This document shows, one piece after another, positions 1-64,000 of a DNA stretch of 64,000 nucleotides (position 1 is its first letter; the number at the start of each line of letters is the position of its first letter). Source of the stretch: Prevotella melaninogenica (lineage in GTDB: Bacteria > Bacteroidota > Bacteroidia > Bacteroidales > Bacteroidaceae); contig NZ_AP018049.1 in NCBI RefSeq assembly GCF_003609775.1, positions 620,001 through 684,000 of the forward strand, given 5' to 3'. A model generated the notes under the pieces. The model ran no database searches. It saw nothing but the letters and a program-made list of their open reading frames with translations, and was not told the origin of the DNA. A program made the position numbers and the translations under genes.

Positions 1-2
1 AT

Positions 3-899
3 CTTACATCCTTTTTCTTTGGTCAACCCTCTGATAGTTATGCGGCTGGCTGGAAGCAGTTTGAGTCTTCGTTAGGTAAAGAAGTGCGAGCGATAAAGGA
101 TGATGCGGGTGCTGAAAGGCGTTTTTATGATATGGGGTTAAGATGTCTTTGGTTGGAGCCAGGCAGATATATTTCTTTTCTTGCCCGCTTGGAGGAGCGT
201 AATGCAACAAGTGTCATTACGGCAAAGCATTCTTATTTTACCTTTGACCTTATTAATAAGAAAGTCTTAACGCAGAATGATGTGTTTAATCAGACACGTA
301 TGTGGCAGGATCCTAACGTTCGTTATCAGTTTTATGAACTGTTAGATTATACGGCAAATACGCATACTGAGGACTCTATAAATTGGGATATTCTACCCAA
401 TCAGTTTGCACTGATAGGACAGAATATACGTTTCGACCTTGGTGTTGATAACGGTGGAGGAGTTTATTCAGAAGTAAGTAATGATATGGTAGATGTGCTT
501 TTCTCTAAGAGTTTTAAGAAGTGGCAGAAACAGTCATTATCTTATGCAGGCACTAAGAAACTTCCTAATGAGGCTGTATATGTCTCTTTATCACCTGATT
601 CTGTCTTCCCAGAAATATTGCCACAGTTTGATGGAAATTTAGCTGCGGCTATTGGGCAGAATATTTCCTATACAGGACTTAGCCCAGCAACAACTCCTGT
701 GGGGAGAACTTATGCCTCTTTTATTGTTGATACGGATGGTTCCTTGAAAGATATAGTCTTTCTAACGGTAAATAATATTGAGTTGAACCGCAGTTTTGCT
801 GCTGCACTTCAATTATTAAGAGGTTGGAAACCTGCAATACATAACGGTAAACCTGTAGCTTGTAGATATAACCTTCCCCTCACTTTACACTTCCAATAA
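3..899 (+). CDS. Partial protein with C-terminal TonB-like domain
   Basis: The reading frame is open from the first bases of the window, so the N terminus lies outside it; the GTG at position 84 is only an internal candidate start. The middle part (WDILPNQFALIGQNIRFDLGV and nearby) resembles the DUF3298/RsiV-type extracellular domain. The last 70 residues, with VGRTYASFIVDTDGSLKDI followed by RGWKPAIHNGKPV, resemble the TonB C-terminal fold found in many Bacteroidetes envelope proteins. Function is unknown; a cell-envelope location is inferred from the domain types. No signal peptide can be judged because the start is missing. Confidence 0.6.
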   Translation, partial: LTSFFFGQPSDSYAAGWKQFESSLGKEVRAIKDDAGAERRFYDMGLRCLWLEPGRYISFLARLEERNATSVITAKHSYFTFDLINKKVLTQNDVFNQTRMWQDPNVRYQFYELLDYTANTHTEDSINWDILPNQFALIGQNIRFDLGVDNGGGVYSEVSNDMVDVLFSKSFKKWQKQSLSYAGTKKLPNEAVYVSLSPDSVFPEILPQFDGNLAAAIGQNISYTGLSPATTPVGRTYASFIVDTDGSLKDIVFLTVNNIELNRSFAAALQLLRGWKPAIHNGKPVACRYNLPLTLHFQ

Positions 900-903
900 G
901 AGT

Positions 904-970
904 CGTGCGGAGCCTTAGCACGTGTGGTGCGGATGGTAAGCACCAATGGTGCGGAGGCTTCGCACCAAAC
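904..970. repeat. GC-rich dispersed repeat, copy 1
   Basis: This stretch is GC-rich against an AT-rich background and contains GTGCGGA three times plus the palindrome CACCAATGGTG. The block TAAGCACCAATGGTGCGGA recurs in inverted orientation around 9113-9133. It lies between a plus-strand gene end and a minus-strand gene end. The rest of the gap up to 1106 shows nothing recognisable. Confidence 0.6.
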
Positions 971-1106
971 AAACAGATGTAGATGTGATTGTCAATAAAG
1001 AGATGGTTCAGAGTCGATTAATGCTTGCAGGTTGATTGCTTATTGGAAGTTTAAAAGCTACAAGAATCTGTTGTAAGTTGTTATATCAGTATTGGATGAC
1101 CTTTAC

Positions 1107-2588
1107 TTAGAATTGTGTGTAGATAAAAGGTTGGATACTATGATGACTAAGATTAATAACTAACTGCATAACAACAGCAAAGATACATAGCTTTATGAGC
1201 CATGAAGAATTTATAAACTTACTTTGCAGCCAGTTGTAATCAGCCTCTCGGATGCTATGAAGTTCTAAACTTATCAGCACTACGGCAAGCCATAATGGGT
1301 ATTCCATTAGGAAGGTGTAGGCATCTGCGAGGCTTATGTTGTGCAGGATATTGTCGATTAATGTTGTAGCAGTCGTCATATCCGCTGCACGGAAGAATAT
1401 CCATGCAAGGGAAACATAGCTAAATGTTATAAACCAACTGATTCCTTTAGTGTATTTATTGTCTGGTATCTTATCCAGTCCATTGTTTCGACAGAACTTA
1501 TGAATAACCAAGCCAAAGCCGTGTAGCACACCCCAAACAATGAACATCCACGATGCACCATGCCATAACCCAGCTACAATCATGGCTAAGAAGCTATTGA
1601 GATAGGTGTGAAGTTCGCCTTTTCTGTTACCTCCTAATGGAATGTAAAGATAGTCGCGGAACCATGTTGAGAGGGCAATATGCCAACGATGCCAGAACTC
1701 TGTGAGGTTCAGACTCTGATAAGGAAATCTGAAGTTGTCTTTTAGTTCGTATCCCATTAGGGCTGCAACACCTATGGCAAGGTCGCTGTAGCCCGAGAAA
1801 TCGAAGTAGATTTGAACTGAAAAGCCTAATACGCCCATTAAATTACCAAAGCCACTTTGGCTTGCTGGCGCATCAAAAACAATGTTATTGTATTGTGCAA
1901 TATAGTCGGCGATGAGGGCTTTCTTTATCAGTCCGCAGATAATCAGCCATAAACCTTTATAGACAAGGTTATCGTTGACGTTGTCTTTGGGTGTCTGAAC
2001 CTGCGGGAGCAATACTTCAGCGCGGGTGATAGGACCAGCGATAAGGAGTGGGAAAAAAGTAAGATAGAAAGCATAGTCAATCAGTTCTGCCGTCTTAGGA
2101 TAGCGTCCCTTATAGATGTCAACGGTGTAACTGATAGCTTGAAAGGTGAAGAATGAGATACCGACAGGTAGCAACATCTTCTCTGGTGTGAAGTTACTGT
2201 GTAAGAGTTCGTGGAAAATCTCAAGTGTGAAGTTTGAGTATTTGTAGTAGAGTAGGGGTAACAACTCAGTTAGGATGACAATGGCAAGTCCAATTTTACG
2301 CACTTTTCCACGCTTTAAACGCATCATAAAGCAAGTGAGATACCATGAACTAATCGTAACAATGGGCAATAGCCACATCAAAACTCCATTCGCTTTGAAA
2401 GCAAAGAAAAGACTAAAAGCTATGACGTATGCCTTTGTCCATGTTTGGCGATAGCGGTTTAATCCTATGTATATGGCGAAGAAAATGAGGAAAGAAACCA
2501 TAAATGGAAATGTACACAGCGACCAGTTCTTGTCTTGTGTAGACAAGAATTCAAATAAGGCGGTCGTCAACTGTGTTATATTTACCAT
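1107..2588 (-). CDS. MBOAT family O-acyltransferase (AlgI/DltB-like)
   Basis: The 493-residue protein is almost entirely hydrophobic with about ten membrane segments. It carries the MBOAT signatures FWHRWHIALSTWFRDYLYIP near residue 305 and AGLWHGASWMFIVWG near residue 340, whose His is the conserved catalytic residue of the family. Such proteins move acyl groups across or at the membrane onto extracellular glycans or teichoic-acid-like polymers. The next gene (2622-3374) encodes a membrane-anchored SGNH hydrolase; MBOAT/SGNH pairs are typical of polysaccharide O-acetylation, as in AlgI with AlgX/AlgJ. The substrate cannot be read from the sequence. Confidence 0.88.
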   Translation of the reverse strand: MVNITQLTTALFEFLSTQDKNWSLCTFPFMVSFLIFFAIYIGLNRYRQTWTKAYVIAFSLFFAFKANGVLMWLLPIVTISSWYLTCFMMRLKRGKVRKIGLAIVILTELLPLLYYKYSNFTLEIFHELLHSNFTPEKMLLPVGISFFTFQAISYTVDIYKGRYPKTAELIDYAFYLTFFPLLIAGPITRAEVLLPQVQTPKDNVNDNLVYKGLWLIICGLIKKALIADYIAQYNNIVFDAPASQSGFGNLMGVLGFSVQIYFDFSGYSDLAIGVAALMGYELKDNFRFPYQSLNLTEFWHRWHIALSTWFRDYLYIPLGGNRKGELHTYLNSFLAMIVAGLWHGASWMFIVWGVLHGFGLVIHKFCRNNGLDKIPDNKYTKGISWFITFSYVSLAWIFFRAADMTTATTLIDNILHNISLADAYTFLMEYPLWLAVVLISLELHSIREADYNWLQSKFINSSWLIKLCIFAVVMQLVINLSHHSIQPFIYTQF

Positions 2589-2621
2589 TTATTAGTTGTT
2601 TGTGTGGTGCTCAGATTCTAT

Positions 2622-3374
2622 TTAATAGCCTTCAAAGGATGGTTGCAAAAGCTTTGTTTTTGTTGCCTTATGATGGGCTTTTGGCTTATTGAGTTGTAGT
2701 GGGTTAGCACATTCCTTACTCCCTATAAACTTAGCTGCAGTGTCCATCCAGTAGGCAGCTGCTGCCCATGTAGGATGATAATGGTCGCTACCTCGTTCGA
2801 GTTTGAGGTTACGACTATCGAAGAAACGTCCTTTTCCGACATTCTCCTTTATGACATCATTGATGCCTGTGTCGCCATTCCACGTGGAAGGACTAATCCA
2901 TACGAAGGGTATGTTATCTAACTTCTTCACCAACTGCTGTACATATTGTGTACGAATGGCAAGGTCGTTGATGAAGAGTTCATTGCTACCCAAACAGATA
3001 AGAACGTATGTTGGCTTGTATTCTGCAATGAAATGCTCTAACGTATGTGTTGTTCCCCAACGCTCTGTAGAAGAACTATACCAAATGACGGTATATAGTT
3101 TATGTCCATTTTCACCTGCGTAATCGCCTAACCGACGCGAAAGACCTTCTACCATTGAGTCTCCAATAAAGAGGATTGTCTGGTTACGACGCACCTTCTT
3201 TACGGTCTGTTTTGTTTGTTTTGTCTTTTCAACGATTGGTTGGCTAAGGTTGGCAAGTGTTATTTTGCGGATGGTATAGCTGCCCATTGTTATCTCAGTT
3301 GGGATAACAGCATAGACAATGATGGCTGCCATGACAGCAGCCATCAAGAGTAGTGTCTTTATCTGGGCGTGCAT
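2622..3374 (-). CDS. Membrane-anchored SGNH/GDSL hydrolase family protein
   Basis: The 250-residue protein has an N-terminal membrane anchor (about residues 7-25). The extracytoplasmic SGNH fold follows: block I is FIGDSMVEG near residue 70, a block III-like GSNE lies near 128, and the C-terminal block V Asp/His is in SDHYHPT near 207. SGNH proteins beside MBOAT genes usually act as the periplasmic half of an O-acetyl transfer pair. The gene sits 33 bp upstream of the MBOAT gene in transcription order and 9 bp after exonuclease III, so cotranscription is likely. Acetyltransferase versus esterase activity is open. Confidence 0.8.
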   Translation of the reverse strand: MHAQIKTLLLMAAVMAAIIVYAVIPTEITMGSYTIRKITLANLSQPIVEKTKQTKQTVKKVRRNQTILFIGDSMVEGLSRRLGDYAGENGHKLYTVIWYSSSTERWGTTHTLEHFIAEYKPTYVLICLGSNELFINDLAIRTQYVQQLVKKLDNIPFVWISPSTWNGDTGINDVIKENVGKGRFFDSRNLKLERGSDHYHPTWAAAAYWMDTAAKFIGSKECANPLQLNKPKAHHKATKTKLLQPSFEGY

Positions 3375-3383
3375 GTGATTGTC

Positions 3384-4133
3384 TTATTTCAAGATAATTT
3401 CCACAGGACAGTGGTCGCTTCCCATAATCTCTGTATGAATCTTAGCATCTTCGAGGCGGTCTCTTAGACGTTCTGAGATCAGGAAATAGTCAATACGCCA
3501 CCCAGTGTTCTTCTCTCTTGCACGGAAACGATACGACCACCAAGAGTAAGTAACCTGCTCTGGATAAAGGGTACGGAAGGTGTCGATGAAGCCATTACTT
3601 AGTAATTGGGTCATCTTCTCACGCTCTTCATCGGTGAAGCCCGCATTCTTATGGTTTGTCTTAGGGTTCTTAAGGTCTATTTCCTGATGGGCAACATTCA
3701 TGTCACCACATACAATAACAGGCTTTTTCTCATCGAGTTTGTGAAGATAGGCTTGGAAGTCATCTTCCCATTTCATACGATATTCTAATCGACGGAGTCC
3801 ATCTTGTGAGTTCGGTGTATATACAGTAACGAGATAGAAGTCATCCATCTCAAGTGTAATCACACGCCCCTCATGGTCATGCTCATCAATGTCAATACCA
3901 TAAGTCACGCTCAATGGCTTATGCTTTGTGAAGATAGCTGTGCCAGAGTAACCCTTCTTATCAGCGTAATTCCAATAAGACTCATAGCCAGGGAAACTGA
4001 GATCAAGCTGTCCTGCTTGCATCTTCGTTTCTTGTAGACAGAAGAAATCAGCATCCAAGTCCTTGAATTGCTGCTCAAACTCTTTTCCTACACAGGCGCG
4101 AAGCCCGTTTACATTCCATGAAATAAACTTCAT
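3384..4133 (-). CDS. xth: Exodeoxyribonuclease III (AP endonuclease)
   Basis: The 249-residue protein shows the ExoIII/APE1 motif series in order: ISWNVNGLRA at the N terminus, FCLQETK with the metal-binding Glu, VYTPNS, CGDMNVAH, WRIDYFLIS and the terminal GSDHCPVEI with the catalytic Asp-His. It cleaves DNA at abasic sites and removes 3' blocking groups in base excision repair in the cytoplasm. The stop of the upstream lipoprotein gene overlaps this start (ATGA-type overlap at 4130-4133), which suggests translational coupling although the functions look unrelated. Length is typical of the family. Confidence 0.95.
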   Translation of the reverse strand: MKFISWNVNGLRACVGKEFEQQFKDLDADFFCLQETKMQAGQLDLSFPGYESYWNYADKKGYSGTAIFTKHKPLSVTYGIDIDEHDHEGRVITLEMDDFYLVTVYTPNSQDGLRRLEYRMKWEDDFQAYLHKLDEKKPVIVCGDMNVAHQEIDLKNPKTNHKNAGFTDEEREKMTQLLSNGFIDTFRTLYPEQVTYSWWSYRFRAREKNTGWRIDYFLISERLRDRLEDAKIHTEIMGSDHCPVEIILK

Positions 4134-4807
4134 TGTATTTCTTTCTTTTCTATTGTTCTTAGTTCAAAATCAACAGGTATGCTGAATTTCTTTTCTTGTT
4201 TATATTCAATGCGTCCATCTTGATGTTCTATAAGTCTAAATAATCTATTGATTATAAATTTCATCTTGAGATTGGATGTCTTTATATCATAGTGTGCATT
4301 AAGTATATCATTTAGTAGCAGAGCATCAACTTGATAAGTACCCTGAGAGGTCTTTATTTTTGTAGTAATACGTGGAGTTGCATATAAATCTGCTGGGTCC
4401 TTAGACTCTTGATTGCCTACAAGACGAAACTTAAGGTCGGCTAAAGGAACTTCAATTAATGCTGCACGAAGTTGAGTTGCTTCACTACTGTTGTCCTCAG
4501 TAGATATTCCAAATGCAAGAGCTTCATAAGGAAAGTTCTTGCAAACAACTATACCATCTTTATAGATGTCCCATTTGATATTACCACTAAGCCCCTGATT
4601 TTTTGCATCAGCACTTATTAAACCTTTGTAACTGCCAGGTATACTATTTAAAACCTTCGAACGTGCTTCAAGGAATTGTTCTTTTGTTAGTTCTATATTC
4701 TTATCCTCTATCTTTTCGTTATTGTCGTCTTTTGAGCAACTTGCCATAAACAATGTTATTACAAGTGCGCAAATAGCCACTACAGTGGTTCTTATAGTCC
4801 CTTTCAT
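4130..4807 (-). CDS. Putative lipoprotein, Bacteroidales-specific
   Basis: I place the start at 4807, giving MKGTIRTTVVAICALVITLF followed by the lipobox MASC. An upstream extension to 4924 would run into folE and remove the N-terminal signal sequence. The mature part of about 205 residues has SADAKNQGLSGNIKWDIYKD and alternating beta-rich stretches and resembles Bacteroidales lipoprotein families of the DUF4840 kind; I am not certain of that assignment. Function is unknown. Location is probably the periplasmic face or outer membrane, with SKDDN following the lipid-modified cysteine. Confidence 0.75.
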   Translation of the reverse strand: MKGTIRTTVVAICALVITLFMASCSKDDNNEKIEDKNIELTKEQFLEARSKVLNSIPGSYKGLISADAKNQGLSGNIKWDIYKDGIVVCKNFPYEALAFGISTEDNSSEATQLRAALIEVPLADLKFRLVGNQESKDPADLYATPRITTKIKTSQGTYQVDALLLNDILNAHYDIKTSNLKMKFIINRLFRLIEHQDGRIEYKQEKKFSIPVDFELRTIEKKEIQ

Positions 4808-4841
4808 GCTTTTGAAATTTATATTTATTGTTTGGCTTATT

Positions 4842-5435
4842 CTATATTCTCTTGGTCTCACCACGCAGTAAGTCCATGAACTCATTGCGGGTCTTACTTG
4901 ATTCAAATACACCGCTGTAAGCACTTGTTGTGGTAATAGAATTCTGTTTTTCTACGCCACGCATCTGCATACACATGTGCTTTGCTTCGATGACAACCAT
5001 TACGCCTTGTGGCTTCAAGGTGTCATTGATGCACTGCATCACCTGCTCTGTTAGGCGTTCTTGTACCTGCAGACGGTGTGAGAAGATATCCACTACACGT
5101 GCTATCTTGCTCAATCCCGTGATATGTCCGTTTGGAATATATGCAACATGAGCCTTGCCATAAAAAGGAAGCATGTGGTGTTCGCACATAGAGAAGAAGT
5201 CAATATCCTTCACAATCACCATTTGGTTGTACTTCTCTTCAAACAATGCGTCGGTCAATACCTTATGTGGATCTTGTGTATAGCCACGTGTGAGTACCTG
5301 CATTGCTTTTGCAACACGCATTGGAGTCTTCTCCAAACCTTCTCTTTCTGGGTCTTCTCCTAAGAGTGTAAGTACCTGCTTGTAGTGTGAGGCAAGTTCG
5401 TCTAATCCTTCACGGAATGGTATTTCAGGAGTCAT
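4842..5435 (-). CDS. folE: GTP cyclohydrolase I
   Basis: The 197-residue protein carries the family signature [19 protein letters not shown], with the zinc-binding Cys and His residues, then [20 protein letters not shown], and a second zinc Cys in [10 protein letters not shown]. It converts GTP to 7,8-dihydroneopterin triphosphate, the first step of folate or pterin synthesis. folK lies at 30092-30502 in this window but is not linked. The gap to the next gene is short (about 35 bp), so it may share a transcript with the lipoprotein and exonuclease III genes. Confidence 0.97.
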
Positions 5436-5502
5436 ATTACTTTTCTTTCTGATTATTTGTATATGTTAGGGTTCTCTTTAATATTGTAGAGTAGGATAAC
5501 CC

Positions 5503-6168
5503 TTAGTAATTAACAGGTTGTGTTGTTTTTACTGTCACCATCATACGGATGACATTAGCATGCGGATAGCCCTCTTTTCGGAGTGTTCGCATAATCTTCT
5601 TTGCTGCGTCATAGTTAGTAAAGTTACCAACAAGACACATCCAGCGTGGTGGATAGAAATGTACGTAAACAGGCTGCTCTGGGAAGAGCTGCTTAGCTTT
5701 CTGTCCTGCTTTGTCCGCTTGCTGGTGTGCAATGCGAGTGTTACCACCGCTATACACCTGTACACGGAAGCCTCTAACTTTCTGTACACCTTTCTTGACA
5801 CGTTTGGTCACAATCCGCGTATCTTCAATCTCATCCCATGTAGGAATGTGCGGCTTTCTGACTAAACGCTTTACTATTTTTGTTCTGACAGGTTGTAAAG
5901 TGTTGTTTTCAGGTCGTGCTATCTCTGGCTTGTGCTCGTTTAGCTTTGGGACAACCAGTTGTTTTGTGTCTGGTGTCTTGATAGTTGGACGTGCAGGTTC
6001 GGTTTGACTCTCTACTTTCTGTCGGTCTTTTTTGTTTTTCTTGTCTGCCTTTTTGCCATTCACCAATGCGTCAATCTCGGCACTCTGAGATACCGTCACC
6101 GACCCTTGGGCATTAACAGCCACAACAGCAGTCAGCATAACAACTATGATTGTAAGGAGTCTTTTCAT
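5503..6168 (-). CDS. SPOR domain protein
   Basis: The 221-residue protein begins with a signal peptide (MKRLLTIIVVMLTAVVAVNA). A Lys/Pro-rich low-complexity linker follows (about residues 35-115). The C-terminal SPOR domain (about 130-210) contains GFRVQVYSGGNTRIAHQQAD and FPEQPVYVHFYPPRWMCLVG. SPOR domains bind denuded septal peptidoglycan, so a role at the cell envelope or division site is likely. It is preceded by the hairpin terminator of the operon ending at 6267 and is probably transcribed on its own. Confidence 0.88.
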   Translation of the reverse strand: MKRLLTIIVVMLTAVVAVNAQGSVTVSQSAEIDALVNGKKADKKNKKDRQKVESQTEPARPTIKTPDTKQLVVPKLNEHKPEIARPENNTLQPVRTKIVKRLVRKPHIPTWDEIEDTRIVTKRVKKGVQKVRGFRVQVYSGGNTRIAHQQADKAGQKAKQLFPEQPVYVHFYPPRWMCLVGNFTNYDAAKKIMRTLRKEGYPHANVIRMMVTVKTTQPVNY

Positions 6169-6192
6169 TCTTTAGTGTATAAAAATTGAAAT

Positions 6193-6253
6193 AGAGGTTG
6201 TATCAAATATGCTAATGGTTGTTGACCCAGTAGAATTTTGATACAGCCTCTTA
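6193..6253 (-). terminator. Hairpin terminator after tpiA region
   Basis: An inverted repeat (AGAGG-TTGTATCAAA against TTTTGATAC-AGCCTCT) lies immediately downstream of the stop at 6267 on the minus strand. The sequence after the stem on that strand is AT-rich. Confidence 0.6.
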
Positions 6254-6266
6254 AGTTTTCTTTGAA

Positions 6267-7028
6267 TTACTTCTTCCAAGCGTCGATGATACCCTTGAAG
6301 TCAGCAGCCTTCAATGAAGCGCCACCAATCAAGCCACCGTCGATATCAGCCTTGCCGAACAACTCAGCAGCGTTGCTTGCGTTACAGCTACCACCATAGA
6401 GGATTGATGTCTCCTCAGCAGCCTCCTTGCCGTACTTCTCAGCAACGATTGAGCGGATGTAAGCCAACATCTCCTGAGCCTGATCAGAAGTAGCAGTCTT
6501 ACCTGTACCGATAGCCCAGATTGGCTCGTATGCCAAGATGATGTTCTTCCACTCCTCAGCAGAAAGGTGGAATACAGAACCTTCGAGCTCAGCCTTTACT
6601 ACCTCGTTCTGCTTTTCAGCCTCACGCTCCTCAAGAGTCTCGCCGCAGCAGAAGATAACCTTCAAGCCATTAGCCAATGCTAACTGTACCTTCTCTTTCA
6701 GAATCTCAGCTGTCTCACCATAATACTGACGACGCTCAGAGTGACCGAGGATAACGTACTGTGCACCAGTACTCTTTACCATAGCGGCAGAAACCTCACC
6801 AGTATAAGCACCCTTCTCCTTGTCAGCGCAGTTCTCAGCACCGAGAGCAACACCCTCTGCGTCCAATACCTGTGCAACACTTGCAAGGTGAATGAATGGA
6901 GTACAGATAACAACATCACAGTTTGGCTTCTCTGCCTTCAATGAGTCGTTAATTTCCTTTGCCAATGCAATACCTTCCTGCAGGGTCTCGTTCATCTTCC
7001 AGTTACCTGCAACAATTTTCTTTCTCAT
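6267..7028 (-). CDS. tpiA: Triosephosphate isomerase part, possible internal translation start
   Basis: This is the C-terminal 253 residues of the fused frame, beginning [14 protein letters not shown] at the ATG complementary to 7026-7028. It is a full-length TIM barrel with all catalytic residues (Asn-Lys at the N terminus, His in LGHSERR, Glu in [11 protein letters not shown]) and interconverts dihydroxyacetone phosphate and glyceraldehyde 3-phosphate in glycolysis. The bases before the ATG are A-rich (AAACGTAAAAGACAA), compatible with the weak ribosome-binding sites of Bacteroidetes. It is listed separately because the sequence alone cannot decide between a fusion protein and an independent one. 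Confidence 0.7.
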
Positions 7029-8405
7029 TTGTCTTTTACGTTTTAAAAGTTGATATAATTTATTTGATTGTTCTTTTTGTAATATCCATTCCTCCTTTTG
7101 CTTCAACCATTCCTCTCGTTTTCTGACCCATCGTGTCCATGACCAAATGCGGTCGGCAACAATTAGGAGTGTCAGTGGGAAGATATAGCAAATAAGAATC
7201 AAGACAATCTTTGTCCATGTCTTATTCTCTGGTTCACGTCCTGCTTCAATAAGTGATAATGGGGCGTTCAGCTCTGCCTGCTTAGGAAGGGCATTGTGAC
7301 TCCACTTATTGATGATAGTACCTTTGTAAAGTAGCACCAAACCAGGATTACTACGGATGATTGTTTTCAGCGTTGTACCATCAGTTGTATAGAAAGGATA
7401 CTCGGCTCCAGTAATATCTCGCCAGTGTTTAACGGCTTTATCCGTACTTGCTGTGAGTCCATAGAAACCATAACCATTCTCTTTTGCATATTCATAGATT
7501 GCATCAATCTCACCAAAGTTACTATCGTCGGCACGTTCCAATACTGGGGCTACGAGTAGGAAAGTATATCCATCTTTGGTTAGTATGCTATCAGTAAGGT
7601 CTTCTCCCGTCTTCTCGTCTGTAATAGAGAAGTCGTGAATAGGGGGTTCATAGCCTTTTTCAAGTATCTCTTGGTGTGTATCTTTGAATACCCATGTTGA
7701 GTCATCGTATGGGTAATCATTCTCTGTGAACTCCTTTGTTACACCATCTTTCTCACAAATAAAGGTTGTCTTGTAAGTTGTCTGCTTGGCACCTTCAGGA
7801 ATCTCCATAGCCTTCTTGATATTCTGACCAATGTAATATGGACGGAAGTCGAAGATAGGCAAATGATAAAGACTCAGTATAGATGCCGTGAATATAAAGA
7901 CAATCGTGAAGTAGAAAGCAATCCACTGATTAGTTTTTGATACAAAACGTATCTGATAAAGTGGCCAACGTGCAAGGATGAAGGCAGCAATCAAGAGTAT
8001 AAGGTTCTTAATGAAAGTCTGTGTGTTTGTGAGGTGAATCGCATCACCAAAGCAGCCACAATCCTGTATTGGATTGCTTACAGTAAGCCAAAGGGTCACA
8101 AGCGTCATCACAACCATAATGATGAGTGAAAGCTTGCTGGCAAGTCGTCGACGGATAGCAAGCAGGAGCATCACACCTAAGGTGAACTCTATAGCTGCCA
8201 GTCCGACAGATAACATCAATTGCGCCCAGTCTGGAATATAAGCCGACAACTGTACCGCCTCTAAGTATTCTGCAATCTTATATTGCGAACCTAAAGGGTC
8301 AATCGCTTTGACAAAGCCCGAAAAGATGAATGTCAAAGCAAGTAGGGCACGGCTGAAGTTTACCAGTATGGACTTTATTTTATTCATGTAGTTTGATTGC
8401 TCCAA
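6267..8405 (-). CDS. Fusion: DoxX/BT_3928-like membrane protein plus triosephosphate isomerase
   Basis: One open frame of 712 residues. Residues 1-180 form a DoxX-type four-helix membrane module; 200-390 is a BT_3928-like periplasmic thioredoxin-like region; about 400-425 is one more membrane segment; 425-458 is a very basic, Trp/Glu/Lys-rich cytoplasmic helix. From Met460 the protein is a complete triosephosphate isomerase with AGNWKMN, LGHSERR (catalytic His), [12 protein letters not shown] (catalytic Glu) and YGGSCN. There is no stop between the parts. The isomerase may also be made separately from the ATG at 7028 (253 residues, the usual length). The 5' end overlaps the DUF1599 gene by 26 bp; a start six codons later is possible. 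Confidence 0.88.
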
Positions 8406-8952
8406 AAACAGCGTAGTTCATTATATCCATATAATTGGCATCGATACCCTCGCTGACAAGCGTTGCACCGCCAAGGTCTTCAATCTCCTTAATACGTTCA
8501 ATCTTTGTTAGGATTAGATCGGTATAGCTGCTGACACGCATGTCGCGCCAAGCCTCGCCATAGTCGTGATTCTTCTTTATCATCAACTCGTATGACTCCT
8601 TTGCGTAGCTATCGTATAGTGCTAATGCCTCATCAGGTGTCATATCAACGCTGTCGACAAAGCCTTTTTCCAACTGGATAAGTCCTACGATACTGTAGTT
8701 TATCAGTGCGATAAACTCTGGGCGGATGCCTTCACCCACCAAACTCTCACCTGTAATCTCCAAAGAACGGATGCGTTTTGCCTTAATAAAGAGCTGATCA
8801 GTGAGGGAAGAAGGGCGCAGAATACGCCATGAAGCACCATAGTCATGGAGCTTCTTCCCAAAAAGACTTCTGCACTCGGCGAGTACATCTTGAAATTCCT
8901 GCTGTGTCTTTGTCAGTTGACTTACCATAGTCTTATATTGATTTGACTGCAA
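8380..8952 (-). CDS. DUF1599 domain protein with internal duplication
   Basis: The 190-residue protein has two copies of one module. The first contains [18 protein letters not shown] and KRIRSLEI (about residues 37-67); the second contains [18 protein letters not shown] and ERIKEIED (about 128-158). This is the DUF1599 family arrangement, whose members are predicted nucleotide-binding proteins of unknown reaction. The stop overlaps the start of the DoxX/TpiA frame, so both are probably translated from one mRNA. The conserved His-Asp-Tyr-Gly suggests a metal or phosphate site (inference). Confidence 0.85.
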
Positions 8953-9560
8953 AAATACGTAATTTCGCTGTAATAAACGAATGAATTAACAACTATTCCT
9001 GTCATAAGGGGTGGTTTGTAAATGATTGTGAGCGATTGTAAAGTTAGTCTGTTTTTCTGTTTAATCTTTGTGTTGAGACTTTATTGCTACCTCCGCACTA
9101 TTCGTGTTTACCGTCCGCACCATTGGTGCTTAGCATCGACACAATGCGTGCGGAGCCTCCACAAATAACCAAGAAAGGTTCTGTGATGTAAGAGACTATT
9201 CTTTTTTTATTTTATCTATGCGCTTTTCTATGACAGAGGAAATCCTTCAAAATTAAATTTCCTGTCATCTCTGTCATCTGCTATTTGCTTATAACTAATT
9301 GGATTACAGATGGGTTGTGTGAAGTGTTAATTGTGACAGCAAAAGAAAATTAAACTTTTATTGTAGTATATGTGTATTTCTCTGAAAAGGGAAATTCGAC
9401 ATTCTCTCACAAAATAAAATACAGATTGACTCGTTCAATGTTTTCATTTCTTTCGTTGAAGTGTCTCTTAATGTTGTGGCTTTTAATACTCCACATATTA
9501 ACCCCGAACTGTTCATTATACCGTAATGTTTAGTTCTTAAAGACCAATTTGAGTTTATAA
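8953..9560. other. Long intergenic region
   Basis: There is no convincing gene between the DUF1599 start and the fimbrillin gene end. It holds the GC-rich repeat copy at 9091-9153 and otherwise AT-rich sequence. Confidence 0.5.
9091..9153. repeat. GC-rich dispersed repeat, copy 2 (inverted)
   Basis: It contains TCCGCACCATTGGTGCTTA, the reverse complement of the core at about 936-956, and flanking CCTCCGCAC and GTGCGGAGCC that can pair with each other. It is a GC-rich palindromic intergenic repeat. Confidence 0.6.
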
Positions 9561-9607
9561 AAGAAAGAGAGAATATGTCACTTTCCTATGAACATATCCT
9601 CTCTTTT
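9561..9607 (-). terminator. Terminator of fimbrillin/LRR gene
   Basis: An inverted repeat (AAAGAGAG-AATATGT against ACATATCC-TCTCTTT) lies just downstream of the stop at 9625 on the minus strand. Confidence 0.65.
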
Positions 9608-9624
9608 GAAGTATTATAACCAGA

Positions 9625-11670
9625 TTATTGTTTAATTATGACCTTGACATTGCTATTTGGTTTATTCTTGTCACTATTGTTAGTTATGATATTCTCTGTG
9701 AATATTATACCCTTACTGTCGAAATAATCCTTTTGCTGCTGAGTCATTGTTACTTTTATCTGTTTATCACCTGTAACATCAGTTTGAAGTCCTACAGCTA
9801 TATTCTCGATTGTCCCAGCTTCACTTATGTCGAGAGATGAGAGTTTACTATTTGAAACATTTATATTTTTCAATCCGTTTTTACTCCCTAACTTCAACTC
9901 GCGAATACCTGAATTATTCGTTGTTAGTTCTGTTAAGTGTGTATTATTACTTAAATCTAATGTTGTTATTCCTTTAACATAACTGAGGTTAAGTTTTTGC
10001 AGTTCTGTATTCTTGGTTACGTCTAAGGAACTTATCTGCGTACTGCCCAACTCAAGTATTTTTAAGTTAGTGCCTGCAGCTGCCAATCCTTTTATCTCTT
10101 TTACTGCAGAACCGAGGAGATTGATAGACTTCAATTTAGTCATTTTGCTAAAGTCGTAGCTTTCTATCTTATTACCCCAAGCAACAAAGTTTTCAAGTTG
10201 ATCTTTATCGGATAATCCCTCTATTTGGGTCAGTTTCCCAGTTGCACTTATATTGATAGAATTTATCTTTGGTGAGTTTAAAGTGTTGATGTTTGTCAGT
10301 TCCCCATTGTTATACGCTTGCAATGTTGTCAGAGCAGGAAGATTACTTGCGTCAATCTTAGTAAGCAGTTTGTTATTATATAACGCAAGTGTAGTCATTT
10401 GAGGGTTGTTACCCACTTTCGCTTCTGTCAGTCCATCCATATGATGAGCTGATAAGAATTTTAGATCTTTCAATCCTGAAATATCAAGTTTTGTTACTAA
10501 TGGGCTATTGCTGACTACAATAGTATTATTCAAATATGGGTTTTTGTTAAAATCAAGTTCTCCTGCAAGATTTTTGTTACCTTGAAGTGATACAGATGTT
10601 ATATTGCGATAATATTGTAGCTCATCAATAGATGTGAGTTTGTCGTTATCTGTAATTGTCAATATTCCCTTGTACGAAAGGATTTTCTCAAGGTTGTCTC
10701 CATCGTAAATGTCTAAGTTGCCGTCTGGTTTTCTATTCAGACCTGAAACTTTTGCAGCGACAGCATCAATTATAGGCTGATTCTTAAGAATGAAATCCTT
10801 AGCTTTAGTAGGGTCAAGTGTCATCTCACCGAGGTTATAAACCTGAGCACGTTGGATATTTACTTCCTGCTTAACCTTTTTCAGGATAGCCTTGCCATTC
10901 TGTAAAACAAAAATAAGTGTCAAACCCTGTGAAAGCTTTTGCTCTGGGAGGGCTATGTAATATGACTTATTCTCCTCAAGGCTGCCAGACTCTGCTGTAA
11001 GGTTTACTACTGGAGAAGCTGCAGTGAATTTGTTTTGGGCAGCACTAATCTTACCATCATTAGCAAAAGTGATGGTTGAATTTATTGTACCTGCAAGATT
11101 TTCCTGTCCAACAGCAAGCAATTTAACCTGCTTTACGTCAGAAGTACCTTTGATGGTAAAGCAAAGTAGTCCGCCAACATTGTATGCAATGAATGGTTTT
11201 CCACGCTGTGGAATGATACCAACAGAAACATTTGCCTTTGGATCAAAGCTGCCTGCAACAGCCTTTTGATTCTTAGGGAAGTCATACTGATATTCTGCTT
11301 GAGAATTACTCTTAACTGCAATCTTTGCATTCTCCTGATAAGGATACATCATGAAGTAGGGGTTTGGTTGATCATCAGCTTGCCCCCAGAAACGTACGTC
11401 ACTTCCCGTTGTCGGAGTTTTGAAAGGATAGGTTTTCTGATACCTGGCTGTCTTATAGCCAATACCTATTTGGTCATTAGTCTGCCAAGTTACAGTTGAG
11501 CCGTCTGTGCCAAGTACAGTACGTGTAACAGGCTGTGAAGAGCCTGCAATAAAACTCATGTCAACCAGTTTCTCGCTGGTTGCCTCAGTGCTATCAAAGT
11601 CGTCTTGTGAGCATGATGCTGTGGTGAGGGCAAGTCCTAAACACAGCAAGTATGTCTTAAAATGTTTCAT
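9625..11670 (-). CDS. Fimbrillin-type lipoprotein with leucine-rich repeats
   Basis: The 681-residue protein has a signal peptide and lipobox (TTASC, Cys20). Residues about 35-290 match the fimbrillin-like layout: TRTVLGTDGSTVTWQTNDQI, a central GGLLCFTIKG, and AQVYNLGEMTLD at the end. Residues about 325-640 form irregular leucine-rich repeats (LTSIDELQYYRNITSVSLQG, LQKLNLSYVKGITTLDLSNN). It is likely surface-exposed and lipid-anchored. Joining a pilin-like module to internalin-like repeats suggests adhesion or ligand binding (inference). The 54-codon peptide gene lies 51 bp upstream and is probably cotranscribed. Confidence 0.85.
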   Translation of the reverse strand: MKHFKTYLLCLGLALTTASCSQDDFDSTEATSEKLVDMSFIAGSSQPVTRTVLGTDGSTVTWQTNDQIGIGYKTARYQKTYPFKTPTTGSDVRFWGQADDQPNPYFMMYPYQENAKIAVKSNSQAEYQYDFPKNQKAVAGSFDPKANVSVGIIPQRGKPFIAYNVGGLLCFTIKGTSDVKQVKLLAVGQENLAGTINSTITFANDGKISAAQNKFTAASPVVNLTAESGSLEENKSYYIALPEQKLSQGLTLIFVLQNGKAILKKVKQEVNIQRAQVYNLGEMTLDPTKAKDFILKNQPIIDAVAAKVSGLNRKPDGNLDIYDGDNLEKILSYKGILTITDNDKLTSIDELQYYRNITSVSLQGNKNLAGELDFNKNPYLNNTIVVSNSPLVTKLDISGLKDLKFLSAHHMDGLTEAKVGNNPQMTTLALYNNKLLTKIDASNLPALTTLQAYNNGELTNINTLNSPKINSINISATGKLTQIEGLSDKDQLENFVAWGNKIESYDFSKMTKLKSINLLGSAVKEIKGLAAAGTNLKILELGSTQISSLDVTKNTELQKLNLSYVKGITTLDLSNNTHLTELTTNNSGIRELKLGSKNGLKNINVSNSKLSSLDISEAGTIENIAVGLQTDVTGDKQIKVTMTQQQKDYFDSKGIIFTENIITNNSDKNKPNSNVKVIIKQ

Positions 11671-11721
11671 TTTGTTCTTTTTGATTTAATTCGTTTTTGT
11701 GATAAGTTTAATCTCTTTTGA

Positions 11722-11886
11722 TTAAAATGGTGAGTCATCATCAGTACCATCATCAACTACAGGGGTAGTGGTATTACTATTTGTGAATCCCTCGTGTTGA
11801 GTGCTATGAGCACTATCCATTAAGAAATCACCTTCAGTCTCCATTTTCACCAAAAGAGTGAATGGCTTTTGATATTCCTTCTTCAT
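11722..11886 (-). CDS. Small acidic peptide of 54 residues
   Basis: The frame reads MKKEYQKPFTLLVKMETEGD then a Ser/Thr/Asn/His-rich middle and an Asp-rich end (VVDDGTDDDSPF). The first fifteen residues resemble the MKKEYxKP start of many short Prevotella and Bacteroides peptides of unknown function. It has no signal peptide or cysteines. It stops 51 bp before the fimbrillin/LRR lipoprotein on the same strand. A promoter-like TAACTTTG box lies at 12124-12131 on the minus strand, which would give a 5' leader of over 200 bases. Possible roles include a leader peptide or a secreted or modified peptide; none is shown. Confidence 0.65.
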   Translation of the reverse strand: MKKEYQKPFTLLVKMETEGDFLMDSAHSTQHEGFTNSNTTTPVVDDGTDDDSPF

Positions 11887-12123
11887 TTTGTCTTGTTTTA
11901 TTATCCCTAATTATTTTTATTGATGTCGTTAACCCTTTAGGTTCTTTGTTATCCTTAAAGAACTTTGTTAAAATAGTTTTATTTAGGTTTGATTCTAAAT
12001 ACTTCTATTAAATAACGTGCCTGGGTTATCGCATCACAAACATATATTTTGTTGTTATTTTACTTTTAACTGGTCTTAAAGACTTGTTATCAAGTTTTTT
12101 ACCTAATTTCTTTTAGTGGGGTG

Positions 12124-12131
12124 CAAAGTTA
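12124..12131 (-). promoter_or_regulatory. Promoter -7 box for peptide and fimbrillin genes
   Basis: Read on the minus strand this is TAACTTTG, matching the Bacteroidetes TAnnTTTG consensus. No good -33 TTTG is visible. A 7-bp perfect hairpin (GTTCTTT/AAAGAAC, 11941-11963) lies in the inferred leader. Confidence 0.45.
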
Positions 12132-12582
12132 ATTATTCTTTTGTAAATAGCAGATAGTCAATCTGGAAAGTTTCTAAAACAAAATTATAATTAACATATA
12201 AATCGTAATATAGCTGTTTCTATTAGTTCTTATTAACAGCTATTCAGTAGCTCATTCTCTTCTAAAATTTCTTTTATTATATGAATGAGTTGAGCTTGTT
12301 GTATAATCTTTTTTATTCAAATACTTGACTTATATTATGCGAATTTAATTATCATAGAACAAAGTGTAGTGAGTAAAATAGATTCTCCCGTTAAATTCAT
12401 AGAATTGGAAATAGAATAAGGACTTGTGTACTTGCATAGTATGACTATCTAAAAATAGGTGAACTTAGAAGAGGGATGAGCAACGCGATAAATGCAGATA
12501 GGTATTATCTCTATCTGTCTTCTATAAATAATATTCTCTTATAGTATTTATGCTTGTAAACTATTTTCATGTAGCTCAAAAT

Positions 12583-12755
12583 CAATACATGGTCTTTTGG
12601 CTTTTAAAAGATGCCTAATAGACTTGCAAAAGATGCCCTTTTAAGGTCTAACTAACGCCCTTTTGAAGTCCAATTAAGCATCTTTTCCTATGCCACTTTA
12701 TAACTATCTGATTTTCTGTTGGTTGTAAATATGCTTTTTATGCGTGTTTTTGCCA
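12583..12755 (+). repeat. Dispersed 22-bp-unit intergenic repeat, copy A
   Basis: It contains repeated units of the type GCCCTTTTGAAGTCYAATTA followed by CATCTTTT, flanked by CAATACAT and further conserved sequence up to GTGTTTTTGCC. It sits between divergent genes. The rest of the gap from 11887 to 13055 is AT-rich with no gene found. Confidence 0.85.
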
Positions 12756-13018
12756 TAATTTATTGATGTTTTATTTGAAGTTATGTAATAATACTTTACC
12801 TGCTCCTTCTGTGTTTTCAACGTACTAAAATGAGGATGTTTTCAGTGTTGGTGGATGGTAACAGAATAAATAGTTGACAGTCTCTGCTATGTTTTTGTTT
12901 AATGAATAACTTTGTTTTCTCGTTAAAGCTGTACGAAAAGTATTCACATATTTAAGCGGAAGAAGCATAAAAAGCACATCCATTTAGTTTTGAACTTGTG
13001 AGAGTTGTGGAAAATATG

Positions 13019-13026
13019 TATCTTTG
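13019..13026 (+). promoter_or_regulatory. Promoter -7 box for CCA-adding enzyme
   Basis: TATCTTTG fits the TAnnTTTG consensus, with CTTG about 20 bp upstream as a partial -33 box. It lies 30 bp before the start codon. Confidence 0.55.
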
Positions 13027-13055
13027 CATGATTCTTATTATAAAGATAACATTAT

Positions 13056-14480
13056 ATGCGAGATCTCTCAGATGCCGAATTGGCACAGCTTATAGACAAA
13101 GATATATTTCATCATATTTCAACAGCAGCCGATAAACTTGGCTTGGAATGCTATGTTGTGGGCGGTTACGTGCGTGATTTGTTCTTGGAACGTCCGTCAA
13201 ATGATATAGATGTTGTGGTTGTTGGAAGCGGTATTCAGGTTGCAAGTGAATTGAAAGCCATCTTAGGTAAGAAGGCTCATCTGTCCGTTTTCCGTAACTT
13301 CGGAACAGCACAAGTAAAGTACAAGAATATCGAGGTTGAATTTGTCGGTGCACGAAAGGAAAGTTATAGCCATGACAGTAGGAAACCAATAGTTGAAGAT
13401 GGTACATTGGAAGATGACCAGAATCGCCGTGATTTCACGATTAATGCGATGGCTATATGTTTGAATAAAGCACGCTTTGGCGAATTGGTTGACCCATTTG
13501 ATGGTGTTGATGACCTTTGGGATGGTATTATCCGTACACCACTTGACCCTGATGTTACTTTCTCTGATGACCCATTACGTATGATGCGTTGTGTTCGCTT
13601 TGCTACACAACTTAATTTCTTCATAGAGGACGAGACCTTCGAGGCTTTGGAACGTAATGCTGAACGAATCAAGATTATAAGTGGGGAACGTATTGAAGAG
13701 GAGTTGAATAAGATTATGATGACTGCAACACCAAGCAAGGGATTTATAGAACTATATCGTTGTGGTCTTTTGCAGCTTATTCTTCCAGAACTTGTTGCAC
13801 TCGATGTCGTGGAGACAAGAAACGGACGTGCTCATAAGAATAATTTCTATCATACGCTTGAGGTATTGGATAATATCTGTAAGTACACGGATAATCTATG
13901 GTTGCGTTGGTCTGCGTTGTTGCATGATGTGGGCAAGGCTAAGTGTAAGCGTTGGGATGCTACAGCAGGTTGGACCTTCCATAATCATAACTTTGTAGGT
14001 GCAAAGATGGTTCCAAACATCTTCCGTCGTCTTAAACTCCCGATGGATAGTAAAATGAAGTATGTGCAGAAACAAGTTGATTTACACATGCGTCCGATTG
14101 CTATTGCTGATGAGGAGGTGACCGATTCTGCGGTACGTCGATTGCTGAATGATGCTGGTGATGATATAGATGACTTGATGACCCTCTGTGAGGCAGATAT
14201 AACAAGTAAGAATGCAGTTCGTAAACAACGTTTCTTAGATAACTTTCGTATTGTTCGAGAGAAATTAAAGGATTTGAAAGATCGTGATTATAAGCGTCTT
14301 TTACAGCCTTGTGTTGATGGAAACGAGATTATGGAAATGTTTAATTTGAAGCCGAGTAGGGAGGTTGGATTGCTGAAACAAACATTGAAAGATGCTGTAC
14401 TTGATAACAGAGTTCCTAATGAACGTGAACCGCTTTTAGCTTTGTTACGAGAAAAGGCAAAGGAATTGGGTTTAGTATAG
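13056..14480 (+). CDS. cca: CCA tRNA nucleotidyltransferase with HD domain
   Basis: The 474-residue class II nucleotidyltransferase has GGYVRDLFLERPSNDIDVVV near residues 37-56, with the metal-binding Asp-x-Asp. NRRDFTINAMAI lies near 130, and DDPLRMMRCVRFATQL is the family's base-recognition region. An HD phosphohydrolase domain follows (LLHDVGKAKC near 290, then VDLHMRP). The protein adds or repairs the 3' CCA end of tRNAs; separating it from poly(A) polymerase by sequence alone is not certain, but Bacteroidetes usually have one such gene. It appears to be transcribed alone. Length fits the HD-containing subgroup. Confidence 0.9.
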   Translation: MRDLSDAELAQLIDKDIFHHISTAADKLGLECYVVGGYVRDLFLERPSNDIDVVVVGSGIQVASELKAILGKKAHLSVFRNFGTAQVKYKNIEVEFVGARKESYSHDSRKPIVEDGTLEDDQNRRDFTINAMAICLNKARFGELVDPFDGVDDLWDGIIRTPLDPDVTFSDDPLRMMRCVRFATQLNFFIEDETFEALERNAERIKIISGERIEEELNKIMMTATPSKGFIELYRCGLLQLILPELVALDVVETRNGRAHKNNFYHTLEVLDNICKYTDNLWLRWSALLHDVGKAKCKRWDATAGWTFHNHNFVGAKMVPNIFRRLKLPMDSKMKYVQKQVDLHMRPIAIADEEVTDSAVRRLLNDAGDDIDDLMTLCEADITSKNAVRKQRFLDNFRIVREKLKDLKDRDYKRLLQPCVDGNEIMEMFNLKPSREVGLLKQTLKDAVLDNRVPNEREPLLALLREKAKELGLV

Positions 14481-14534
14481 CCAATTATTGTTAAAAAAGA
14501 AGCTATGAACTGAGGCGATTTAAATATTAATATG

Positions 14535-14542
14535 TATATTTG
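14535..14542 (+). promoter_or_regulatory. Promoter -7 box for RND efflux operon
   Basis: TATATTTG fits TAnnTTTG and lies directly before a long inverted repeat (14542-14584), about 130 bp upstream of the adaptor start. Confidence 0.5.
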
Positions 14543-14584
14543 TACGCTGAAAACTATAACGTTATCGCATAGTTCTCAGCGTAC
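14542..14584 (+). promoter_or_regulatory. Long inverted repeat in efflux operon leader
   Basis: GTACGCTGA-a-AACTAT pairs with ATAGTT-c-TCAGCGTAC: fifteen paired bases with a single mismatch and a 11-base loop. Its position at the inferred transcription start suggests an operator for a repressor or a structured leader. No T-run follows, so a terminator is less likely. Confidence 0.6.
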
Positions 14585-14674
14585 TTTGCTTAGTAACAAA
14601 TAAACTTTTCGTATATAGGTTAAACCTTAGTTTTCCGATTGAATTGAGATAATAAAGAATATATTTTAATAGGT

Positions 14675-16012
14675 ATGAAGAAAAAAAGTATCTTATTGTC
14701 TGCTATAGCAGCAGTGACAGTGTTACTTACCAGTTGTGGTGGAGGAGGAAGACAAAGTCTTCCAACAAACAATGAGTATCCAGTAGTTACAATTGGTGCA
14801 GCTAATGCACAGTTAAAAACAACATTCCCTGCAACTATTAAGGGTGTGCAGGATGTTGAGGTGCGTCCGAAGGTAAGTGGCTTTATAACAAAGCTGTATG
14901 TACATGAAGGTGAGTATGTTCGTGCAGGACAGGTTCTTTTTGTGGTAGATAACTCTACTTATCAGGCTGCAGTGCGTCAGGCAGAAGCTCAGGTCGTATC
15001 AGCGCAGAGTGGTGTTGCAAGTGCGCAGGCTCGTGTCGTACAAGCTAATGCAAGCCTTAATTCTGCCAATGCACAGGCAGCAACTTCACGTTTGGCTTAT
15101 AGTAACAGTAAGAACCTTTATAGTAATAAGGTGATTGGTGATTATGAGATGGAGGCAGCTAAGAATACTTACGAGACAGCACAGGCTGCAGTTAGTCAGG
15201 CACAGAGTGGAGTTGAGTCTGCTAAGGCTGCTGTCGTACAAGCGCAAGCTGCTGTTCGTCAAGCTCAGGCAATGCTTGCAACAGCTAAGGATAACCTTGG
15301 TTTCTGCTATGTGAAAAGTCCAGCATCTGGTTATGTAGGTAGTCTTCCTTATAAGGAGGGTGCTTTGGTTAGCGCGTCTTCTGCACAGCCAGTTACTACT
15401 GTTAGCAATACTTCTTCTATCGAAGTTTATTTCTCAATGACTGAATCTGATGTATTGAAGCTTAGTCGTACTAATAATGGTTTGAACAATGCTATCAAGT
15501 CTTTCCCAAGTGTTAGTTTGTTGTTGGCTGATGGTACGACTTACAATCATGAGGGAGTAGTTGTTAAGACCAGTGGTATTATTGATGCAACAACTGGTAC
15601 AGTAAGTGTTATTGCACGTTTTCCTAACCCAGAGCACTTGTTGAAGAGCGGTGGTAGTGGTCAGATTGTTATTGCAAAGACTAACAATCGTGCTTTGTTG
15701 GTACCACAAGAGGCTACTGTACAGGTTCAGGATAAGATCTTTGTATATAAGGTTGATGCTAAGAGCAAGGTTCATTATACTGAGATTACAGTTGATCCAC
15801 AGAATGATGGAATTAACTATATCGTGACAAGTGGTCTTAAGATGGGCGACCGTATTGTGAGCAAGGGTCTTTCAAGTCTTGAGGATGGTGCAGAGATTAC
15901 TGCACTTACTCCTGCTGAGTATGACAAAGCCATTGAGAAAGCAGAGAAATTGGGTGCAAACCAAGGTTCAGCATCAGGCTTCCTTAAAGCTATGAAGGGA
16001 GAAGATAAGTAG
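14675..16012 (+). CDS. RND efflux periplasmic adaptor (membrane fusion lipoprotein)
   Basis: The 445-residue protein has a lipobox (LTSC near residue 21). The barrel-sandwich hybrid starts at VEVRPKVSGFITKLYVHEGE. A long alpha-hairpin is rich in Ala/Gln heptads (VRQAEAQVVSAQSGVASAQA, about residues 95-205), returning at LGFCYVKSPASGYVG. Beta-barrel and membrane-proximal domains follow. It links the inner membrane pump (16095-19358) to the outer membrane factor (19379-20758), which follow in order with short gaps. The substrate is unknown. The Ala/Gln-rich hairpin is longer than in AcrA. Confidence 0.94.
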   Translation: MKKKSILLSAIAAVTVLLTSCGGGGRQSLPTNNEYPVVTIGAANAQLKTTFPATIKGVQDVEVRPKVSGFITKLYVHEGEYVRAGQVLFVVDNSTYQAAVRQAEAQVVSAQSGVASAQARVVQANASLNSANAQAATSRLAYSNSKNLYSNKVIGDYEMEAAKNTYETAQAAVSQAQSGVESAKAAVVQAQAAVRQAQAMLATAKDNLGFCYVKSPASGYVGSLPYKEGALVSASSAQPVTTVSNTSSIEVYFSMTESDVLKLSRTNNGLNNAIKSFPSVSLLLADGTTYNHEGVVVKTSGIIDATTGTVSVIARFPNPEHLLKSGGSGQIVIAKTNNRALLVPQEATVQVQDKIFVYKVDAKSKVHYTEITVDPQNDGINYIVTSGLKMGDRIVSKGLSSLEDGAEITALTPAEYDKAIEKAEKLGANQGSASGFLKAMKGEDK

Positions 16013-16094
16013 GTGATAGATGTTGAATGATGGGTGATGAAGAATTCTTTAACTCATTCAATATTTACAAACCCTAAATAAACAATTAGGTATT

Positions 16095-19000
16095 ATGACA
16101 TTTACGAATTTTATCAAACGACCGGTATTGTCAACGGTTATATCAATCTTCTTTGTACTCTTGGGTATAATTGGATTGATATCACTGCCTATTGAACAAT
16201 ATCCGAATATTGCTCCTCCTACGATTTCTATTCAGACATTTTACCAGGGAGCTGATGCCCAGACTGTATTGAACTCTGTTATTACACCGTTGGAGGAAAG
16301 TATCAATGGTGTTGAGAACATGACTTATATGGAGTCAACAGCAACCAATGCTGGTATGGCAATGATTACTGTTTACTTCAAGCAAGGAGCAGATCCTAAC
16401 ATGGCAGCTGTGAACGTGCAGAACCGTGTATCACAAGCACAGGCGCTGTTGCCTGCTGAAGTAACACGTGTGGGTGTGACGGTGTCAAAGCGTCAGAGCT
16501 CAAATGTGGTGATGTATTCTCTTACGACAGATGATGGACGATATGATGATGAGTTCCTTACGAACTATAACAATATCAATATCGTACCAATGTTGAAGCG
16601 TATCAATGGTGTCGGCGACGTACAGACACCTGGTATGAAAACTTACTCCATGCGTATCTGGCTATATCCTGATAAGATGAAGCAGCATAAGCTTGTTCCA
16701 TCAGATGTTTCTATGGCTTTGGCTGAGCAGAATATCGAGGCTGCACCGGGTTCGTTTGGCGAGCAGAGTAATCAGAAGTTTGAATATACTATGCGTTATA
16801 AGGGTCGTCTAAAGACCCCAGAGGAATATGGTAATATCATTATCTCAAGTAATACTAATGGGCAGACCGTTCACTTGCGCGATGTGGCAAAGGTTGAGTT
16901 AGGTGGTTTGCAGTATTCTGTTATGATGAAGAACAATAGTCGTCCTGCTGTTATTGGTATGATTAATCAGGTTGCTGGTTCTAATGCTACACAAATTGCA
17001 GATGACGTGAAGACAGCCTTGGCGGATGCTCAGAAGCAGATGCCACCAGGTATGAAAGTTACTATTGAGCAGGATGTTACCGAGTTCCTCTTTGCTTCTA
17101 TTGAAGAAGTACTCTTTACCTTGGTAATTACGCTTTTGTTGGTATTCTTCGTTGTGTACATCTTCTTGCAGGACTTCCGCTCTACGGTTATTCCAATGAT
17201 TGCCGTACCAGTGGCTTTGATAGGTACCTTCTTCTTCCTTTGGGTATTTGGTTTCTCCATCAACCTATTGACACTTTCGGCATTGCTGTTGGCGATTGCG
17301 ATTGTGGTCGATGATGCCATCGTGGTCGTTGAGGCTGTACATGCAAAACTTGATTTAGGTTATAAGAGTGCGTTGACCGCTGCTATTGATGCGATGAACG
17401 AAATCTCTGGTGCTATTATTTCTATTACTTTGGTAATGGCAGCTGTATTCGTGCCTGTATCATTTATGGGTGGAACCTCTGGTACATTCTATCGTGAGTT
17501 TGGTGTGACGATGGCTGTGTCTATCGTTATCTCTGCTTTGAATGCTTTAACATTATCTCCAGCACTTTGTGCTATCTTCTTGAAACCACATAGCAAGGAT
17601 GAGGAGCATAAAAAGCTGTCACGTATTGACCGCTTCCACATGGCTTTCAATACGCAGTATGACAAGATTAATAGTAAGTATCAGACGGTTGTAGAGAAGA
17701 TTATCAATCATCGTTGGATTTCGAGTGTTACGGTCATCTTGGGTATTGTAGCACTTGTTGTTACAATGAAATTCACCCAGACTGGTCTTGTTCCAAATGA
17801 GGATACAGGTACATTGTTTGCAATGATCAGTATGCCACCAGGTACATCACAGGCTGAGACTCAGAAGGTGACTGACCAGATTGATAGAATGTTGGCAAGC
17901 AACCCCTATATTGAGCGTCGTGAGCAAATTGTAGGTTACAACTTCATGGCAGGGCAGGGTTCTAACCAGTCAACCTTTATTATTAAGTTAAAGCCATTTG
18001 CCGAGCGTGAGTATGGAATGATAGATCGTATTAAGTCTGTCTTTGATGGCGCAGGTATAGCTGGTTTGTTTATTGACCCGACATCGTCTAATATGATTTT
18101 GGGTATGATATACAAGCAGACTGCAAGTATCAAGGGAGCACAGATTATTGCTTTTGGGCCACCGATGATTCCTGGTTATGGTCTTTCAAATGGTGTGTCA
18201 TTTGTATTGCAGGATAAGACGGGTGGCGACCTTAATAAGTTCTATAAGGTAGCACAGGATTATTTGGCTGCATTGAACAAGCGTCCAGAGTTTAGCCGTG
18301 CACTGACCACCTATAACCCTAACTATCCACAGTATATGGTTGACGTCGATGTGGCAAAGGCAAAGCAGGCAGGTACTTCGCCTTCTGCAATCCTCGCAGT
18401 ATTGCAGGGATATTATGGTGGTATGTATGCATCAAACTTTAACTCTTATGGTAAACTTTTCCGTGTTATGATTCAAGGTACGGTTGAGAGTCGTATGAGT
18501 GAGGATGGACTGACGAATATCTATGTAAGAACTACTGGCGGGATGGCACCTGTAAGCGAGTTCTGTACATTGAAGCGTGTTTATGGTCCATCAAATATCA
18601 CACGTTTCAACCTCTTTACCTCTATCGCAATCAGTGCTACACCAGCTGATGGTTATTCTTCTGGTCAAGCTATTCAAGCAGCTGAGGAGGTTGCAAAACA
18701 AGTATTGCCACAGGGTTATGGTTATGAATTCTCTGGTCTGACTCGTTCAGAGAAAGAAGCATCTAACTCAACAGCAATGATCTTTGTTCTTTGTATCGTT
18801 TTCGTTTACCTGATTTTGAGTGCGCAGTATGAGAGCTACATTCTTCCATTGGCAGTAATTCTATCTATTCCAATCGGTTTGGCTGGTGCATTTATCTTCA
18901 CGATGATCTTCGGGCATAGTAACGACATCTATATGCAGATCTCATTGATTATGTTGATTGGTCTGTTGGCAAAGAATGCCATCCTTATCGTAGAGTTTGC

Positions 19001-19358
19001 TCTTGAGCGTCGTCGTACGGGTATGGCTATCAAGTATGCAGCAATCTTAGGTGCTGGTGCTCGTCTTCGTCCTATCCTTATGACTTCACTTGCGATGATT
19101 ATCGGTTTGTTGCCTTTGATGTTTGCAAGTGGTGTAGGTCGTAATGGTAACCAGACATTGGGTGCTGCTGCTGTCGGTGGTATGCTTATCGGTACACTCT
19201 GTCAGGTGTTTGTTGTGCCAGCTCTGTTTGCCTTCTTCCAGTACCTGCAGGAGCGTGTTAAGCCTCTCGTATTTGAAGATGAGGCAAGCCGTGATGTTAT
19301 CAAGGAACTTGAGCAGTTCTCAAAGGGACTTGCAACGGATTATAAGATAGAAGAGTAG
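16095..19358 (+). CDS. RND multidrug efflux permease (HAE1/AcrB-like)
   Basis: The 1087-residue inner membrane pump starts FTNFIKRPVLSTVISIFFVL. It has the HAE1 signatures: PIEQYPNIAPPTI in the porter domain, AIVVDDAIVVVEAV in TM4 with the adjacent Asp pair used in proton relay, and MLIGLLAKNAILIVEFA in TM10 with the Lys. There are twelve membrane helices and two large periplasmic loops. It exports drugs, dyes or detergents using the proton gradient together with the flanking adaptor and TolC-like protein. Length is normal for the family with a slightly long C-terminal tail. Confidence 0.96.
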   Translation: MTFTNFIKRPVLSTVISIFFVLLGIIGLISLPIEQYPNIAPPTISIQTFYQGADAQTVLNSVITPLEESINGVENMTYMESTATNAGMAMITVYFKQGADPNMAAVNVQNRVSQAQALLPAEVTRVGVTVSKRQSSNVVMYSLTTDDGRYDDEFLTNYNNINIVPMLKRINGVGDVQTPGMKTYSMRIWLYPDKMKQHKLVPSDVSMALAEQNIEAAPGSFGEQSNQKFEYTMRYKGRLKTPEEYGNIIISSNTNGQTVHLRDVAKVELGGLQYSVMMKNNSRPAVIGMINQVAGSNATQIADDVKTALADAQKQMPPGMKVTIEQDVTEFLFASIEEVLFTLVITLLLVFFVVYIFLQDFRSTVIPMIAVPVALIGTFFFLWVFGFSINLLTLSALLLAIAIVVDDAIVVVEAVHAKLDLGYKSALTAAIDAMNEISGAIISITLVMAAVFVPVSFMGGTSGTFYREFGVTMAVSIVISALNALTLSPALCAIFLKPHSKDEEHKKLSRIDRFHMAFNTQYDKINSKYQTVVEKIINHRWISSVTVILGIVALVVTMKFTQTGLVPNEDTGTLFAMISMPPGTSQAETQKVTDQIDRMLASNPYIERREQIVGYNFMAGQGSNQSTFIIKLKPFAEREYGMIDRIKSVFDGAGIAGLFIDPTSSNMILGMIYKQTASIKGAQIIAFGPPMIPGYGLSNGVSFVLQDKTGGDLNKFYKVAQDYLAALNKRPEFSRALTTYNPNYPQYMVDVDVAKAKQAGTSPSAILAVLQGYYGGMYASNFNSYGKLFRVMIQGTVESRMSEDGLTNIYVRTTGGMAPVSEFCTLKRVYGPSNITRFNLFTSIAISATPADGYSSGQAIQAAEEVAKQVLPQGYGYEFSGLTRSEKEASNSTAMIFVLCIVFVYLILSAQYESYILPLAVILSIPIGLAGAFIFTMIFGHSNDIYMQISLIMLIGLLAKNAILIVEFALERRRTGMAIKYAAILGAGARLRPILMTSLAMIIGLLPLMFASGVGRNGNQTLGAAAVGGMLIGTLCQVFVVPALFAFFQYLQERVKPLVFEDEASRDVIKELEQFSKGLATDYKIEE

Positions 19359-19378
19359 ACACTAATAAAGGAATAACA

Positions 19379-20758
19379 ATGAAAAAATTAAATATAATCA
19401 TCATAGCTCTTGCAGGCTTGTCACTGACAGGCTGTAAGAGTCTCTATGGCAATTACGAACGTCCTGACGTTAAGACGAATGGCATTGTTCGCGACCCTGT
19501 TGATGACAAGGCAACACTTGAAGGTGCTAATGACTTCGGTAATCTGCCATGGCGTAGTGTCTTCACTGACCCACATCTGCAGACACTCATAGAGAAAGCT
19601 CTTAATAATAACCCTGACTTGCTCAATGCTGCACTGAACGTAGATATTGCTGAGCAGCAGGTTAAGGCGGCTAAGTTGTCATTCTTGCCGTCAGTTGCTT
19701 TCGCCCCAACAGGTACGATTTCCCATTTCGGTACGCATACATCATCAACACAGGCTTATACGCTTCCAATCTCAGCAAGCTGGGAGGTAGACCTTTTTGG
19801 TAAGCTTCGTTCTACTAAGAAGTCTGCTCAAATGGCGTTAATGCAGGTACAGGACTATAAGGTTTATGCACAGACAAACCTCATCGGTAGTGTTGCAAAC
19901 CTTTATTATACACTCTTGATGCTCGACCGTCAGAAGCAGATAGTTGATAATATGTTGGGCCTAACCAAGAATACTTGGGATGTGATGAAACTGCAGATGG
20001 AGTTCGGTCGTGCTCGTTCAACGAGTGTACAGAGTGCTGAGGCTGCTTTCTATAGTGTTCAGACACAGGCTGCAGACATTCGTCGTCAGATTCGTGAGAC
20101 AGAGAATACACTTAGTTTACTTCTTGGTGAGCCTGCTCAGACGGTTGCACGTGGAAGTCTTGAGAACCAAAGTTTACCCGCTAACTTCGCTGGTGGTATC
20201 GGTGTAGAGTTGTTGAGTAACCGTGCTGATGTTCATGCTAACGAAATGGCTTTGGCACAGTGCTTCTATAATGTTCAGACAGCTCGCAGCCGTTTCTATC
20301 CTTCATTGACCATTTCACCTACTGGTGCATGGACAAACAGTGGCGGCATGGTAAACCCAGGAAAACTTCTTTTAAGTGTTGTAGGTAGCCTTACGCAACC
20401 TATCTTTATGCGTGGTCAATTGGTAGCAGGATTACGTGTTGCAGAGGATAAGTATAAGCAGGCATACAATACATGGCAGAATAGTATTCTCAAGGCTGGA
20501 TCTGAGGTGAGCAACGCACTTGTTGCTTACAATGCAGCTACTGAAAAAGAGCAGTTGCGTAAACAGCAGATTGATGTCTTGAATAAGAATGTTGAGCACA
20601 CACAGATGCTCTATACACAGAGTTCAAGTACTTATCTTGAGGTTATCACCGCACAGCAGAGTCTACTTAATGCTGAGATTTCACAGGTTCAGGAGCAGTT
20701 TACAAAGCTTCAGTCGATTGTCAATTTGTACAAGGCCTTGGGTGGAGGTGCGAAGTAA
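19379..20758 (+). CDS. Outer membrane efflux protein (TolC/NodT family)
   Basis: The 459-residue lipoprotein (lipobox LTGC near residue 19) has the NodT-family layout: LPWRSVFTDPHLQTLIEKAL at the start of the first helical repeat, SWEVDLFGKLRSTKKSAQMA, a second repeat with LLSNRADVHANEMALAQCFY, and YLEVITAQQSLLNAEISQVQ near the end. Trimers form the outer membrane channel for the RND pump encoded 20 bp upstream. It is the last gene of the three-gene efflux operon. Confidence 0.94.
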   Translation: MKKLNIIIIALAGLSLTGCKSLYGNYERPDVKTNGIVRDPVDDKATLEGANDFGNLPWRSVFTDPHLQTLIEKALNNNPDLLNAALNVDIAEQQVKAAKLSFLPSVAFAPTGTISHFGTHTSSTQAYTLPISASWEVDLFGKLRSTKKSAQMALMQVQDYKVYAQTNLIGSVANLYYTLLMLDRQKQIVDNMLGLTKNTWDVMKLQMEFGRARSTSVQSAEAAFYSVQTQAADIRRQIRETENTLSLLLGEPAQTVARGSLENQSLPANFAGGIGVELLSNRADVHANEMALAQCFYNVQTARSRFYPSLTISPTGAWTNSGGMVNPGKLLLSVVGSLTQPIFMRGQLVAGLRVAEDKYKQAYNTWQNSILKAGSEVSNALVAYNAATEKEQLRKQQIDVLNKNVEHTQMLYTQSSSTYLEVITAQQSLLNAEISQVQEQFTKLQSIVNLYKALGGGAK

Positions 20759-20819
20759 TTCAGAATTCATAATTCAGAATTATTCTGTGCAAAGTTCTCA
20801 TTAGTACGTCATAATTATG

Positions 20820-20868
20820 ATTACCGACATAACTGATAAGTCTATCCTTGAAGGTGATTGTCGGTAGA
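20820..20868 (+). promoter_or_regulatory. Inverted repeat upstream of lpxA
   Basis: TACCGACA and TGTCGGTA form an 8-bp perfect inverted repeat separated by about 30 bases, ending some 30 bp before the lpxA start. It may be an operator or a leader structure. No T-run follows, so it is not an obvious terminator. Confidence 0.4.
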
Positions 20869-20894
20869 TACTGAAAAAAATAATATTTAAGATT

Positions 20895-21677
20895 ATGAGT
20901 AGCGAAATTAGTCCAAAAGCTGAGATTTCTCCAAAGGCAAAGATTGGAGACGGCTGTAAGATATTCCCATTCGTATATATAGAGGATGATGTTGTCATTG
21001 GTGATAACTGTGTCATCTTTCCCTTTGTGAGCATCTTAAACGGTACTCGTATGGGTAACGGAAACAAGGTTCATCAAGGTTCAGTACTTGCTGCTTTACC
21101 ACAAGACTTCGAGTTTGTGGGTGAGAAGAGCGAACTGATTATAGGTGATAATAATATAATTCGAGAGAATGTTGTCATCAATCGTGCTACACATCGTGGT
21201 TGCAAGACTGTTCTTGGTTCAAACAACTTCTTGATGGAAGGTGCACATATCAGTCATGACACTGTCGTTGGTGACCGTTGTGTCTTTGGTTATGGTGCAA
21301 AGGTAGCTGGTGATTGTCACATTGGTACTGGTGCTCTTATCTCGTCCAATGTTGTTGAAAAAGCCAATACTCGTGTTGGTGAGTATGCTGTTGTACAAGC
21401 TGGTACAACCTTCTCTAAGGATGTCCCTCCTTATGTTATTGCTGGTGGGTCACCTATTAGTTATAATGGTGTAAATACAACTATCAGCAAGACTGCAGGT
21501 GTTGACGAAAAGGTAATCAAACACATAGCGAATGCTTATCGTCTGTTATTCCATGGTCAGACTTCGATTTTCGATGCTTGTATCCAGATAGAACAGCAGG
21601 TGCCAGACTCACCTGCAATCCGTAATATCCTCGAATTCGTACGAGGTACAGAAGAAGGAATCATCAGTAAATTATAA
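20895..21677 (+). CDS. lpxA: Acyl-ACP:UDP-N-acetylglucosamine O-acyltransferase
   Basis: The 260-residue protein is a left-handed beta-helix of hexapeptide repeats (AEISPKAKIGDGCKIFPFVY). The LpxA-type HQGSVLAALPQDFEF and the active-site segment NNFLMEGAHISHDTVVGD follow, then a C-terminal helical domain (IANAYRLLFHGQTSIFDACI). It transfers a 3-hydroxyacyl chain from ACP to UDP-GlcNAc, the first step of lipid A synthesis in the cytoplasm. Here it stands alone, away from the lpxC-fabZ gene that often precedes lpxA in Bacteroidetes, so a second copy elsewhere is possible. A strong terminator follows. Confidence 0.88.
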   Translation: MSSEISPKAEISPKAKIGDGCKIFPFVYIEDDVVIGDNCVIFPFVSILNGTRMGNGNKVHQGSVLAALPQDFEFVGEKSELIIGDNNIIRENVVINRATHRGCKTVLGSNNFLMEGAHISHDTVVGDRCVFGYGAKVAGDCHIGTGALISSNVVEKANTRVGEYAVVQAGTTFSKDVPPYVIAGGSPISYNGVNTTISKTAGVDEKVIKHIANAYRLLFHGQTSIFDACIQIEQQVPDSPAIRNILEFVRGTEEGIISKL

Positions 21678-21706
21678 TTTTCATACCTATAAATTTTTGA
21701 TGATGG

Positions 21707-21742
21707 GAGAGCAAGCTGTGAGGTTAGCTCTCCTTTTTTTAT
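21707..21742 (+). terminator. Rho-independent terminator after lpxA
   Basis: A perfect 7-bp GGAGAGC/GCTCTCC stem is followed by a run of seven T residues, 30 bp after the lpxA stop. Confidence 0.85.
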
Positions 21743-21852
21743 TCGTTTATTAGATATGGGTTAAACTGAAAGCTTGATTTGGGCTTATGTTTCCCGTAGA
21801 TAAGGTTTTGAAAAATCATGACATAAATTTGGGTAAAATAGCATCAAATAAA

Positions 21853-22024
21853 GGCAAAAACACGTGTAAAAAGTAAGTTTGCAATCAACAGGGAATCAGT
21901 TAGTTACAAAGTAGTAAAGTAAAAGGTGCTTAATTGGACTTCAAAAGGGCGTTAGTTAGACCTCAAAAGGGCATCTTTTGCAAGTCAATTAGGCGTCTTT
22001 TAGAAGCCAAAAGAGTATGTATTG
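21853..22024 (-). repeat. Dispersed 22-bp-unit intergenic repeat, copy B
   Basis: On the minus strand it runs from CAATACAT through repeated CCCTTTTGARGTCYAAYTA units and CACCTTTT to CACGTGTTTTTGCC. It aligns with copy A over about 170 bp. It lies between convergent genes. Confidence 0.87.
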
Positions 22025-22159
22025 TGATTGTAGTATTAGGAAAATTTATGACATTTCAGAAGGCTCTGTAGGTTCCTGGTAATGCAAGTAACCCTCAACA
22101 GAACTTAAAGTAATTTGTTTTATAAGTAAGAGAAACGGAGGATTTATACATTCGTTAAA

Positions 22160-22190
22160 ATAAAATGGGCGCATCTGAAGTGCGTCCATT
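22160..22190 (-). terminator. Terminator facing the radical SAM gene
   Basis: AATGGGCGCA/TGCGTCCATT forms a 10-bp stem with one G-T pair. On the minus strand it is followed by TTTATTTT, suited to ending the transcript of the gene at 22274-23056. Confidence 0.65.
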
Positions 22191-22273
22191 ATGTTTGGTT
22201 GATACTTTCGTATTGGATATTTTTTCTATAATAGGAATCTTTCCGTGATAGGCATATTAAGAATAGAGAAACG

Positions 22274-23056
22274 TTAATATGATGCTGTGCAAGGGATTCC
22301 CAATGCGATGACACGATCACGGATGGCATCTAATTCTTCGTGTGTCGCCTTTTGTAGGTGTTGGTCGGGCGTCTCACGATCGATGGTGTATATCATTACT
22401 TCACGTGGAGCAATCTCTTTGATTGTCTCAAGCCACGGTGCAACAAAGGCTTCAGTTGTATTGTCAACATTATATCCGTCTTCCGTTGTCCCTTTCATAA
22501 ACATTGTTTGGATAATTGCTTGTCCGTTGAAAGACTTGATATCTGCAATGATTCTGTTTACATCATAGGAAGGCTGCGTTGGGCGGTCTACTTTTTTGAT
22601 ATACTCGGCATTGATTGTATCGAGTTTCAAGATGTTGTTATCTACCTTTGATAAAGCCTCATGAATTTTCGGACGATGGATGAACGTAGAGTTACTGAGG
22701 ACGGAAATCTTTGCTTGTGGGCAATATTTGTTACGTAGGCGGATAGTGTCGTCAATGATTTCATCAAAGTGTGGGTGGGAGGTAGGCTCGCCATTACCTG
22801 CAAAAGTCAATACATCAGGGTGAATATTCTCTTGTTGCATCTCCTTTAGCTTTGCTTCCAAAGCCTCTGCAACACGCTCACGGGTAGGGTGGGGTGTCTT
22901 TGTGCGGTGGTCTTTGTTGAATCCACATTCACAGTATATGCAGTCGAAAGTGCATATCTTGCCGTCTGCAGGCATTAGGTTGATACCTAATGAAATACCA
23001 AGGCGGCGGCTGTGAACAGGTCCAAATATAGGGGATGGATAGATAATCGTGCTCAT
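22274..23056 (-). CDS. Radical SAM protein
   Basis: The 260-residue protein has the 4Fe-4S motif C-x3-C-x2-C (CTFDCIYC, Cys35, Cys39, Cys42) after GPVHSRRLGISLGINLMP. The order of FGPVHSRRLG before the cluster, TFAGNGEPTSHPHFDEII (SAM-binding GNGEP) and NNILKLDTINAEY matches the MoaA-like radical SAM group found in many anaerobes and often annotated only by the core domain. The reaction is unknown. There is no extra C-terminal iron-sulfur motif. It stands alone on the minus strand. Confidence 0.88.
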   Translation of the reverse strand: MSTIIYPSPIFGPVHSRRLGISLGINLMPADGKICTFDCIYCECGFNKDHRTKTPHPTRERVAEALEAKLKEMQQENIHPDVLTFAGNGEPTSHPHFDEIIDDTIRLRNKYCPQAKISVLSNSTFIHRPKIHEALSKVDNNILKLDTINAEYIKKVDRPTQPSYDVNRIIADIKSFNGQAIIQTMFMKGTTEDGYNVDNTTEAFVAPWLETIKEIAPREVMIYTIDRETPDQHLQKATHEELDAIRDRVIALGIPCTASY

Positions 23057-23189
23057 TAAATATTTATTTTATAACAACAAAGGTAAGTATTTTTGTTGAA
23101 TGTTATGTTGTTTCTTATAAAAAGAAAAGAATAAAGAGACATATACCTTAATGCAAAAGGTTTCATCTTGATAAACTTCCCCTTCTGTT

Positions 23190-24401
23190 TTAGCCTATCT
23201 TTCTCATTGTGTTGCGGTCTTTCTCACCATTGTAAAATATTTTTAGAACTTCTGCAAAGATATCATTTGGACTAATAGTATCGAACAATGTCATTGAGGA
23301 TTTTAGCTTTAAGGCATCAACATAGCTACCCATGAGATGTTCTATCTTTCTATCTTTATGCGTTAGTAGGGTGCTGGTTATTTCGCGTAATCGTTCATTC
23401 AAGCATGAGTTTGCAAGGAATGTACGGGCTTCGTCAGTATCTGCCAAGCCGTAGTATTGTGAATAGGCACTATGTCCAAGTCCTTTTAGTTGTGGGAAGA
23501 TATACCATATCCAGTGAGAGGCTTTATGCCCTCGCTGCATTTCTTCCAACGCTCGTTGGTAGGTGTTGTCAGCATTCTGAGCCTTGATAAATCTTTCAAT
23601 GTGGAAAGGGTCGGGGATCAGTGTGCCAATACTTTCTTCAAACTTACAGAGAATAGTTCGCAAGTCAGGTGTCAGAAGGGCATAACAGTGAGTGGCAAGT
23701 TTTTGAGGAAGACCATAAAAAGTTTGTGCAATACTTCCAGCCATCGCTGCTAACGTGTCTGAATCTCCACCCAATGAAACTGCAATTCTTATTACATCTT
23801 CAAAGTCCTCACCTTTCAAAAAGGCTAAAATAGCAGCAGGGACAGTCTTTTGACAAGTCAGATCAGTGGTGAGAGCGGGCCAGATATCATCTAATTGCTG
23901 ATTTAAATTGTACTTGTAGTCCTCCTCTATATAAGCCTTTATCTCTGCTTTCGTAGCTCCTGTGCGAGCAAGATAAGTTGCGGCAGCAATTGCTTTAGCA
24001 CCTTTGATGCCTTCTGGATGATTATGCGTAACCTCTGCAGAGATTGTAGCAAGTCTTAATGTTTCCTCTAAACTCTGTGCATAGAAAGCAATAGGACTGA
24101 CCCGCATTGCCGAGCCATTGCCATAGCTGTTATAAGGCTTTGGATGACAATCATTCAGCCATCGCTTGAAACCTCCGCCATACCCAGCGTTAGGATATCG
24201 TTTTCCTAAGCTTTGCATTCGCTGTACAAGTCCTTCTTTGCTGTGTTCTTTGTCTTCTGTCAGCCATTTTGCAACAGCCAAAGTCATCACAGTGTCATCT
24301 GTAAACCTACTCATTGGTGTGAAAAGAGGAAAGTTCTTTTGCTTTTTGTTCTGGAACTCATATACTGAGCCAATGATATCTCCAATGATTGCTCCTAACA
24401 T
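23190..24401 (-). CDS. ADP-ribosylglycohydrolase fused to DUF1810
   Basis: The 403-residue protein has two parts. Residues 1-265 are a DraG-type ADP-ribosylglycohydrolase: GAIIGDIIGSVYEF, RFTDDTVMTLAVAKWL with metal-binding Thr-Asp-Asp, and SLGGDSDTLAAMAGSIAQT with the second Asp pair. Residues 268-400 match DUF1810, with FHIERFIKAQNADNTYQRAL, SHWIWYIFPQLKGLG and ALKLKSSMTLFD. DraG enzymes remove ADP-ribose from proteins or small molecules; DUF1810 has no established activity. The fusion is supported by one continuous frame with no internal start of note. Confidence 0.88.
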   Translation of the reverse strand: MLGAIIGDIIGSVYEFQNKKQKNFPLFTPMSRFTDDTVMTLAVAKWLTEDKEHSKEGLVQRMQSLGKRYPNAGYGGGFKRWLNDCHPKPYNSYGNGSAMRVSPIAFYAQSLEETLRLATISAEVTHNHPEGIKGAKAIAAATYLARTGATKAEIKAYIEEDYKYNLNQQLDDIWPALTTDLTCQKTVPAAILAFLKGEDFEDVIRIAVSLGGDSDTLAAMAGSIAQTFYGLPQKLATHCYALLTPDLRTILCKFEESIGTLIPDPFHIERFIKAQNADNTYQRALEEMQRGHKASHWIWYIFPQLKGLGHSAYSQYYGLADTDEARTFLANSCLNERLREITSTLLTHKDRKIEHLMGSYVDALKLKSSMTLFDTISPNDIFAEVLKIFYNGEKDRNTMRKIG

Positions 24402-24602
24402 AGTTGTTCTTTTTACTTGCTTAGTGTTTTGTAGTAGAAGTTATTGCTTTAACTCATCTTCAGCCCACTTAGACACTAAGCTTATTCATGGTTGAGTTAT
24501 TTAAATCAATTCTTCTTATTAGATGCAAATATAAACAAAAAGTAGCATAATAAGTAACCTATATGATAAATAAAAAGAAGTTTATCTCTTTTTAAGACGA
24601 AA

Positions 24603-24637
24603 AGAGGCGGCTATCCGTTGTGGATTGCCGCCTCTTG
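24603..24637 (-). terminator. Terminator after typA
   Basis: AAGAGGCGG/CCGCCTCTT, a perfect 9-bp stem extended by partial pairing in the loop, lies 20 bp after the typA stop and is followed on the minus strand by a T-rich tract. Confidence 0.85.
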
Positions 24638-24657
24638 GTTTATGATTAGTAAAAGAA

Positions 24658-26460
24658 TTAATCTTTACTCTCACGCTTACGATCATTATGATCGAGCGTA
24701 ATCTTACGCATACGAATGTTCTTTGGAGTTACCTCAACATATTCGTTACCCTTAATGTACTCAAGACATTCCTCAAGGCTCATCTCAGTCTTAGGGATAA
24801 CGCGTGCCTTCTCGTCAGAACCAGATGCACGGACGTTGGTCAACTGCTTTGCCTTAGTAACGTTAATGACAAGGTCATTGTCGTGAACATGCTCACCAAC
24901 AACCTGTCCGCCATAAACCTCCTCACCTGAATCGATGAAGAACTTACCACGATCCTGTAGCTTGTCAATTGCGTAAGCGTAGGCAGTACCAGCCTCCAAA
25001 GCAATCATTGAACCATTTGTACGTCGTACAATTTCGCCCTTAAATGGCTGATAATCTTTGAAGCGGTGTGCCATGATAGCTTCACCCTGACTGGCTGTCA
25101 ATACGTTGGTACGCAGACCAATGATACCACGTGAAGGGATTTCAAAGGTGATATTCACACGCTCACCTTCTGCATCCATACCAAGAAGTTCGCCCTTACG
25201 ACGAGTTACCATATCAATCATCTTACTTGAGAAGTCGGTAGGAACATTGATTGTCAACTCTTCGATAGGCTCACACTTTTGGCCGTCAATCTCCTTGTAG
25301 ATAACCTGTGGCTGACCTACCTGCAACTCATAGCCCTCGCGACGCATAGTCTCAATGAGAACAGAGAGGTGAAGTACGCCACGTCCACTAACAATCCACT
25401 TGTCCATTGAGTCCTCCATAGGAAGTACACGGAGCGCAAGGTTCTTCTCAAGTTCCTTGCTCAAACGGTCACTGATATGGCGAGAGGTACAGAACTTACC
25501 TTCCTTTCCGAAGAATGGAGAGTCGTTGATGGTGAAGAGCATACTCATAGTAGGCTCGTCAACAGCGATTGGTGGCAGTGGTTCAGGATTCTCAAAATCA
25601 GCGATAGTATCACCAATTTCAAACTTCTCTAAGCCGATTACTGCACAGATATCGCCTGAATCAACGGCATCAGTCTTCTTATGTCCCATACCCTCAAAGG
25701 TATGTAGTTCCTTAATTCGTGTGCGTTCCTGTGAACCATCACGGTGACAGATAGTAATATTCTGTCCGTCCTTCAATGTACCACGGTGTACACGACCAAC
25801 AGCGATACGTCCAGTATAGCTTGAATAGTCCAAAGATGTAATCAACATCTGTGGTGTTCCTTCAATCTGCTTAGGCGCAGGGATGGCCTCAATAATGAGG
25901 TCGAGCAGATATTCAATATTATCTGTTGGCTTCTTCCAATCCTCACTCATCCAGCCGTTCTTAGCTGAACCATAGACAACTGGGAAGTTCAACTGATCTT
26001 CTGTAGCGTTAAGATCGCACATAAGATCGAACACCATCTCATATACTTCCTCTGGACGACAGTTTGGTTTATCAACCTTATTGATAACAACAACAGGTTT
26101 CAACCCCAGTTGTAAGGCCTTTTGCAGCACAAAACGTGTCTGTGGCATAGGTCCTTCAAAAGCATCTACGAGCAACAGACAGCCGTCTGCCATGTTCAGT
26201 ACACGCTCAACCTCACCACCAAAGTCAGAGTGACCTGGTGTGTCGAGAATATTGATTTTTACTCCTTTCCAATTAATACTTACATTCTTACTCAGAATTG
26301 TTATCCCTCGTTCGCGCTCCAAGTCATTAGAGTCGAGAACTTCTCCGCTGTTGTCTTGTCCGTCACGGAAAAGTTTTCCAGCGAGCATCATCTTGTCAAC
26401 CAAGGTCGTCTTACCATGGTCTACGTGCGCAATAACTGCGATGTTACGAATATCTTGCAT
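24658..26460 (-). CDS. typA: Translational GTPase TypA/BipA
   Basis: The 600-residue protein has the translational GTPase motifs [14 protein letters not shown] (P-loop), [20 protein letters not shown] and [12 protein letters not shown]-like domains follow, and the family-specific C terminus includes [19 protein letters not shown] and [18 protein letters not shown]. TypA binds the ribosome and aids large-subunit assembly and growth under stress. It is divergent from rpsO, with which it shares the upstream region. Length is typical. Confidence 0.97.
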
Positions 26461-26525
26461 TTAAATATCTTAAAAAGCTTACGCTAAATTTATGCTGCAA
26501 AATTACGAATAAAAAATGGAAAACG

Positions 26526-26556
26526 TTTGTGGTTCCAATAAAAAGTTGTAACTTTG
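26526..26556 (+). promoter_or_regulatory. rpsO promoter
   Basis: TTTG at 26526-26529 and TAACTTTG at 26549-26556, separated by 19 bp, match the Bacteroidetes -33/-7 promoter consensus very well. The inferred leader to the start codon is about 100 bases. Confidence 0.75.
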
Positions 26557-26664
26557 CACAGCATTTTCGGAACGTCCGATGCATTTGATGTCGTAACCCG
26601 TTGTGATTAAGGCGGCTAACGACGGAAAGATGTAATTGCAAATCACATTAATCAAAACAAAATT

Positions 26665-26940
26665 ATGTATTTAGACAAGACAAAGAAGGCAGAAATCTTC
26701 GCACAGTATGGTAAGGGTCAGAGCACAACAGACACTGGTTCAGCTGAGAGCCAGATTGCACTTTTCTCTTATCGTATCAAGCACTTGACAGAGCATGTTA
26801 AGAAGAACCGTAAGGACTACGTTACTACTCGTTCATTGACACAGCTCGTAGGTAAGCGTCGTGCATTGCTCGATTACCTCTACGATCGCGACATTGAGCG
26901 TTACCGTGCTATCATCAAGGCTTTGGGTCTCCGTAAGTAA
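26665..26940 (+). CDS. rpsO: 30S ribosomal protein S15
   Basis: The 91-residue protein contains DTGSAESQIALFSYRIKHLT and the S15 signature LVGKRRALLDYLYDRDIERY. It binds 16S rRNA helices 20-22 in early small-subunit assembly. Length is within the normal range. It is transcribed alone between a strong promoter and a strong terminator. A leader of about 100 bases could host S15 autoregulation, but I could not recognise a known S15 leader fold. Confidence 0.97.
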   Translation: MYLDKTKKAEIFAQYGKGQSTTDTGSAESQIALFSYRIKHLTEHVKKNRKDYVTTRSLTQLVGKRRALLDYLYDRDIERYRAIIKALGLRK

Positions 26941-26961
26941 GATTTCTGAAAGCAAAAAAAT

Positions 26962-27025
26962 AAAAGGTAAGAAAGTCAAAGTTGGTTTATCCATACTTTA
27001 TTTTCTTACCTTTTTTCTTTTCTTC
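26962..27025 (+). terminator. rpsO terminator
   Basis: A 13-bp perfect stem (AAAAGGTAAGAAA/TTTCTTACCTTTT) is followed by a T-rich tract starting 22 bp after the rpsO stop. Confidence 0.85.
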
Positions 27026-27254
27026 TTATACTATCTATATGGACTTTTTAAAGATAGTATTTCTCTTTGTTCGGACTCATATTAAAGTTTCTTTTTATCA
27101 GAATCCTTAATCTATAAACGTTCTAAAGCTTAATGGTACGTGTTGAATTTTCTTTACATTGCTTCTTGGTGTTTTAGCTTTAAATGAACGATAAAGTAAG
27201 GTTTTGTACGCTTTTATAACTGTCTTGTTATGAGAAGGTTACACGAGTGGTTGT

Positions 27255-27335
27255 GAAAAGGTGCTTAATAAGACTTCAAAAGGGCGTTAGTTAGACTTCA
27301 AAAGGGCATCTTTTGCAAGCTTATTGGGCGTTAAT
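27255..27335 (-). repeat. Dispersed 22-bp-unit intergenic repeat, copy C (short)
   Basis: On the minus strand it carries CTTGCAAAAGATGCCCTTTT, a second CGCCCTTTTGAAGTC unit and AAGCACCTTTT. Flanks present in copies A, B and E are missing, so it is a shortened copy. It lies between convergent genes. Confidence 0.8.
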
Positions 27336-27424
27336 TCGAATGCAATTGAGCCTTAATAAAATTCGGTATAGTGAAAAATGTTTACAATAGTGTTGGTGAT
27401 TATGTTTCTTTTTGCCTTTTCAGA

Positions 27425-27469
27425 AAATCGGTCATTGCGTATTATGAGATAATACACAATGACCGATTT
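27425..27469. terminator. Long hairpin, terminator of C10 protease
   Basis: A 19-bp stem with one mismatch (AAATCGGTCATTG at 27425 against CAATGACCGATTT at 27457) and a 7-base loop lies 70 bp after the protease stop. It is T-rich on both sides and may work in both directions. Confidence 0.75.
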
Positions 27470-27539
27470 AGTTTTTGATGTTTTTGTACGTGTTTGAAAA
27501 CTCAATATTATCTGTATCTGTTATACGGATAGTCAATTC

Positions 27540-29978
27540 CTATTTCTTAATCACTTTCTTACCATCAATGATATAGATGCCAGCTGGGAGTTCTTCCCAA
27601 GTCTGCGATAGGCGAATACCTTGTAGTGTAAAGATATTTTTTGCGGTATTTTTGTTGTAATTAATCGGATTGATTCCAGTAGGAGTGTTTAACTCACTGA
27701 TGGTGTTGAAGACGTTACGTAGTGCAAGGGGGGTCCATGTATCTTGTCGTTGTCCGTTTCGCTCAAGCTCTAAATGTATTTCGTATGAATGGTTAGGTTC
27801 TAACAGCGAAGCAGAGAATGTGATACGTGTTTCGGCTGCATTGTTGTCTACATCACAAGGAAGATAAACATTATGAGCTGTTCCTAATTCAATCCACTTG
27901 TTACTTGTCAAATCAAGAAGACGATAATGGATTGGACCGCGGTAGCCATTCTTAATCTGATAGCCAGATACTTTTGAATGTACTTGCAGACTGATATTCT
28001 TTATCTTATCGAGATTGAAGGTGCTATAATTAGCGTATGCATTATCAACATAGTAGTCAAGGAATGTTAACTCAATATTTCCATTATTGATATATGGTAA
28101 TACTTCAATCTCAAATGGCTCTTTCATGTCAATAGGAAGAATGGTTTCTGTTCCTTTTCGATTGACCTTTATAGATAGTGTAACGTTATATTTACCTTTT
28201 GGAAGGTTACCTAAACTTGGTTTGTTGTAATATAGTGGAAGCATATTAATGACAAAGGTAGTTCGTCCAAGACGTTGTGCAACAACGTTTGGAGTAAGTA
28301 GATAACCATTATATTCTTTCTTTGTCTCTTGATTTGTAAGTGTCATCACAAGCTCACCACGCACCTCTTCACGTCCAGGGTTGTACATCGTGAAACTGAA
28401 TGCACCTTTAAATCCAGAACCTTCATAGTAGGGTGCAAGTAGACTTGGAGCCTTCTCAATTACAACCACATCCTTAGGATTATTTGTGTTGATGTGAACA
28501 GCATCTGCAGTGAGTTTTACCTCTATTTCATTAGCATGATTGATTGGCTTCCAGTCACCGTGTTCCTTCGTCTTGATATCGAGCATCTCAGAGAATACTG
28601 GTACCAAACGGTAGTTTCCGTCAGCAATACCCTTAAAGTTAATATCAGCAACATCAAATGACATGGCAGTAAAGATGGATACCCATGTTTGGTCGCCAGC
28701 AGTTGAATCAAAGATTTTTACTCGTTCGTTCTTATCATTATAAAGGGCAAGTGCTACCTTTCCTGAGAATACGCCAAGTTCACCTTTAACTGAACTATAT
28801 GAGCCTAACCTCTCAATCTTTGCACTGAAACTTTCAGAACGGCTTGCCTCTGTCTTGTCCATAGTGAATGAAGTGGTGGTTCTTGCGTCCAATCCACGCT
28901 CTATATCCTTAAAAGGTACTGCCTTACCATCGTTAGGATGGGCAAAGACAACTGAGATGTCGTCCCAGAATGTTCCGCTATTGAGAGCAAAGCCTGAAAC
29001 ATTAAGGGTAACTATGTTGATGTCGAAGTATCCATCGTTTTCACCTCCCCAGCCCCAGTTGGTATGAATGAGTCCCTGCTCGTCATATCCATCATAAACA
29101 AAGGCATGAGGACCACCTACTACTAAGACCGGATATCCGTCTGAGATTTCTTGCATTACCTCATTGAGGAACTCATTGGCTGGAAGGAAGTTTTTATCAA
29201 GATAACGCACAGTATAATCAAACTTGTCTCGAAGTGCATTGCAGGCACGCTGTAGATTTGAGTCACTTCCTTTAATGTAGTATCTCATGTGGACAGCCTT
29301 ACCAATATCATACATCAACACGCCAACAGCCTGTCGAGATTGTTCCGTTCTCATCTTATTAGTCGTGTTCTTCATCTCATCCCACCAATAAGTAGCACTC
29401 TTCTTAGCATCATCACCAGTTGATGCTATATAATCTTGTGGTCGATTCTTAGGCCATTTATTGTAGAACATCACTTGTGCTGTGGCTGTAGCAACGCAAC
29501 CAGTAGGTGTATGCTGTCCATTACTTAGTGGGGTGTACTTATTAAATGGGTCATACTGGCTCCACTTACAAGTAAGCAATGGTTCTACCTTTCGTTTGAT
29601 AGGACGCTGTAGGGTTGTAGTTGTAGCTTTAGCGCGCACCTCCTTTACTACACGTTCATATTCTTTTAAGAATAGTTTGAAGTATGGGGGCTGATCGTTG
29701 GGGTTTTCTATCATCTTATCTCCATAACCCACGACCTCGTTGAGTTTACTTTCTCCAGAGATAATAACGAATTTCTTATCGTTTGGATTTGTAAAGATGT
29801 AATAGGCTGGTTGCTCATCGGCTTTTGATGAGCGGGTTTTTGGAGTATTATCCGATAGCTTTGGATTGTTGATGTATTTAGTTGCAATACTCAAAGCGCG
29901 TGCTTTGGTGATGGGTTCTGCGTTAGCAAGTAGAATGTTTGTAAACGCAGTTAGCACTAATAATAAAGTTCTTTTCAT
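27540..29978 (-). CDS. C10 family cysteine protease (SpeB/interpain-like)
   Basis: The 812-residue secreted protein has a signal peptide (residues 1-20). The SpeB/interpain inhibitory prodomain follows (about 21-125, with AYYIFTNPNDKKFVIISGES). In the C10 catalytic domain Cys161 lies in TPTGCVATATAQVM, His291 in GGPHAFVYDGYDEQG, and NWGWGGENDGYF follows at 307. The remaining 480 residues are beta-rich repeats, ending in a short ITLQGIRL-type C-terminal motif (FTLQGIRLSQTW, LPAGIYIIDGKKVIKK) like those used for export to the cell surface in Bacteroidetes. It probably degrades host proteins. The long C-terminal extension exceeds streptopain by far. Confidence 0.93.
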   Translation of the reverse strand: MKRTLLLVLTAFTNILLANAEPITKARALSIATKYINNPKLSDNTPKTRSSKADEQPAYYIFTNPNDKKFVIISGESKLNEVVGYGDKMIENPNDQPPYFKLFLKEYERVVKEVRAKATTTTLQRPIKRKVEPLLTCKWSQYDPFNKYTPLSNGQHTPTGCVATATAQVMFYNKWPKNRPQDYIASTGDDAKKSATYWWDEMKNTTNKMRTEQSRQAVGVLMYDIGKAVHMRYYIKGSDSNLQRACNALRDKFDYTVRYLDKNFLPANEFLNEVMQEISDGYPVLVVGGPHAFVYDGYDEQGLIHTNWGWGGENDGYFDINIVTLNVSGFALNSGTFWDDISVVFAHPNDGKAVPFKDIERGLDARTTTSFTMDKTEASRSESFSAKIERLGSYSSVKGELGVFSGKVALALYNDKNERVKIFDSTAGDQTWVSIFTAMSFDVADINFKGIADGNYRLVPVFSEMLDIKTKEHGDWKPINHANEIEVKLTADAVHINTNNPKDVVVIEKAPSLLAPYYEGSGFKGAFSFTMYNPGREEVRGELVMTLTNQETKKEYNGYLLTPNVVAQRLGRTTFVINMLPLYYNKPSLGNLPKGKYNVTLSIKVNRKGTETILPIDMKEPFEIEVLPYINNGNIELTFLDYYVDNAYANYSTFNLDKIKNISLQVHSKVSGYQIKNGYRGPIHYRLLDLTSNKWIELGTAHNVYLPCDVDNNAAETRITFSASLLEPNHSYEIHLELERNGQRQDTWTPLALRNVFNTISELNTPTGINPINYNKNTAKNIFTLQGIRLSQTWEELPAGIYIIDGKKVIKK

Positions 29979-30091
29979 TTGTTTATCTTATTAGTCAATT
30001 ATATTGGTTTGTTATATTTTATGTCAGGGTTGTGTAAGTTTGAGAATACTAAAAACGAATAGATTTAGTTTGTTTTATGACATGAGATACT

Positions 30092-30502
30092 CTAATCTTC
30101 CCATATCTCCTTTAAGGGAAGCATCACAAAGTCACGTTCCTTCATCAAAGGGTGGGGGATGATAAGGTCTGGTTCGTTGATATTTAACTTGTCATATAGA
30201 AGAATGTCAATGTCTATGATGCGGTCTGTATATTGTGCATTGATAGATTTCTTAACTCTTCCCATCTCTTTTTCTATGACTTGTGTAGCCTCTAATAACT
30301 GTCGTGGAGCAAGAGAAGTAGATACACATACGCAGGCATTGAGGAAGAGGTTAGGACTCTCAAATCCCCAAGGCTCCGTTTCATGGAAAGAAGATTGGCG
30401 CAAAACTGTGCCAATCTTTTCTTCTATCCGTGCTATCGCCTCATGCATGATGGCTTTTCTATTGCCAAGATTTGTGCCGAGGGATAAGTAGACTGTATGC
30501 AT
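30092..30502 (-). CDS. folK: 6-hydroxymethyl-7,8-dihydropterin pyrophosphokinase
   Basis: The 136-residue protein has the HPPK pattern: YLSLGTNLGNRKAIMHEAIA, HETEPWGFESPNLFLNACV and DRIIDIDILLYD, then the LIIPHPLMKERDFVMLPL motif. It transfers pyrophosphate from ATP to 6-hydroxymethyl-dihydropterin in folate synthesis. It is somewhat shorter than the enterobacterial enzyme (about 160) but the catalytic parts are present. It starts 1 bp after the queA stop and is last in the operon queA-folK. Confidence 0.94.
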   Translation of the reverse strand: MHTVYLSLGTNLGNRKAIMHEAIARIEEKIGTVLRQSSFHETEPWGFESPNLFLNACVCVSTSLAPRQLLEATQVIEKEMGRVKKSINAQYTDRIIDIDILLYDKLNINEPDLIIPHPLMKERDFVMLPLKEIWED

Positions 30503-30503
30503 C

Positions 30504-31688
30504 TTAATCGTTGAGAATCAACAATGAGTCGCCGAAACAACCAAACTTATAACCATTCTTTACAGCCATATCGTATGCTTCCATAACAAGGTCATAGCCA
30601 CCGAAAGCTGCTGTTTCCATCAACAAGGTTGAATATGGATGATAGAAGTTAACTAACATAGAGTCAGCAAAGCCAAAGTTATAAGGAGGGAAGATGAACT
30701 CATTGGTCCAACCATCATACTCCTTCAACATACCATCAGTACCAACGGCTGTTTCTGTAGCCTTAACAACACTCGCACCGACGGCACAAAGGTGATGTCC
30801 AGCTTTCTTTGCACCATTAGCGATACGACAAGCATCAGCGTTGATGTGCATTTCCTCTGAATCCATCTTATGTTTTGTAAGGTCTTCTACTTCAATGTCG
30901 TGGAAGTTACCCAAGCCACAGTGTAATGTGATGAATGCTTTTTTGATTCCCTTAATATCCATCATCTTCATCATGTGTTCAGAGAAGTGGATGTTTGTAC
31001 CTGGTGCAGAAACAGCGCCTTCGTTCTTTGCAAAGACAGACTGGAAATGTTCCATGTCGTCAGCTGTTGCGTGTGCAAACTCTTCTCCGTCCTCTTTTGG
31101 ACGATTATCAATGATGTATCGTGGTAATGGAGCTTCTCCCAATGCAAACAATTCACGCTTGAACTCATCGTGAGGACAGTCATAGAGGAAACGAAGAGTA
31201 CGGCCACGTGAGGTTGTATTATCAATAACCTCAGCCACCATTGTGCCAGACTCGTCAAAGAAAAGCTTGTTTCCAATACGAATCTTACGTGCAGGCTCAA
31301 CCAATACGTCCCAAAGGCGCATCTCCTGATTTAACTCACGAAGAAGGAATACCTCAATCTTAGCATCAGTCTTCTCCTTTGTTCCATACAGACGAGCTGG
31401 AAATACCTTAGTGTCATTGAAGATAAAGGCATCACCCTCATCAAAGTAATTGAACACATCTTTGAAACGGATGTAGTCCTCTTCCTTTGGTTCGCCATTA
31501 ACCTCACCCTTAAACATGTCAATCTTACCAGACTTACGGTGTAACACCATCAGTCTACCTTCGTCACGACGTGTAACGGTAAAGGTCTGTGTGCTGCCAT
31601 CAGTACGAGTCAGTACACGTTCAGATGAATGTGGATATAAGGCTACCTGCTCTTTTGGCAAGTTGAATTTAAACTGTGAAAGCTTCAT
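30504..31688 (-). CDS. queA: S-adenosylmethionine:tRNA ribosyltransferase-isomerase
   Basis: The 394-residue protein starts LSQFKFNLPKEQVALYPHSS and contains GDAFIFNDTKVFPARLYGTK, the family motif VSAPGTNIHFSEHMMKMMD and TLHCGLGNFHDIEVEDLTKH. It also has VNFYHPYSTLLMETAAF near the end. It transfers the ribosyl part of SAM to preQ1 at tRNA position 34, giving epoxyqueuosine. It is longer than the E. coli enzyme (356) owing to small insertions, as seen in other Bacteroidetes. It is part of the minus-strand run with truB and folK. Confidence 0.95.
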   Translation of the reverse strand: MKLSQFKFNLPKEQVALYPHSSERVLTRTDGSTQTFTVTRRDEGRLMVLHRKSGKIDMFKGEVNGEPKEEDYIRFKDVFNYFDEGDAFIFNDTKVFPARLYGTKEKTDAKIEVFLLRELNQEMRLWDVLVEPARKIRIGNKLFFDESGTMVAEVIDNTTSRGRTLRFLYDCPHDEFKRELFALGEAPLPRYIIDNRPKEDGEEFAHATADDMEHFQSVFAKNEGAVSAPGTNIHFSEHMMKMMDIKGIKKAFITLHCGLGNFHDIEVEDLTKHKMDSEEMHINADACRIANGAKKAGHHLCAVGASVVKATETAVGTDGMLKEYDGWTNEFIFPPYNFGFADSMLVNFYHPYSTLLMETAAFGGYDLVMEAYDMAVKNGYKFGCFGDSLLILND

Positions 31689-31709
31689 ATTTCTAATTTG
31701 GGGAGTTTG

Positions 31710-32408
31710 TTATTTTTCTATTGTTTGTTGTTGGAGCCATGTGTCAAACTGGTCATAATTGACGCAGTCTTCCACTCTTACGTTTCCAACACGTGTGCGG
31801 CGCAATGCTGTAAGATAGGCTCCGCTATTCACTGCACGACCCAAATCGCGTGCTAATGCACGGATATAAGTACCTTTACCGCAGACTACACGAATTGATA
31901 GTTGCATCTTCTCTGCATCGAAGTCTAATACTTCTATCTCATCAATGCGAATGTTCTTAGGTTTTAACGTTACATCCTTGCCCTTTCTACGATAGTCGAA
32001 AGCACGTTTACCATCTACCTTAACAGCGCTATATGTTGGTGGAATCTGCTCAATATCACCCACAAACTGTGGTAGTGTTGCATCGATCAGTTCTCTTGTG
32101 ATATGTTCTGTCGGGAAGGTTTCATTCACTTCATGCTCCATATCGTAGCTCGGTGTCGTAGCTCCTAACTGTAGAGTAGCTGTGTATTCCTTTGTATGTG
32201 TCTGCAAGGTTTCAATCTGTTTTGTCATCTTACCCGTAGCAAGGATGAGTACTCCTGTAGCCAAAGGGTCTAATGTACCAGCATGACCAATCTTAACCTT
32301 TCCGTCATTAGCTTGTGTGCAAAGGTAACGTACATGTGCCAATGCTTTGAAACTGGTAATTCCGTAGGGCTTATCAATAGGGATGATTACTCCTTCTTTG
32401 AAGTTCAT
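31710..32408 (-). CDS. truB: tRNA pseudouridine(55) synthase
   Basis: The 232-residue protein carries IPIDKPYGITSFKALAHVRY and GHAGTLDPLATGVLILATGK, with the catalytic Asp of motif II, then GKRAFDYRRKGKDV and CGKGTYIRALARDLG. It makes pseudouridine 55 in the T loop of tRNAs. It lacks an extended C-terminal PUA domain, as many Bacteroidetes forms do. It lies between uppP and queA with 20-bp gaps. Confidence 0.96.
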   Translation of the reverse strand: MNFKEGVIIPIDKPYGITSFKALAHVRYLCTQANDGKVKIGHAGTLDPLATGVLILATGKMTKQIETLQTHTKEYTATLQLGATTPSYDMEHEVNETFPTEHITRELIDATLPQFVGDIEQIPPTYSAVKVDGKRAFDYRRKGKDVTLKPKNIRIDEIEVLDFDAEKMQLSIRVVCGKGTYIRALARDLGRAVNSGAYLTALRRTRVGNVRVEDCVNYDQFDTWLQQQTIEK

Positions 32409-32429
32409 TAGGACGATAAATATATAAGA

Positions 32430-33290
32430 TTAGTCAACCATATTCAGTGGAATATCACAGAGCAGCATTATAATGATGATAACGCCAACGATGATACGAT
32501 ACCAACCGAACCACTTGAAACCATATTTTGCAAGGAAACTTACGAACCATTTCATTGCTAACAAAGCAACGATAAATGATACGACACAGCCTACAGCGAG
32601 CATTATAAGGTTATGAGCAGACGCCCATGTGCTATCACCTTTTAATAAATCAAGCAGGTCAAGCAGTGTTGCGCCAGCCATAGTAGGTACTGCAAGGAAG
32701 AAAGAGAACTCTGCTGCACGCTTACGTGTCAATCCATTTGCCATACCACCAACGATAGTTGCCATAGATCGGCTTGTGCCAGGGATAACCGATAAGCACT
32801 GGAAAAAACCAATACTTAATGCACGTTTCTCTGTTACCTGGTTTTCTTCTTTTCCTTTGTTGAAAATCTTGTCACAGAAAAGCATGAATATACCACCCAC
32901 AACAAGCATGATAGCTACAACCCAAACTGAGTCGAGTAGCCAGTCAAGTAGTCCACTCTTTTTAGCTGCCAAGCCTATGATGACTGCTGGTAGGACACCA
33001 ATAAAGAGTAACCAATAGAACTTTACTGGGTGGATAAGCCTTTTGAAGGCGCTCTTCTCATCTGCTGGTACTGGTGAATGGTCAATTTGGAAAAATCTCT
33101 TCCAATACAGACATACAACAGAGAGGATAGCACCAAACTGTATGATGAAGGTAAAGGCATGCACAAACTCGTCACCTGATGGTACACCTAAAAGATTCTG
33201 TGTGATAATCATGTGACCAGTAGATGACACAGGAAGGAACTCCGTCAGTCCTTCAACGATAGAGATGATAATCGTTTGTAAAAGTGTCAT
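32430..33290 (-). CDS. uppP: Undecaprenyl-diphosphatase (BacA)
   Basis: The 286-residue membrane protein has the UppP motifs EGLTEFLPVSSTGHMIITQ near the N terminus and IPGTSRSMATIVGGM near residue 170, and eight predicted helices. It dephosphorylates undecaprenyl diphosphate to recycle the lipid carrier for peptidoglycan and other surface polymers. Its start overlaps the DUF3098 stop by one base, so translational coupling is likely. Confidence 0.96.
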   Translation of the reverse strand: MTLLQTIIISIVEGLTEFLPVSSTGHMIITQNLLGVPSGDEFVHAFTFIIQFGAILSVVCLYWKRFFQIDHSPVPADEKSAFKRLIHPVKFYWLLFIGVLPAVIIGLAAKKSGLLDWLLDSVWVVAIMLVVGGIFMLFCDKIFNKGKEENQVTEKRALSIGFFQCLSVIPGTSRSMATIVGGMANGLTRKRAAEFSFFLAVPTMAGATLLDLLDLLKGDSTWASAHNLIMLAVGCVVSFIVALLAMKWFVSFLAKYGFKWFGWYRIIVGVIIIIMLLCDIPLNMVD

Positions 33291-33532
33291 TATTCCTCCA
33301 CTTCTTTAGTTTCTTTCGGCTGATAGAGGATAGCACCAATGATAGAGATAAAACCAATAAAGGTAACAATAGGTGCAATCGTGATATGGCGTGCACTGAA
33401 GATGTCTGGATCAAATACGGTTTCTGTAGATGTTCCACCACTCATAAGGATAAAGCCGAGAATAACAACGGCTATACCTATAGCCAACAAAATAAAGTTG
33501 GTCTTACCAAAAGCTAAATTTCTTTTGTCCAT
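33290..33532 (-). CDS. DUF3098 small membrane protein
   Basis: The 80-residue protein starts MDKRNLAFGKTNFILLAIGI and has two membrane helices (about residues 12-30 and 47-67). The segment between them contains GGTSTETVFDPDIFSARHIT, the DUF3098 pattern. In Bacteroidetes this family often lies between ftsX and uppP, as here. Function is unknown; a link to the division or lipid-carrier machinery is inferred only from this position. Confidence 0.88.
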   Translation of the reverse strand: MDKRNLAFGKTNFILLAIGIAVVILGFILMSGGTSTETVFDPDIFSARHITIAPIVTFIGFISIIGAILYQPKETKEVEE

Positions 33533-33660
33533 ATTATTTTTTTGAGGAGTTCAAGAGGCTGGCATTGAGAAGCTAAAGAACTTAGTTGGTGTTAAGAAGA
33601 TGTTTCCTTATCCATCTAAAAGTACTCTTACTCCCTTATTTCCCCTTTTTACTGTTCCTT

Positions 33661-34539
33661 TTAAATCTTATATAAGTCACCTGCCTTCATACGCAGGAAC
33701 TTGTTTACTGACAACCATGAGCAGAAGGTGGCAATAATCACACCAAAAGCTAACATGACTATTGCTGTGATAACCAAAGCCTCCCATGACAATACTTTCG
33801 TAATCTCAGGCTCATAATCATAGAGGAAACACATTCCAATACCCAAAACTACGATAGCCAACAGGGCAGAGACAAGTCCTTCCAATACCGCACGACGCAA
33901 GAATGGAGCACGGATGAAATTCCATGATGCGCCAACAAGCTTCATTGTGTGAATTGAGAAGCGGCGTGCATAGATACTTAATCGAATAGTGTTGTTAATC
34001 AGAGAGAATGATACGATGGTGAGCAAAACAGCAATAACCAATAGTACCAAACTAATCTTACCCAAAGTTTGATTTACACTTTCTACCAGACTCTGTGGAT
34101 AAGTGATGTCGCTCACACCACGATAGGTACGCAACTGCTGAACAATATTGCGAATAGAGTCATTGTTGGCATAGTTTGCCTTCAACTGTACTTCTATCTC
34201 ACCCGTAAACGGATTCTCACCTGCAAATTCGGCAGGGTTGGCACCTAATTCGCGAGTTCCTTCCTTCAATGCCTGCTCTTTACTGATAAAATTAAGGCTA
34301 TTGATATAGTGCAAGTTGCGAATACGCTGACAAAGAGCAGAACTCTCTTCCGTATTCATATCGGGCTGGAGAATCATTGTAATAGTCAGATTCTCCTTTA
34401 CATAAGAACTAAGATTGCGACTGGTAAAGCCTGTAAGTACAACCATACCAATCAGCATCAGCACCATAGCTGTACTGATACATAGTGTGACAACCTGCAG
34501 GCTATGACGACTGCGGGCTTTGTTTCTTTTTTTTGCCAT
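33661..34539 (-). CDS. ftsX: Cell division protein FtsX (permease)
   Basis: I place the start at 34539 (MAKKRNKARSRHSLQ); a start at 34587 would add 16 atypical residues. The 292-residue protein has one N-terminal helix and an extracytoplasmic domain (SSYVKENLTITMILQPDMNT to VSDITYPQSLVESVNQTLG). Three C-terminal helices of the FtsX/MacB permease fold follow, with SIYARRFSIHTMKLVGASWN. With FtsE it regulates septal peptidoglycan hydrolases. No ftsE lies next to it in this window. Confidence 0.9.
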   Translation of the reverse strand: MAKKRNKARSRHSLQVVTLCISTAMVLMLIGMVVLTGFTSRNLSSYVKENLTITMILQPDMNTEESSALCQRIRNLHYINSLNFISKEQALKEGTRELGANPAEFAGENPFTGEIEVQLKANYANNDSIRNIVQQLRTYRGVSDITYPQSLVESVNQTLGKISLVLLVIAVLLTIVSFSLINNTIRLSIYARRFSIHTMKLVGASWNFIRAPFLRRAVLEGLVSALLAIVVLGIGMCFLYDYEPEITKVLSWEALVITAIVMLAFGVIIATFCSWLSVNKFLRMKAGDLYKI

Positions 34540-34830
34540 TTCTTTAATAAGGTATAATACACCAAAGTTGTTGCAAAGATACTGCAAAATAAGATAATGA
34601 CAAAGGAAATTATACTTTATTTAGAGATAAAAGGTGAAACTTGTGAGCATATTACTATGGAAGGGAAGGTAGGGGAGATATGCTCGAAAGTTTTAAAATA
34701 ATTACGTTGTGTTTTTCTTTCAACCGCCATAGAGGCATTTAATATCTTTATTTTATGCATATAAGTAGGCTAAGTTTAAAGGTGATATTTTCCTGTTTTG
34801 TAATAAAAAACTCATGCTTGAAAATAAAAA

Positions 34831-34958
34831 GATGCTCTTTAAGACTCTTAAAGACGCCCAATTGGCTTCTAAAAGGTGCCCTTTTGAGGTCTTATTAACG
34901 CCCTTTTGAAGTCCAATTAAGCACCTTTTGCATTGTGGCTTTGCAACTATCTGATTTG
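34831..34958 (+). repeat. Dispersed 22-bp-unit intergenic repeat, copy D
   Basis: It runs through GACGCCCAATTGGCTTCTAA, GTGCCCTTTTGAGGTCTTAT, ACGCCCTTTTGAAGTCCAAT and AAGCACCTTTT, then AACTATCTGATTT shared with copy A. It lies between divergent genes. Around it, 34588-35170 is AT-rich with no gene seen. Confidence 0.85.
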
Positions 34959-35170
34959 TATTAAGTTACAAAGATGCTTAAAAAGGATGTTTTTTATCTT
35001 TTTAGATGAATGTTTTAAGAAATGATGTAAATAATTTTCGCAGCTCTTAATACGGTGAAACTGCTGTTGTGTTTCCGTATAAAATATTTATAAATCGTAT
35101 GTGCTTTGCAATAAAATCATGCAAAATACGTTTAACATATATAGTTTTAACAAAATAAATTGCAAAACCT

Positions 35171-35854
35171 ATGAAACGAATAGCTATTCTAATCGTATTA
35201 GTTACATCAACTTTGGTGTCAATGGCACAGAATAAACCAGGTACATGGTCAGTGATACCGCATGTTGGAGTGTCAATTTCTTCTTTGTTAGGTGGGTCTG
35301 GTATTTATGAAGTTGCTGACAATGAGGTTGTTGAGGTTAAACCCCATGCATTATTAGGCTTTATTGGCGGAGCAGATGTGATGTATCAAGCATCAGATGT
35401 TGTTGGCGTTTCAGCTGGTTTATCTTTTGTTCAAGCAGGTTGTAAGTTTAAAGATGATAAAGAGAAGAACTCTGTAGTATATAATCGTAATTTGCGAATG
35501 AATTATGTTGCTATGCCGATTTTAATCCATAGTTATCTATTACCGGGGTTTTCTGTAAAGGCAGGTATAGAGCCAACTTTGTTACTTGGTGCAAGAAGTC
35601 ATGAAGTACAACAGTCGTTTGATGTGGATAAAGAGGGTAAAAAGTCTAACTTCTCTGAGGATGAGTTTACCATTGATGTGAAGAAGGGGATGCGCAATAT
35701 AGGTCTTTCTATACCTATTGGCGTCAGCTATGAGTATGAAAACGTTGTGTTAGGAGCGTTATATCATGTGGGCGTATTTAATATTTACAAGGTAGGGGAC
35801 TCTTCTCGCAATAGTGTGATTGAGCTATCAGTAGGTTATAAACTTAATCTTTAG
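35171..35854 (+). CDS. Outer membrane beta-barrel protein (PorT-like family)
   Basis: The 227-residue protein has a signal peptide (cleavage near SMA-QNK). About eight amphipathic beta-strands follow, such as WSVIPHVGVSISSLLGG and VGVSAGLSFVQAGCKF, ending VIELSVGYKLNL with the aromatic/hydrophobic C-terminal strand of barrels. It resembles the small porin-family (outer membrane beta-barrel) proteins common in Bacteroidetes. Function is unknown. Confidence 0.78.
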   Translation: MKRIAILIVLVTSTLVSMAQNKPGTWSVIPHVGVSISSLLGGSGIYEVADNEVVEVKPHALLGFIGGADVMYQASDVVGVSAGLSFVQAGCKFKDDKEKNSVVYNRNLRMNYVAMPILIHSYLLPGFSVKAGIEPTLLLGARSHEVQQSFDVDKEGKKSNFSEDEFTIDVKKGMRNIGLSIPIGVSYEYENVVLGALYHVGVFNIYKVGDSSRNSVIELSVGYKLNL

Positions 35855-35878
35855 TACGACTTATAAACTTTTTTCTTT

Positions 35879-35934
35879 TTCAAAAAGCGTTAAATTCCCG
35901 ATCGGTTTCAAAAAGCATTAACCCCCAATCGGCT
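35879..35934 (+). repeat. Tandem repeat of two 28-bp units
   Basis: Unit 1 (35879-35906) and unit 2 (35907-35934) both read TTCAAAAAGCRTTAA, then four to five variable bases, then CRATCGGYT. They lie between two plus-strand genes. Confidence 0.75.
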
Positions 35935-36042
35935 TGTATGATTTCGTTTCATAGTGAAGTGGAAAGAAGTTGTCTGTGCGAATAATTACTTGTAACAATT
36001 AAGTTTTTTAGCAAATAGGACTGAAAATTAAAAAAAATGCAG

Positions 36043-36050
36043 TAAGTTTG
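36043..36050 (+). promoter_or_regulatory. Promoter -7 box for DUF3078 gene
   Basis: TAAGTTTG matches TAnnTTTG, 17 bp before the start codon at 36067, so the leader would be very short. Confidence 0.45.
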
Positions 36051-36066
36051 CACATTATATTAATGT

Positions 36067-37347
36067 ATGATGAAACGGAACTTTTTAATCACATTGTTTC
36101 TAATAATGGGCTTGGGTGCTATGGCTCAAGTACATCATCCTATCTCTGTTCGTAGCGATGAACGGCCGTCAATGGATAAGATACAAGCGTATATCGATTC
36201 GTTAAATTCGCTGAAAGATAGCGTGTTTACAAGTAAGAATCCAAAGGGTAGACGTGAGCAGAGGCTACGTCGAAATGACATGCGATTGTTTATGCCACTG
36301 ACCTATTATGGTAATGTGGCTGAAGGTTTGTTCACACGTGATAGAAAAGAAAACCCAGTTCTGTCAGAGTTGATGCACCTTTATTTGACACGTCCTGACC
36401 TTGTGCAGGGGACTGATCGAATGGTACAGCAACAGCAGACGAAGTTAGATGATATTAAAACGCCAATACATCATGATGCAACATTGGTAGAGAAGGTGAC
36501 TGAGCGTCCTGTTGAGCCAACAACTGTACCAGTAGAAGTCATGGTGAAGCGTCCTAATTTCTGGACGATAAACGGTGATTATGCCTTGCAGTTCCTGCAG
36601 AATTACGTTTCAGGAAACTGGTATAAAGGTGGTGAAAGCAACTATTCTGCGTTGGCATCATTGGTTATGCAAGCCAATTACAACAATAAGCAGAAGGTGA
36701 AGTGGGAAAACCGATTGGAGTTGAAGTATGGTATGCAGAGTAGCCGTTCAGATTCTTTGCATAGTTTCAAGAGTACAGAGGATTTGATTCGTCTTACTTC
36801 TAAACTTGGTTTGCAGGCAACAAAGCGTTGGTATTATACGGTGCAGTTTGTTGGTAATACGCAGTTTAGCTACTCTTATCGTTCGAATGATCCAAAGGTT
36901 TATTCAGCTTTTGCGGCTCCATTGAACATAAACCTCTCTATCGGTATGGATTACTCGGTAGATTGGATGAATCATCGTTTGAAGGGTAATTTCCATTTGG
37001 CTCCATTGGCTTATAATATGAAGTACACTCGTATGTTAGAGTTAACTCGTCGTTTGGGCATCAAGGATGGTAAGCATTTCTTGCATGACTTCGGTTCTGA
37101 GTTTACTGTTGATTTGGAATGGAAGTTGATGGAATCGCTTACTTGGAAGACACGATTGTATGGATATACTACGTATAAGCGTACAGAGTTGGAATGGGAG
37201 AATACATTCACCTTCCGATTCAATCGTTATATCTCAAGTCGTGTGTTCATCTATCCTCGCTTTGATGATGGTGTTCGTCGTGATAATGACCATGCTTTCT
37301 GGCAGTTGAAGGAGTTTGCTTCTATCGGATTCCAATATAGCTTTTAA
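36067..37347 (+). CDS. DUF3078 outer membrane protein
   Basis: The 426-residue protein has a signal peptide (MMKRNFLITLFLIMGLGAMA). After an unstructured region (about 25-165) it contains FWTINGDYALQFLQNYVSGN followed by WYKGGESNYSALASLVMQAN, the DUF3078 hallmark. Alternating beta-strands follow to the C-terminal LKEFASIGFQYSF, ending in Phe as outer membrane barrels do. Function is unknown; it probably forms a barrel of moderate size. Met1 or Met2 may be the start. Confidence 0.85.
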   Translation: MMKRNFLITLFLIMGLGAMAQVHHPISVRSDERPSMDKIQAYIDSLNSLKDSVFTSKNPKGRREQRLRRNDMRLFMPLTYYGNVAEGLFTRDRKENPVLSELMHLYLTRPDLVQGTDRMVQQQQTKLDDIKTPIHHDATLVEKVTERPVEPTTVPVEVMVKRPNFWTINGDYALQFLQNYVSGNWYKGGESNYSALASLVMQANYNNKQKVKWENRLELKYGMQSSRSDSLHSFKSTEDLIRLTSKLGLQATKRWYYTVQFVGNTQFSYSYRSNDPKVYSAFAAPLNINLSIGMDYSVDWMNHRLKGNFHLAPLAYNMKYTRMLELTRRLGIKDGKHFLHDFGSEFTVDLEWKLMESLTWKTRLYGYTTYKRTELEWENTFTFRFNRYISSRVFIYPRFDDGVRRDNDHAFWQLKEFASIGFQYSF

Positions 37348-37480
37348 TAGATAGCTCCTTGTTATAAGACTAATACTCTTTTAAAAATGCTTGTTGTCAG
37401 TGTTTTTCTAAGTGTAGAGGAAATTTTCAAGCTAAGCCCTATTTAAAATTTTGCAGATTAGAAACTTATAATATCTTTCA

Positions 37481-37507
37481 ATCCCCTTCTCTTTTAGAGA
37501 GGGGGAT
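37481..37507. repeat. GAGAGGGG-type hairpin
   Basis: ATCCCCTTCTCT pairs with AGAGAGGGGGAT around a short loop. It resembles the hairpin at 48905-48942, a REP-like intergenic form. It may end transcription of the DUF3078 gene. Confidence 0.5.
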
Positions 37508-37558
37508 AGTATGTTTTATTATAACTTATTTCTTTTACTTTTTTTATATTCAATTGGC

Positions 37559-37588
37559 TTTGAGATTCGATAAATTTATGTACATTTG
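37559..37588 (+). promoter_or_regulatory. Promoter of the SusCD operon
   Basis: TTTG at 37559-37562 and TACATTTG at 37581-37588 match the -33/-7 consensus with an 18-bp spacer. The inferred leader before the susC start is about 110 bases. Confidence 0.65.
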
Positions 37589-37704
37589 CAGCGTAATCAA
37601 TATTAATACCTTTTTTATGTAGAATTTGTTGAGTGCACATTTGTGAAGAGATCTAATTCTTTTAATAAGTTAATATCAAAAATAATAACAATAAAGACTA
37701 ATCA

Positions 37705-40700
37705 ATGAAGTATCATCAACACATGTTTAGAACTTTAAGAAGCTTGCCTTCTTTGGTGTTTCTGACAGCTTTTATCTTGATGATTTCGTGGAGTTCTCCT
37801 GCTTCTGCACAGACGCCAGGAAAGAAGTTCTCGATTTCGTTTAAGGATAAGAGTGTTGCTCAGATTTTGGATTTCATTTCTACAAAGGGAGACTACAAGA
37901 TTAATTACTCAGACGATGTTAAGAACGACACATTGCTTCTTACCATCTCGTTTGAGGATGTAGACGAACTGAGTGCTGTGGAAAAACTATTGTCTCATTC
38001 TTCTTTCGTCTACAATATTGACGGAAAGGTGATTGATGTGTTCAAAATGAAGAACGCAACGCAGGGACAATACACAATTCGTGGTACTGTAAAAGACAAA
38101 GATGGATTGGGTGTGCCTTTTGCTATTGTGCAGATTAAGGGTACGTCGCAAGGTGTTACTGCCGATATTGATGGTAACTTCTCTATGCCTGTAGAAAAAG
38201 AGGAGGGAACGGTTACAATCTCCAGTGTGGGCTATGACGCTAAAACACTGAAGTATCATACTGGTAAGGCAATGAATGTTATCTTGACTTCTTCAGCTAT
38301 TGCAATGGGTGAGGTTACGGTTGTTGCATACGGTAAGCGTAATACACGTGAGCAGGTAGGTGCTATTGCTTCTGTGAAAGTTGAAGATTTGCAGAAGGCT
38401 CCAACCGCAAGTATTGAGAACCTCTTGCAAGGCCGTATGGCAGGTGTGGATGTAAGCAATCTCTCAGGTTCACCTGGTGGTGGTGGCTCTCGTATTACAA
38501 TTCGTGGCTTCAGTTCTCTTAATCAGAAGGGTATCAATGATGGTTCTCCACTCTATGTGATTGATGGTATTCCAGTGTCAAGTAGTGCTGGAGATGCAAC
38601 AGGTGGTATTAACCCATTGTCAGGACTTGATCCTTCAAGTATTGAGTCTGTACAGGTTCTCAAGGATGCTGCTTCTGCTTCCCTCTATGGTTCACGTGCA
38701 GGTAATGGTGTTATCCTTATCACTACGAAGAAAGGTAAGTCTGGACGTTCTGAGGTTAGCTTCAATGTGTCACAGTCTCTCTCTTGGTTACCAAGTACAC
38801 CAATGCAGACACTTGGTAAGGGTGAGCGTGATATAGCTCTTCTCCTTGCTAAAAGCCAGAGAGGTGCGCATTATGACTACATTACAGATAAGTTAGTTTA
38901 TCCTGGTTCTTATAAGGATTCATACGGCTGGGATGCTGATAATGATGGTGCGTATGACTATTTGTGGCGTAACGGTAAGGTGTTGGATTCAGAACGTCGT
39001 CTGCCAGGTATTGCACAGGACTCACTTAATACCTTTTATAATAACAGAACAAACTGGTGGAAGTATGCCTTTCGTGTAGGTAGAGTTACAAAAGCTGATA
39101 TGTTGTTGGCTGGTGGTACGGATAATATTAGATATATGGTTAATGCTGGTGTCTATGATGAAACTGGTATTATGATTAGTTCTAATTTCCGTCGTTTCAG
39201 TTTGTTGAGTAACCTTGACTTCAACTTGTCAACAAAGTTGAGTGCATTCACACGTATCAACCTTACATACGCTACGCAGAAAGCAGGAGCTGATGGAGGT
39301 CGTGTGCAGGGATTGACATTTGACCCGAAACGTACATCGACTCTCTTGCCAGGTAAGGGTAGTACTGCTGAACAAGTGGCGTTGAGACAGTTGAAAGATA
39401 TTGATAAGACCAACTCGAACTATAATGTTCGTCTGAGTGTTGGCTTGAACTATAACATCTTGAAGGGTTTGAAGTTCTCTTCTACTTATTCACTTGACCA
39501 TTACTTCACACGTGTGTACACATTCACACCTGATTACTTGAAGTATGATAAGAAGTCTGAGGTGCAGGCTTCTAACATTGCAATGACGAATGTTCAGACT
39601 GAGAATATCCTTACTTATAACCTCGCATTGCCAAGTGAACATAAGTTGGAGTTGATGGCTGGTATGACTTATAACTATGATTTGTTGCAAAATTTAAGTG
39701 GTACAGCAAAGGGTGGTCCTACTAACTCTATCAAGTATGCTGGTGAGGGCTGGCCTTCACTCTTCAATGATGGTGGAACGGTAAGAGCTGCACAGAGCTT
39801 CCTTACGAATCAGCAGGAGCAGTCATTGCTCAGTTTCTTGGGTCGTGCTGCTTATAGCTATAAGAAACGTTATATGGCAGAGCTTTCTATTCGCGCAGAT
39901 GGTTCAAGTGTGTTCGGTAAGGATGTACGTTGGGGAACCTTCCCTTCTGTAGGCCTTGGCTGGGCATTCAGTGAAGAACGCTTTATGAAGAAGTTCTGGT
40001 GGTTAAGCTTCGGTAAACTCCGTGCTTCTTGGGGTAAGTCTGGACAGAAGTTTCAGGAGCCTTACTTGGCTTTAGGTGTGATGGAGGAGAGTAACATCTT
40101 TAATGGTTCGTTAGGTCTTATCCCACAATCTATGGCTAATAAGAAGTTGACTTGGGAGGAGAGTGATCAGTATGACCTCGGACTTGACTTGCAACTCTTG
40201 GATTATCGCTTGAAGTTCAAACTTGATTATTACTATAAGTATTCAAGTAAGTTGTTGATGCAGTCTTATTTGCCAGGTAATGTCTTCCTTGCAACAAATA
40301 TGTGGGACAATGCTTCTGCTATCTCTAACGAGGGTATTGAGTTTGAGGCTCAATATGATGTTATCCGTAAGAAGAATTGGAATTGGAGTGTTGGTTTTAA
40401 CCTCTCTCACAATAAGAATATGCTGCGTAAGACATACAATGGTGAAGACCTTAATGATAAAGTCTTAGGTCGTCCTGTTTATGGTATTTATACTTTCAAG
40501 GATGAGGGAATCGTTCAGAAGGAGGAAGATATCCCAATGTATCTCAATGCGTCTGGTAAGCAGATTCCTCTTTACTTCCAGTCTATTAACAATCCATTGC
40601 GTGTGGGCGGAAGAAAGATTAAGGATCAGAACTATGATGGTGTGATTGATGATAAGGACCTCTACTATGCTGGTAGTACACTTCCTGCAGTTTATGGTGG

Positions 40701-41190
40701 TTTGAATAGCCATCTGGAATGGAAGGGTTTGAGCTTTGATGTACTCTTTAGCTATACTATTAGCCGTAAGGTAATGAATATGTATAAGAACAGTGCTTTC
40801 ACCTTTACAAAGGACTTTGGTGTTATTATGAACTACTTCCATTCTGGTGACTTCTGGACTACAAGCAATAGAGATGCGAAGTATCCATCACTTGAGTTCG
40901 CTGATAAGGATTATGTTGGACAGTTTGATGGTAACGTAGATTCTAACATTGAGAATATTAGTTTCTTACGTCTTAAGCAGTTGGTTATTGGCTATCAGAT
41001 ACCTAAGAACTGGTTGAAGGGTTCTTTCATTAAGGATGCTAATGTCTATCTCAGTGGTGAGAACTTGTTCTTGCTTACCAATTATTCAGGAGTAGACCCA
41101 GAAATTATCAACCCTTACTCTGGTAAGGACGATGGAACACAGTATCCATTGAATAGAAAAGTTACTTTGGGCCTCAACTTAAAATTCTAA
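37705..41190 (+). CDS. SusC/RagA TonB-linked outer membrane transporter with STN domain
   Basis: The 1161-residue protein has an N-terminal signal, then an STN domain (about 38-115, VAQILDFISTKGDYKINYSD). A carboxypeptidase-like beta domain follows (about 122-200, GTVKDKDGLGVPFAIVQIKG), then the SusC-type plug (SIENLLQGRMAGVDVSNLSG) and a 22-strand barrel ending VTLGLNLKF. The STN domain suggests control through an anti-sigma/ECF pair, which is not present nearby. It is the first gene of the 37.7-48.2 kb operon. The cargo is unknown; peptides are plausible given the M16 peptidase. Confidence 0.95.
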   Translation: MKYHQHMFRTLRSLPSLVFLTAFILMISWSSPASAQTPGKKFSISFKDKSVAQILDFISTKGDYKINYSDDVKNDTLLLTISFEDVDELSAVEKLLSHSSFVYNIDGKVIDVFKMKNATQGQYTIRGTVKDKDGLGVPFAIVQIKGTSQGVTADIDGNFSMPVEKEEGTVTISSVGYDAKTLKYHTGKAMNVILTSSAIAMGEVTVVAYGKRNTREQVGAIASVKVEDLQKAPTASIENLLQGRMAGVDVSNLSGSPGGGGSRITIRGFSSLNQKGINDGSPLYVIDGIPVSSSAGDATGGINPLSGLDPSSIESVQVLKDAASASLYGSRAGNGVILITTKKGKSGRSEVSFNVSQSLSWLPSTPMQTLGKGERDIALLLAKSQRGAHYDYITDKLVYPGSYKDSYGWDADNDGAYDYLWRNGKVLDSERRLPGIAQDSLNTFYNNRTNWWKYAFRVGRVTKADMLLAGGTDNIRYMVNAGVYDETGIMISSNFRRFSLLSNLDFNLSTKLSAFTRINLTYATQKAGADGGRVQGLTFDPKRTSTLLPGKGSTAEQVALRQLKDIDKTNSNYNVRLSVGLNYNILKGLKFSSTYSLDHYFTRVYTFTPDYLKYDKKSEVQASNIAMTNVQTENILTYNLALPSEHKLELMAGMTYNYDLLQNLSGTAKGGPTNSIKYAGEGWPSLFNDGGTVRAAQSFLTNQQEQSLLSFLGRAAYSYKKRYMAELSIRADGSSVFGKDVRWGTFPSVGLGWAFSEERFMKKFWWLSFGKLRASWGKSGQKFQEPYLALGVMEESNIFNGSLGLIPQSMANKKLTWEESDQYDLGLDLQLLDYRLKFKLDYYYKYSSKLLMQSYLPGNVFLATNMWDNASAISNEGIEFEAQYDVIRKKNWNWSVGFNLSHNKNMLRKTYNGEDLNDKVLGRPVYGIYTFKDEGIVQKEEDIPMYLNASGKQIPLYFQSINNPLRVGGRKIKDQNYDGVIDDKDLYYAGSTLPAVYGGLNSHLEWKGLSFDVLFSYTISRKVMNMYKNSAFTFTKDFGVIMNYFHSGDFWTTSNRDAKYPSLEFADKDYVGQFDGNVDSNIENISFLRLKQLVIGYQIPKNWLKGSFIKDANVYLSGENLFLLTNYSGVDPEIINPYSGKDDGTQYPLNRKVTLGLNLKF

Positions 41191-41195
41191 GAGAA

Positions 41196-42743
41196 ATGAA
41201 GAAGATTATAATGCTCTCAATATGTGGTTGTCTTCTGTCCTCTTGCAGCCTTGACTTGCAGCCAGAGAACGGATTGACTTACAGCAACTCGTTCAATACA
41301 GAGAAAGAGTTGAATGCAACAACCACTTCTATTCTATATTATATCAACACTGTCGTAGGTAACAACTACGTTCTTTCAACAGCAGGCATGAAGGCTGACG
41401 AAATACTCGATGGTAAGCAGTTACGCCAGTGGAATCCACGTACTGTGATTACAAGCGAGTATTCTTGGAAAGGTCTTTACGACATTATCTTTGAAGCTAA
41501 CCTTCTGCTTGATAATATAGATAAGACAAAGGACTTGACAGAAGACCGTCGGAAGTATCATGTAGGACAAGCAGAATTTGCTCTTGGACTATCTTATTTC
41601 CTCTTGGCACAACGATATGGTGAGGCAATCATTACAGAGAATTCTACTGAGATAAAGCCTTACTCTTTGTCTTCTCAGAGTGATGTACTCAATGCTGCAA
41701 TAGAACATGCAAAGAAGGCATTAGATATTTTGCCTACATGGGATAAGTTGACGGATTTGAATGGTGTGGCAATTACTAATCGTCAGACGGCTTCAAAGGG
41801 TACTGCCGCTGCCTTGCTTGCACAGATTTATGCGTGGAAGGGTAGTGTAACAGAACTTTATAAGTTGCAAGGTAATGCACAGGAAGATTATCAGAAGTCT
41901 ATCGATTACTCAACACAACTTATCGCTGGTCAGGTTGGTAACTATCAGCTATGTTCTTCTCCAGAGGAACTCTGCACGTATTTGTCTAATGAGAAGTCTC
42001 CTAACCCAGAGGTAATCTTTAGCTTGTACTTTGACAAGACACGCTCAGAGAATGTTGTTTCACCTAATGAGGTGGCACAGAACTTTGTTAGTTGGCCTGT
42101 TAGAGAAGACCAGACCTTGGCTGATTTGCCTTCAAGCAGTATCTATCAGCTTTATACTTCAACAGTAGAGTCTCTCTTCCCTGATGCTACTGATCAGCGT
42201 TTGCAGGCATTCTTCTATGAGTGGGGTACCTCACATGAGGTAGATGGAACAGACTATGCTATCATGTATAAGTTCAGAAAAGCAATTATGGATGCCGATC
42301 AATATTCTGCAAGTGGTAAGACCTATCGTACGGTAGATGCTAATTATGTTTACTGGCGACTTGCTGATTTCTATCTGTTGAGAGCTGAGTGCTATCAAAA
42401 GTTAGGTAATGAAGCAAAGGCTATTGCTGACCTCAATGTGATTCGTTCGCGTGCTGGTGCGCTTTCTTATCCATCAACATACGATACAGAGGGCTTGAAG
42501 AAAGCTATCTTCCGTGAAAGAGAGAAGGAGTTTATTGGTGAGAATGATGCACGTTATGCAGATGTTATCCGTAATGGCTACGTGAAAGAAGAATTGCAGG
42601 GTAAGTTCCTTTTGCTGACTAATCAAGACATTCAGGGTGGTGCACTCTTCCTTCCACTTCCAAAGGATTCATGGCAGGATAAGGATGGACATATTATTAA
42701 TACCCAGTTGCGCCAGAAGCCTTATTGGCAGGCTTATAACTAA
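41196..42743 (+). CDS. SusD/RagB substrate-binding lipoprotein
   Basis: The 515-residue lipoprotein (lipobox LSSC near residue 16) begins like SusD proteins (DLQPENGLTYSNSFNTEKEL). It has TPR-like helical repeats (QAEFALGLSYFLLAQRYGEA) and the C-terminal SusD motif YVYWRLADFYLLRAECYQKL, then NVIRSRAGA and FREREKEFIGEN. It forms the lid over the SusC barrel and captures the cargo at the cell surface. It starts 5 bp after susC. Confidence 0.95.
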   Translation: MKKIIMLSICGCLLSSCSLDLQPENGLTYSNSFNTEKELNATTTSILYYINTVVGNNYVLSTAGMKADEILDGKQLRQWNPRTVITSEYSWKGLYDIIFEANLLLDNIDKTKDLTEDRRKYHVGQAEFALGLSYFLLAQRYGEAIITENSTEIKPYSLSSQSDVLNAAIEHAKKALDILPTWDKLTDLNGVAITNRQTASKGTAAALLAQIYAWKGSVTELYKLQGNAQEDYQKSIDYSTQLIAGQVGNYQLCSSPEELCTYLSNEKSPNPEVIFSLYFDKTRSENVVSPNEVAQNFVSWPVREDQTLADLPSSSIYQLYTSTVESLFPDATDQRLQAFFYEWGTSHEVDGTDYAIMYKFRKAIMDADQYSASGKTYRTVDANYVYWRLADFYLLRAECYQKLGNEAKAIADLNVIRSRAGALSYPSTYDTEGLKKAIFREREKEFIGENDARYADVIRNGYVKEELQGKFLLLTNQDIQGGALFLPLPKDSWQDKDGHIINTQLRQKPYWQAYN

Positions 42744-42783
42744 TATTGGGTAAGGGATGTCACAATAAATATATGTTTGATAT

Positions 42784-43416
42784 ATGAAAAAGATTATATA
42801 TATAATAGCAGTGTGTCTTACAATGGGAGTACTCTCCAGTTGTACCAAGTATAATTTCGATGACACAGGTCTTGCTAATGGTAAGCATGATATGACCATG
42901 TGGGAATACTTTAAAAGCGATAGCTATAACTGGGATTCTCTTCGCGTGATGGCTGAGCGTGCTGGTTTAGTTTCTCTTTTCCAAGGTACAAGTCAGTATG
43001 GCAAGAACTTCACTTTCTTTGGTCCTACCAATCATAGTATCCGTCGTTATCTCTATGATAATGGGATGACGAGAGTATCAGATATTCCTGTTGCAGATTG
43101 CAAGAAGTTTATCTTGAATTGTGTTCTGCCTAACAAACGTGTGATGCTTGATGATTTTAAGGAAGGTGTTAAATCTTCTGATGCATCAACACCTATTGGT
43201 AAGGGAGGTGAGACTGTAGAGATGGCTTCAGGCAATCAGTTGTGGATTTATACTTTCCGCGAGTCTTACAACAGCGTTCCTGGTGCTGGACCTTTGCGTA
43301 TCCACTTGGTCTCTCCTACGACAACTAAGACGTCGGACGTTGCTTCATGTAATATTGAAACAAACACGGGAGTGGTTCACTCACTTGTTTATGACTTCAA
43401 CTTAACTGACTTTTAA
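42784..43416 (+). CDS. Fasciclin domain lipoprotein
   Basis: The 210-residue lipoprotein (lipobox LSSC near residue 20) contains one fasciclin-like domain: WEYFKSDSYNWDSLRVMAER, FTFFGPTNHSIRRYLYDNGM and FILNCVLPNKRVMLDDF, with late beta-strands. Fasciclin lipoproteins often accompany SusC/SusD pairs as accessory surface proteins for binding. It is cotranscribed with the next gene (4-bp gap). Confidence 0.85.
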   Translation: MKKIIYIIAVCLTMGVLSSCTKYNFDDTGLANGKHDMTMWEYFKSDSYNWDSLRVMAERAGLVSLFQGTSQYGKNFTFFGPTNHSIRRYLYDNGMTRVSDIPVADCKKFILNCVLPNKRVMLDDFKEGVKSSDASTPIGKGGETVEMASGNQLWIYTFRESYNSVPGAGPLRIHLVSPTTTKTSDVASCNIETNTGVVHSLVYDFNLTDF

Positions 43417-43419
43417 AAA

Positions 43420-43893
43420 ATGAAACAGATGAAGAAAGGAATCGCATTGCTGTGTCTTATGGCTCTTACAATAGGTTTTATGGTATCATGTAGCAAAATG
43501 GATGTAGGCTATTTGAGAACAACGGGTGCATCGTTTACTCCCGACTCTCTTAATGCCTTTCATAACGTTGATGCAACGAGTGAGCGTGGTATCAATAAGT
43601 TACCATTCGTTTCAACACGTATTCAAGGTGTTGCAGGTACTAACCCTATCAATTATGAATTGTCTGGAGTTAAGGCTGACAACCAAGAACAGGCACAGTT
43701 GTTTATGAAACTCTATAAGGAAGGTAAGATTTCAGTGACAGGTGGTTTGATAGTTGTTACACAAGAAGCTACACAACAGTTGTCAAATGGCAGATATCGC
43801 CTATCACTCAAGGTGTATAATCAGGACCATGAGGCTGTGCTGGAAGATATCTTTAAGGTTGTCGTAACAGATGATGAGTTGCTTGTTGACTAA
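43420..43893 (+). CDS. Small lipoprotein of SusCD operon, unknown
   Basis: The 157-residue lipoprotein has a signal and lipobox (FMVSC near residue 25; a start at the second Met, three codons in, is possible). The mature part contains LPFVSTRIQGVAGTNPINYE, then KISVTGGLIVVTQEATQQLS. It looks like one beta-sandwich of the cadherin/Ig-like kind with an early strand repeating the pattern of DUF1735-type accessory proteins; this match is weak. A surface role in the SusCD complex is inferred from position. Confidence 0.7.
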   Translation: MKQMKKGIALLCLMALTIGFMVSCSKMDVGYLRTTGASFTPDSLNAFHNVDATSERGINKLPFVSTRIQGVAGTNPINYELSGVKADNQEQAQLFMKLYKEGKISVTGGLIVVTQEATQQLSNGRYRLSLKVYNQDHEAVLEDIFKVVVTDDELLVD

Positions 43894-44047
43894 TATATTA
43901 TAACCGTACATACTACATACAACATTGATTTTATGTGTGTCTTTATTAATGTTTGGTAGAGATAAAAACGAATAGACTCAATGCTGTAAGTAGGGTATAG
44001 TTAAATAAATAACTTGAATAAAATAACCCATTATAAACAGATTAAAT

Positions 44048-45376
44048 ATGAAAAGAAGAAGATATATCTTACTGCTCGTATCCCTTTTAATGATGGCAGT
44101 ACAACTTCGTGCACAGCAGGGTGCAGAAGCAACAAATGGCATAAAATTCTTTAAGGGTACTTTCAGTGAGGCCTTAGCACAAGCTAAGCAGGAGAATAAG
44201 ATTGTTTTTGTTGACTTCTATGCAGTGTGGTGTGTTCCTTGTAAGAAAATGGCAAAGACTGTTTTCACACAGGAGGAAGTAGGAAAGTATTTCAATGAGC
44301 ACTTCATTAGCTTGCAGTTGGATGCTGAGAAGGGTGAGAATGTTGATATTGCTAAAAACTACAAGGTAGCTGCATATCCAACAGTAGCTTTCATTGCACC
44401 AGATGGTAAGGCTTTGTCTGTGAATACAGGTGCAATGGATAAGGACGAACTTATGGAGGCCGCTAAGATTGCAGCCGGCGAGAGTGTAAGTTTTGAAGAG
44501 CTTTATAATAAGTACAAGGCTGATAACAACGATCTTGATGTTCAGCAGCAACTTCTTCTCAAGGCACCATCTTTCTTGCAGGCACAGGAGGGTATGGATG
44601 CAGACAAGTGGGTAACACGTTTGCAGAAACTTTATAAGAGCTATGTAGCTGCAAAGGCACCATTGAAGCTTATCAATGAGAATGATTATTGTATCATTCT
44701 TACATTGGAAGGTGATGAAGATAAGGAGCACAAGCAGTATATGATTGACCTTATGAACGACCACCTTGATGATTGGATGAAGACCCTTGGTAAGGCACCA
44801 GCTTACTACATTGTTGAGGCTAACGACATCTTTGCTGAGGATATGGCAAAGGATGGCAACGTAAAGTATAAGGACTATGTAGAGAAAGTTAAGAACCAGT
44901 ATGCAAAGGCATACGAGGTTGTAGGCTTGACAGGTATTACTCCATACGAGAAGGCAAAGCTTTACTTTGACGCTCTCTTCAACTTGTATAAGAACAAGGA
45001 TGTAAATGGCTATGTGAAAGCCATGGAGACCTATTTCGATAAGATGGAGAACAATCTCCGTTCAGCTGACTATGGTAAGGCTGCACAGAACCTCTACATG
45101 GCAGCAGGCAAGAGTCTGAAGGCTAAGGATCATGAGGTTGCTATCAAGTGGGCTGAGAAAGCTTTGGCACAGGAAGATGCTGTGATGGATCGTGTAAACT
45201 ATATGGTAATGATCGGTGACTCTTATCGTGAGTTAAAGAACTATGGTAAGGCACGTGAATACTATAACCAGGCATTTGCTGAGACACTCCGTTTAGAGAA
45301 TATGGAGATGCCACAAGCTATGTTGCAAGGTGCAATCAAGCAGAAGCTCTCTACGCTCGAACTCCTTGAAAAGTAA
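44048..45376 (+). CDS. Thioredoxin-like protein with helical repeats
   Basis: The 442-residue secreted protein has a signal peptide (cleavage near LRA-QQG). The thioredoxin-like domain (about 30-145) has the active site WCVPC (Cys62, Cys65) in FVDFYAVWCVPCKKMAKTVF and the cis-Pro in AAYPTVAFIAPDG. The rest is alpha-helical with TPR-like repeats near the C terminus (YGKAREYYNQAFAETLRLEN). It is probably periplasmic and may handle disulfides of imported substrate or keep the M16 partner reduced (inference). It is 3 bp from the M16 gene. Confidence 0.85.
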   Translation: MKRRRYILLLVSLLMMAVQLRAQQGAEATNGIKFFKGTFSEALAQAKQENKIVFVDFYAVWCVPCKKMAKTVFTQEEVGKYFNEHFISLQLDAEKGENVDIAKNYKVAAYPTVAFIAPDGKALSVNTGAMDKDELMEAAKIAAGESVSFEELYNKYKADNNDLDVQQQLLLKAPSFLQAQEGMDADKWVTRLQKLYKSYVAAKAPLKLINENDYCIILTLEGDEDKEHKQYMIDLMNDHLDDWMKTLGKAPAYYIVEANDIFAEDMAKDGNVKYKDYVEKVKNQYAKAYEVVGLTGITPYEKAKLYFDALFNLYKNKDVNGYVKAMETYFDKMENNLRSADYGKAAQNLYMAAGKSLKAKDHEVAIKWAEKALAQEDAVMDRVNYMVMIGDSYRELKNYGKAREYYNQAFAETLRLENMEMPQAMLQGAIKQKLSTLELLEK

Positions 45377-45379
45377 ACA

Positions 45380-48235
45380 ATGACTATGTTCAAGAATATT
45401 ATTAAATGCCTATCGAGCGTGCCAGTGGCACTGCTCATAGGCTTTTTGCTTTTTCCCCTTAGTCCTGCTAATGCGCAGATGAAAGGACTTAAAAAGGGGA
45501 AACTGGCAAATGGGCTTACTTATTATATCTACAATGATGGCTCTGCAACTGGTGAGGCACAATACTACCTCTACCAGAACGTAGGTGCTATCTTGGAGAA
45601 TGATGACGAAATGGGATTGGCACACGTGTTAGAGCATTTGGCTTTTAATACGACAGACCACTTCCCTAATGGTGTGATGAACTTCCTTCGCAGCAATAAC
45701 CTTAATGACTTTGAGGCTTTCACGGGTGTTGATGATACGCGTTATGCTGTTCATAACGTACCTACAAATGATGCGAAGCTTAATGAAAATATGCTTTGGG
45801 TGCTCCGTGACTGGTGTCATGGCGTCAAGATGACCCCTAACGATATCGAAAAGGAACGTGGAATTATCCTTGAGGAATGGCGTCATCGTTCGGGAGTAGA
45901 CCGTCGTCTGACTGATGCTATTGCACCTGTTGTTTATAATCATGCAGGTTATGCTACTCATAATGTGATTGGTTCACAGAAGATACTGGAAACCTTCCAG
46001 CAGAAGCAGGTAAAGCAGTTCTATGATAAGTGGTACCGTCCTAATATGCAGTTTGTTGCTGTTATTGGTGATGTGGATGTAGACCAGATGGAGAAGAATA
46101 TCCAGACTGTCTTCAAGACATTACCAGCTAAGCAGGCCCCTGCTGTAAATCCACAGACAAGACAGATACCTGATAATACAACACCGCTCTATATGCGTTT
46201 CATTGACCCAGAGAACAAGAGTGCTTCTTTTGGTCTTTATCAACGCTATGAGGTGAAGGGCAATGCTCCAGAAGAGGACCGTGTGCGTCAGTTCATCTTC
46301 ACTAAGTTCTTCAACACATTGGCTCCAAAGCGTTTTGTGATGTTGAAGAATGCTGATAAGGAGAGTTATATAGCAGCTGAGGTGAGTCTGTCTCCTTTGG
46401 TAAGAAACTATTATCAGATGGCATGGGATATGGTTCCATATCAGGGCAATGAACAGAAGGCTCTTCAGCAGATGTTGGCTGTACGTGATAATCTGCGTGA
46501 CCAAGGCTTTACAGCTGCTGAGTTCAATGCTGAGAAGGAAAAGATGTACAATGGAATGAAGGATGTTCTTGAGGCACAAGGATTAGGTACGCCAGACAAT
46601 GCTTTAATGCTTTTCCGTCAGAACTTCCTCTATGACATTCCTGTACAAGACTTCCGTGGACAGATTAACCGTAACCTTGAGACTTTGGTTGAGTTAGAGG
46701 TTGAGGATATGAATGCTTGGATGAAGTCATTACTTAATGACAATAATCTTGCTTTTGTCACCTATTCCAAGTCACAGAGTGAGATGAATATTACCGAGAA
46801 CGACCTTATGGCTGCATTGAAGGAAAAGAGTTCATTCAGCGATATGGCTCGTGCTGATGGTATGAAGCCTATCAGTCAGTTGATTGACTTCCCTCTGACA
46901 GGAGGAAAGATTGTTTCTGAGAAGCAGTTGAAGACTTTGCAGGCAAAGGAGTGGACACTCTCTAATGGTGCAAAAGTTCTTTATCGTAATGTTCCAGAGT
47001 TGAGTGGTAAGTTCCTCTTTGCTGGTTCTGCAGAAGGTGGTAAGTCTATTGTTCCAGCACAGGATATTGCTAACTACACTGCAATGCGTTCGCTCTTGAT
47101 GCAGTCTGGTGTCTATAATTATAATAGAAATCAGTTAGCACAGTGGTTGCAGGGTAAGAATATTAATCTTTCTCTCTCGTTAGAGGATTATAGTGATGGT
47201 GTGGGTGGTAATGCACCTGTTGACAATGCTGACGATTTCTTCAGCTATCTGTATTTGATTCTCTCACGTCAGAACTTCTCAAAGTCAGCCTTTGACAAGT
47301 ACATCCAGCGTAACCTCTACGTCTATGAGAATCGTGCAACAACAGGTATGGCAGCCGTACAGGATTCTATCCAGCAGTTACTCTATCCGGTTAGTGCGAT
47401 GAATCCACGTCAGGATGAGACTTTCTTCAAGTCTGTTCAGTACGATAAGTTACAGGAACAGTTCCAAGCACATCTTGGTGATGCGTCACGTTTTACCTAT
47501 TGTCTTATTGGTGACATTCCAGAAGCAAAGGCAAAAGAGTTGGTTCTTCGCTATATTGGTTCTCTCAAGGGCGAAGGTAAGCCTGTGAAGACAGCTATTC
47601 AGCCATTGGACTTCTCTTCATCTACGCCAGTCATTAAGCGTACCTTCGAGACGGAAACAGAAGGTGGTATGGCTGAGATTGAGATTTCCTTTGCTAATAA
47701 GCAGAAACTTTCTGAGCGTGAGCAAGCTGCTTTGGAGGTGATGCGTGGAATCTTGGAGCGTCGTTATTTTGATGTATTGCGTGAGAAAGAGCATCTTACT
47801 TATACCGTAGGTGTACAAAGCAACTATACCTCACAGCCGGTAGCTGGCGAGAGTCTTAACATCCACCTCTCTACAGCAAAAGAGAATGCAGACAAAGCAG
47901 TCAGCCTTGTTTATAGTATTCTTGATGATGTAAAAGCTGGCCGTTTCACTGCTGATGAGTTCAAAGCAGCAATGGTTCCGTTGGCTGTTGATGAAGAACA
48001 GGCTGCTGCGGCACAGTCAAGCAGCGACCCATCAGTTTGGATGGCTTTATTGAACATCTATGCTGAAACAGGCAACGAACTATCACCAAATGACAGTGCC
48101 GCTTCTGCACCAGTATTCAAGACGCTCACACCACAAGATATCACTGCTGTGGCTATGAAGGTGATGACAAACGCTAAGCAGCGTGAGATTATTGTTAAGC
48201 CTGCTGCGCAAGAAGGTAAGCATACTTTTAAGTAA
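45380..48235 (+). CDS. M16 family zinc metallopeptidase (PqqL-like)
   Basis: The 951-residue protein has a signal peptide and the inverted zinc site H-x-x-E-H (His82, Glu85, His86) in GLAHVLEHLAFNTTDHFPNG, with the third ligand Glu in ERGIILEEWRHR near 165. There are two M16 halves; the second, non-catalytic half is about residues 520-930. Full-length two-half M16B enzymes in the periplasm, such as PqqL/FusC, degrade imported proteins. Here the position behind SusC/SusD suggests breakdown of imported peptides. Met3 is an alternative start. A strong terminator follows. Confidence 0.93.
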   Translation: MTMFKNIIKCLSSVPVALLIGFLLFPLSPANAQMKGLKKGKLANGLTYYIYNDGSATGEAQYYLYQNVGAILENDDEMGLAHVLEHLAFNTTDHFPNGVMNFLRSNNLNDFEAFTGVDDTRYAVHNVPTNDAKLNENMLWVLRDWCHGVKMTPNDIEKERGIILEEWRHRSGVDRRLTDAIAPVVYNHAGYATHNVIGSQKILETFQQKQVKQFYDKWYRPNMQFVAVIGDVDVDQMEKNIQTVFKTLPAKQAPAVNPQTRQIPDNTTPLYMRFIDPENKSASFGLYQRYEVKGNAPEEDRVRQFIFTKFFNTLAPKRFVMLKNADKESYIAAEVSLSPLVRNYYQMAWDMVPYQGNEQKALQQMLAVRDNLRDQGFTAAEFNAEKEKMYNGMKDVLEAQGLGTPDNALMLFRQNFLYDIPVQDFRGQINRNLETLVELEVEDMNAWMKSLLNDNNLAFVTYSKSQSEMNITENDLMAALKEKSSFSDMARADGMKPISQLIDFPLTGGKIVSEKQLKTLQAKEWTLSNGAKVLYRNVPELSGKFLFAGSAEGGKSIVPAQDIANYTAMRSLLMQSGVYNYNRNQLAQWLQGKNINLSLSLEDYSDGVGGNAPVDNADDFFSYLYLILSRQNFSKSAFDKYIQRNLYVYENRATTGMAAVQDSIQQLLYPVSAMNPRQDETFFKSVQYDKLQEQFQAHLGDASRFTYCLIGDIPEAKAKELVLRYIGSLKGEGKPVKTAIQPLDFSSSTPVIKRTFETETEGGMAEIEISFANKQKLSEREQAALEVMRGILERRYFDVLREKEHLTYTVGVQSNYTSQPVAGESLNIHLSTAKENADKAVSLVYSILDDVKAGRFTADEFKAAMVPLAVDEEQAAAAQSSSDPSVWMALLNIYAETGNELSPNDSAASAPVFKTLTPQDITAVAMKVMTNAKQREIIVKPAAQEGKHTFK

Positions 48236-48258
48236 TTAATGGTAAGTAAATATAATAA

Positions 48259-48295
48259 AACAGAGGTGTACCAAGAGTGCACCTCTGTTTTTTTT
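48259..48295 (+). terminator. Terminator of SusCD-M16 operon
   Basis: AACAGAGGTG/CACCTCTGTT with an 11-base loop and a run of eight T residues lies 24 bp after the M16 stop. Confidence 0.9.
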
Positions 48296-48459
48296 GACTT
48301 TGTTCAAGATGTATTGAAACTGTCAACTGTTTGCTCTATTGTCATTCTCCGAAAAAGAAAACCTTTTTATTTTAATACTTATAACATACAGCTATAGCTC
48401 TGAAAAATCATTACATATTTTCAATTAAAACATCTATAAATAACAACAAAAATATACAT

Positions 48460-48616
48460 AAAGAGCAGGTTTGTAACCAATAGGAAATCAGTCTGTTATA
48501 AAGTAGTATAGGAAGAGATGCTTAATTGAATTTCAAAAGGACGTTAGTTAGACCTCAAAAGAGCACCTATTGCAAGTCAATTAGGCATTTTTTATAAGCC
48601 AAAAGAGCATGTATTG
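48460..48616 (-). repeat. Dispersed 22-bp-unit intergenic repeat, copy E
   Basis: Read on the minus strand it starts CAATACATGCTCTTTTGGC, passes through degenerate CTTTTGARRTY units (one reads CGTCCTTTTGAAATTC) and ends near TTACAAACCTGCTCTTT. It is more divergent than copies A, B and D but colinear. It lies between convergent genes. Nothing else is evident from 48297 to 48942 apart from the hairpin at 48905. Confidence 0.82.
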
Positions 48617-48904
48617 GTTTTGAGTCGAGTGAAAATAGTTTACAGATGTCGCTTTGTCTGAGAATAAATTGTTTGTAGAAGTCGGATAGACATAGTAACT
48701 ATTTGCCTTTTTTGCATTTCATCTTGTAGTTTATCTTCCTTTTTTTTGACCATTTAATTTGGGATAGTTATACCATACAAGTGTATAGGTCTTTATCCAA
48801 ATACCAATCTATCCATTTAGTGGAAGAAACCATTATTTCCCGTTGGATACCTTTCCCATTTTTCGATAAATAGGAGAAATGTTTATTTTCTATTGTGTCC
48901 AGCA

Positions 48905-48942
48905 CTCCCCTCTCTCTCGGAGAGGGGTTGGGGGAGAGGTTT
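48905..48942. repeat. REP-like GAGAGGGG hairpin
   Basis: CCCCTCTCTCTCGGAGAGGGG is a near-perfect hairpin followed by TTGGGGGAGAGG and TTTTT. It directly follows the CDF gene stop and may end that transcript or be a REP-like repeat. Confidence 0.6.
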
Positions 48943-49872
48943 TTAATAATCTTCCTTATATTTATCTGTCTCAATATAGATGTAAATCTTGTAGTCAGGG
49001 AAAGCGGCACGCATATTCTTCTCAATGTCGTTAACCAACTGAGGTGCTTGCGCTTCGTATTCGTTCTTGACGTCAATCTTTGCAGTGACAAGGATGTCAT
49101 TAGGACCGAGGTGGATAGTCTTGACGTTGATGAGGCGGTCGACTTCTGTTCTGTTAAATACCTCCTTAATACGTGATAGGTCTTTTTGTGTAACACTCTC
49201 TCCAATAAGCAGACTATAGAACTCACGTGCCAAGAAGAGGGCTGCAGCACAGAGGAGCACGCCAATCAGCACACCTGAGAGGGCATCATAGAAAGGATTT
49301 CCCGTGAAATGGGTGAGAAACGTACCGCCTAAGGCTATCAGCAAACCGAGAACAGCACAACTGTCTTCTGCGAAGATGATGAGGATTTCACTGTGACGGC
49401 TCTCTCGTAGGAAACGATAAAGTGAAAGATTGTCCTTATTCAGTTCCTTTATTTCCTTGAAGGCAATGCGCAGGCTGCCCAATTCTACTAAGAGTCCAAA
49501 GACAAGAATAGCGATGATAAGCCATGTATTCTCCAAACTGTGTTCTGGGTGAAACATTTTCTGTGTTGCTTCCATGATACCTAATGCACCACCAGCGAAG
49601 AACAACATCATTGCAACAACCAAGCTATAGAAATACTTAGCACGTGCCTGTCCGAACGGATGCTGCTCCGTTGCCTTTGCTGTCGACTGGCGGTTACCTA
49701 CCAATAGCAGTATCTGATTGCCACAATCCACAACACTATGGATAGACTCATTCAACATCGCAGCTGAGCCAGACACTGCAAAACCAACAAACTTTGAAAT
49801 CGCTACCAAGATGTTTGCACCTAAGGCAGCAATAACACTCGTCATTCCTTCACTTTTCTTTTCCTTTTCCAT
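48943..49872 (-). CDS. Cation diffusion facilitator metal transporter
   Basis: The 309-residue protein has six membrane helices. LNESIHSVVDCGNQILLLVG in TM2 and EDSCAVLGLLIALGGTF in TM5 carry the HxxxD/DxxxD-type metal-site residues of the CDF family. A C-terminal cytoplasmic metal-binding domain contains VKTIHLGPNDILVTAKIDVK and ends KIYIYIETDKYKEDY. It exports divalent metals such as zinc, iron or manganese by proton exchange. The metal cannot be named from sequence. Confidence 0.92.
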   Translation of the reverse strand: MEKEKKSEGMTSVIAALGANILVAISKFVGFAVSGSAAMLNESIHSVVDCGNQILLLVGNRQSTAKATEQHPFGQARAKYFYSLVVAMMLFFAGGALGIMEATQKMFHPEHSLENTWLIIAILVFGLLVELGSLRIAFKEIKELNKDNLSLYRFLRESRHSEILIIFAEDSCAVLGLLIALGGTFLTHFTGNPFYDALSGVLIGVLLCAAALFLAREFYSLLIGESVTQKDLSRIKEVFNRTEVDRLINVKTIHLGPNDILVTAKIDVKNEYEAQAPQLVNDIEKNMRAAFPDYKIYIYIETDKYKEDY

Positions 49873-49906
49873 ATCCTATTTTAAGCGTTTTGATATTGTT
49901 CTGTTA

Positions 49907-50728
49907 TTACCAGACGTATTGTATAACTTGCTTACTACTATCTTGTTTGTTATTTTTATCTAATGTCATCAGCACTTCCTCAATGCGGGTGGGACGTCCT
50001 TCCTTATCATACTCCGTTGTTAGTTGTGCCTTGAAATCCCACTCTTTCTTTATTGAACTGAAGCTATAGCTGCTAATATCTCCTTTCGGAATAACACCCA
50101 TATAGCCTAAGGTGATGAAAGGGATGGGTATGCTTAAGCCACTACCATACATCCACAAGAAATAGAAGTTGTGGTAGGCTGCCTTCTGTCCAGTCTCTCT
50201 GTAGGTAATATTAAATGGTTTATGAAGAAATATCTTCTCCCCCTTCCATTGGAAATCATAGGTTGTTCTCCCACAGCTAACATTAGGTGTGTCACGACAA
50301 ACGAGTCTTCGCTTATTATCGTAGCTGTATGTATAATAGCTGGGAGCGTTATTCGCTTCTACGATAAGTCCGTTCTTAACTATATAATAGCCATCAAGGA
50401 GTTCGTCCAACTGGTCTTTAATATGCGTCTTATGAATGTGAATGGTATCACCAGTGTAGGAGTAAGTGTAATCATCCAAGCTGTCTGTACCCACACGCTC
50501 TATGATGAGCTGTCCTTTTTGATTACAATAATAGGTGATAGTGTCCTTACTCTTCTCCGCTTTCGATGTTACGTCTTTGATAATCGTCAGATAACGATGC
50601 AGTTGTTCTCCGTGATAAGTTATCTCTTCTGCTATTCCAGAAGGAACAGACGAACATGAGAAAAACAAATTAACAGCTATGATAGCTTGTAAGAGAAGTC
50701 TGATGTCTTTGTATAAGTCTTTCTTCAT
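49907..50728 (-). CDS. Hypothetical lipoprotein with YD-like repeats
   Basis: I place the start at 50728 (MKKDLYKDIRLLLQAIIAVN, lipobox FFSC), giving 273 residues; a longer start at 50815 would hide the signal peptide. The mature part contains several Y-x-Y-D/G-rich strands (DDYTYSYTGDTIHIHK, YYTYSYDNKRRLVC, TEYDKEGRPTRIEEVLMTLD) resembling short RHS/YD repeats. Function is unknown. A lipid anchor and beta-strand stacking suggest a surface or periplasmic protein. Confidence 0.7.
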   Translation of the reverse strand: MKKDLYKDIRLLLQAIIAVNLFFSCSSVPSGIAEEITYHGEQLHRYLTIIKDVTSKAEKSKDTITYYCNQKGQLIIERVGTDSLDDYTYSYTGDTIHIHKTHIKDQLDELLDGYYIVKNGLIVEANNAPSYYTYSYDNKRRLVCRDTPNVSCGRTTYDFQWKGEKIFLHKPFNITYRETGQKAAYHNFYFLWMYGSGLSIPIPFITLGYMGVIPKGDISSYSFSSIKKEWDFKAQLTTEYDKEGRPTRIEEVLMTLDKNNKQDSSKQVIQYVW

Positions 50729-50873
50729 TTGTTCTTGATGGTTAAGGAGTTTGTTTGTATATGCGGAGTTTTGCAATGTTGAATAGGAAATAGTGAGTAG
50801 CAGTAAGGGGCACATACTTCTCTTTTAGAGGGAAAACGAGCTTGTTCAAGTCTTGTTCTTCGTACAGTTAGCC

Positions 50874-51143
50874 TTACTTCTTTGCCGCCTTCTGTGCCTC
50901 TTTCACCATCTTTAGACGTTCCTCGTAGATGGGGCGCCACTTGTTGATCATTGCTTGAAGGTCCTTACTTCTCTGCTCCAAGTCACGGTATTCGTCTGTA
51001 TTAGTTTCGTTGTTCTGACTCTTCATAAGCATCTGTTGCAGCATTAGTTTCTGCTGTTCATCAGCCTTTTGAAGCTGTGCGCCAAGCTTTTCAAGATTCT
51101 CCATAAAAGCTAATGCACGGTCAATATGATTTTCTTTTTCCAT
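50874..51143 (-). CDS. Small coiled-coil protein
   Basis: I place the start at 51143 (MEKENHIDRALAFMENLEKL), giving 89 residues; the longer frame to 51284 includes the promoter and the att repeat. The protein is charged and helical with heptads (QLQKADEQQKLMLQQMLMKS, RSKDLQAMINKWRPIYEERL), no signal and no membrane segment. Function is unknown. A TAACTTTG box lies upstream at 51179-51186. Before the insertion it was probably divergent from the gene at 60068. Confidence 0.75.
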   Translation of the reverse strand: MEKENHIDRALAFMENLEKLGAQLQKADEQQKLMLQQMLMKSQNNETNTDEYRDLEQRSKDLQAMINKWRPIYEERLKMVKEAQKAAKK

Positions 51144-51178
51144 CTTTTGACTATCTTTTAATGTCTTTTTTCTGTGTG

Positions 51179-51186
51179 CAAAGTTA
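51179..51186 (-). promoter_or_regulatory. Promoter -7 box for the coiled-coil gene
   Basis: On the minus strand this reads TAACTTTG, matching TAnnTTTG, 36 bp before the start at 51143. The att repeat begins 43 bp further upstream. Confidence 0.5.
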
Positions 51187-51228
51187 CGGAAAAAGTTCAG
51201 TATCACCACTACTTCCAAATTATTTTCA

Positions 51229-51252
51229 CGAAGAAAAGAATTTCTTTTCATG
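51229..51252 (+). repeat. Left attachment-site repeat
   Basis: It is the 24-bp sequence beginning CGAAGAAAAGAATTTC and ending TTTTCATG, identical to 59905-59928. The centre (GAAAAGAATTTCTTTTC) is nearly palindromic, as tyrosine recombinase core sites are. Confidence 0.85.
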
Positions 51253-51368
51253 CAATAAATACTAACATTCATTATATCAGCCATTTATGATTTTACGCAC
51301 ATTCTGAATATGTGGGAATAAGAACCAATATTAAGAACGTCCCCAAAAGGGAAAAAAGTGTGTAAAGT

Positions 51369-53096
51369 ATGGAATTAAATCAATTAATTAGTGTTAATTT
51401 CAATTTGCGTAAACCAAAGAGCAGCACCCCAACCCCTTTATATATGGTGGTGTACTATGTTGATGACAAAGGAAAAGCAATTCAAGCAAAGATACCAACG
51501 AGAAGGAAAGTACACCCTTCTTTATGGGATAGCCGTAAACAGCAGCCAATAATGATTAATAAAGGTATTGACCTAACAACCAAGCAGTTACAAGAGCAGG
51601 CGGAATTAACCGCCTATATTGCTAATTGCCGTATTTTGGTATATTCAGAAAAAAATCTTAACTTTGACGAAATAAAAGAAAGTATAACCCAGCAAAGCAG
51701 TAATAACGATATGTCAGTAACACCGCAATTCAAGGCAGCCACACGAACAGCCAAGGCAACAAAGTTAATAAGTGAAGCACTAAAAAAATATACCAAAGAC
51801 AGACAGAACAAGGCAAGCACCGCAAGCGAATATCAGAAAAATGTTAAAGTGTTCTATAATTGGATTGTAGAAACCAATCAAAGGGATAGCGCAAAGGCAC
51901 TTAGTCAATCATCATTTAATGCTTTTGTAGAGTGGATGAAGGCAGCGGGGAACAGTCCCCAAAATGTTAATAAAATAGCCAGTGTTATAAGGCAGTTAAT
52001 TAAATATATTGCAGGCAGTACACAAGGCAGCAAGTACGGAATAACCCCCGTTACGTACACACCAATTAAGCAGGTGAAGGAAGAAAAGAAATGCGAATTA
52101 ACCAAAGAGGAAATAGAAGCATTCAAGGCGGTAAAGGTCAAAAATGATAAACAACAATATTACAAGGATGTGTTTTTATTACAATTACTTACGGGTCAGC
52201 GAATTAGCGACACGCTAAAGTTAATTAAAGGAGATTATAAGGTACAAAAAGGAACACCATGTAATACAATCATCTTAACTACTATTAAGCGTAATACAAC
52301 ATCATATATTACTGAAACAAAGGAAGTTACAGATTTATTGGAAAAGATAAGAAGTAATAAAGAAAATGAAACAGAAAATGAAAAAGATACATCATTAACA
52401 CGTTATTTGAAGGTGTTTTTTACACGTGCCAATATAACACGATTAACACCAAGTGGCAAGCCGTTAAATGAAGTTATAAGCAGTCATTTTGCCCGTCATA
52501 CGTTTGTAACTATCAAGTTAAGAGAAGGTTACAAATACGAACAAGTCGGTAAAATGATTGGGGATAGTGCATTAATGATTGAAAAAGTATACGGACACCC
52601 CACGGACACGGATATAATTGCTACATTGCAGTTGCAGCCAGCCAATACCCCAGCAATCCCAGCAGAACAGCCAGCAACAAAAGCAGCCCCACAAGTGGCA
52701 GCAGCCCCAGCAGTGGCAAAAGATAAAGATTTGGACTATTATAACGACTTGTCGGACGATGATAAATTACTGAACATCAAGAAGTTAAATGATTATAATG
52801 TGTTAAAAGATGATTTTTTCAAGTCATTAGAAAGACAAACAGACAAAAAGCGCAAAGCAACAGCAGAAGCAAAGATAAGGGAGATATTACAAGTATGGGG
52901 CTTTGAGGGTTATAACAATATGAATTACAATAAGTTATGTTTTTTATTGGACTTGATAAAGCATGATATTAACGACTTTATACTAACTTATAAGGTATAC
53001 AATGAGAAAGCCCCACAAGGCAGTATATCAGCAATAAATGATTATGAACGATTGCTTATAAACATAGGCAAGTTAGCCCGTTATTGTCATTTGTAG
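51369..53096 (+). CDS. int: Tyrosine recombinase (integrase) with long C-terminal extension
   Basis: The 575-residue protein has an arm-binding N-terminal domain (about 1-110, KIPTRRKVHPSLWDSRKQQP), a SAM-like core-binding domain (about 132-220) and a catalytic domain (about 240-420). Catalytic residues are Arg278 (LLTGQRIS), Lys307 region, His373 and Arg376 (SSHFARHTFVT) and Tyr408 (KVYGHP). The usual second His before the Tyr appears as Asp399 (MIGDSALM). After a Pro/Ala-rich linker (about 425-458) comes an extension of about 115 residues that I do not recognise. It should integrate and excise this element. Confidence 0.93.
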   Translation: MELNQLISVNFNLRKPKSSTPTPLYMVVYYVDDKGKAIQAKIPTRRKVHPSLWDSRKQQPIMINKGIDLTTKQLQEQAELTAYIANCRILVYSEKNLNFDEIKESITQQSSNNDMSVTPQFKAATRTAKATKLISEALKKYTKDRQNKASTASEYQKNVKVFYNWIVETNQRDSAKALSQSSFNAFVEWMKAAGNSPQNVNKIASVIRQLIKYIAGSTQGSKYGITPVTYTPIKQVKEEKKCELTKEEIEAFKAVKVKNDKQQYYKDVFLLQLLTGQRISDTLKLIKGDYKVQKGTPCNTIILTTIKRNTTSYITETKEVTDLLEKIRSNKENETENEKDTSLTRYLKVFFTRANITRLTPSGKPLNEVISSHFARHTFVTIKLREGYKYEQVGKMIGDSALMIEKVYGHPTDTDIIATLQLQPANTPAIPAEQPATKAAPQVAAAPAVAKDKDLDYYNDLSDDDKLLNIKKLNDYNVLKDDFFKSLERQTDKKRKATAEAKIREILQVWGFEGYNNMNYNKLCFLLDLIKHDINDFILTYKVYNEKAPQGSISAINDYERLLINIGKLARYCHL

Positions 53097-53106
53097 GCAG
53101 CAAGCA

Positions 53107-53145
53107 AAGGGAAGTAACCAAATAACGGCTATTTCCCTTTTATTT
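53107..53145 (+). terminator. Terminator after integrase
   Basis: AAGGGAAGTA pairs with TATTTCCCTT and is followed by TTATTTT, 12 bp after the integrase stop. Confidence 0.65.
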
Positions 53146-53161
53146 TCTGTAGGGGTTGTTA

Positions 53162-53214
53162 GCATTATATCCCACCACCTTTAATTAGTGGTGGGGATAT
53201 AATTTGGGTTGGTA
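53162..53214 (-). repeat. Hairpin family copy H1
   Basis: On the minus strand it reads TACCAACCCAA, stem ATTATATCCCCACCAC, loop, complementary stem, then GC. It is almost identical (one mismatch over 53 bp) to H2 at 53741-53793. Confidence 0.85.
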
Positions 53215-53441
53215 TGTTTATTTTTATTTTATTCTTTCCCTTTCTTTCTCCTTTCCCTTTTACCTACCTTCAGCAGCAGGGACAGACACAACAACACCCA
53301 GCACCCCACAAATACCCCCTTTATTAGCGTTCTAACGGCTTATCTTATTAATTCCCTTGTACTATACCAACCATAACATTATAACGGCTAATATCGCTTT
53401 TATTTTCTATATTAATAAGGTGTAATAAAAAATGTTTAGTA

Positions 53442-53705
53442 GGGGTAATAAATTACCCCCTATATAGTCATCTAATAGGAAGTATCTACATAGGTAATAT
53501 AATACCTATCCCTTCATAGTTAAAAGTAACCCTATAACCAATTTTGGGTACAAAGATACATATATACAAGTATACCCTTAGGTACTATGACACCTAACTA
53601 TATATGAAGTATACCCATAGGTATATTTATATGATGATATAAAAAAAACTACCTATACCCTTAGGTACTATAATACCTATACCCTTAGGTACTATAATAC
53701 CTAAC
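53442..53705. repeat. Iteron-like array, candidate replication origin
   Basis: It includes palindromes GGGGTAATAAATTACCCC (53442-53459) and ATAGGTA-N6-TACCTAT (53490-53509). Two exact tandem 24-bp units starting ACCTATACCCTTAGGTACTA lie at 53651-53674 and 53675-53698, with degenerate copies at about 53570-53594 and 53609-53625. The region is very AT-rich with repeated TAGGTA/TACCTA words. With the helicase-primase gene nearby this is a good candidate origin or a cluster of regulator sites. Confidence 0.65.
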
Positions 53706-53740
53706 ATAATATAATAGTAATAAAATAATAATAGATTATA

Positions 53741-53793
53741 GCATTATATCCCACCACCTTTAATTAGTGGTAGGGATATAATTTGGGTTGGTA
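53741..53793 (-). repeat. Hairpin family copy H2
   Basis: It is the near-identical partner of H1 (A in place of G in one stem arm). It has the same TACCAACCCAA and GC boundaries on the minus strand and lies just after the iteron-like array. Confidence 0.85.
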
Positions 53794-53892
53794 TTATATT
53801 TTATATGATATATTATGCTATTGTACTGATGAGTGTATAAGTGCAAGGGAATAACACAGCAAGGCAAGAAAGCGAAGCAATGAAATAAACAA

Positions 53893-53944
53893 ACCAACCC
53901 AAGTTATATATAACAACCCCTTCAAGGGTTGGAATATATAACGC
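53893..53944 (+). repeat. Hairpin family copy H3
   Basis: ACCAACCCAA is followed by outer stem GTTATATAT/ATATATAAC enclosing inner stem CAACCC/GGGTTG and then GC. The stem sequence differs from H1/H2 while both boundaries are kept. From 53945 to 54404 I see AT-rich sequence with no convincing gene. Confidence 0.85.
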
Positions 53945-54404
53945 TATATCAACCCTATTACAACCATTATTACACCCAAGCCACTATATAAACGTATATA
54001 TTGCGATTTAACGGCTTATTATCTCCTTTGCTTGCAACTTGCTACTACAGCAGCAAAAGCCCCTTATACGTGCTTATTTTGCCTTATTCCCAATATTACC
54101 ACCACCAGCAACACAATACACCAAGCGAAAGGGAAAATAATACACCCCAGCCAGCAGCACCCCCAGCCACTTAATACACCAAATATCCCCTTATTTATCC
54201 TTAATATTCAAAACTGATTAGAAAACTCAAAATTATTTTCAATTATTTTTAAATTATTTTTCCTTTGTTTTAGCGGTTTTCAAGAAGATTTGTAGAAAAC
54301 TTTATAAAATATACTTGACTTTCTCGAATTAAATTATACTTATTTATATAGAGGGGTACTTAAAATATACACTCCAATAATAACGATTTAGAAATATAAA
54401 GAAA

Positions 54405-54605
54405 ATGGAAAAAGAAAAATATAGACATTCAGAAGAAACAAAGAGAAAGATAAGCGAGGCGCAAAAGAAAAGATATAAGAATATGACACCAGCCCAAGAG
54501 GAAAAGCGTATTAAATCAATTAAGGCAAAATGGGAGAAGATTAATGCAGCCCGTAAATTGTTAGAAATGAATGAATTATATAAAAAGTGTATGTTTGAAA
54601 ATTAA
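54405..54605 (+). CDS. Small NUMOD3-like DNA-binding peptide
   Basis: The 66-residue, very basic peptide contains RHSEETKRKISEAQKKRYKN, the pattern of NUMOD3, a DNA-binding module normally found in homing endonucleases. A second, weaker repeat follows (EEKRIKSIKAKWEK). No nuclease domain is present. It probably binds DNA and may act on the element's control region or hairpins (inference). A hairpin terminator follows the stop. Confidence 0.75.
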   Translation: MEKEKYRHSEETKRKISEAQKKRYKNMTPAQEEKRIKSIKAKWEKINAARKLLEMNELYKKCMFEN

Positions 54606-54621
54606 GAAAAAGATATAAAAT

Positions 54622-54675
54622 AAAGGTGGTATAAAAGGGGGCTTTTTGTTTGGGTTTGCCCCCACCACTTTTTTA
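54622..54675 (+). terminator. Terminator after NUMOD3-like gene
   Basis: Nested stems AAAGGTGGT/ACCACTTT and GGGGGC/GCCCCC end in a run of six T residues, 17 bp after the stop. Confidence 0.75.
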
Positions 54676-54729
54676 ATATAAAAACAACCCAACACAGATT
54701 AATAATAATAACTTTATAACCCAAACATT

Positions 54730-55227
54730 ATGAGTTATCAAATAAATGAGTTTATTATACTCAATCAATTACAAGACCTAACAAGTGCAAACGAGATAAT
54801 AACAATGTTGCACTTAATATCACAAGGTAAAAGAGAAATTCAGACCCAAAAGTCACACATTGCCACCCTTTGCGGACAAAGAGGAAAGGACAAAAATAAT
54901 AACACAAAGTTAGTAAATAAGATTATAAAGGGGTTGACGGAAAAGGGCTATTTAACCAGCACCAACACCGATTATATTTTAATCAAGGGTATAAATAAAA
55001 CTACTACTAAATGGGTGTTATCTGATAAATCAATGTCGATTATAAAGTCGTTGAATAGCAAGCAAAAGCAAGCGAAAGCAACAAGTAAAATAAAACCACC
55101 AACCCAAGCGTACCAAGCGACCACCAAGGAAGCGAAGGAAGCGACAAAGGAAACAGACACCAAGACAGAACAACAGCCAAGTTTGGCAGAACAAAGAAGA
55201 CAATTAGAAGAAGCAATAAAAGATTAA
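54730..55227 (+). CDS. Putative winged-helix DNA-binding protein
   Basis: The 165-residue protein has an N-terminal region (about 10-100) with a plausible winged-helix pattern: SANEIITMLHLISQGKREIQ, KSHIATLCGQRGKDKNN (recognition helix), GLTEKGYLTSTNTDYIL (wing). A Lys/Thr/Ala/Glu-rich low-complexity tail follows (about 110-155). It starts upstream of the helicase-primase gene with a 4-bp gap, so a role in replication initiation or regulation is likely. No known Rep family was recognised with confidence. Confidence 0.6.
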   Translation: MSYQINEFIILNQLQDLTSANEIITMLHLISQGKREIQTQKSHIATLCGQRGKDKNNNTKLVNKIIKGLTEKGYLTSTNTDYILIKGINKTTTKWVLSDKSMSIIKSLNSKQKQAKATSKIKPPTQAYQATTKEAKEATKETDTKTEQQPSLAEQRRQLEEAIKD

Positions 55228-55231
55228 GATT

Positions 55232-57163
55232 ATGTACAATTTTATTACAACAAGCGATTTTATTACAAGCGCAAAAGCGTATAAATCTTTTGAAGGTTAT
55301 CGTTGTGGACTGAAGGACTTTGATAATATAATGCGAATTGATAAGCAAACGTTAACTACCTTAGTATCAACACCTTGTAGCGGTAAGAGTACATTTACAA
55401 ACTTTTACGGATATTCTATGGGGGTAACTCATAATTGGCGTACTTTATACCTTGCCACAGAAACAAACCGAAACGACCAAGCAAAGAAGTTAAGCACATT
55501 ATACGCAAGTTACCAGCAGGCAAGCGAACACAGCATTATCTTAGAGGGTGCATTATCTAATTGGGAGGAATTGTTAGAAGCAATCAAGGTAGCCAAGGAA
55601 GCGTATAATATTGATTTAGTAATAGTTGATAACATGACAATGTTAAAAAAATTGATTAAGGGCAACGATACCGAGACGGAAAAAATCGGAAGGGCTTTGA
55701 GTGATTTAAAGCAGGCAAGTATAGATAACGATATAGCGGTTATTCTTGTTGCACACACGACTAAACTTGATGAAGGTCAGAAGGTTACGGCTTATTCGGT
55801 TAATGGTTCAGCCAATTATTACAATATTAGTGATTTTATGTTTTCAATCGAAATTACAGATTGCAAACAAAAGGAAACGACAATTAATGTGTTGAAATTG
55901 CGTGATGACGCAAAGGGTGTTATGAATGGAAAATGTACCCTTAAATACGATGACATTACAAGGAAGTACAGCGATGACAGCAGCACCGAGGACAACACCC
56001 CAAAGGGTATTAATTATGACATTGCAAGGGAAGTAATGGAGGAAATAATGGAGGAAAAAGCAAAGGAAGGCAGCCAGCCAGCAGCACAAGCAACCCCAAC
56101 AGCAACACAGCCAGCAGGAACAACCAAAGCAGCCCCAGCAGTCAAAGAGGAAGTAACCAAGGAGAAAGCAAATACCGAGGAAGTAAAGAAAGAAAAGCAG
56201 GAGGAAGCAAAGGAGGAAGCAAAGCAGCATATAACCCCCGATTTTTTGCTTAATACTAAAGTGTCAATAATGAAACAACATAAAGTACTGAATAGCAATT
56301 CTTTATATAATGCTATAATAACGGGCAGAATTTGCAAAGAAGAAATAAAAGCGGTTAGACAGATAGACAGAAGCAAAGACGAAATAGCATACAAGAAAGC
56401 AAAAAGCAAAGTATTATCATTTACCCCTTCATGTTATTGCACTATAGGAGGAACAGCCAAGGACGTGGAACACGTTAACAACTTGATAGCCATAGATTTG
56501 GACGCTAAAGATAACGAAGGTGTAACAATAGAAGAAATGCGTAAAAGGATAAATTCACTACCTTATGTTATGTATAGTAGTATGTCAGTAGGAGGCAAAG
56601 GGATGTACGCTTTAATACCAATTTTGGAAAGTAATAAAAACGACTTTAAGGCGGTGTTTAAAGCGTTGGAGGAGGACTTTAAGGCGTTGGGATTAACTTT
56701 AGATAGTTCATGTATTAACGTCAATCGTGAAAGATATATGAGTTATGATGATAACGAATATTGGAACACACAATGCGAAATTTACGACAGAAAAATATCA
56801 AAACCAACCCAAGTTAACACCCACCCTTCAAAGGTGGGGGAGAACGCAAAAACAACCCTTACAGCAAGGGAGTTTAGCAAAGTCAGGGACATGGTAAAGG
56901 ATATAAAAGAAAACCGCTTAATACTCACAAAAAATCATACTGATACGCTAATGATTGCGAATTGTTTAGCCAACATTTGGGGAGAAGAAGGACGGCAACT
57001 ATTACACATAATCAGACAGCAAAGAAGCGGTTACGATGAGTTCAAGACAGACGAAAATTATACGTATGTGTTAGACCACTTAGATGAAGGCGAAAAATTT
57101 AATATTGGTTTCCTTTTCTCAAAATACAACCAAGCAAAGGGACACCAAACACAAGTAAATTAA
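55232..57163 (+). CDS. Helicase-primase replication protein (RecA-fold helicase then AEP-like primase)
   Basis: The 643-residue protein has a DnaB/Twinkle-like RecA-fold ATPase at residues 1-240: Walker A STPCSGKST (46-54), Walker B LVIVDNM (Asp133), and ILVAHTTK (His175). A Glu/Lys/Ala-rich linker follows (265-332). Residues 340-515 resemble the BT4734-like/VirE_N family, with an AEP-type DxD (NLIAIDLDAKDN, Asp422/Asp424), SVGGKGMYALIP (452-463) and NVNRERYMSYD. Residues about 545-640 resemble a PriCT-2 primase tail (NIWGEEGRQLLHIIRQQRSG). It probably unwinds and primes the element's DNA. The helicase-first order is unusual. Confidence 0.8.
   Translation: MYNFITTSDFITSAKAYKSFEGYRCGLKDFDNIMRIDKQTLTTLVSTPCSGKSTFTNFYGYSMGVTHNWRTLYLATETNRNDQAKKLSTLYASYQQASEHSIILEGALSNWEELLEAIKVAKEAYNIDLVIVDNMTMLKKLIKGNDTETEKIGRALSDLKQASIDNDIAVILVAHTTKLDEGQKVTAYSVNGSANYYNISDFMFSIEITDCKQKETTINVLKLRDDAKGVMNGKCTLKYDDITRKYSDDSSTEDNTPKGINYDIAREVMEEIMEEKAKEGSQPAAQATPTATQPAGTTKAAPAVKEEVTKEKANTEEVKKEKQEEAKEEAKQHITPDFLLNTKVSIMKQHKVLNSNSLYNAIITGRICKEEIKAVRQIDRSKDEIAYKKAKSKVLSFTPSCYCTIGGTAKDVEHVNNLIAIDLDAKDNEGVTIEEMRKRINSLPYVMYSSMSVGGKGMYALIPILESNKNDFKAVFKALEEDFKALGLTLDSSCINVNRERYMSYDDNEYWNTQCEIYDRKISKPTQVNTHPSKVGENAKTTLTAREFSKVRDMVKDIKENRLILTKNHTDTLMIANCLANIWGEEGRQLLHIIRQQRSGYDEFKTDENYTYVLDHLDEGEKFNIGFLFSKYNQAKGHQTQVN
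56803..56847 (+). repeat. Hairpin family copy H4 inside the coding sequence
   Basis: ACCAACCCAA, GTTA, inner stem CCCACC/GGTGGG, then GAACGC occur within the helicase-primase gene and keep its frame, encoding the stretch PTQVNTHPSKVGENA between the primase and PriCT-like parts. The outer stem is weak here. Confidence 0.7.
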
Positions 57164-57198
57164 AAGAAATAATATAATAAAGAAATAAAAAATATAAT

Positions 57199-57597
57199 AT
57201 GGAAAATATGGCTAATGAATTGACAGACAGAGAGTTTTATAAACTCAAAAATGGAATAATGCACCAGAATTTCAAAGGGTTTGACTTTAAATGGAATGAG
57301 AACCGAATATATTGCGCAAAGGTACTACAAAATGGTGAATATCAGTGGATAAGGTGGAATGATAACAACGGCTACGACCTCAACAGCATAAAAAGAGGGG
57401 ACGTTATAATGCTGCAAAAAATGCACCATACCAAAAACAGAACAATAGATAAAATCTACTATAAGGTAATAAGCAGAACAAAAGATAAATTAGTGTGCGA
57501 ATGGGCAAGCGGAGATAACGTTTACACCACATACAGAAAAGCGTTAAAAGCACCTTTACCAAAAGCAAAGGAGTGTAAAGAACTAATTAAAGAATAA
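57199..57597 (+). CDS. Hypothetical protein of the mobile element
   Basis: The 132-residue protein is mixed alpha/beta with Trp- and Tyr-rich strands (NGEYQWIRWNDNNGYDLNSI) and a basic middle part (KMHHTKNRTIDKIYYKVISR). No signal, membrane segment or known motif was recognised; Met4 is an alternative start. The pattern of repeated short strands around KRGDVIML could be a small barrel (inference only). It follows the helicase-primase gene by 35 bp. Confidence 0.65.
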   Translation: MENMANELTDREFYKLKNGIMHQNFKGFDFKWNENRIYCAKVLQNGEYQWIRWNDNNGYDLNSIKRGDVIMLQKMHHTKNRTIDKIYYKVISRTKDKLVCEWASGDNVYTTYRKALKAPLPKAKECKELIKE

Positions 57598-57615
57598 AGA
57601 TAAAAAGATAAGAAT

Positions 57616-57774
57616 ATGTTATTTTTAATTTTTATGATAATTGCCGTGTTTTGCGGTATATCATTATTCAGCATGGGAATAGATGTTGGCAAGGAGTTAC
57701 AAAGAAAGGAAGACGAAAAGCAAAATAAAATATTAAAGGAAATTAGACAAAAAGGATATGATGTAAACTATTAA
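57616..57774 (+). CDS. Small membrane protein, 52 residues
   Basis: The frame begins MLFLIFMIIAVFCGISLFSM, one hydrophobic helix, followed by a charged tail (GKELQRKEDEKQNKILKEIR). It lies 18 bp after the preceding gene on the same strand. It could be a small inner membrane protein; a toxin or holin role has no support beyond size and shape. Confidence 0.5.
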   Translation: MLFLIFMIIAVFCGISLFSMGIDVGKELQRKEDEKQNKILKEIRQKGYDVNY

Positions 57775-57804
57775 TAATCAATAAACTAACCAATAATATA
57801 AGAT

Positions 57805-57972
57805 ATGATAAGTGAAAAACTTAACCTAAAGGAAATGAAGGAAATAGCGAGAAAGGAAGTTGAGAAAAGACGCAAAGAAGAAATAAATATATTAAAGGAA
57901 AAAACAGCGAAGGAAAGAAAGATAATAAATGAGAAATACGATACATTTATAAAGCAGATTAACGCACTTTAA
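57805..57972 (+). CDS. Small charged helical protein, 55 residues
   Basis: The frame begins MISEKLNLKEMKEIARKEVE and continues as an almost uninterrupted Lys/Glu helix ending KYDTFIKQINAL. No motif was recognised. It is the last gene of the rightward run and is followed by a hairpin terminator at 58021. Confidence 0.5.
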   Translation: MISEKLNLKEMKEIARKEVEKRRKEEINILKEKTAKERKIINEKYDTFIKQINAL

Positions 57973-58020
57973 TTGAATTAATATACCAAATATATTCTTT
58001 TCAAATCAATATATAATCAA

Positions 58021-58058
58021 AAGGGAGATAACTAATAATGGTTATTTCCTTTTTTTGT
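58021..58058 (+). terminator. Terminator after the small-gene run
   Basis: AAGGGAGATAAC pairs imperfectly with GTTATTTCCTT and is followed by seven T residues, about 50 bp after the stop at 57972. Confidence 0.65.
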
Positions 58059-58106
58059 GTTTGATACTAACCAAGCAGAAAGAAAAGATAAATAATAAAA
58101 TAAACA

Positions 58107-58170
58107 TACCAACCCAATAATACAATATAAGGAGATAACACACACTATCAAAGTGTTGTTATCGTATATG
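58107..58170 (+). repeat. Hairpin family member H5 (divergent)
   Basis: TACCAACCCA is followed, after an insert, by stem GATAAC-a-CACACT / AGTGT-t-GTTATC. The stem is longer-spaced than in H3 and H8 and the end boundary is less clear. Confidence 0.55.
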
Positions 58171-58669
58171 ATACCAGCAACACCAAGGGGATAAATAGAA
58201 GCGATATAAAGCGGTATATATTAATTAGTGGTAAAGTTACAAGGTAACAAAGGAACAAGCCAGCAGGAACGAAATAAACAGCATATAGCCAATATCAACA
58301 CCACGCACGACAATAGCAAATACAACACCACGCACACAGATAGCCAATATATAACACAGATTGAAGTAATAGTAAACACCAATACACCAAGCAAACATAA
58401 CATCAAGTAGACAAGCAGGCAGGCAAGCAAACAACACTACCAATTAAAAGAGAGATAGAAAGATAAGGAGCAAAGTAATACACCACATCAACGTATTAGC
58501 CGTTTAATAGCGTTCTGTTGCGTTATAATGATGTCAGTAACACAACACACCACAACGAATAAAAGACACGCTTACAACGGCTTAGAATAGATATAATAAC
58601 TTGATAATAAGATATTTAAAATAAATAACTTTTTCATGTATTTGTAAGTTTATTAGTTAATGTTAAGGA

Positions 58670-58703
58670 GAGAGTTAACCACCCTTTGAAGGTGGTAACT
58701 CTC
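58670..58703 (+). repeat. Hairpin H6
   Basis: GAGAGTT-a-ACCACC pairs with GGTGGT-AACTCTC around a 7-base loop. The ACCAACCCAA boundary is missing, but GGGTTGGTATTA follows about 75 bp downstream in inverted sense. A direct repeat ACTGACTTAAT lies at about 58705 and 58735. Confidence 0.6.
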
Positions 58704-59356
58704 GACTGACTTAATGAGTAGTTAAGTATTACCAACTGACTTAATTATGAATGAATTGTAAAAGGGTTGGTATTAGATTGATTGTATAATGATTAGTGAC
58801 ACCAAGGCAGAACAACATCAAGGGAATAACACACCAAGACAGCCAAAGAGGAAGTAAAGACACAATACTATTATATTACTTTATTAGTGGTTTATTTGCG
58901 TTATAACGTATTATAATAGTGATTATTAATACTATATCAATAGAACGGATATAAACGCTTATAAGCGTATTAAATGGGTTGTTTAGTGCTATTATAGTTA
59001 ATTAGTAAGGCAGTAACACAGCAAGCAACTAAAGGACACACCAAGGCAAGTAAAGGACACAGACAGCACAACAGCCAGCAAGTAAGGAAGTAAGACACCA
59101 GCAAGACAGCAAGCAAGCAAGGAAAGCAACACAGCAAGGCAAGTAATGTAATTAATCAAGGCAGGCAGGGGGGGGAGCCCTTTTTTTTGGAGGGGGCCTT
59201 ATTTTAAACCCCCCACTCCCTTTTTTTCTCGCAAGCGCAAATTTTCTGAATTATTGGAACGAGCACTATTTATTAGTATTTTTCTTTTTTCTGATTTTAG
59301 TAAAAAATCTATTTCAAAAATTATTTTTTCTATTATACTTTAAGAGGACAGCAGGA

Positions 59357-59400
59357 ACACACGATTTAATTAACGTGTGTACGCTTGTAAGGGTTGGTAT
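59357..59400 (-). repeat. Hairpin H7
   Basis: ACACACG and CGTGTGT form a 7-bp stem around ATTTAATTAA, followed by ACGCTTGTAA and GGGTTGGTAT, the inverted form of the family's left boundary. Confidence 0.55.
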
Positions 59401-59595
59401 TTGTGTTTAGATAAAATATAAAGGTACAACAGCAGCAGGGAAACAATACAATCAAGCCAGTACAGACAGACACCAGCAACACAGCAAGGGACACAATACA
59501 CCCCAGCAAGCACGGCAATAGTAAGCACAAGCCAGCAGCACAGACGGCAAACACAACATCAAGCACAACAGCCCCAAAGGGGAACTAAATTATAA

Positions 59596-59649
59596 TACCA
59601 ACCCAAGTTATTAATGTCACCCTTTATAATAGGGTGTCATTAATAACGC
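59596..59649 (+). repeat. Hairpin family copy H8
   Basis: TACCAACCCAA is followed by outer stem GTTATTAATG/CATTAATAAC, inner stem CACCCT/AGGGTG and then GC. The boundaries match H3 exactly while the stem is different and fully paired. Confidence 0.87.
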
Positions 59650-59671
59650 TACATAACATTAATATATAACA

Positions 59672-59718
59672 CCCCCACACACCTATATTATAAGGTGGTG
59701 GGGGCTTTTCTTTTCTTA
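59672..59718 (+). terminator. GC-rich hairpin terminator near right end
   Basis: CCCCCA-CACACCT pairs with AGGTG-GTGGGGG around a short AT loop, followed by TTTTCTTTTC. Confidence 0.7.
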
Positions 59719-59904
59719 TTCTATCCTTCTTTATCTTTTCCTTCCTTTAGTGGGTTGGTGTTTTTATTTGCTAATAAAAGTTAACGATTTGGAGGTTACA
59801 CCGCAAAAACTTATCTTTGTACCATACATCAATAAGAACCACATTTAGAATATGTGCAAGCAATAAATGTAAAATGTGTTGATATTCAATGAATTGCATA
59901 AAAT

Positions 59905-59928
59905 CGAAGAAAAGAATTTCTTTTCATG
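59905..59928 (+). repeat. Right attachment-site repeat
   Basis: It is identical over 24 bp to 51229-51252. Beyond it the chromosome continues with TTTTCATGAAAA-type palindromes (around 59972), which also appear as inverted sequence just left of the element. Confidence 0.85.
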
Positions 59929-60033
59929 AAAAAAAATATTTTTCTTCACGTAAATAAATATTTCTTTTCATGAAAATAATTCGCAGTTGGTTGTTTTCTT
60001 TCGAATCTTCGTGTGTAAGACGGGATTTTATAG

Positions 60034-60041
60034 TATCTTTG
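60034..60041 (+). promoter_or_regulatory. Promoter -7 box for the DUF4922 gene
   Basis: TATCTTTG matches TAnnTTTG, 26 bp before the start codon at 60068. No clear -33 box is seen. The element's right end lies about 105 bp upstream. Confidence 0.5.
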
Positions 60042-60067
60042 CAAGTAGATAAAAGAACACATTTTAG

Positions 60068-63000
60068 ATGGAAAAGAAGAAACAGATAGATTGCTTTCTA
60101 CCGTATAGTACAGCTGCAATGATGCAGTCACTTGCTGCGCAGTTGTACGAGTCAGGTGTGGTAAAGAATATATATACGTTAGCTGCAGATGTCCTGCCTA
60201 CTGAGGCATTGCCTCAGTACGTCCGTCAGCTACAAACAGGCGGCTTGCTATCCTTGGCAACCATGCGCCTTATTGCTACAACAGCAACAGCCGATTATGC
60301 TCTGCTTTATCTGAAGCAAGGGCCTGTCACGTTAGGCTATCATGCGCTTGAGCGAATGCTGCAGGTGGCTGAGGAAACTGGTGCAGCAATGGTTTATGCT
60401 GACCATTACTCAGTGGAAGCAGGCAAGACAGTGAAGCATCCTGTTACTGCTTATCAATTGGGTAGCATCCGTGATGACTTCGATTTTGGTTCTGTCGTAC
60501 TTCTCAAGACTGAGTATCTGAAGGAGTATGCAACAAGAGAGGTGGAAAAGGACTATCAGTTTGCAGGCTGGTACGACCTTCGTCTCTTCCTTAGCCGTAA
60601 GGGAGAACTCTTTCATCTGAATGAATATCTCTATACAGAGGAAGAAGACGACCTACGTGCAAGTGGTGAGAAACAGTTTGATTATGTGAATCCTCGCAAT
60701 CGTGAGGTACAGATTGAGATGGAGCAGGCAGCTACAGCACACCTCTCTGCTATCAAAGCTTTGGTAGATACAACGCAATATGCACAGCCTGACTTCTCTG
60801 GTGAGGCTTTCCCTGTAGAGGCTTCGGTGGTGATTCCAGTCTTTAATCGTGAGAAGACGGTGCGCGATGCGGTTGTTTCTGCTCTTTCGCAGAAGACAGA
60901 CTTTCCTTTTAACGTTATCGTTGTCGACAACCATTCGACAGACGGAACAACGGAGATTCTCTCTTCTTTGGCTGCCGATGAGCGTCTTGTACATCTTATT
61001 CCTACACGTACAGACCTCGGTATAGGTGGCTGTTGGAATTATGCTATCAATGATGCACATTGTGGTCGCTTTGCAGTTCAGTTAGATAGTGACGACCTTT
61101 ATTCTTCAGAGAATACCTTGCAGGCTATTGTCAATGCTTTCCATGAACAGAAGGCTGCAATGATTGTAGGCTCTTACCGTATGTGCGACTTCGATCTTAA
61201 TACTCTTCCACCAGGCTTGATTAGCCATAATGAGTGGACAGAGGATAATGGTTGTAACAATGCCTTACGTATCAATGGACTCGGTGCACCACGTGCTTTC
61301 TTCACTCCTTTGGTTCGTCAGCATCAATTCCCTAACACAAGTTATGGCGAAGACTATGCAATGGGCTTGGCTTTCAGTCGTCGTTTCCGTATCGGACGAA
61401 TCTATGATGAACTTTATCTGTGCCGTCGTTGGGGTGGAAACAGTGATGCCGTACTGAGCATTGATAAGGTAAATGCTAACAATCACTATAAAGATCAGCT
61501 GCGTACAGTTGAAATCTTAGCACGTCAGAAACAAAATCAAGATAGAGAGAAAGGGCTAACTGATTTTTTTCATAACCAGCTGAACCAATGGCAAGACGTT
61601 GGAAAACGTTTTGAAGAGTTGAAAGGTGTGCAGACGCGTGAGGTGGGTTCAGCCCTTGCGCAATTCAATCCTGCACGCTTGGTGAGTACAGGGGCAAAGA
61701 TTGATAAGGCTACATTAGCTAAGCGTCCTTGCTTCCTTTGTGAGAAGAATCGCCCAGGAGAGCAGATTGTTCTGCCTTTTGGGAATGACTTCGATATCCT
61801 TGTCAATCCTTTCCCAATCCTTCCTGTTCATTTCACTATCCCTTCTCGTCATCATCAACTGCAGGCAATAGCAGAGAATTATGTACAGATACATCGTTTG
61901 TTGAGGACTTATCCACAGTTGATGGTGTTCTATAATGGACCGAAGTGTGGGGCCAGTGCACCTGACCACCTGCACTTTCAGGCTGGAACAAGCGGAATAC
62001 TCCCTTTACAACGTGATTGGCAGCGACTCCGTGAGACTTCTATTCCTCTTTTAAAGCTGAATGGTGCAGAGGGAATCTATGAGATAAAAGACTATATTTG
62101 TCCAGCTTTCGCCATCGTGAGTCATACAGAGAAGCATGATAAAGAGTTGTTCAGCTATTTATATGAGTCATTGCCTTTGAAGGAAGATGAGATAGAGCCA
62201 ATGATGAATATCGTTGCTTGGCGCAGCGAGGAAGGCTTTGTGTCGGTTGTGTTTCCACGTGAGAAGCATCGCCCCGATTGCTATTCGGCAGAAGGAGAGG
62301 CGCAGCGTCTGGTCAGTCCGGGCAGTTTAGATATGGCTGGATTGCTGATATTGCCTCGTCAGAGTGACTTTGAAGGGATGACAGCGGAACGCGCTGAGGC
62401 TATTTTACGTGAGGTGTCGCTGTCGAATGAAGCGATGGTCGAAGTCGTAAAGCGGATTTGCAATAGGGCTGTTGACCTTTCCTTTGATGATTGGAAACAG
62501 GAACCTGTGGTTTCAGTAGGTATTGTTAGTGGTGACGAAATACGTTTTCAGTTAAATGGTACTTATACGATAGCAAACAAGGAGGTGACAGGTAAGCAGA
62601 CTGTAAAGTTCAAAGACGGACAGATTCTGTGGGATTCTGTGGCCTATCAGGAACTTTGTTTTACTCCGCAAAATGATGATATATCCTTCACTTTGGAGGA
62701 TGTTACTATCGGTGTAGACTTCCATTGGGAGCGTAAAGAGGCACAGACCTTCCTCGGCAAGCTACGCTTTGTTGTCGATGGAGATAAGCTTTGGGCTATC
62801 AATGAACTACCTGTAGAACGTTATTTGGCAAGTGTAATTTCAAGTGAGATGAGTGCAACGTCTTCTCTTGAGCTTTTGAAGGCACATGCTGTAATCTCTC
62901 GTAGTTGGCTTTTGGTACAGATGAGACGACGAAAATCTATTGAAATGGGTGTTCAGACAGCATCTGCACCAGTAAAAGTATCGGATGAAGAGGGTGTTGT

Positions 63001-63817
63001 TTGGTATGATAGCGATGCACATACATTGTTTGATGTCTGTGCAGACGACCATTGTCAGCGTTATCAGGGTATTACAAAGGCAACAAGTCCACATGTTGAA
63101 GAGGCTATCAAGGCTACGCGTGGCCAGTTGTTGATGAATGGAAAAGAAATCTGTGATGCCCGTTTCAGTAAGTGTTGTGGCGGTGTTTCGGAGGAATATG
63201 AGTACTGTTGGGACAATACTCATAAGCCCTACCTGCTCTCGGTAGTAGACAATGCACCTTTGGGGACAACCCCTACAATAGATCTCACTGATGAGAAGAC
63301 AGCACAGAAGTGGATTCTGTCTTCTCCAGAGGCGTTTTGTAATACAAAGGATGCGGTAGTCTTGGGGCAGGTGCTTAATAACTACGATCAAGAAACACAA
63401 GACTTTTATCGCTGGACAACAGACTTTACGCAAGCAAAACTTGCCGAACTAATCCGTCGTAAGAGTGGTCTTGATTTCGGAGAGATTATCGACCTTCAGC
63501 CTTTGGAGCGTGGTAAGAGCGGTCGTATCACTCGTTTGAAGATTGTAGGAACAAAGCTTACCCGTATTATTGGTAAGGAGTTAGAGATAAGACGTACGTT
63601 GAGCGAGAGCCATCTTTATAGCTCTGCTTTTGTCGTAGAACGTAGTGAGATAGTGAATGACGTCCCACAGCACTTCTGTCTTGTTGGTGCAGGATGGGGA
63701 CATGGTGTAGGTTTGTGTCAGATTGGTGCCGCTGTGATGGGCGAGAAAGGCTATCGATATGACGAAATCCTCCATCATTATTACCAGACAGCAGCTATTC
63801 AAGCACAATACAAATAA
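60068..63817 (+). CDS. Glycosyltransferase / DUF4922 / SpoIID-domain protein
   Basis: One open frame of 1249 residues. Residues about 255-470 are a family 2 glycosyltransferase ([44 protein letters not shown]). Residues about 545-810 are DUF4922, a GalT/HIT-like domain ([43 protein letters not shown] with His-x-His). Residues about 890-1245 are a SpoIID/LytB-type domain ([41 protein letters not shown]), related to peptidoglycan lytic transglycosylases. There is no signal peptide. An AmpG-like permease gene follows, so a cell-wall recycling role is likely. DUF4922 substrate is unknown. Confidence 0.88.
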
Positions 63818-63828
63818 AGCATAAGGAG

Positions 63829-64000
63829 ATGCACGAGGAGCAAAAGATTATCAATGGAATACCAATTGTAGACCAGTGGCGCAGTCATTGGCTCTGCCTT
63901 CCTACGCTCTATTTGACACGTGGACTACCGTATGTTATCTTGTTGATGACTTCACTGGTCTATTTCAATAGAATGGGCTTAACGAACGGTGCTATCACAC
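63829..64000 (+). CDS. AmpG-like MFS permease, partial
   Basis: The frame starts at ATG 63829, preceded by AAGGAG (63823-63828), and runs off the window after 57 codons. It begins MHEEQKIINGIPIVDQWRSH, then WLCLPTLYLTRGLPYVILLM as the first membrane helix. This matches the N terminus of AmpG/major-facilitator permeases that import muropeptides. The 11-bp gap to the preceding SpoIID-domain gene suggests one operon for peptidoglycan recycling. Confidence 0.7.
   Translation, partial: MHEEQKIINGIPIVDQWRSHWLCLPTLYLTRGLPYVILLMTSLVYFNRMGLTNGAIT

Follow-up and report, generated by a model that had tools for sequence, protein, structure and literature searches.

Hairpin modules with a constant 10-base tail and rewritten stems in two related elements of Prevotella melaninogenica

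The element and its hairpin modules

The window, by which we mean the whole stretch of 64,000 nt that was analysed, belongs to Prevotella melaninogenica (GCF_003609775.1, NZ_AP018049.1, positions 620,001 to 684,000, forward strand). Judging from its sequences and their positions, it probably contains an integrated mobile element of 8.5 kb at 51299..59856, the ends of which are marked by the direct repeat ACATTYWGAATATGTG. The gene for a tyrosine recombinase (integrase; 51369..53096, plus strand; Pfam Phage_integrase, 9.8e-8; PHROG integrase, 5.5e-23) is followed by four copies, with 0-2 mismatches, of an iteron-like 18-bp repeat, TAGGTACTATAATACCTA, at 53491, 53579, 53662 and 53686 (53491..53703). 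Further downstream, the plus strand encodes a 66-aa NUMOD3 peptide (54405..54605; Pfam NUMOD3, 1.3e-4), a 165-aa protein (54730..55227) and an ATPase-primase (55232..57163; Pfam AAA_25, 3.3e-9; BT4734-like_N, 1.3e-8). We regard this gene content as established. The ATPase-primase consists of a RecA/DnaB-like ATPase, a BT4734-like domain and a C-terminal domain identified as PriCT-2 in homologues; PriCT_2 was found in 9 of 11 aligned members, the window copy itself giving no match. The BT4734-like family is classed among the archaeo-eukaryotic primases, as described in PMC5862659. The profile of the protein had no match among solved primases, and its structure prediction (pLDDT 39) was too poor for use. 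The 165-aa protein is possibly a winged-helix initiator, a weak assignment: the window copy matched no Pfam family at 0.01, and the copy in the sister element described below matched HTH_36 at 4.3e-4, with 20.5 of the 25 bits needed.

The initial annotation had described five hairpins, H1, H2, H3, H4 and H8, as ACCAACCCAA followed by a stem-loop and GC. All five were recovered where it had placed them, with hairpins of 33-41 nt, and the borders of the family (the H1 end at 53162 and the H8 end at 59649) also agreed. H1 (53162..53213, minus strand) has its decamer at 53204-53213 and a 40-nt hairpin of 10+5 pairs with one bulge. H2 (53741..53792, minus strand; decamer at 53783-53792, 40-nt hairpin) is a near copy of the H1 module in other flanks; 51 of 52 module bases are identical and the similarity is confined to the module, and the two are not independent copies. 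H3 (53893..53944, plus strand; decamer at 53893, 40-nt hairpin) diverges in orientation from H2, and the iteron-like repeats adjoin both. H4 (56803..56847, plus strand; decamer at 56803, 33-nt hairpin) lies in frame within the gene for the primase, in a linker between domains, and its stem is limited to three outer and six upper pairs with a 4x4 internal loop between them. H8 (59597..59649, plus strand; decamer at 59597, 41-nt hairpin) forms 16 pairs. The full modules, three on the plus strand and two on the minus strand, are dispersed over 6.5 kb and do not cluster at the element ends.

The window contains seven exact decamers, two of which, at 55098..55107 (plus strand) and 58108, have no adjoining hairpin. 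The latter begins H5 (58108..58163, plus strand), in which a 16-nt spacer separates the decamer from a 12-pair hairpin. H6 (58670..58771, minus strand) combines ACCAACCCTT with a distant hairpin, and H7 (59357..59398, minus strand) combines ACCAACCCTT with a 7-pair hairpin at a distance. H5, H6 and H7, earlier regarded as divergent members, are not full modules.

At four of the seven window decamers (H1, H2, H3 and H8), a stem of at least 9 pairs begins at the very next base. As background, a stem of at least 8 pairs, with one mismatch allowed and the modules themselves counted, closed exactly before GC at 0.0003 of the positions on both strands of both elements. A scan for hairpins that share a 5' flank returned six pairs within the element, all among H1, H2, H3 and H8, compared to 0 in each of five shuffles; the rest of the window (51 kb) yielded 5 unrelated pairs, versus 3, 1, 1, 1 and 1 after shuffling.

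A sister element with corresponding modules

The same genome carries a sister element, which has a primase 69% identical to that of the window, an ORF similar to the NUMOD3 peptide and five further full modules. Seven exact decamers in each element correspond in place, order and orientation, together accounting for 14 of the 23 exact decamers in the genome. A hairpin adjoins 11 of these 14 copies, and GC follows 10 of those 11 hairpins. In all five pairs compared, the decamer tail is identical and the hairpins differ. The ungapped comparison was clearest between H1 and p4037, in which 20 of 20 upstream and 18 of 20 downstream bases are alike around a rewritten stem; the corresponding upstream and downstream counts, of 20, were 16 and 10 for H3 (counterpart p4782), 9 and 15 for H4 (p7607, at the same place in the sister primase gene), 9 and 17 for H8, and 8 and 6 for H2. 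The counterpart of H2, p4677, has a wholly different hairpin adjoining its decamer and lacks the GC. The bare decamer at 55098 corresponds to a full, in-frame module of the sister element, p5908. The surroundings of H5 include 95 bases identical in the sister element, and H7 has no counterpart there. The loop of H8 is exactly inverted relative to p10009, as is the tip of the distant H6 hairpin relative to the sister element.

Pairing was counted over the ten full modules of both elements, p4677 being left out. Watson-Crick pairs made up 138 of 143 pairs and G-T pairs none, and 11 of 15 stem pairs had changed on both sides, none having changed on one side only. Paired cells amounted to 85.9% of 142 (20 were unpaired), compared to 66.2% when shuffled and 33-47% when slid. 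Two of the five pairing measures were weak or null: the double-change pairs were matched by 13 of 500 shuffles and the further pair types by 220 of 500. The hairpin is followed by GCTA in eight of the ten modules and by GCAA in two. The earlier claim of fixed ends with changing but complementary stems was therefore confirmed, and it extends to the second element. It was to fall if related copies were missing or their differences non-compensatory; related copies with compensatory changes were found, in one related element only. We consider it established that the module exists, that it has a second set, that the tail is conserved and that the stems are paired although rewritten.

The initial annotation had also taken this covariation to indicate selection for structure. 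The covariation itself stands, but the conclusion was too strong, as the inverted loops show that the hairpins are being rewritten. From the inversions at H8 and H6 and the near identity of H1 and H2, we suspect template switching or conversion, and a process of this kind would rewrite hairpins, so that the covariation by itself is no proof that pairing is selected. Homogenised arms and inverted spacers are known results of template switching (PMC8604942, PMC8794818), and with this precedent the modules might be a mutational by-product, that is, quasi-palindromes beside a conserved protein-binding decamer that are re-perfected by template switching, the hairpin having no role. The exact loop inversions and the absence of one-sided changes are consistent with this explanation. 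However, it does not account for the unrelated hairpin of p4677, which also adjoins its decamer, for the adjoining hairpins at 11 of 14 decamers or for the common GC, and we consider it distinctly unlikely.

The absence of G-T pairs and of one-sided changes points to a DNA hairpin rather than an RNA one, though not decisively, since RNA hairpins may be renewed by template switching without G-U steps (PMC8794818). A structured RNA module or terminator would be in keeping with the stable predicted folds and the sense orientation of the in-ORF copies. Against it, the modules occupy both strands, and no Rfam family matched at its gathering score, the sole match being SAM-III, at 20.6 of the 45 bits needed and outside the modules (53515-53598). 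The RNA role that had been suggested is thus disfavoured and appears very improbable. Resemblance to a terminator was seen, among the modules, at the tip of H3 only, and the identities of terminator and of Rfam RNA were both rejected.

Distribution of the hairpin family

A model search of the organism's own genome, in which 150 of 2028 first-look candidates were scored, returned ten strong matches, all within the two elements, and two weak ones outside them (E 0.33 and 0.74). The RNA model R1 matched a single genome both among 100 relatives and among 398 genomes of the genus, in each case the genome of origin; these searches scored at most 47 or at most 12 candidates per genome, so that weak copies could be missed. 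At this reduced sensitivity, the family appears to be confined to the two elements among the 398 genus genomes. ORF5 was likewise found in 1 of 398 genus genomes, its own. The element DNA (53100-60050) matched no plasmid or phage, and a 132-aa ORF matched no plasmid.

The primase was detected in 29 of 150 genus genomes at E<=1e-3 and in 12 of 393 genomes of the order at 1e-10, the own genome included in both counts, all others in the genus being at most 32% identical. Among phages it matched 68 records, in each of which the identity stayed below 60% and the alignment covered less than 80% of the query; the best among the matches listed was 32% identical across 38% of it. No hairpin family of this kind was seen with the full-length homologue (28% identity) of another genome. 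A fixed-flank hairpin scan of 21 distinct primase loci, several of which span 2-4 kb only, together with one phage record, did not find the family's tail; the flank-sharing hairpin pairs in loci L276, L280, L282, L291 and L295 and in the phage were judged by eye to be repeats or chance. Viral contigs selected by decamer context (80 of 94 stretches checked, L039-L118) gave a best GC-bounded stem of 3 pairs and were therefore taken as chance matches, and searching viral contigs with two proteins found none. Genome contigs selected by primase alignment yielded 584 stretches, drawn from two short patterns, none confirmed. In those selected by 16-mer (at least 120 stretches), the best 12 stems, of 7-9 pairs at any closing position, were not GC-closed, and the remainder of the 120 checked had stems of at most 7 pairs.

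REP sequences associated with Y1 transposases are short palindromes marked at one end by a constant tag (PMC3733652). Rickettsia palindromic elements are in-frame palindromes inside genes. A selfish palindromic repeat similar to these, copying itself within the element family and tolerating in-frame insertion into linkers, would fit the near identity of H1 and H2 that stops at the module borders, the common reading frame of the four in-ORF sites, the lengths of the three in-ORF hairpins (33, 36 and 39 nt), the variable length of the linker that holds the primase copy and the loss of the hairpin at one site. In contrast, all seven exact decamers lie at matching places, so that no new site was seen; the genome outside the elements gave only the two weak matches mentioned above; and insertion was not clearly evident from linker lengths. 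The modules differ from REPs in their tag and in not being genome-wide, and from Rickettsia palindromic elements in occurring at fixed sites in one element family. Y1 transposase matches numbered 0 in this genome, whereas 5 of 14 control genomes were positive. A REP/RAYT identity was rejected on this ground. The earlier suggestion of a spreading palindrome is supported in part, by the copying between H1 and H2, and we view a selfish repeat as unlikely.

Integron attC sites end in RYYYAAC ... GTTRRRY; by inspection, the outer stem GTTA...TAAC of most module copies has the reverse order, and this identity was rejected.

Candidate priming sites

Among the roles originally offered, single-strand initiation fits best. 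We tentatively propose, at somewhat less than even confidence, that the integrative element uses the modules as single-strand initiation (priming) sites, read by its own ATPase-primase. The decamer correspondence, the constant tail with differing hairpins, the paired stems and the primase gene count in favour; the different, GC-less hairpin of p4677, the unpaired cells, the two weak or null pairing measures, the other primase loci at which the family was not seen, the departures from RSF1010 described below, the primase profile's failure to match a solved primase and the weak initiator assignment count against. Excision, replication, the identity of the reader protein and priming are the parts that we infer. 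The element would excise and then copy itself, the initiator opening the DNA at the iteron-like repeats that adjoin the divergently oriented modules H2 and H3. On the exposed strand, ACCAACCCAA would remain single-stranded as a 5' tail beside the hairpin, and the ATPase-primase would recognise the bases of the tail and the shape of the hairpin and begin a primer there.

In the sister element, the place corresponding to the window's repeats is occupied by three copies of CAGTCAAAAATGACTG, with 0-1 mismatch, and by one repeat that is related to the first in the window. Thus, the iteron-like repeats and the putative initiator (the 165-aa protein, 38% identical) diverge between the elements, and the primase and the decamer are kept. 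This bears on whether the modules might be binding sites of another element protein, namely arm sites of the integrase or sites for the 165-aa protein or the NUMOD3 peptide. A fixed 10-mer in both orientations, concentrated within the elements, would suit such a role, as would the integrase's arm-binding domain match, which is below threshold (18.1 of 22.6 bits). However, the decamer is unchanged next to so diverged a 165-aa protein, the modules extend over 6.5 kb rather than lying at the ends, and the hairpin is left unaccounted for; we give this alternative little credence.

If they are priming sites, the modules would resemble a known type of replication signal, with a new twist. As described in PMC4434180 and PMC4234260, ssiA and ssiB of RSF1010 (IncQ) combine a hairpin of ~40 nt with a specific 5' tail, occur on both strands and are accompanied by iterons and the plasmid's own primase and helicase; in ssiA, RepB' makes contact with the single-stranded 5' tail and with the hairpin's first pair (PMC4434180). 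At the level of sequence, the modules share the hairpin with a conserved 5' tail; they too occur on both strands, in an element that encodes its own ATPase-primase and has iteron-like repeats as a putative origin. Unlike RSF1010, which has one ssi per strand, GTG 3' of the hairpin and a RepB'-family primase, the element has many copies, GCTA or GCAA, and a primase of the BT4734-like family; moreover, its stems are rewritten and one module lies inside the primase gene. In the pRN1 family, as described in PMC4234260, a stem-loop that replication requires is poorly conserved in sequence but lies between conserved flanks, and related replicons with plasmid-encoded primase-helicases occur in one host. 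The likeness in drifting stem and conserved flanks is clear at H1/p4037 and weaker at H2, H3, H4 and H8, but pRN1 has only one stem-loop, of 100 bp and downstream of the rep gene, and lacks iterons, in contrast to the several 33-41-nt hairpins and repeats here. The single-strand origin of ICEBs1 (PMC4595007) is likewise a priming site on an integrative element; it serves rolling-circle replication, whereas the scan of seven element proteins here recognised no relaxase.

More speculatively, and with still lower confidence, the elements may represent a mobile replicon with dispersed priming hairpins that it reads itself, in which the 10-base tail is the address and an exchangeable stem provides the shape, on both strands and even within the primase gene. 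Stems would be renewed by template switching at replication sites, and the divergence of initiator and repeats would allow two sister elements to coexist in a cell. As a general caution, perfect hairpin covariation may stem from template switching and is not itself proof of structural selection. We know of no account of start-site choice by the BT4734-like primases of mobile elements. If the priming reading is true, the modules would be candidate templates for a direct test of this choice, and the sister pair would be a natural experiment that separates initiator specificity, which has diverged, from priming-site specificity, which has been kept.

Gene content and extent of the window element

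The ~8.5-kb element is integrated within the window. A direct repeat, ACATTYWGAATATGTG, occurs near 51299 and near 59841, and on this basis we infer the ends of the element. It carries genes for a tyrosine recombinase (51369-53096), a NUMOD3 peptide (66 aa), a 165-aa protein and an ATPase-primase protein (643 aa), together with an orphan ORF of 132 aa (57199-57597) and two small ORFs; about 1.3 kb and 1.9 kb are mostly non-coding. Just beyond both ends lies a 23-bp direct repeat, GAAGAAAAGAATTTCTTTTCATG (51230-51252 and 59906-59928), with no further exact copy in the 64-kb window. The 132-aa ORF is 84% identical to its copy in the sister element, the second related element of the same genome. 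Among 398 genomes of the genus its only match was in its own genome, and at E 0.01 neither Pfam nor PHROG contained a family that matched it. A 52-aa ORF at 57616-57774, similar to one in the sister element, weakly matched a PHROG holin (E 0.005).

The sister element lies at about C1:863.7-871.9 kb of the genome (3.09 Mb, 3 contigs), and the comparison is based on these two elements from one genome. Collections of viruses, plasmids, phages and genomes, to the extent searched, yielded no close relative; searches across many genomes had reduced sensitivity, and scans of genome contigs used short patterns or were judged among the matches listed. No description of the module was found in the open-access papers searched.

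The main matching stretch of the two elements covers 3.9 kb and is 76% alike. Non-coding stretches at 58072-58166, about 58646-58816 and about 59636-59725 are identical or near-identical in both, except that the second differs by a 30-base insertion and by inversion of a hairpin tip; they may be origin or regulatory DNA. At about 59669-59715, following a long non-coding stretch, lies a hairpin whose tail is rich in T. It is unchanged in the sister element and looks terminator-like by eye; it was not among the results of a terminator scan.

Distribution of the modules

The window element contains five full modules, each composed of the decamer ACCAACCCAA, a hairpin and GC; three of them (H3, H4, H8) read along the plus strand and two (H1, H2) along the minus strand. 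Names of sister sites consist of p and a number, the coordinate on the reverse-complemented L008, the stretch that holds that element (p = 13002 minus the L008 position). Five full modules were found there as well, and a sixth site, p4677, has a hairpin that is unrelated to the others and has no closing GC. Each element has seven exact decamers, which correspond one-to-one in order and orientation. Of the 23 exact copies in the whole genome, 14 fall in the two elements; a reversed control word occurs five times genome-wide. A hairpin adjoins 11 of these 14 decamers, counting p4677 as well as p5908 and p10009, which fold though they fail a stricter stem test. This is a stronger point than the covariation.

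An RNA model made from the modules (R1) gave ten strong matches in the genome, every one inside the two elements, these being the same sequences from which it was made. Outside them, weak matches at C2:708008-708080 and C2:734263-734338 (E 0.33 and 0.74) are probably chance.

Some copies lie inside genes. H4 and p7607 fall in the linker that joins the primase domain to the C-terminal domain and varies in length among homologues, and p5908 and the hairpin-less decamer at 55098 fall within the 165-aa protein's tail. All four share one reading frame, and the three in-gene hairpins measure 33, 36 and 39 nt.

Pairing and rewriting of the stems

When the ten modules were aligned by fitting to the model, 85.9% of the 142 alignment cells were paired (20 unpaired), as compared to 66.2% in shuffles and 33-47% in slid versions. 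Three of five pairing measures exceeded every shuffle; on a further one 13 of 500 shuffles were as high, and the remaining one was null (220 of 500), the structure being favoured by the test as it was drawn from these very modules. Between modules, both partners had changed in 11 of 15 stem pairs, and in no pair had just one partner changed.

A direct count of 143 pairs gave 138 Watson-Crick, no G-T, one A-C and four purine-purine. Compensatory change in RNA is commonly held to proceed via G-U. The lack of G-T pairs thus favours a DNA hairpin over an RNA. However, template switching is described as able to bypass the G-U step (PMC8794818), which makes this count less telling against RNA. On this balance we rate a structured RNA as improbable, and hold only tentatively, at slightly less than an even chance, that the modules would be priming sites of the element read by its own primase.

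In ungapped comparisons with its sister counterpart, H1 was alike at 20 of 20 upstream and 18 of 20 downstream bases, with the stem rewritten. Upstream and downstream matches numbered 16 and 10 for H3, 9 and 15 for H4, 9 and 17 for H8, and 8 and 6 for H2. The H8 and H6 loops are exact reverse complements of the sister loops, and the near-copy likeness of H1 and H2 is confined to the module. These features suggest that the hairpins are rewritten by a template-switching-like process together with conversion between copies, both described for inverted repeats in other systems (PMC8604942). Such rewriting weakens the covariation as evidence of selection, which the initial annotation had taken it to indicate.

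The primase and the proposed role of the modules

The ATPase-primase protein combines a RecA/DnaB-like ATPase with a BT4734-like domain, which is among listed archaeo-eukaryotic primase families (PMC5862659), and is 69% identical to its sister homologue. When primase parts were aligned, those of the two elements among them, the BT4734-like domain was matched by 11 of 11 members and PriCT_2 by nine, the window copy itself being without a PriCT_2 match. CAPP_B, a related class, has an AEP catalytic domain of VirE-N type (PMC8211822); the NCBIfam match of the window protein to the CAPP_B Db member, at 35 bits, fell far short of the 200-bit cut-off. A distant full-length homologue (28%), preceded by a 211-aa ORF, was seen in another genome (L295, 8360-10956), and the module hairpin family was not found at that locus.

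At ssiA of RSF1010, RepB' reads a 5' tail and the hairpin's first base pair (PMC4434180), and the pRN1 stem-loop has kept its shape but not its sequence (PMC4234260). The modules differ from the RSF1010 ssi sites in copy number, GTG and primase family. In our reading they would work like ssi sites, but these differences keep us from classing them as such.

Four iteron-like repeats resembling TAGGTACTATAATACCTA (53491-53703) adjoin the diverging pair H2/H3, and at the equivalent position the sister element carries three repeats that resemble CAGTCAAAAATGACTG (4497-4594 of the L008 reverse complement), along with one repeat related to the first of the window element. The last two repeats are spaced 24 bases apart in both elements. 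The 165-aa protein, 38% identical between the elements, is the presumed initiator; it is putatively a winged-helix protein, going by a match of the sister copy that stayed below threshold. The presumed initiator and the repeats differ between the two elements, and decamer and primase are kept, as expected if the primase reads the decamer.
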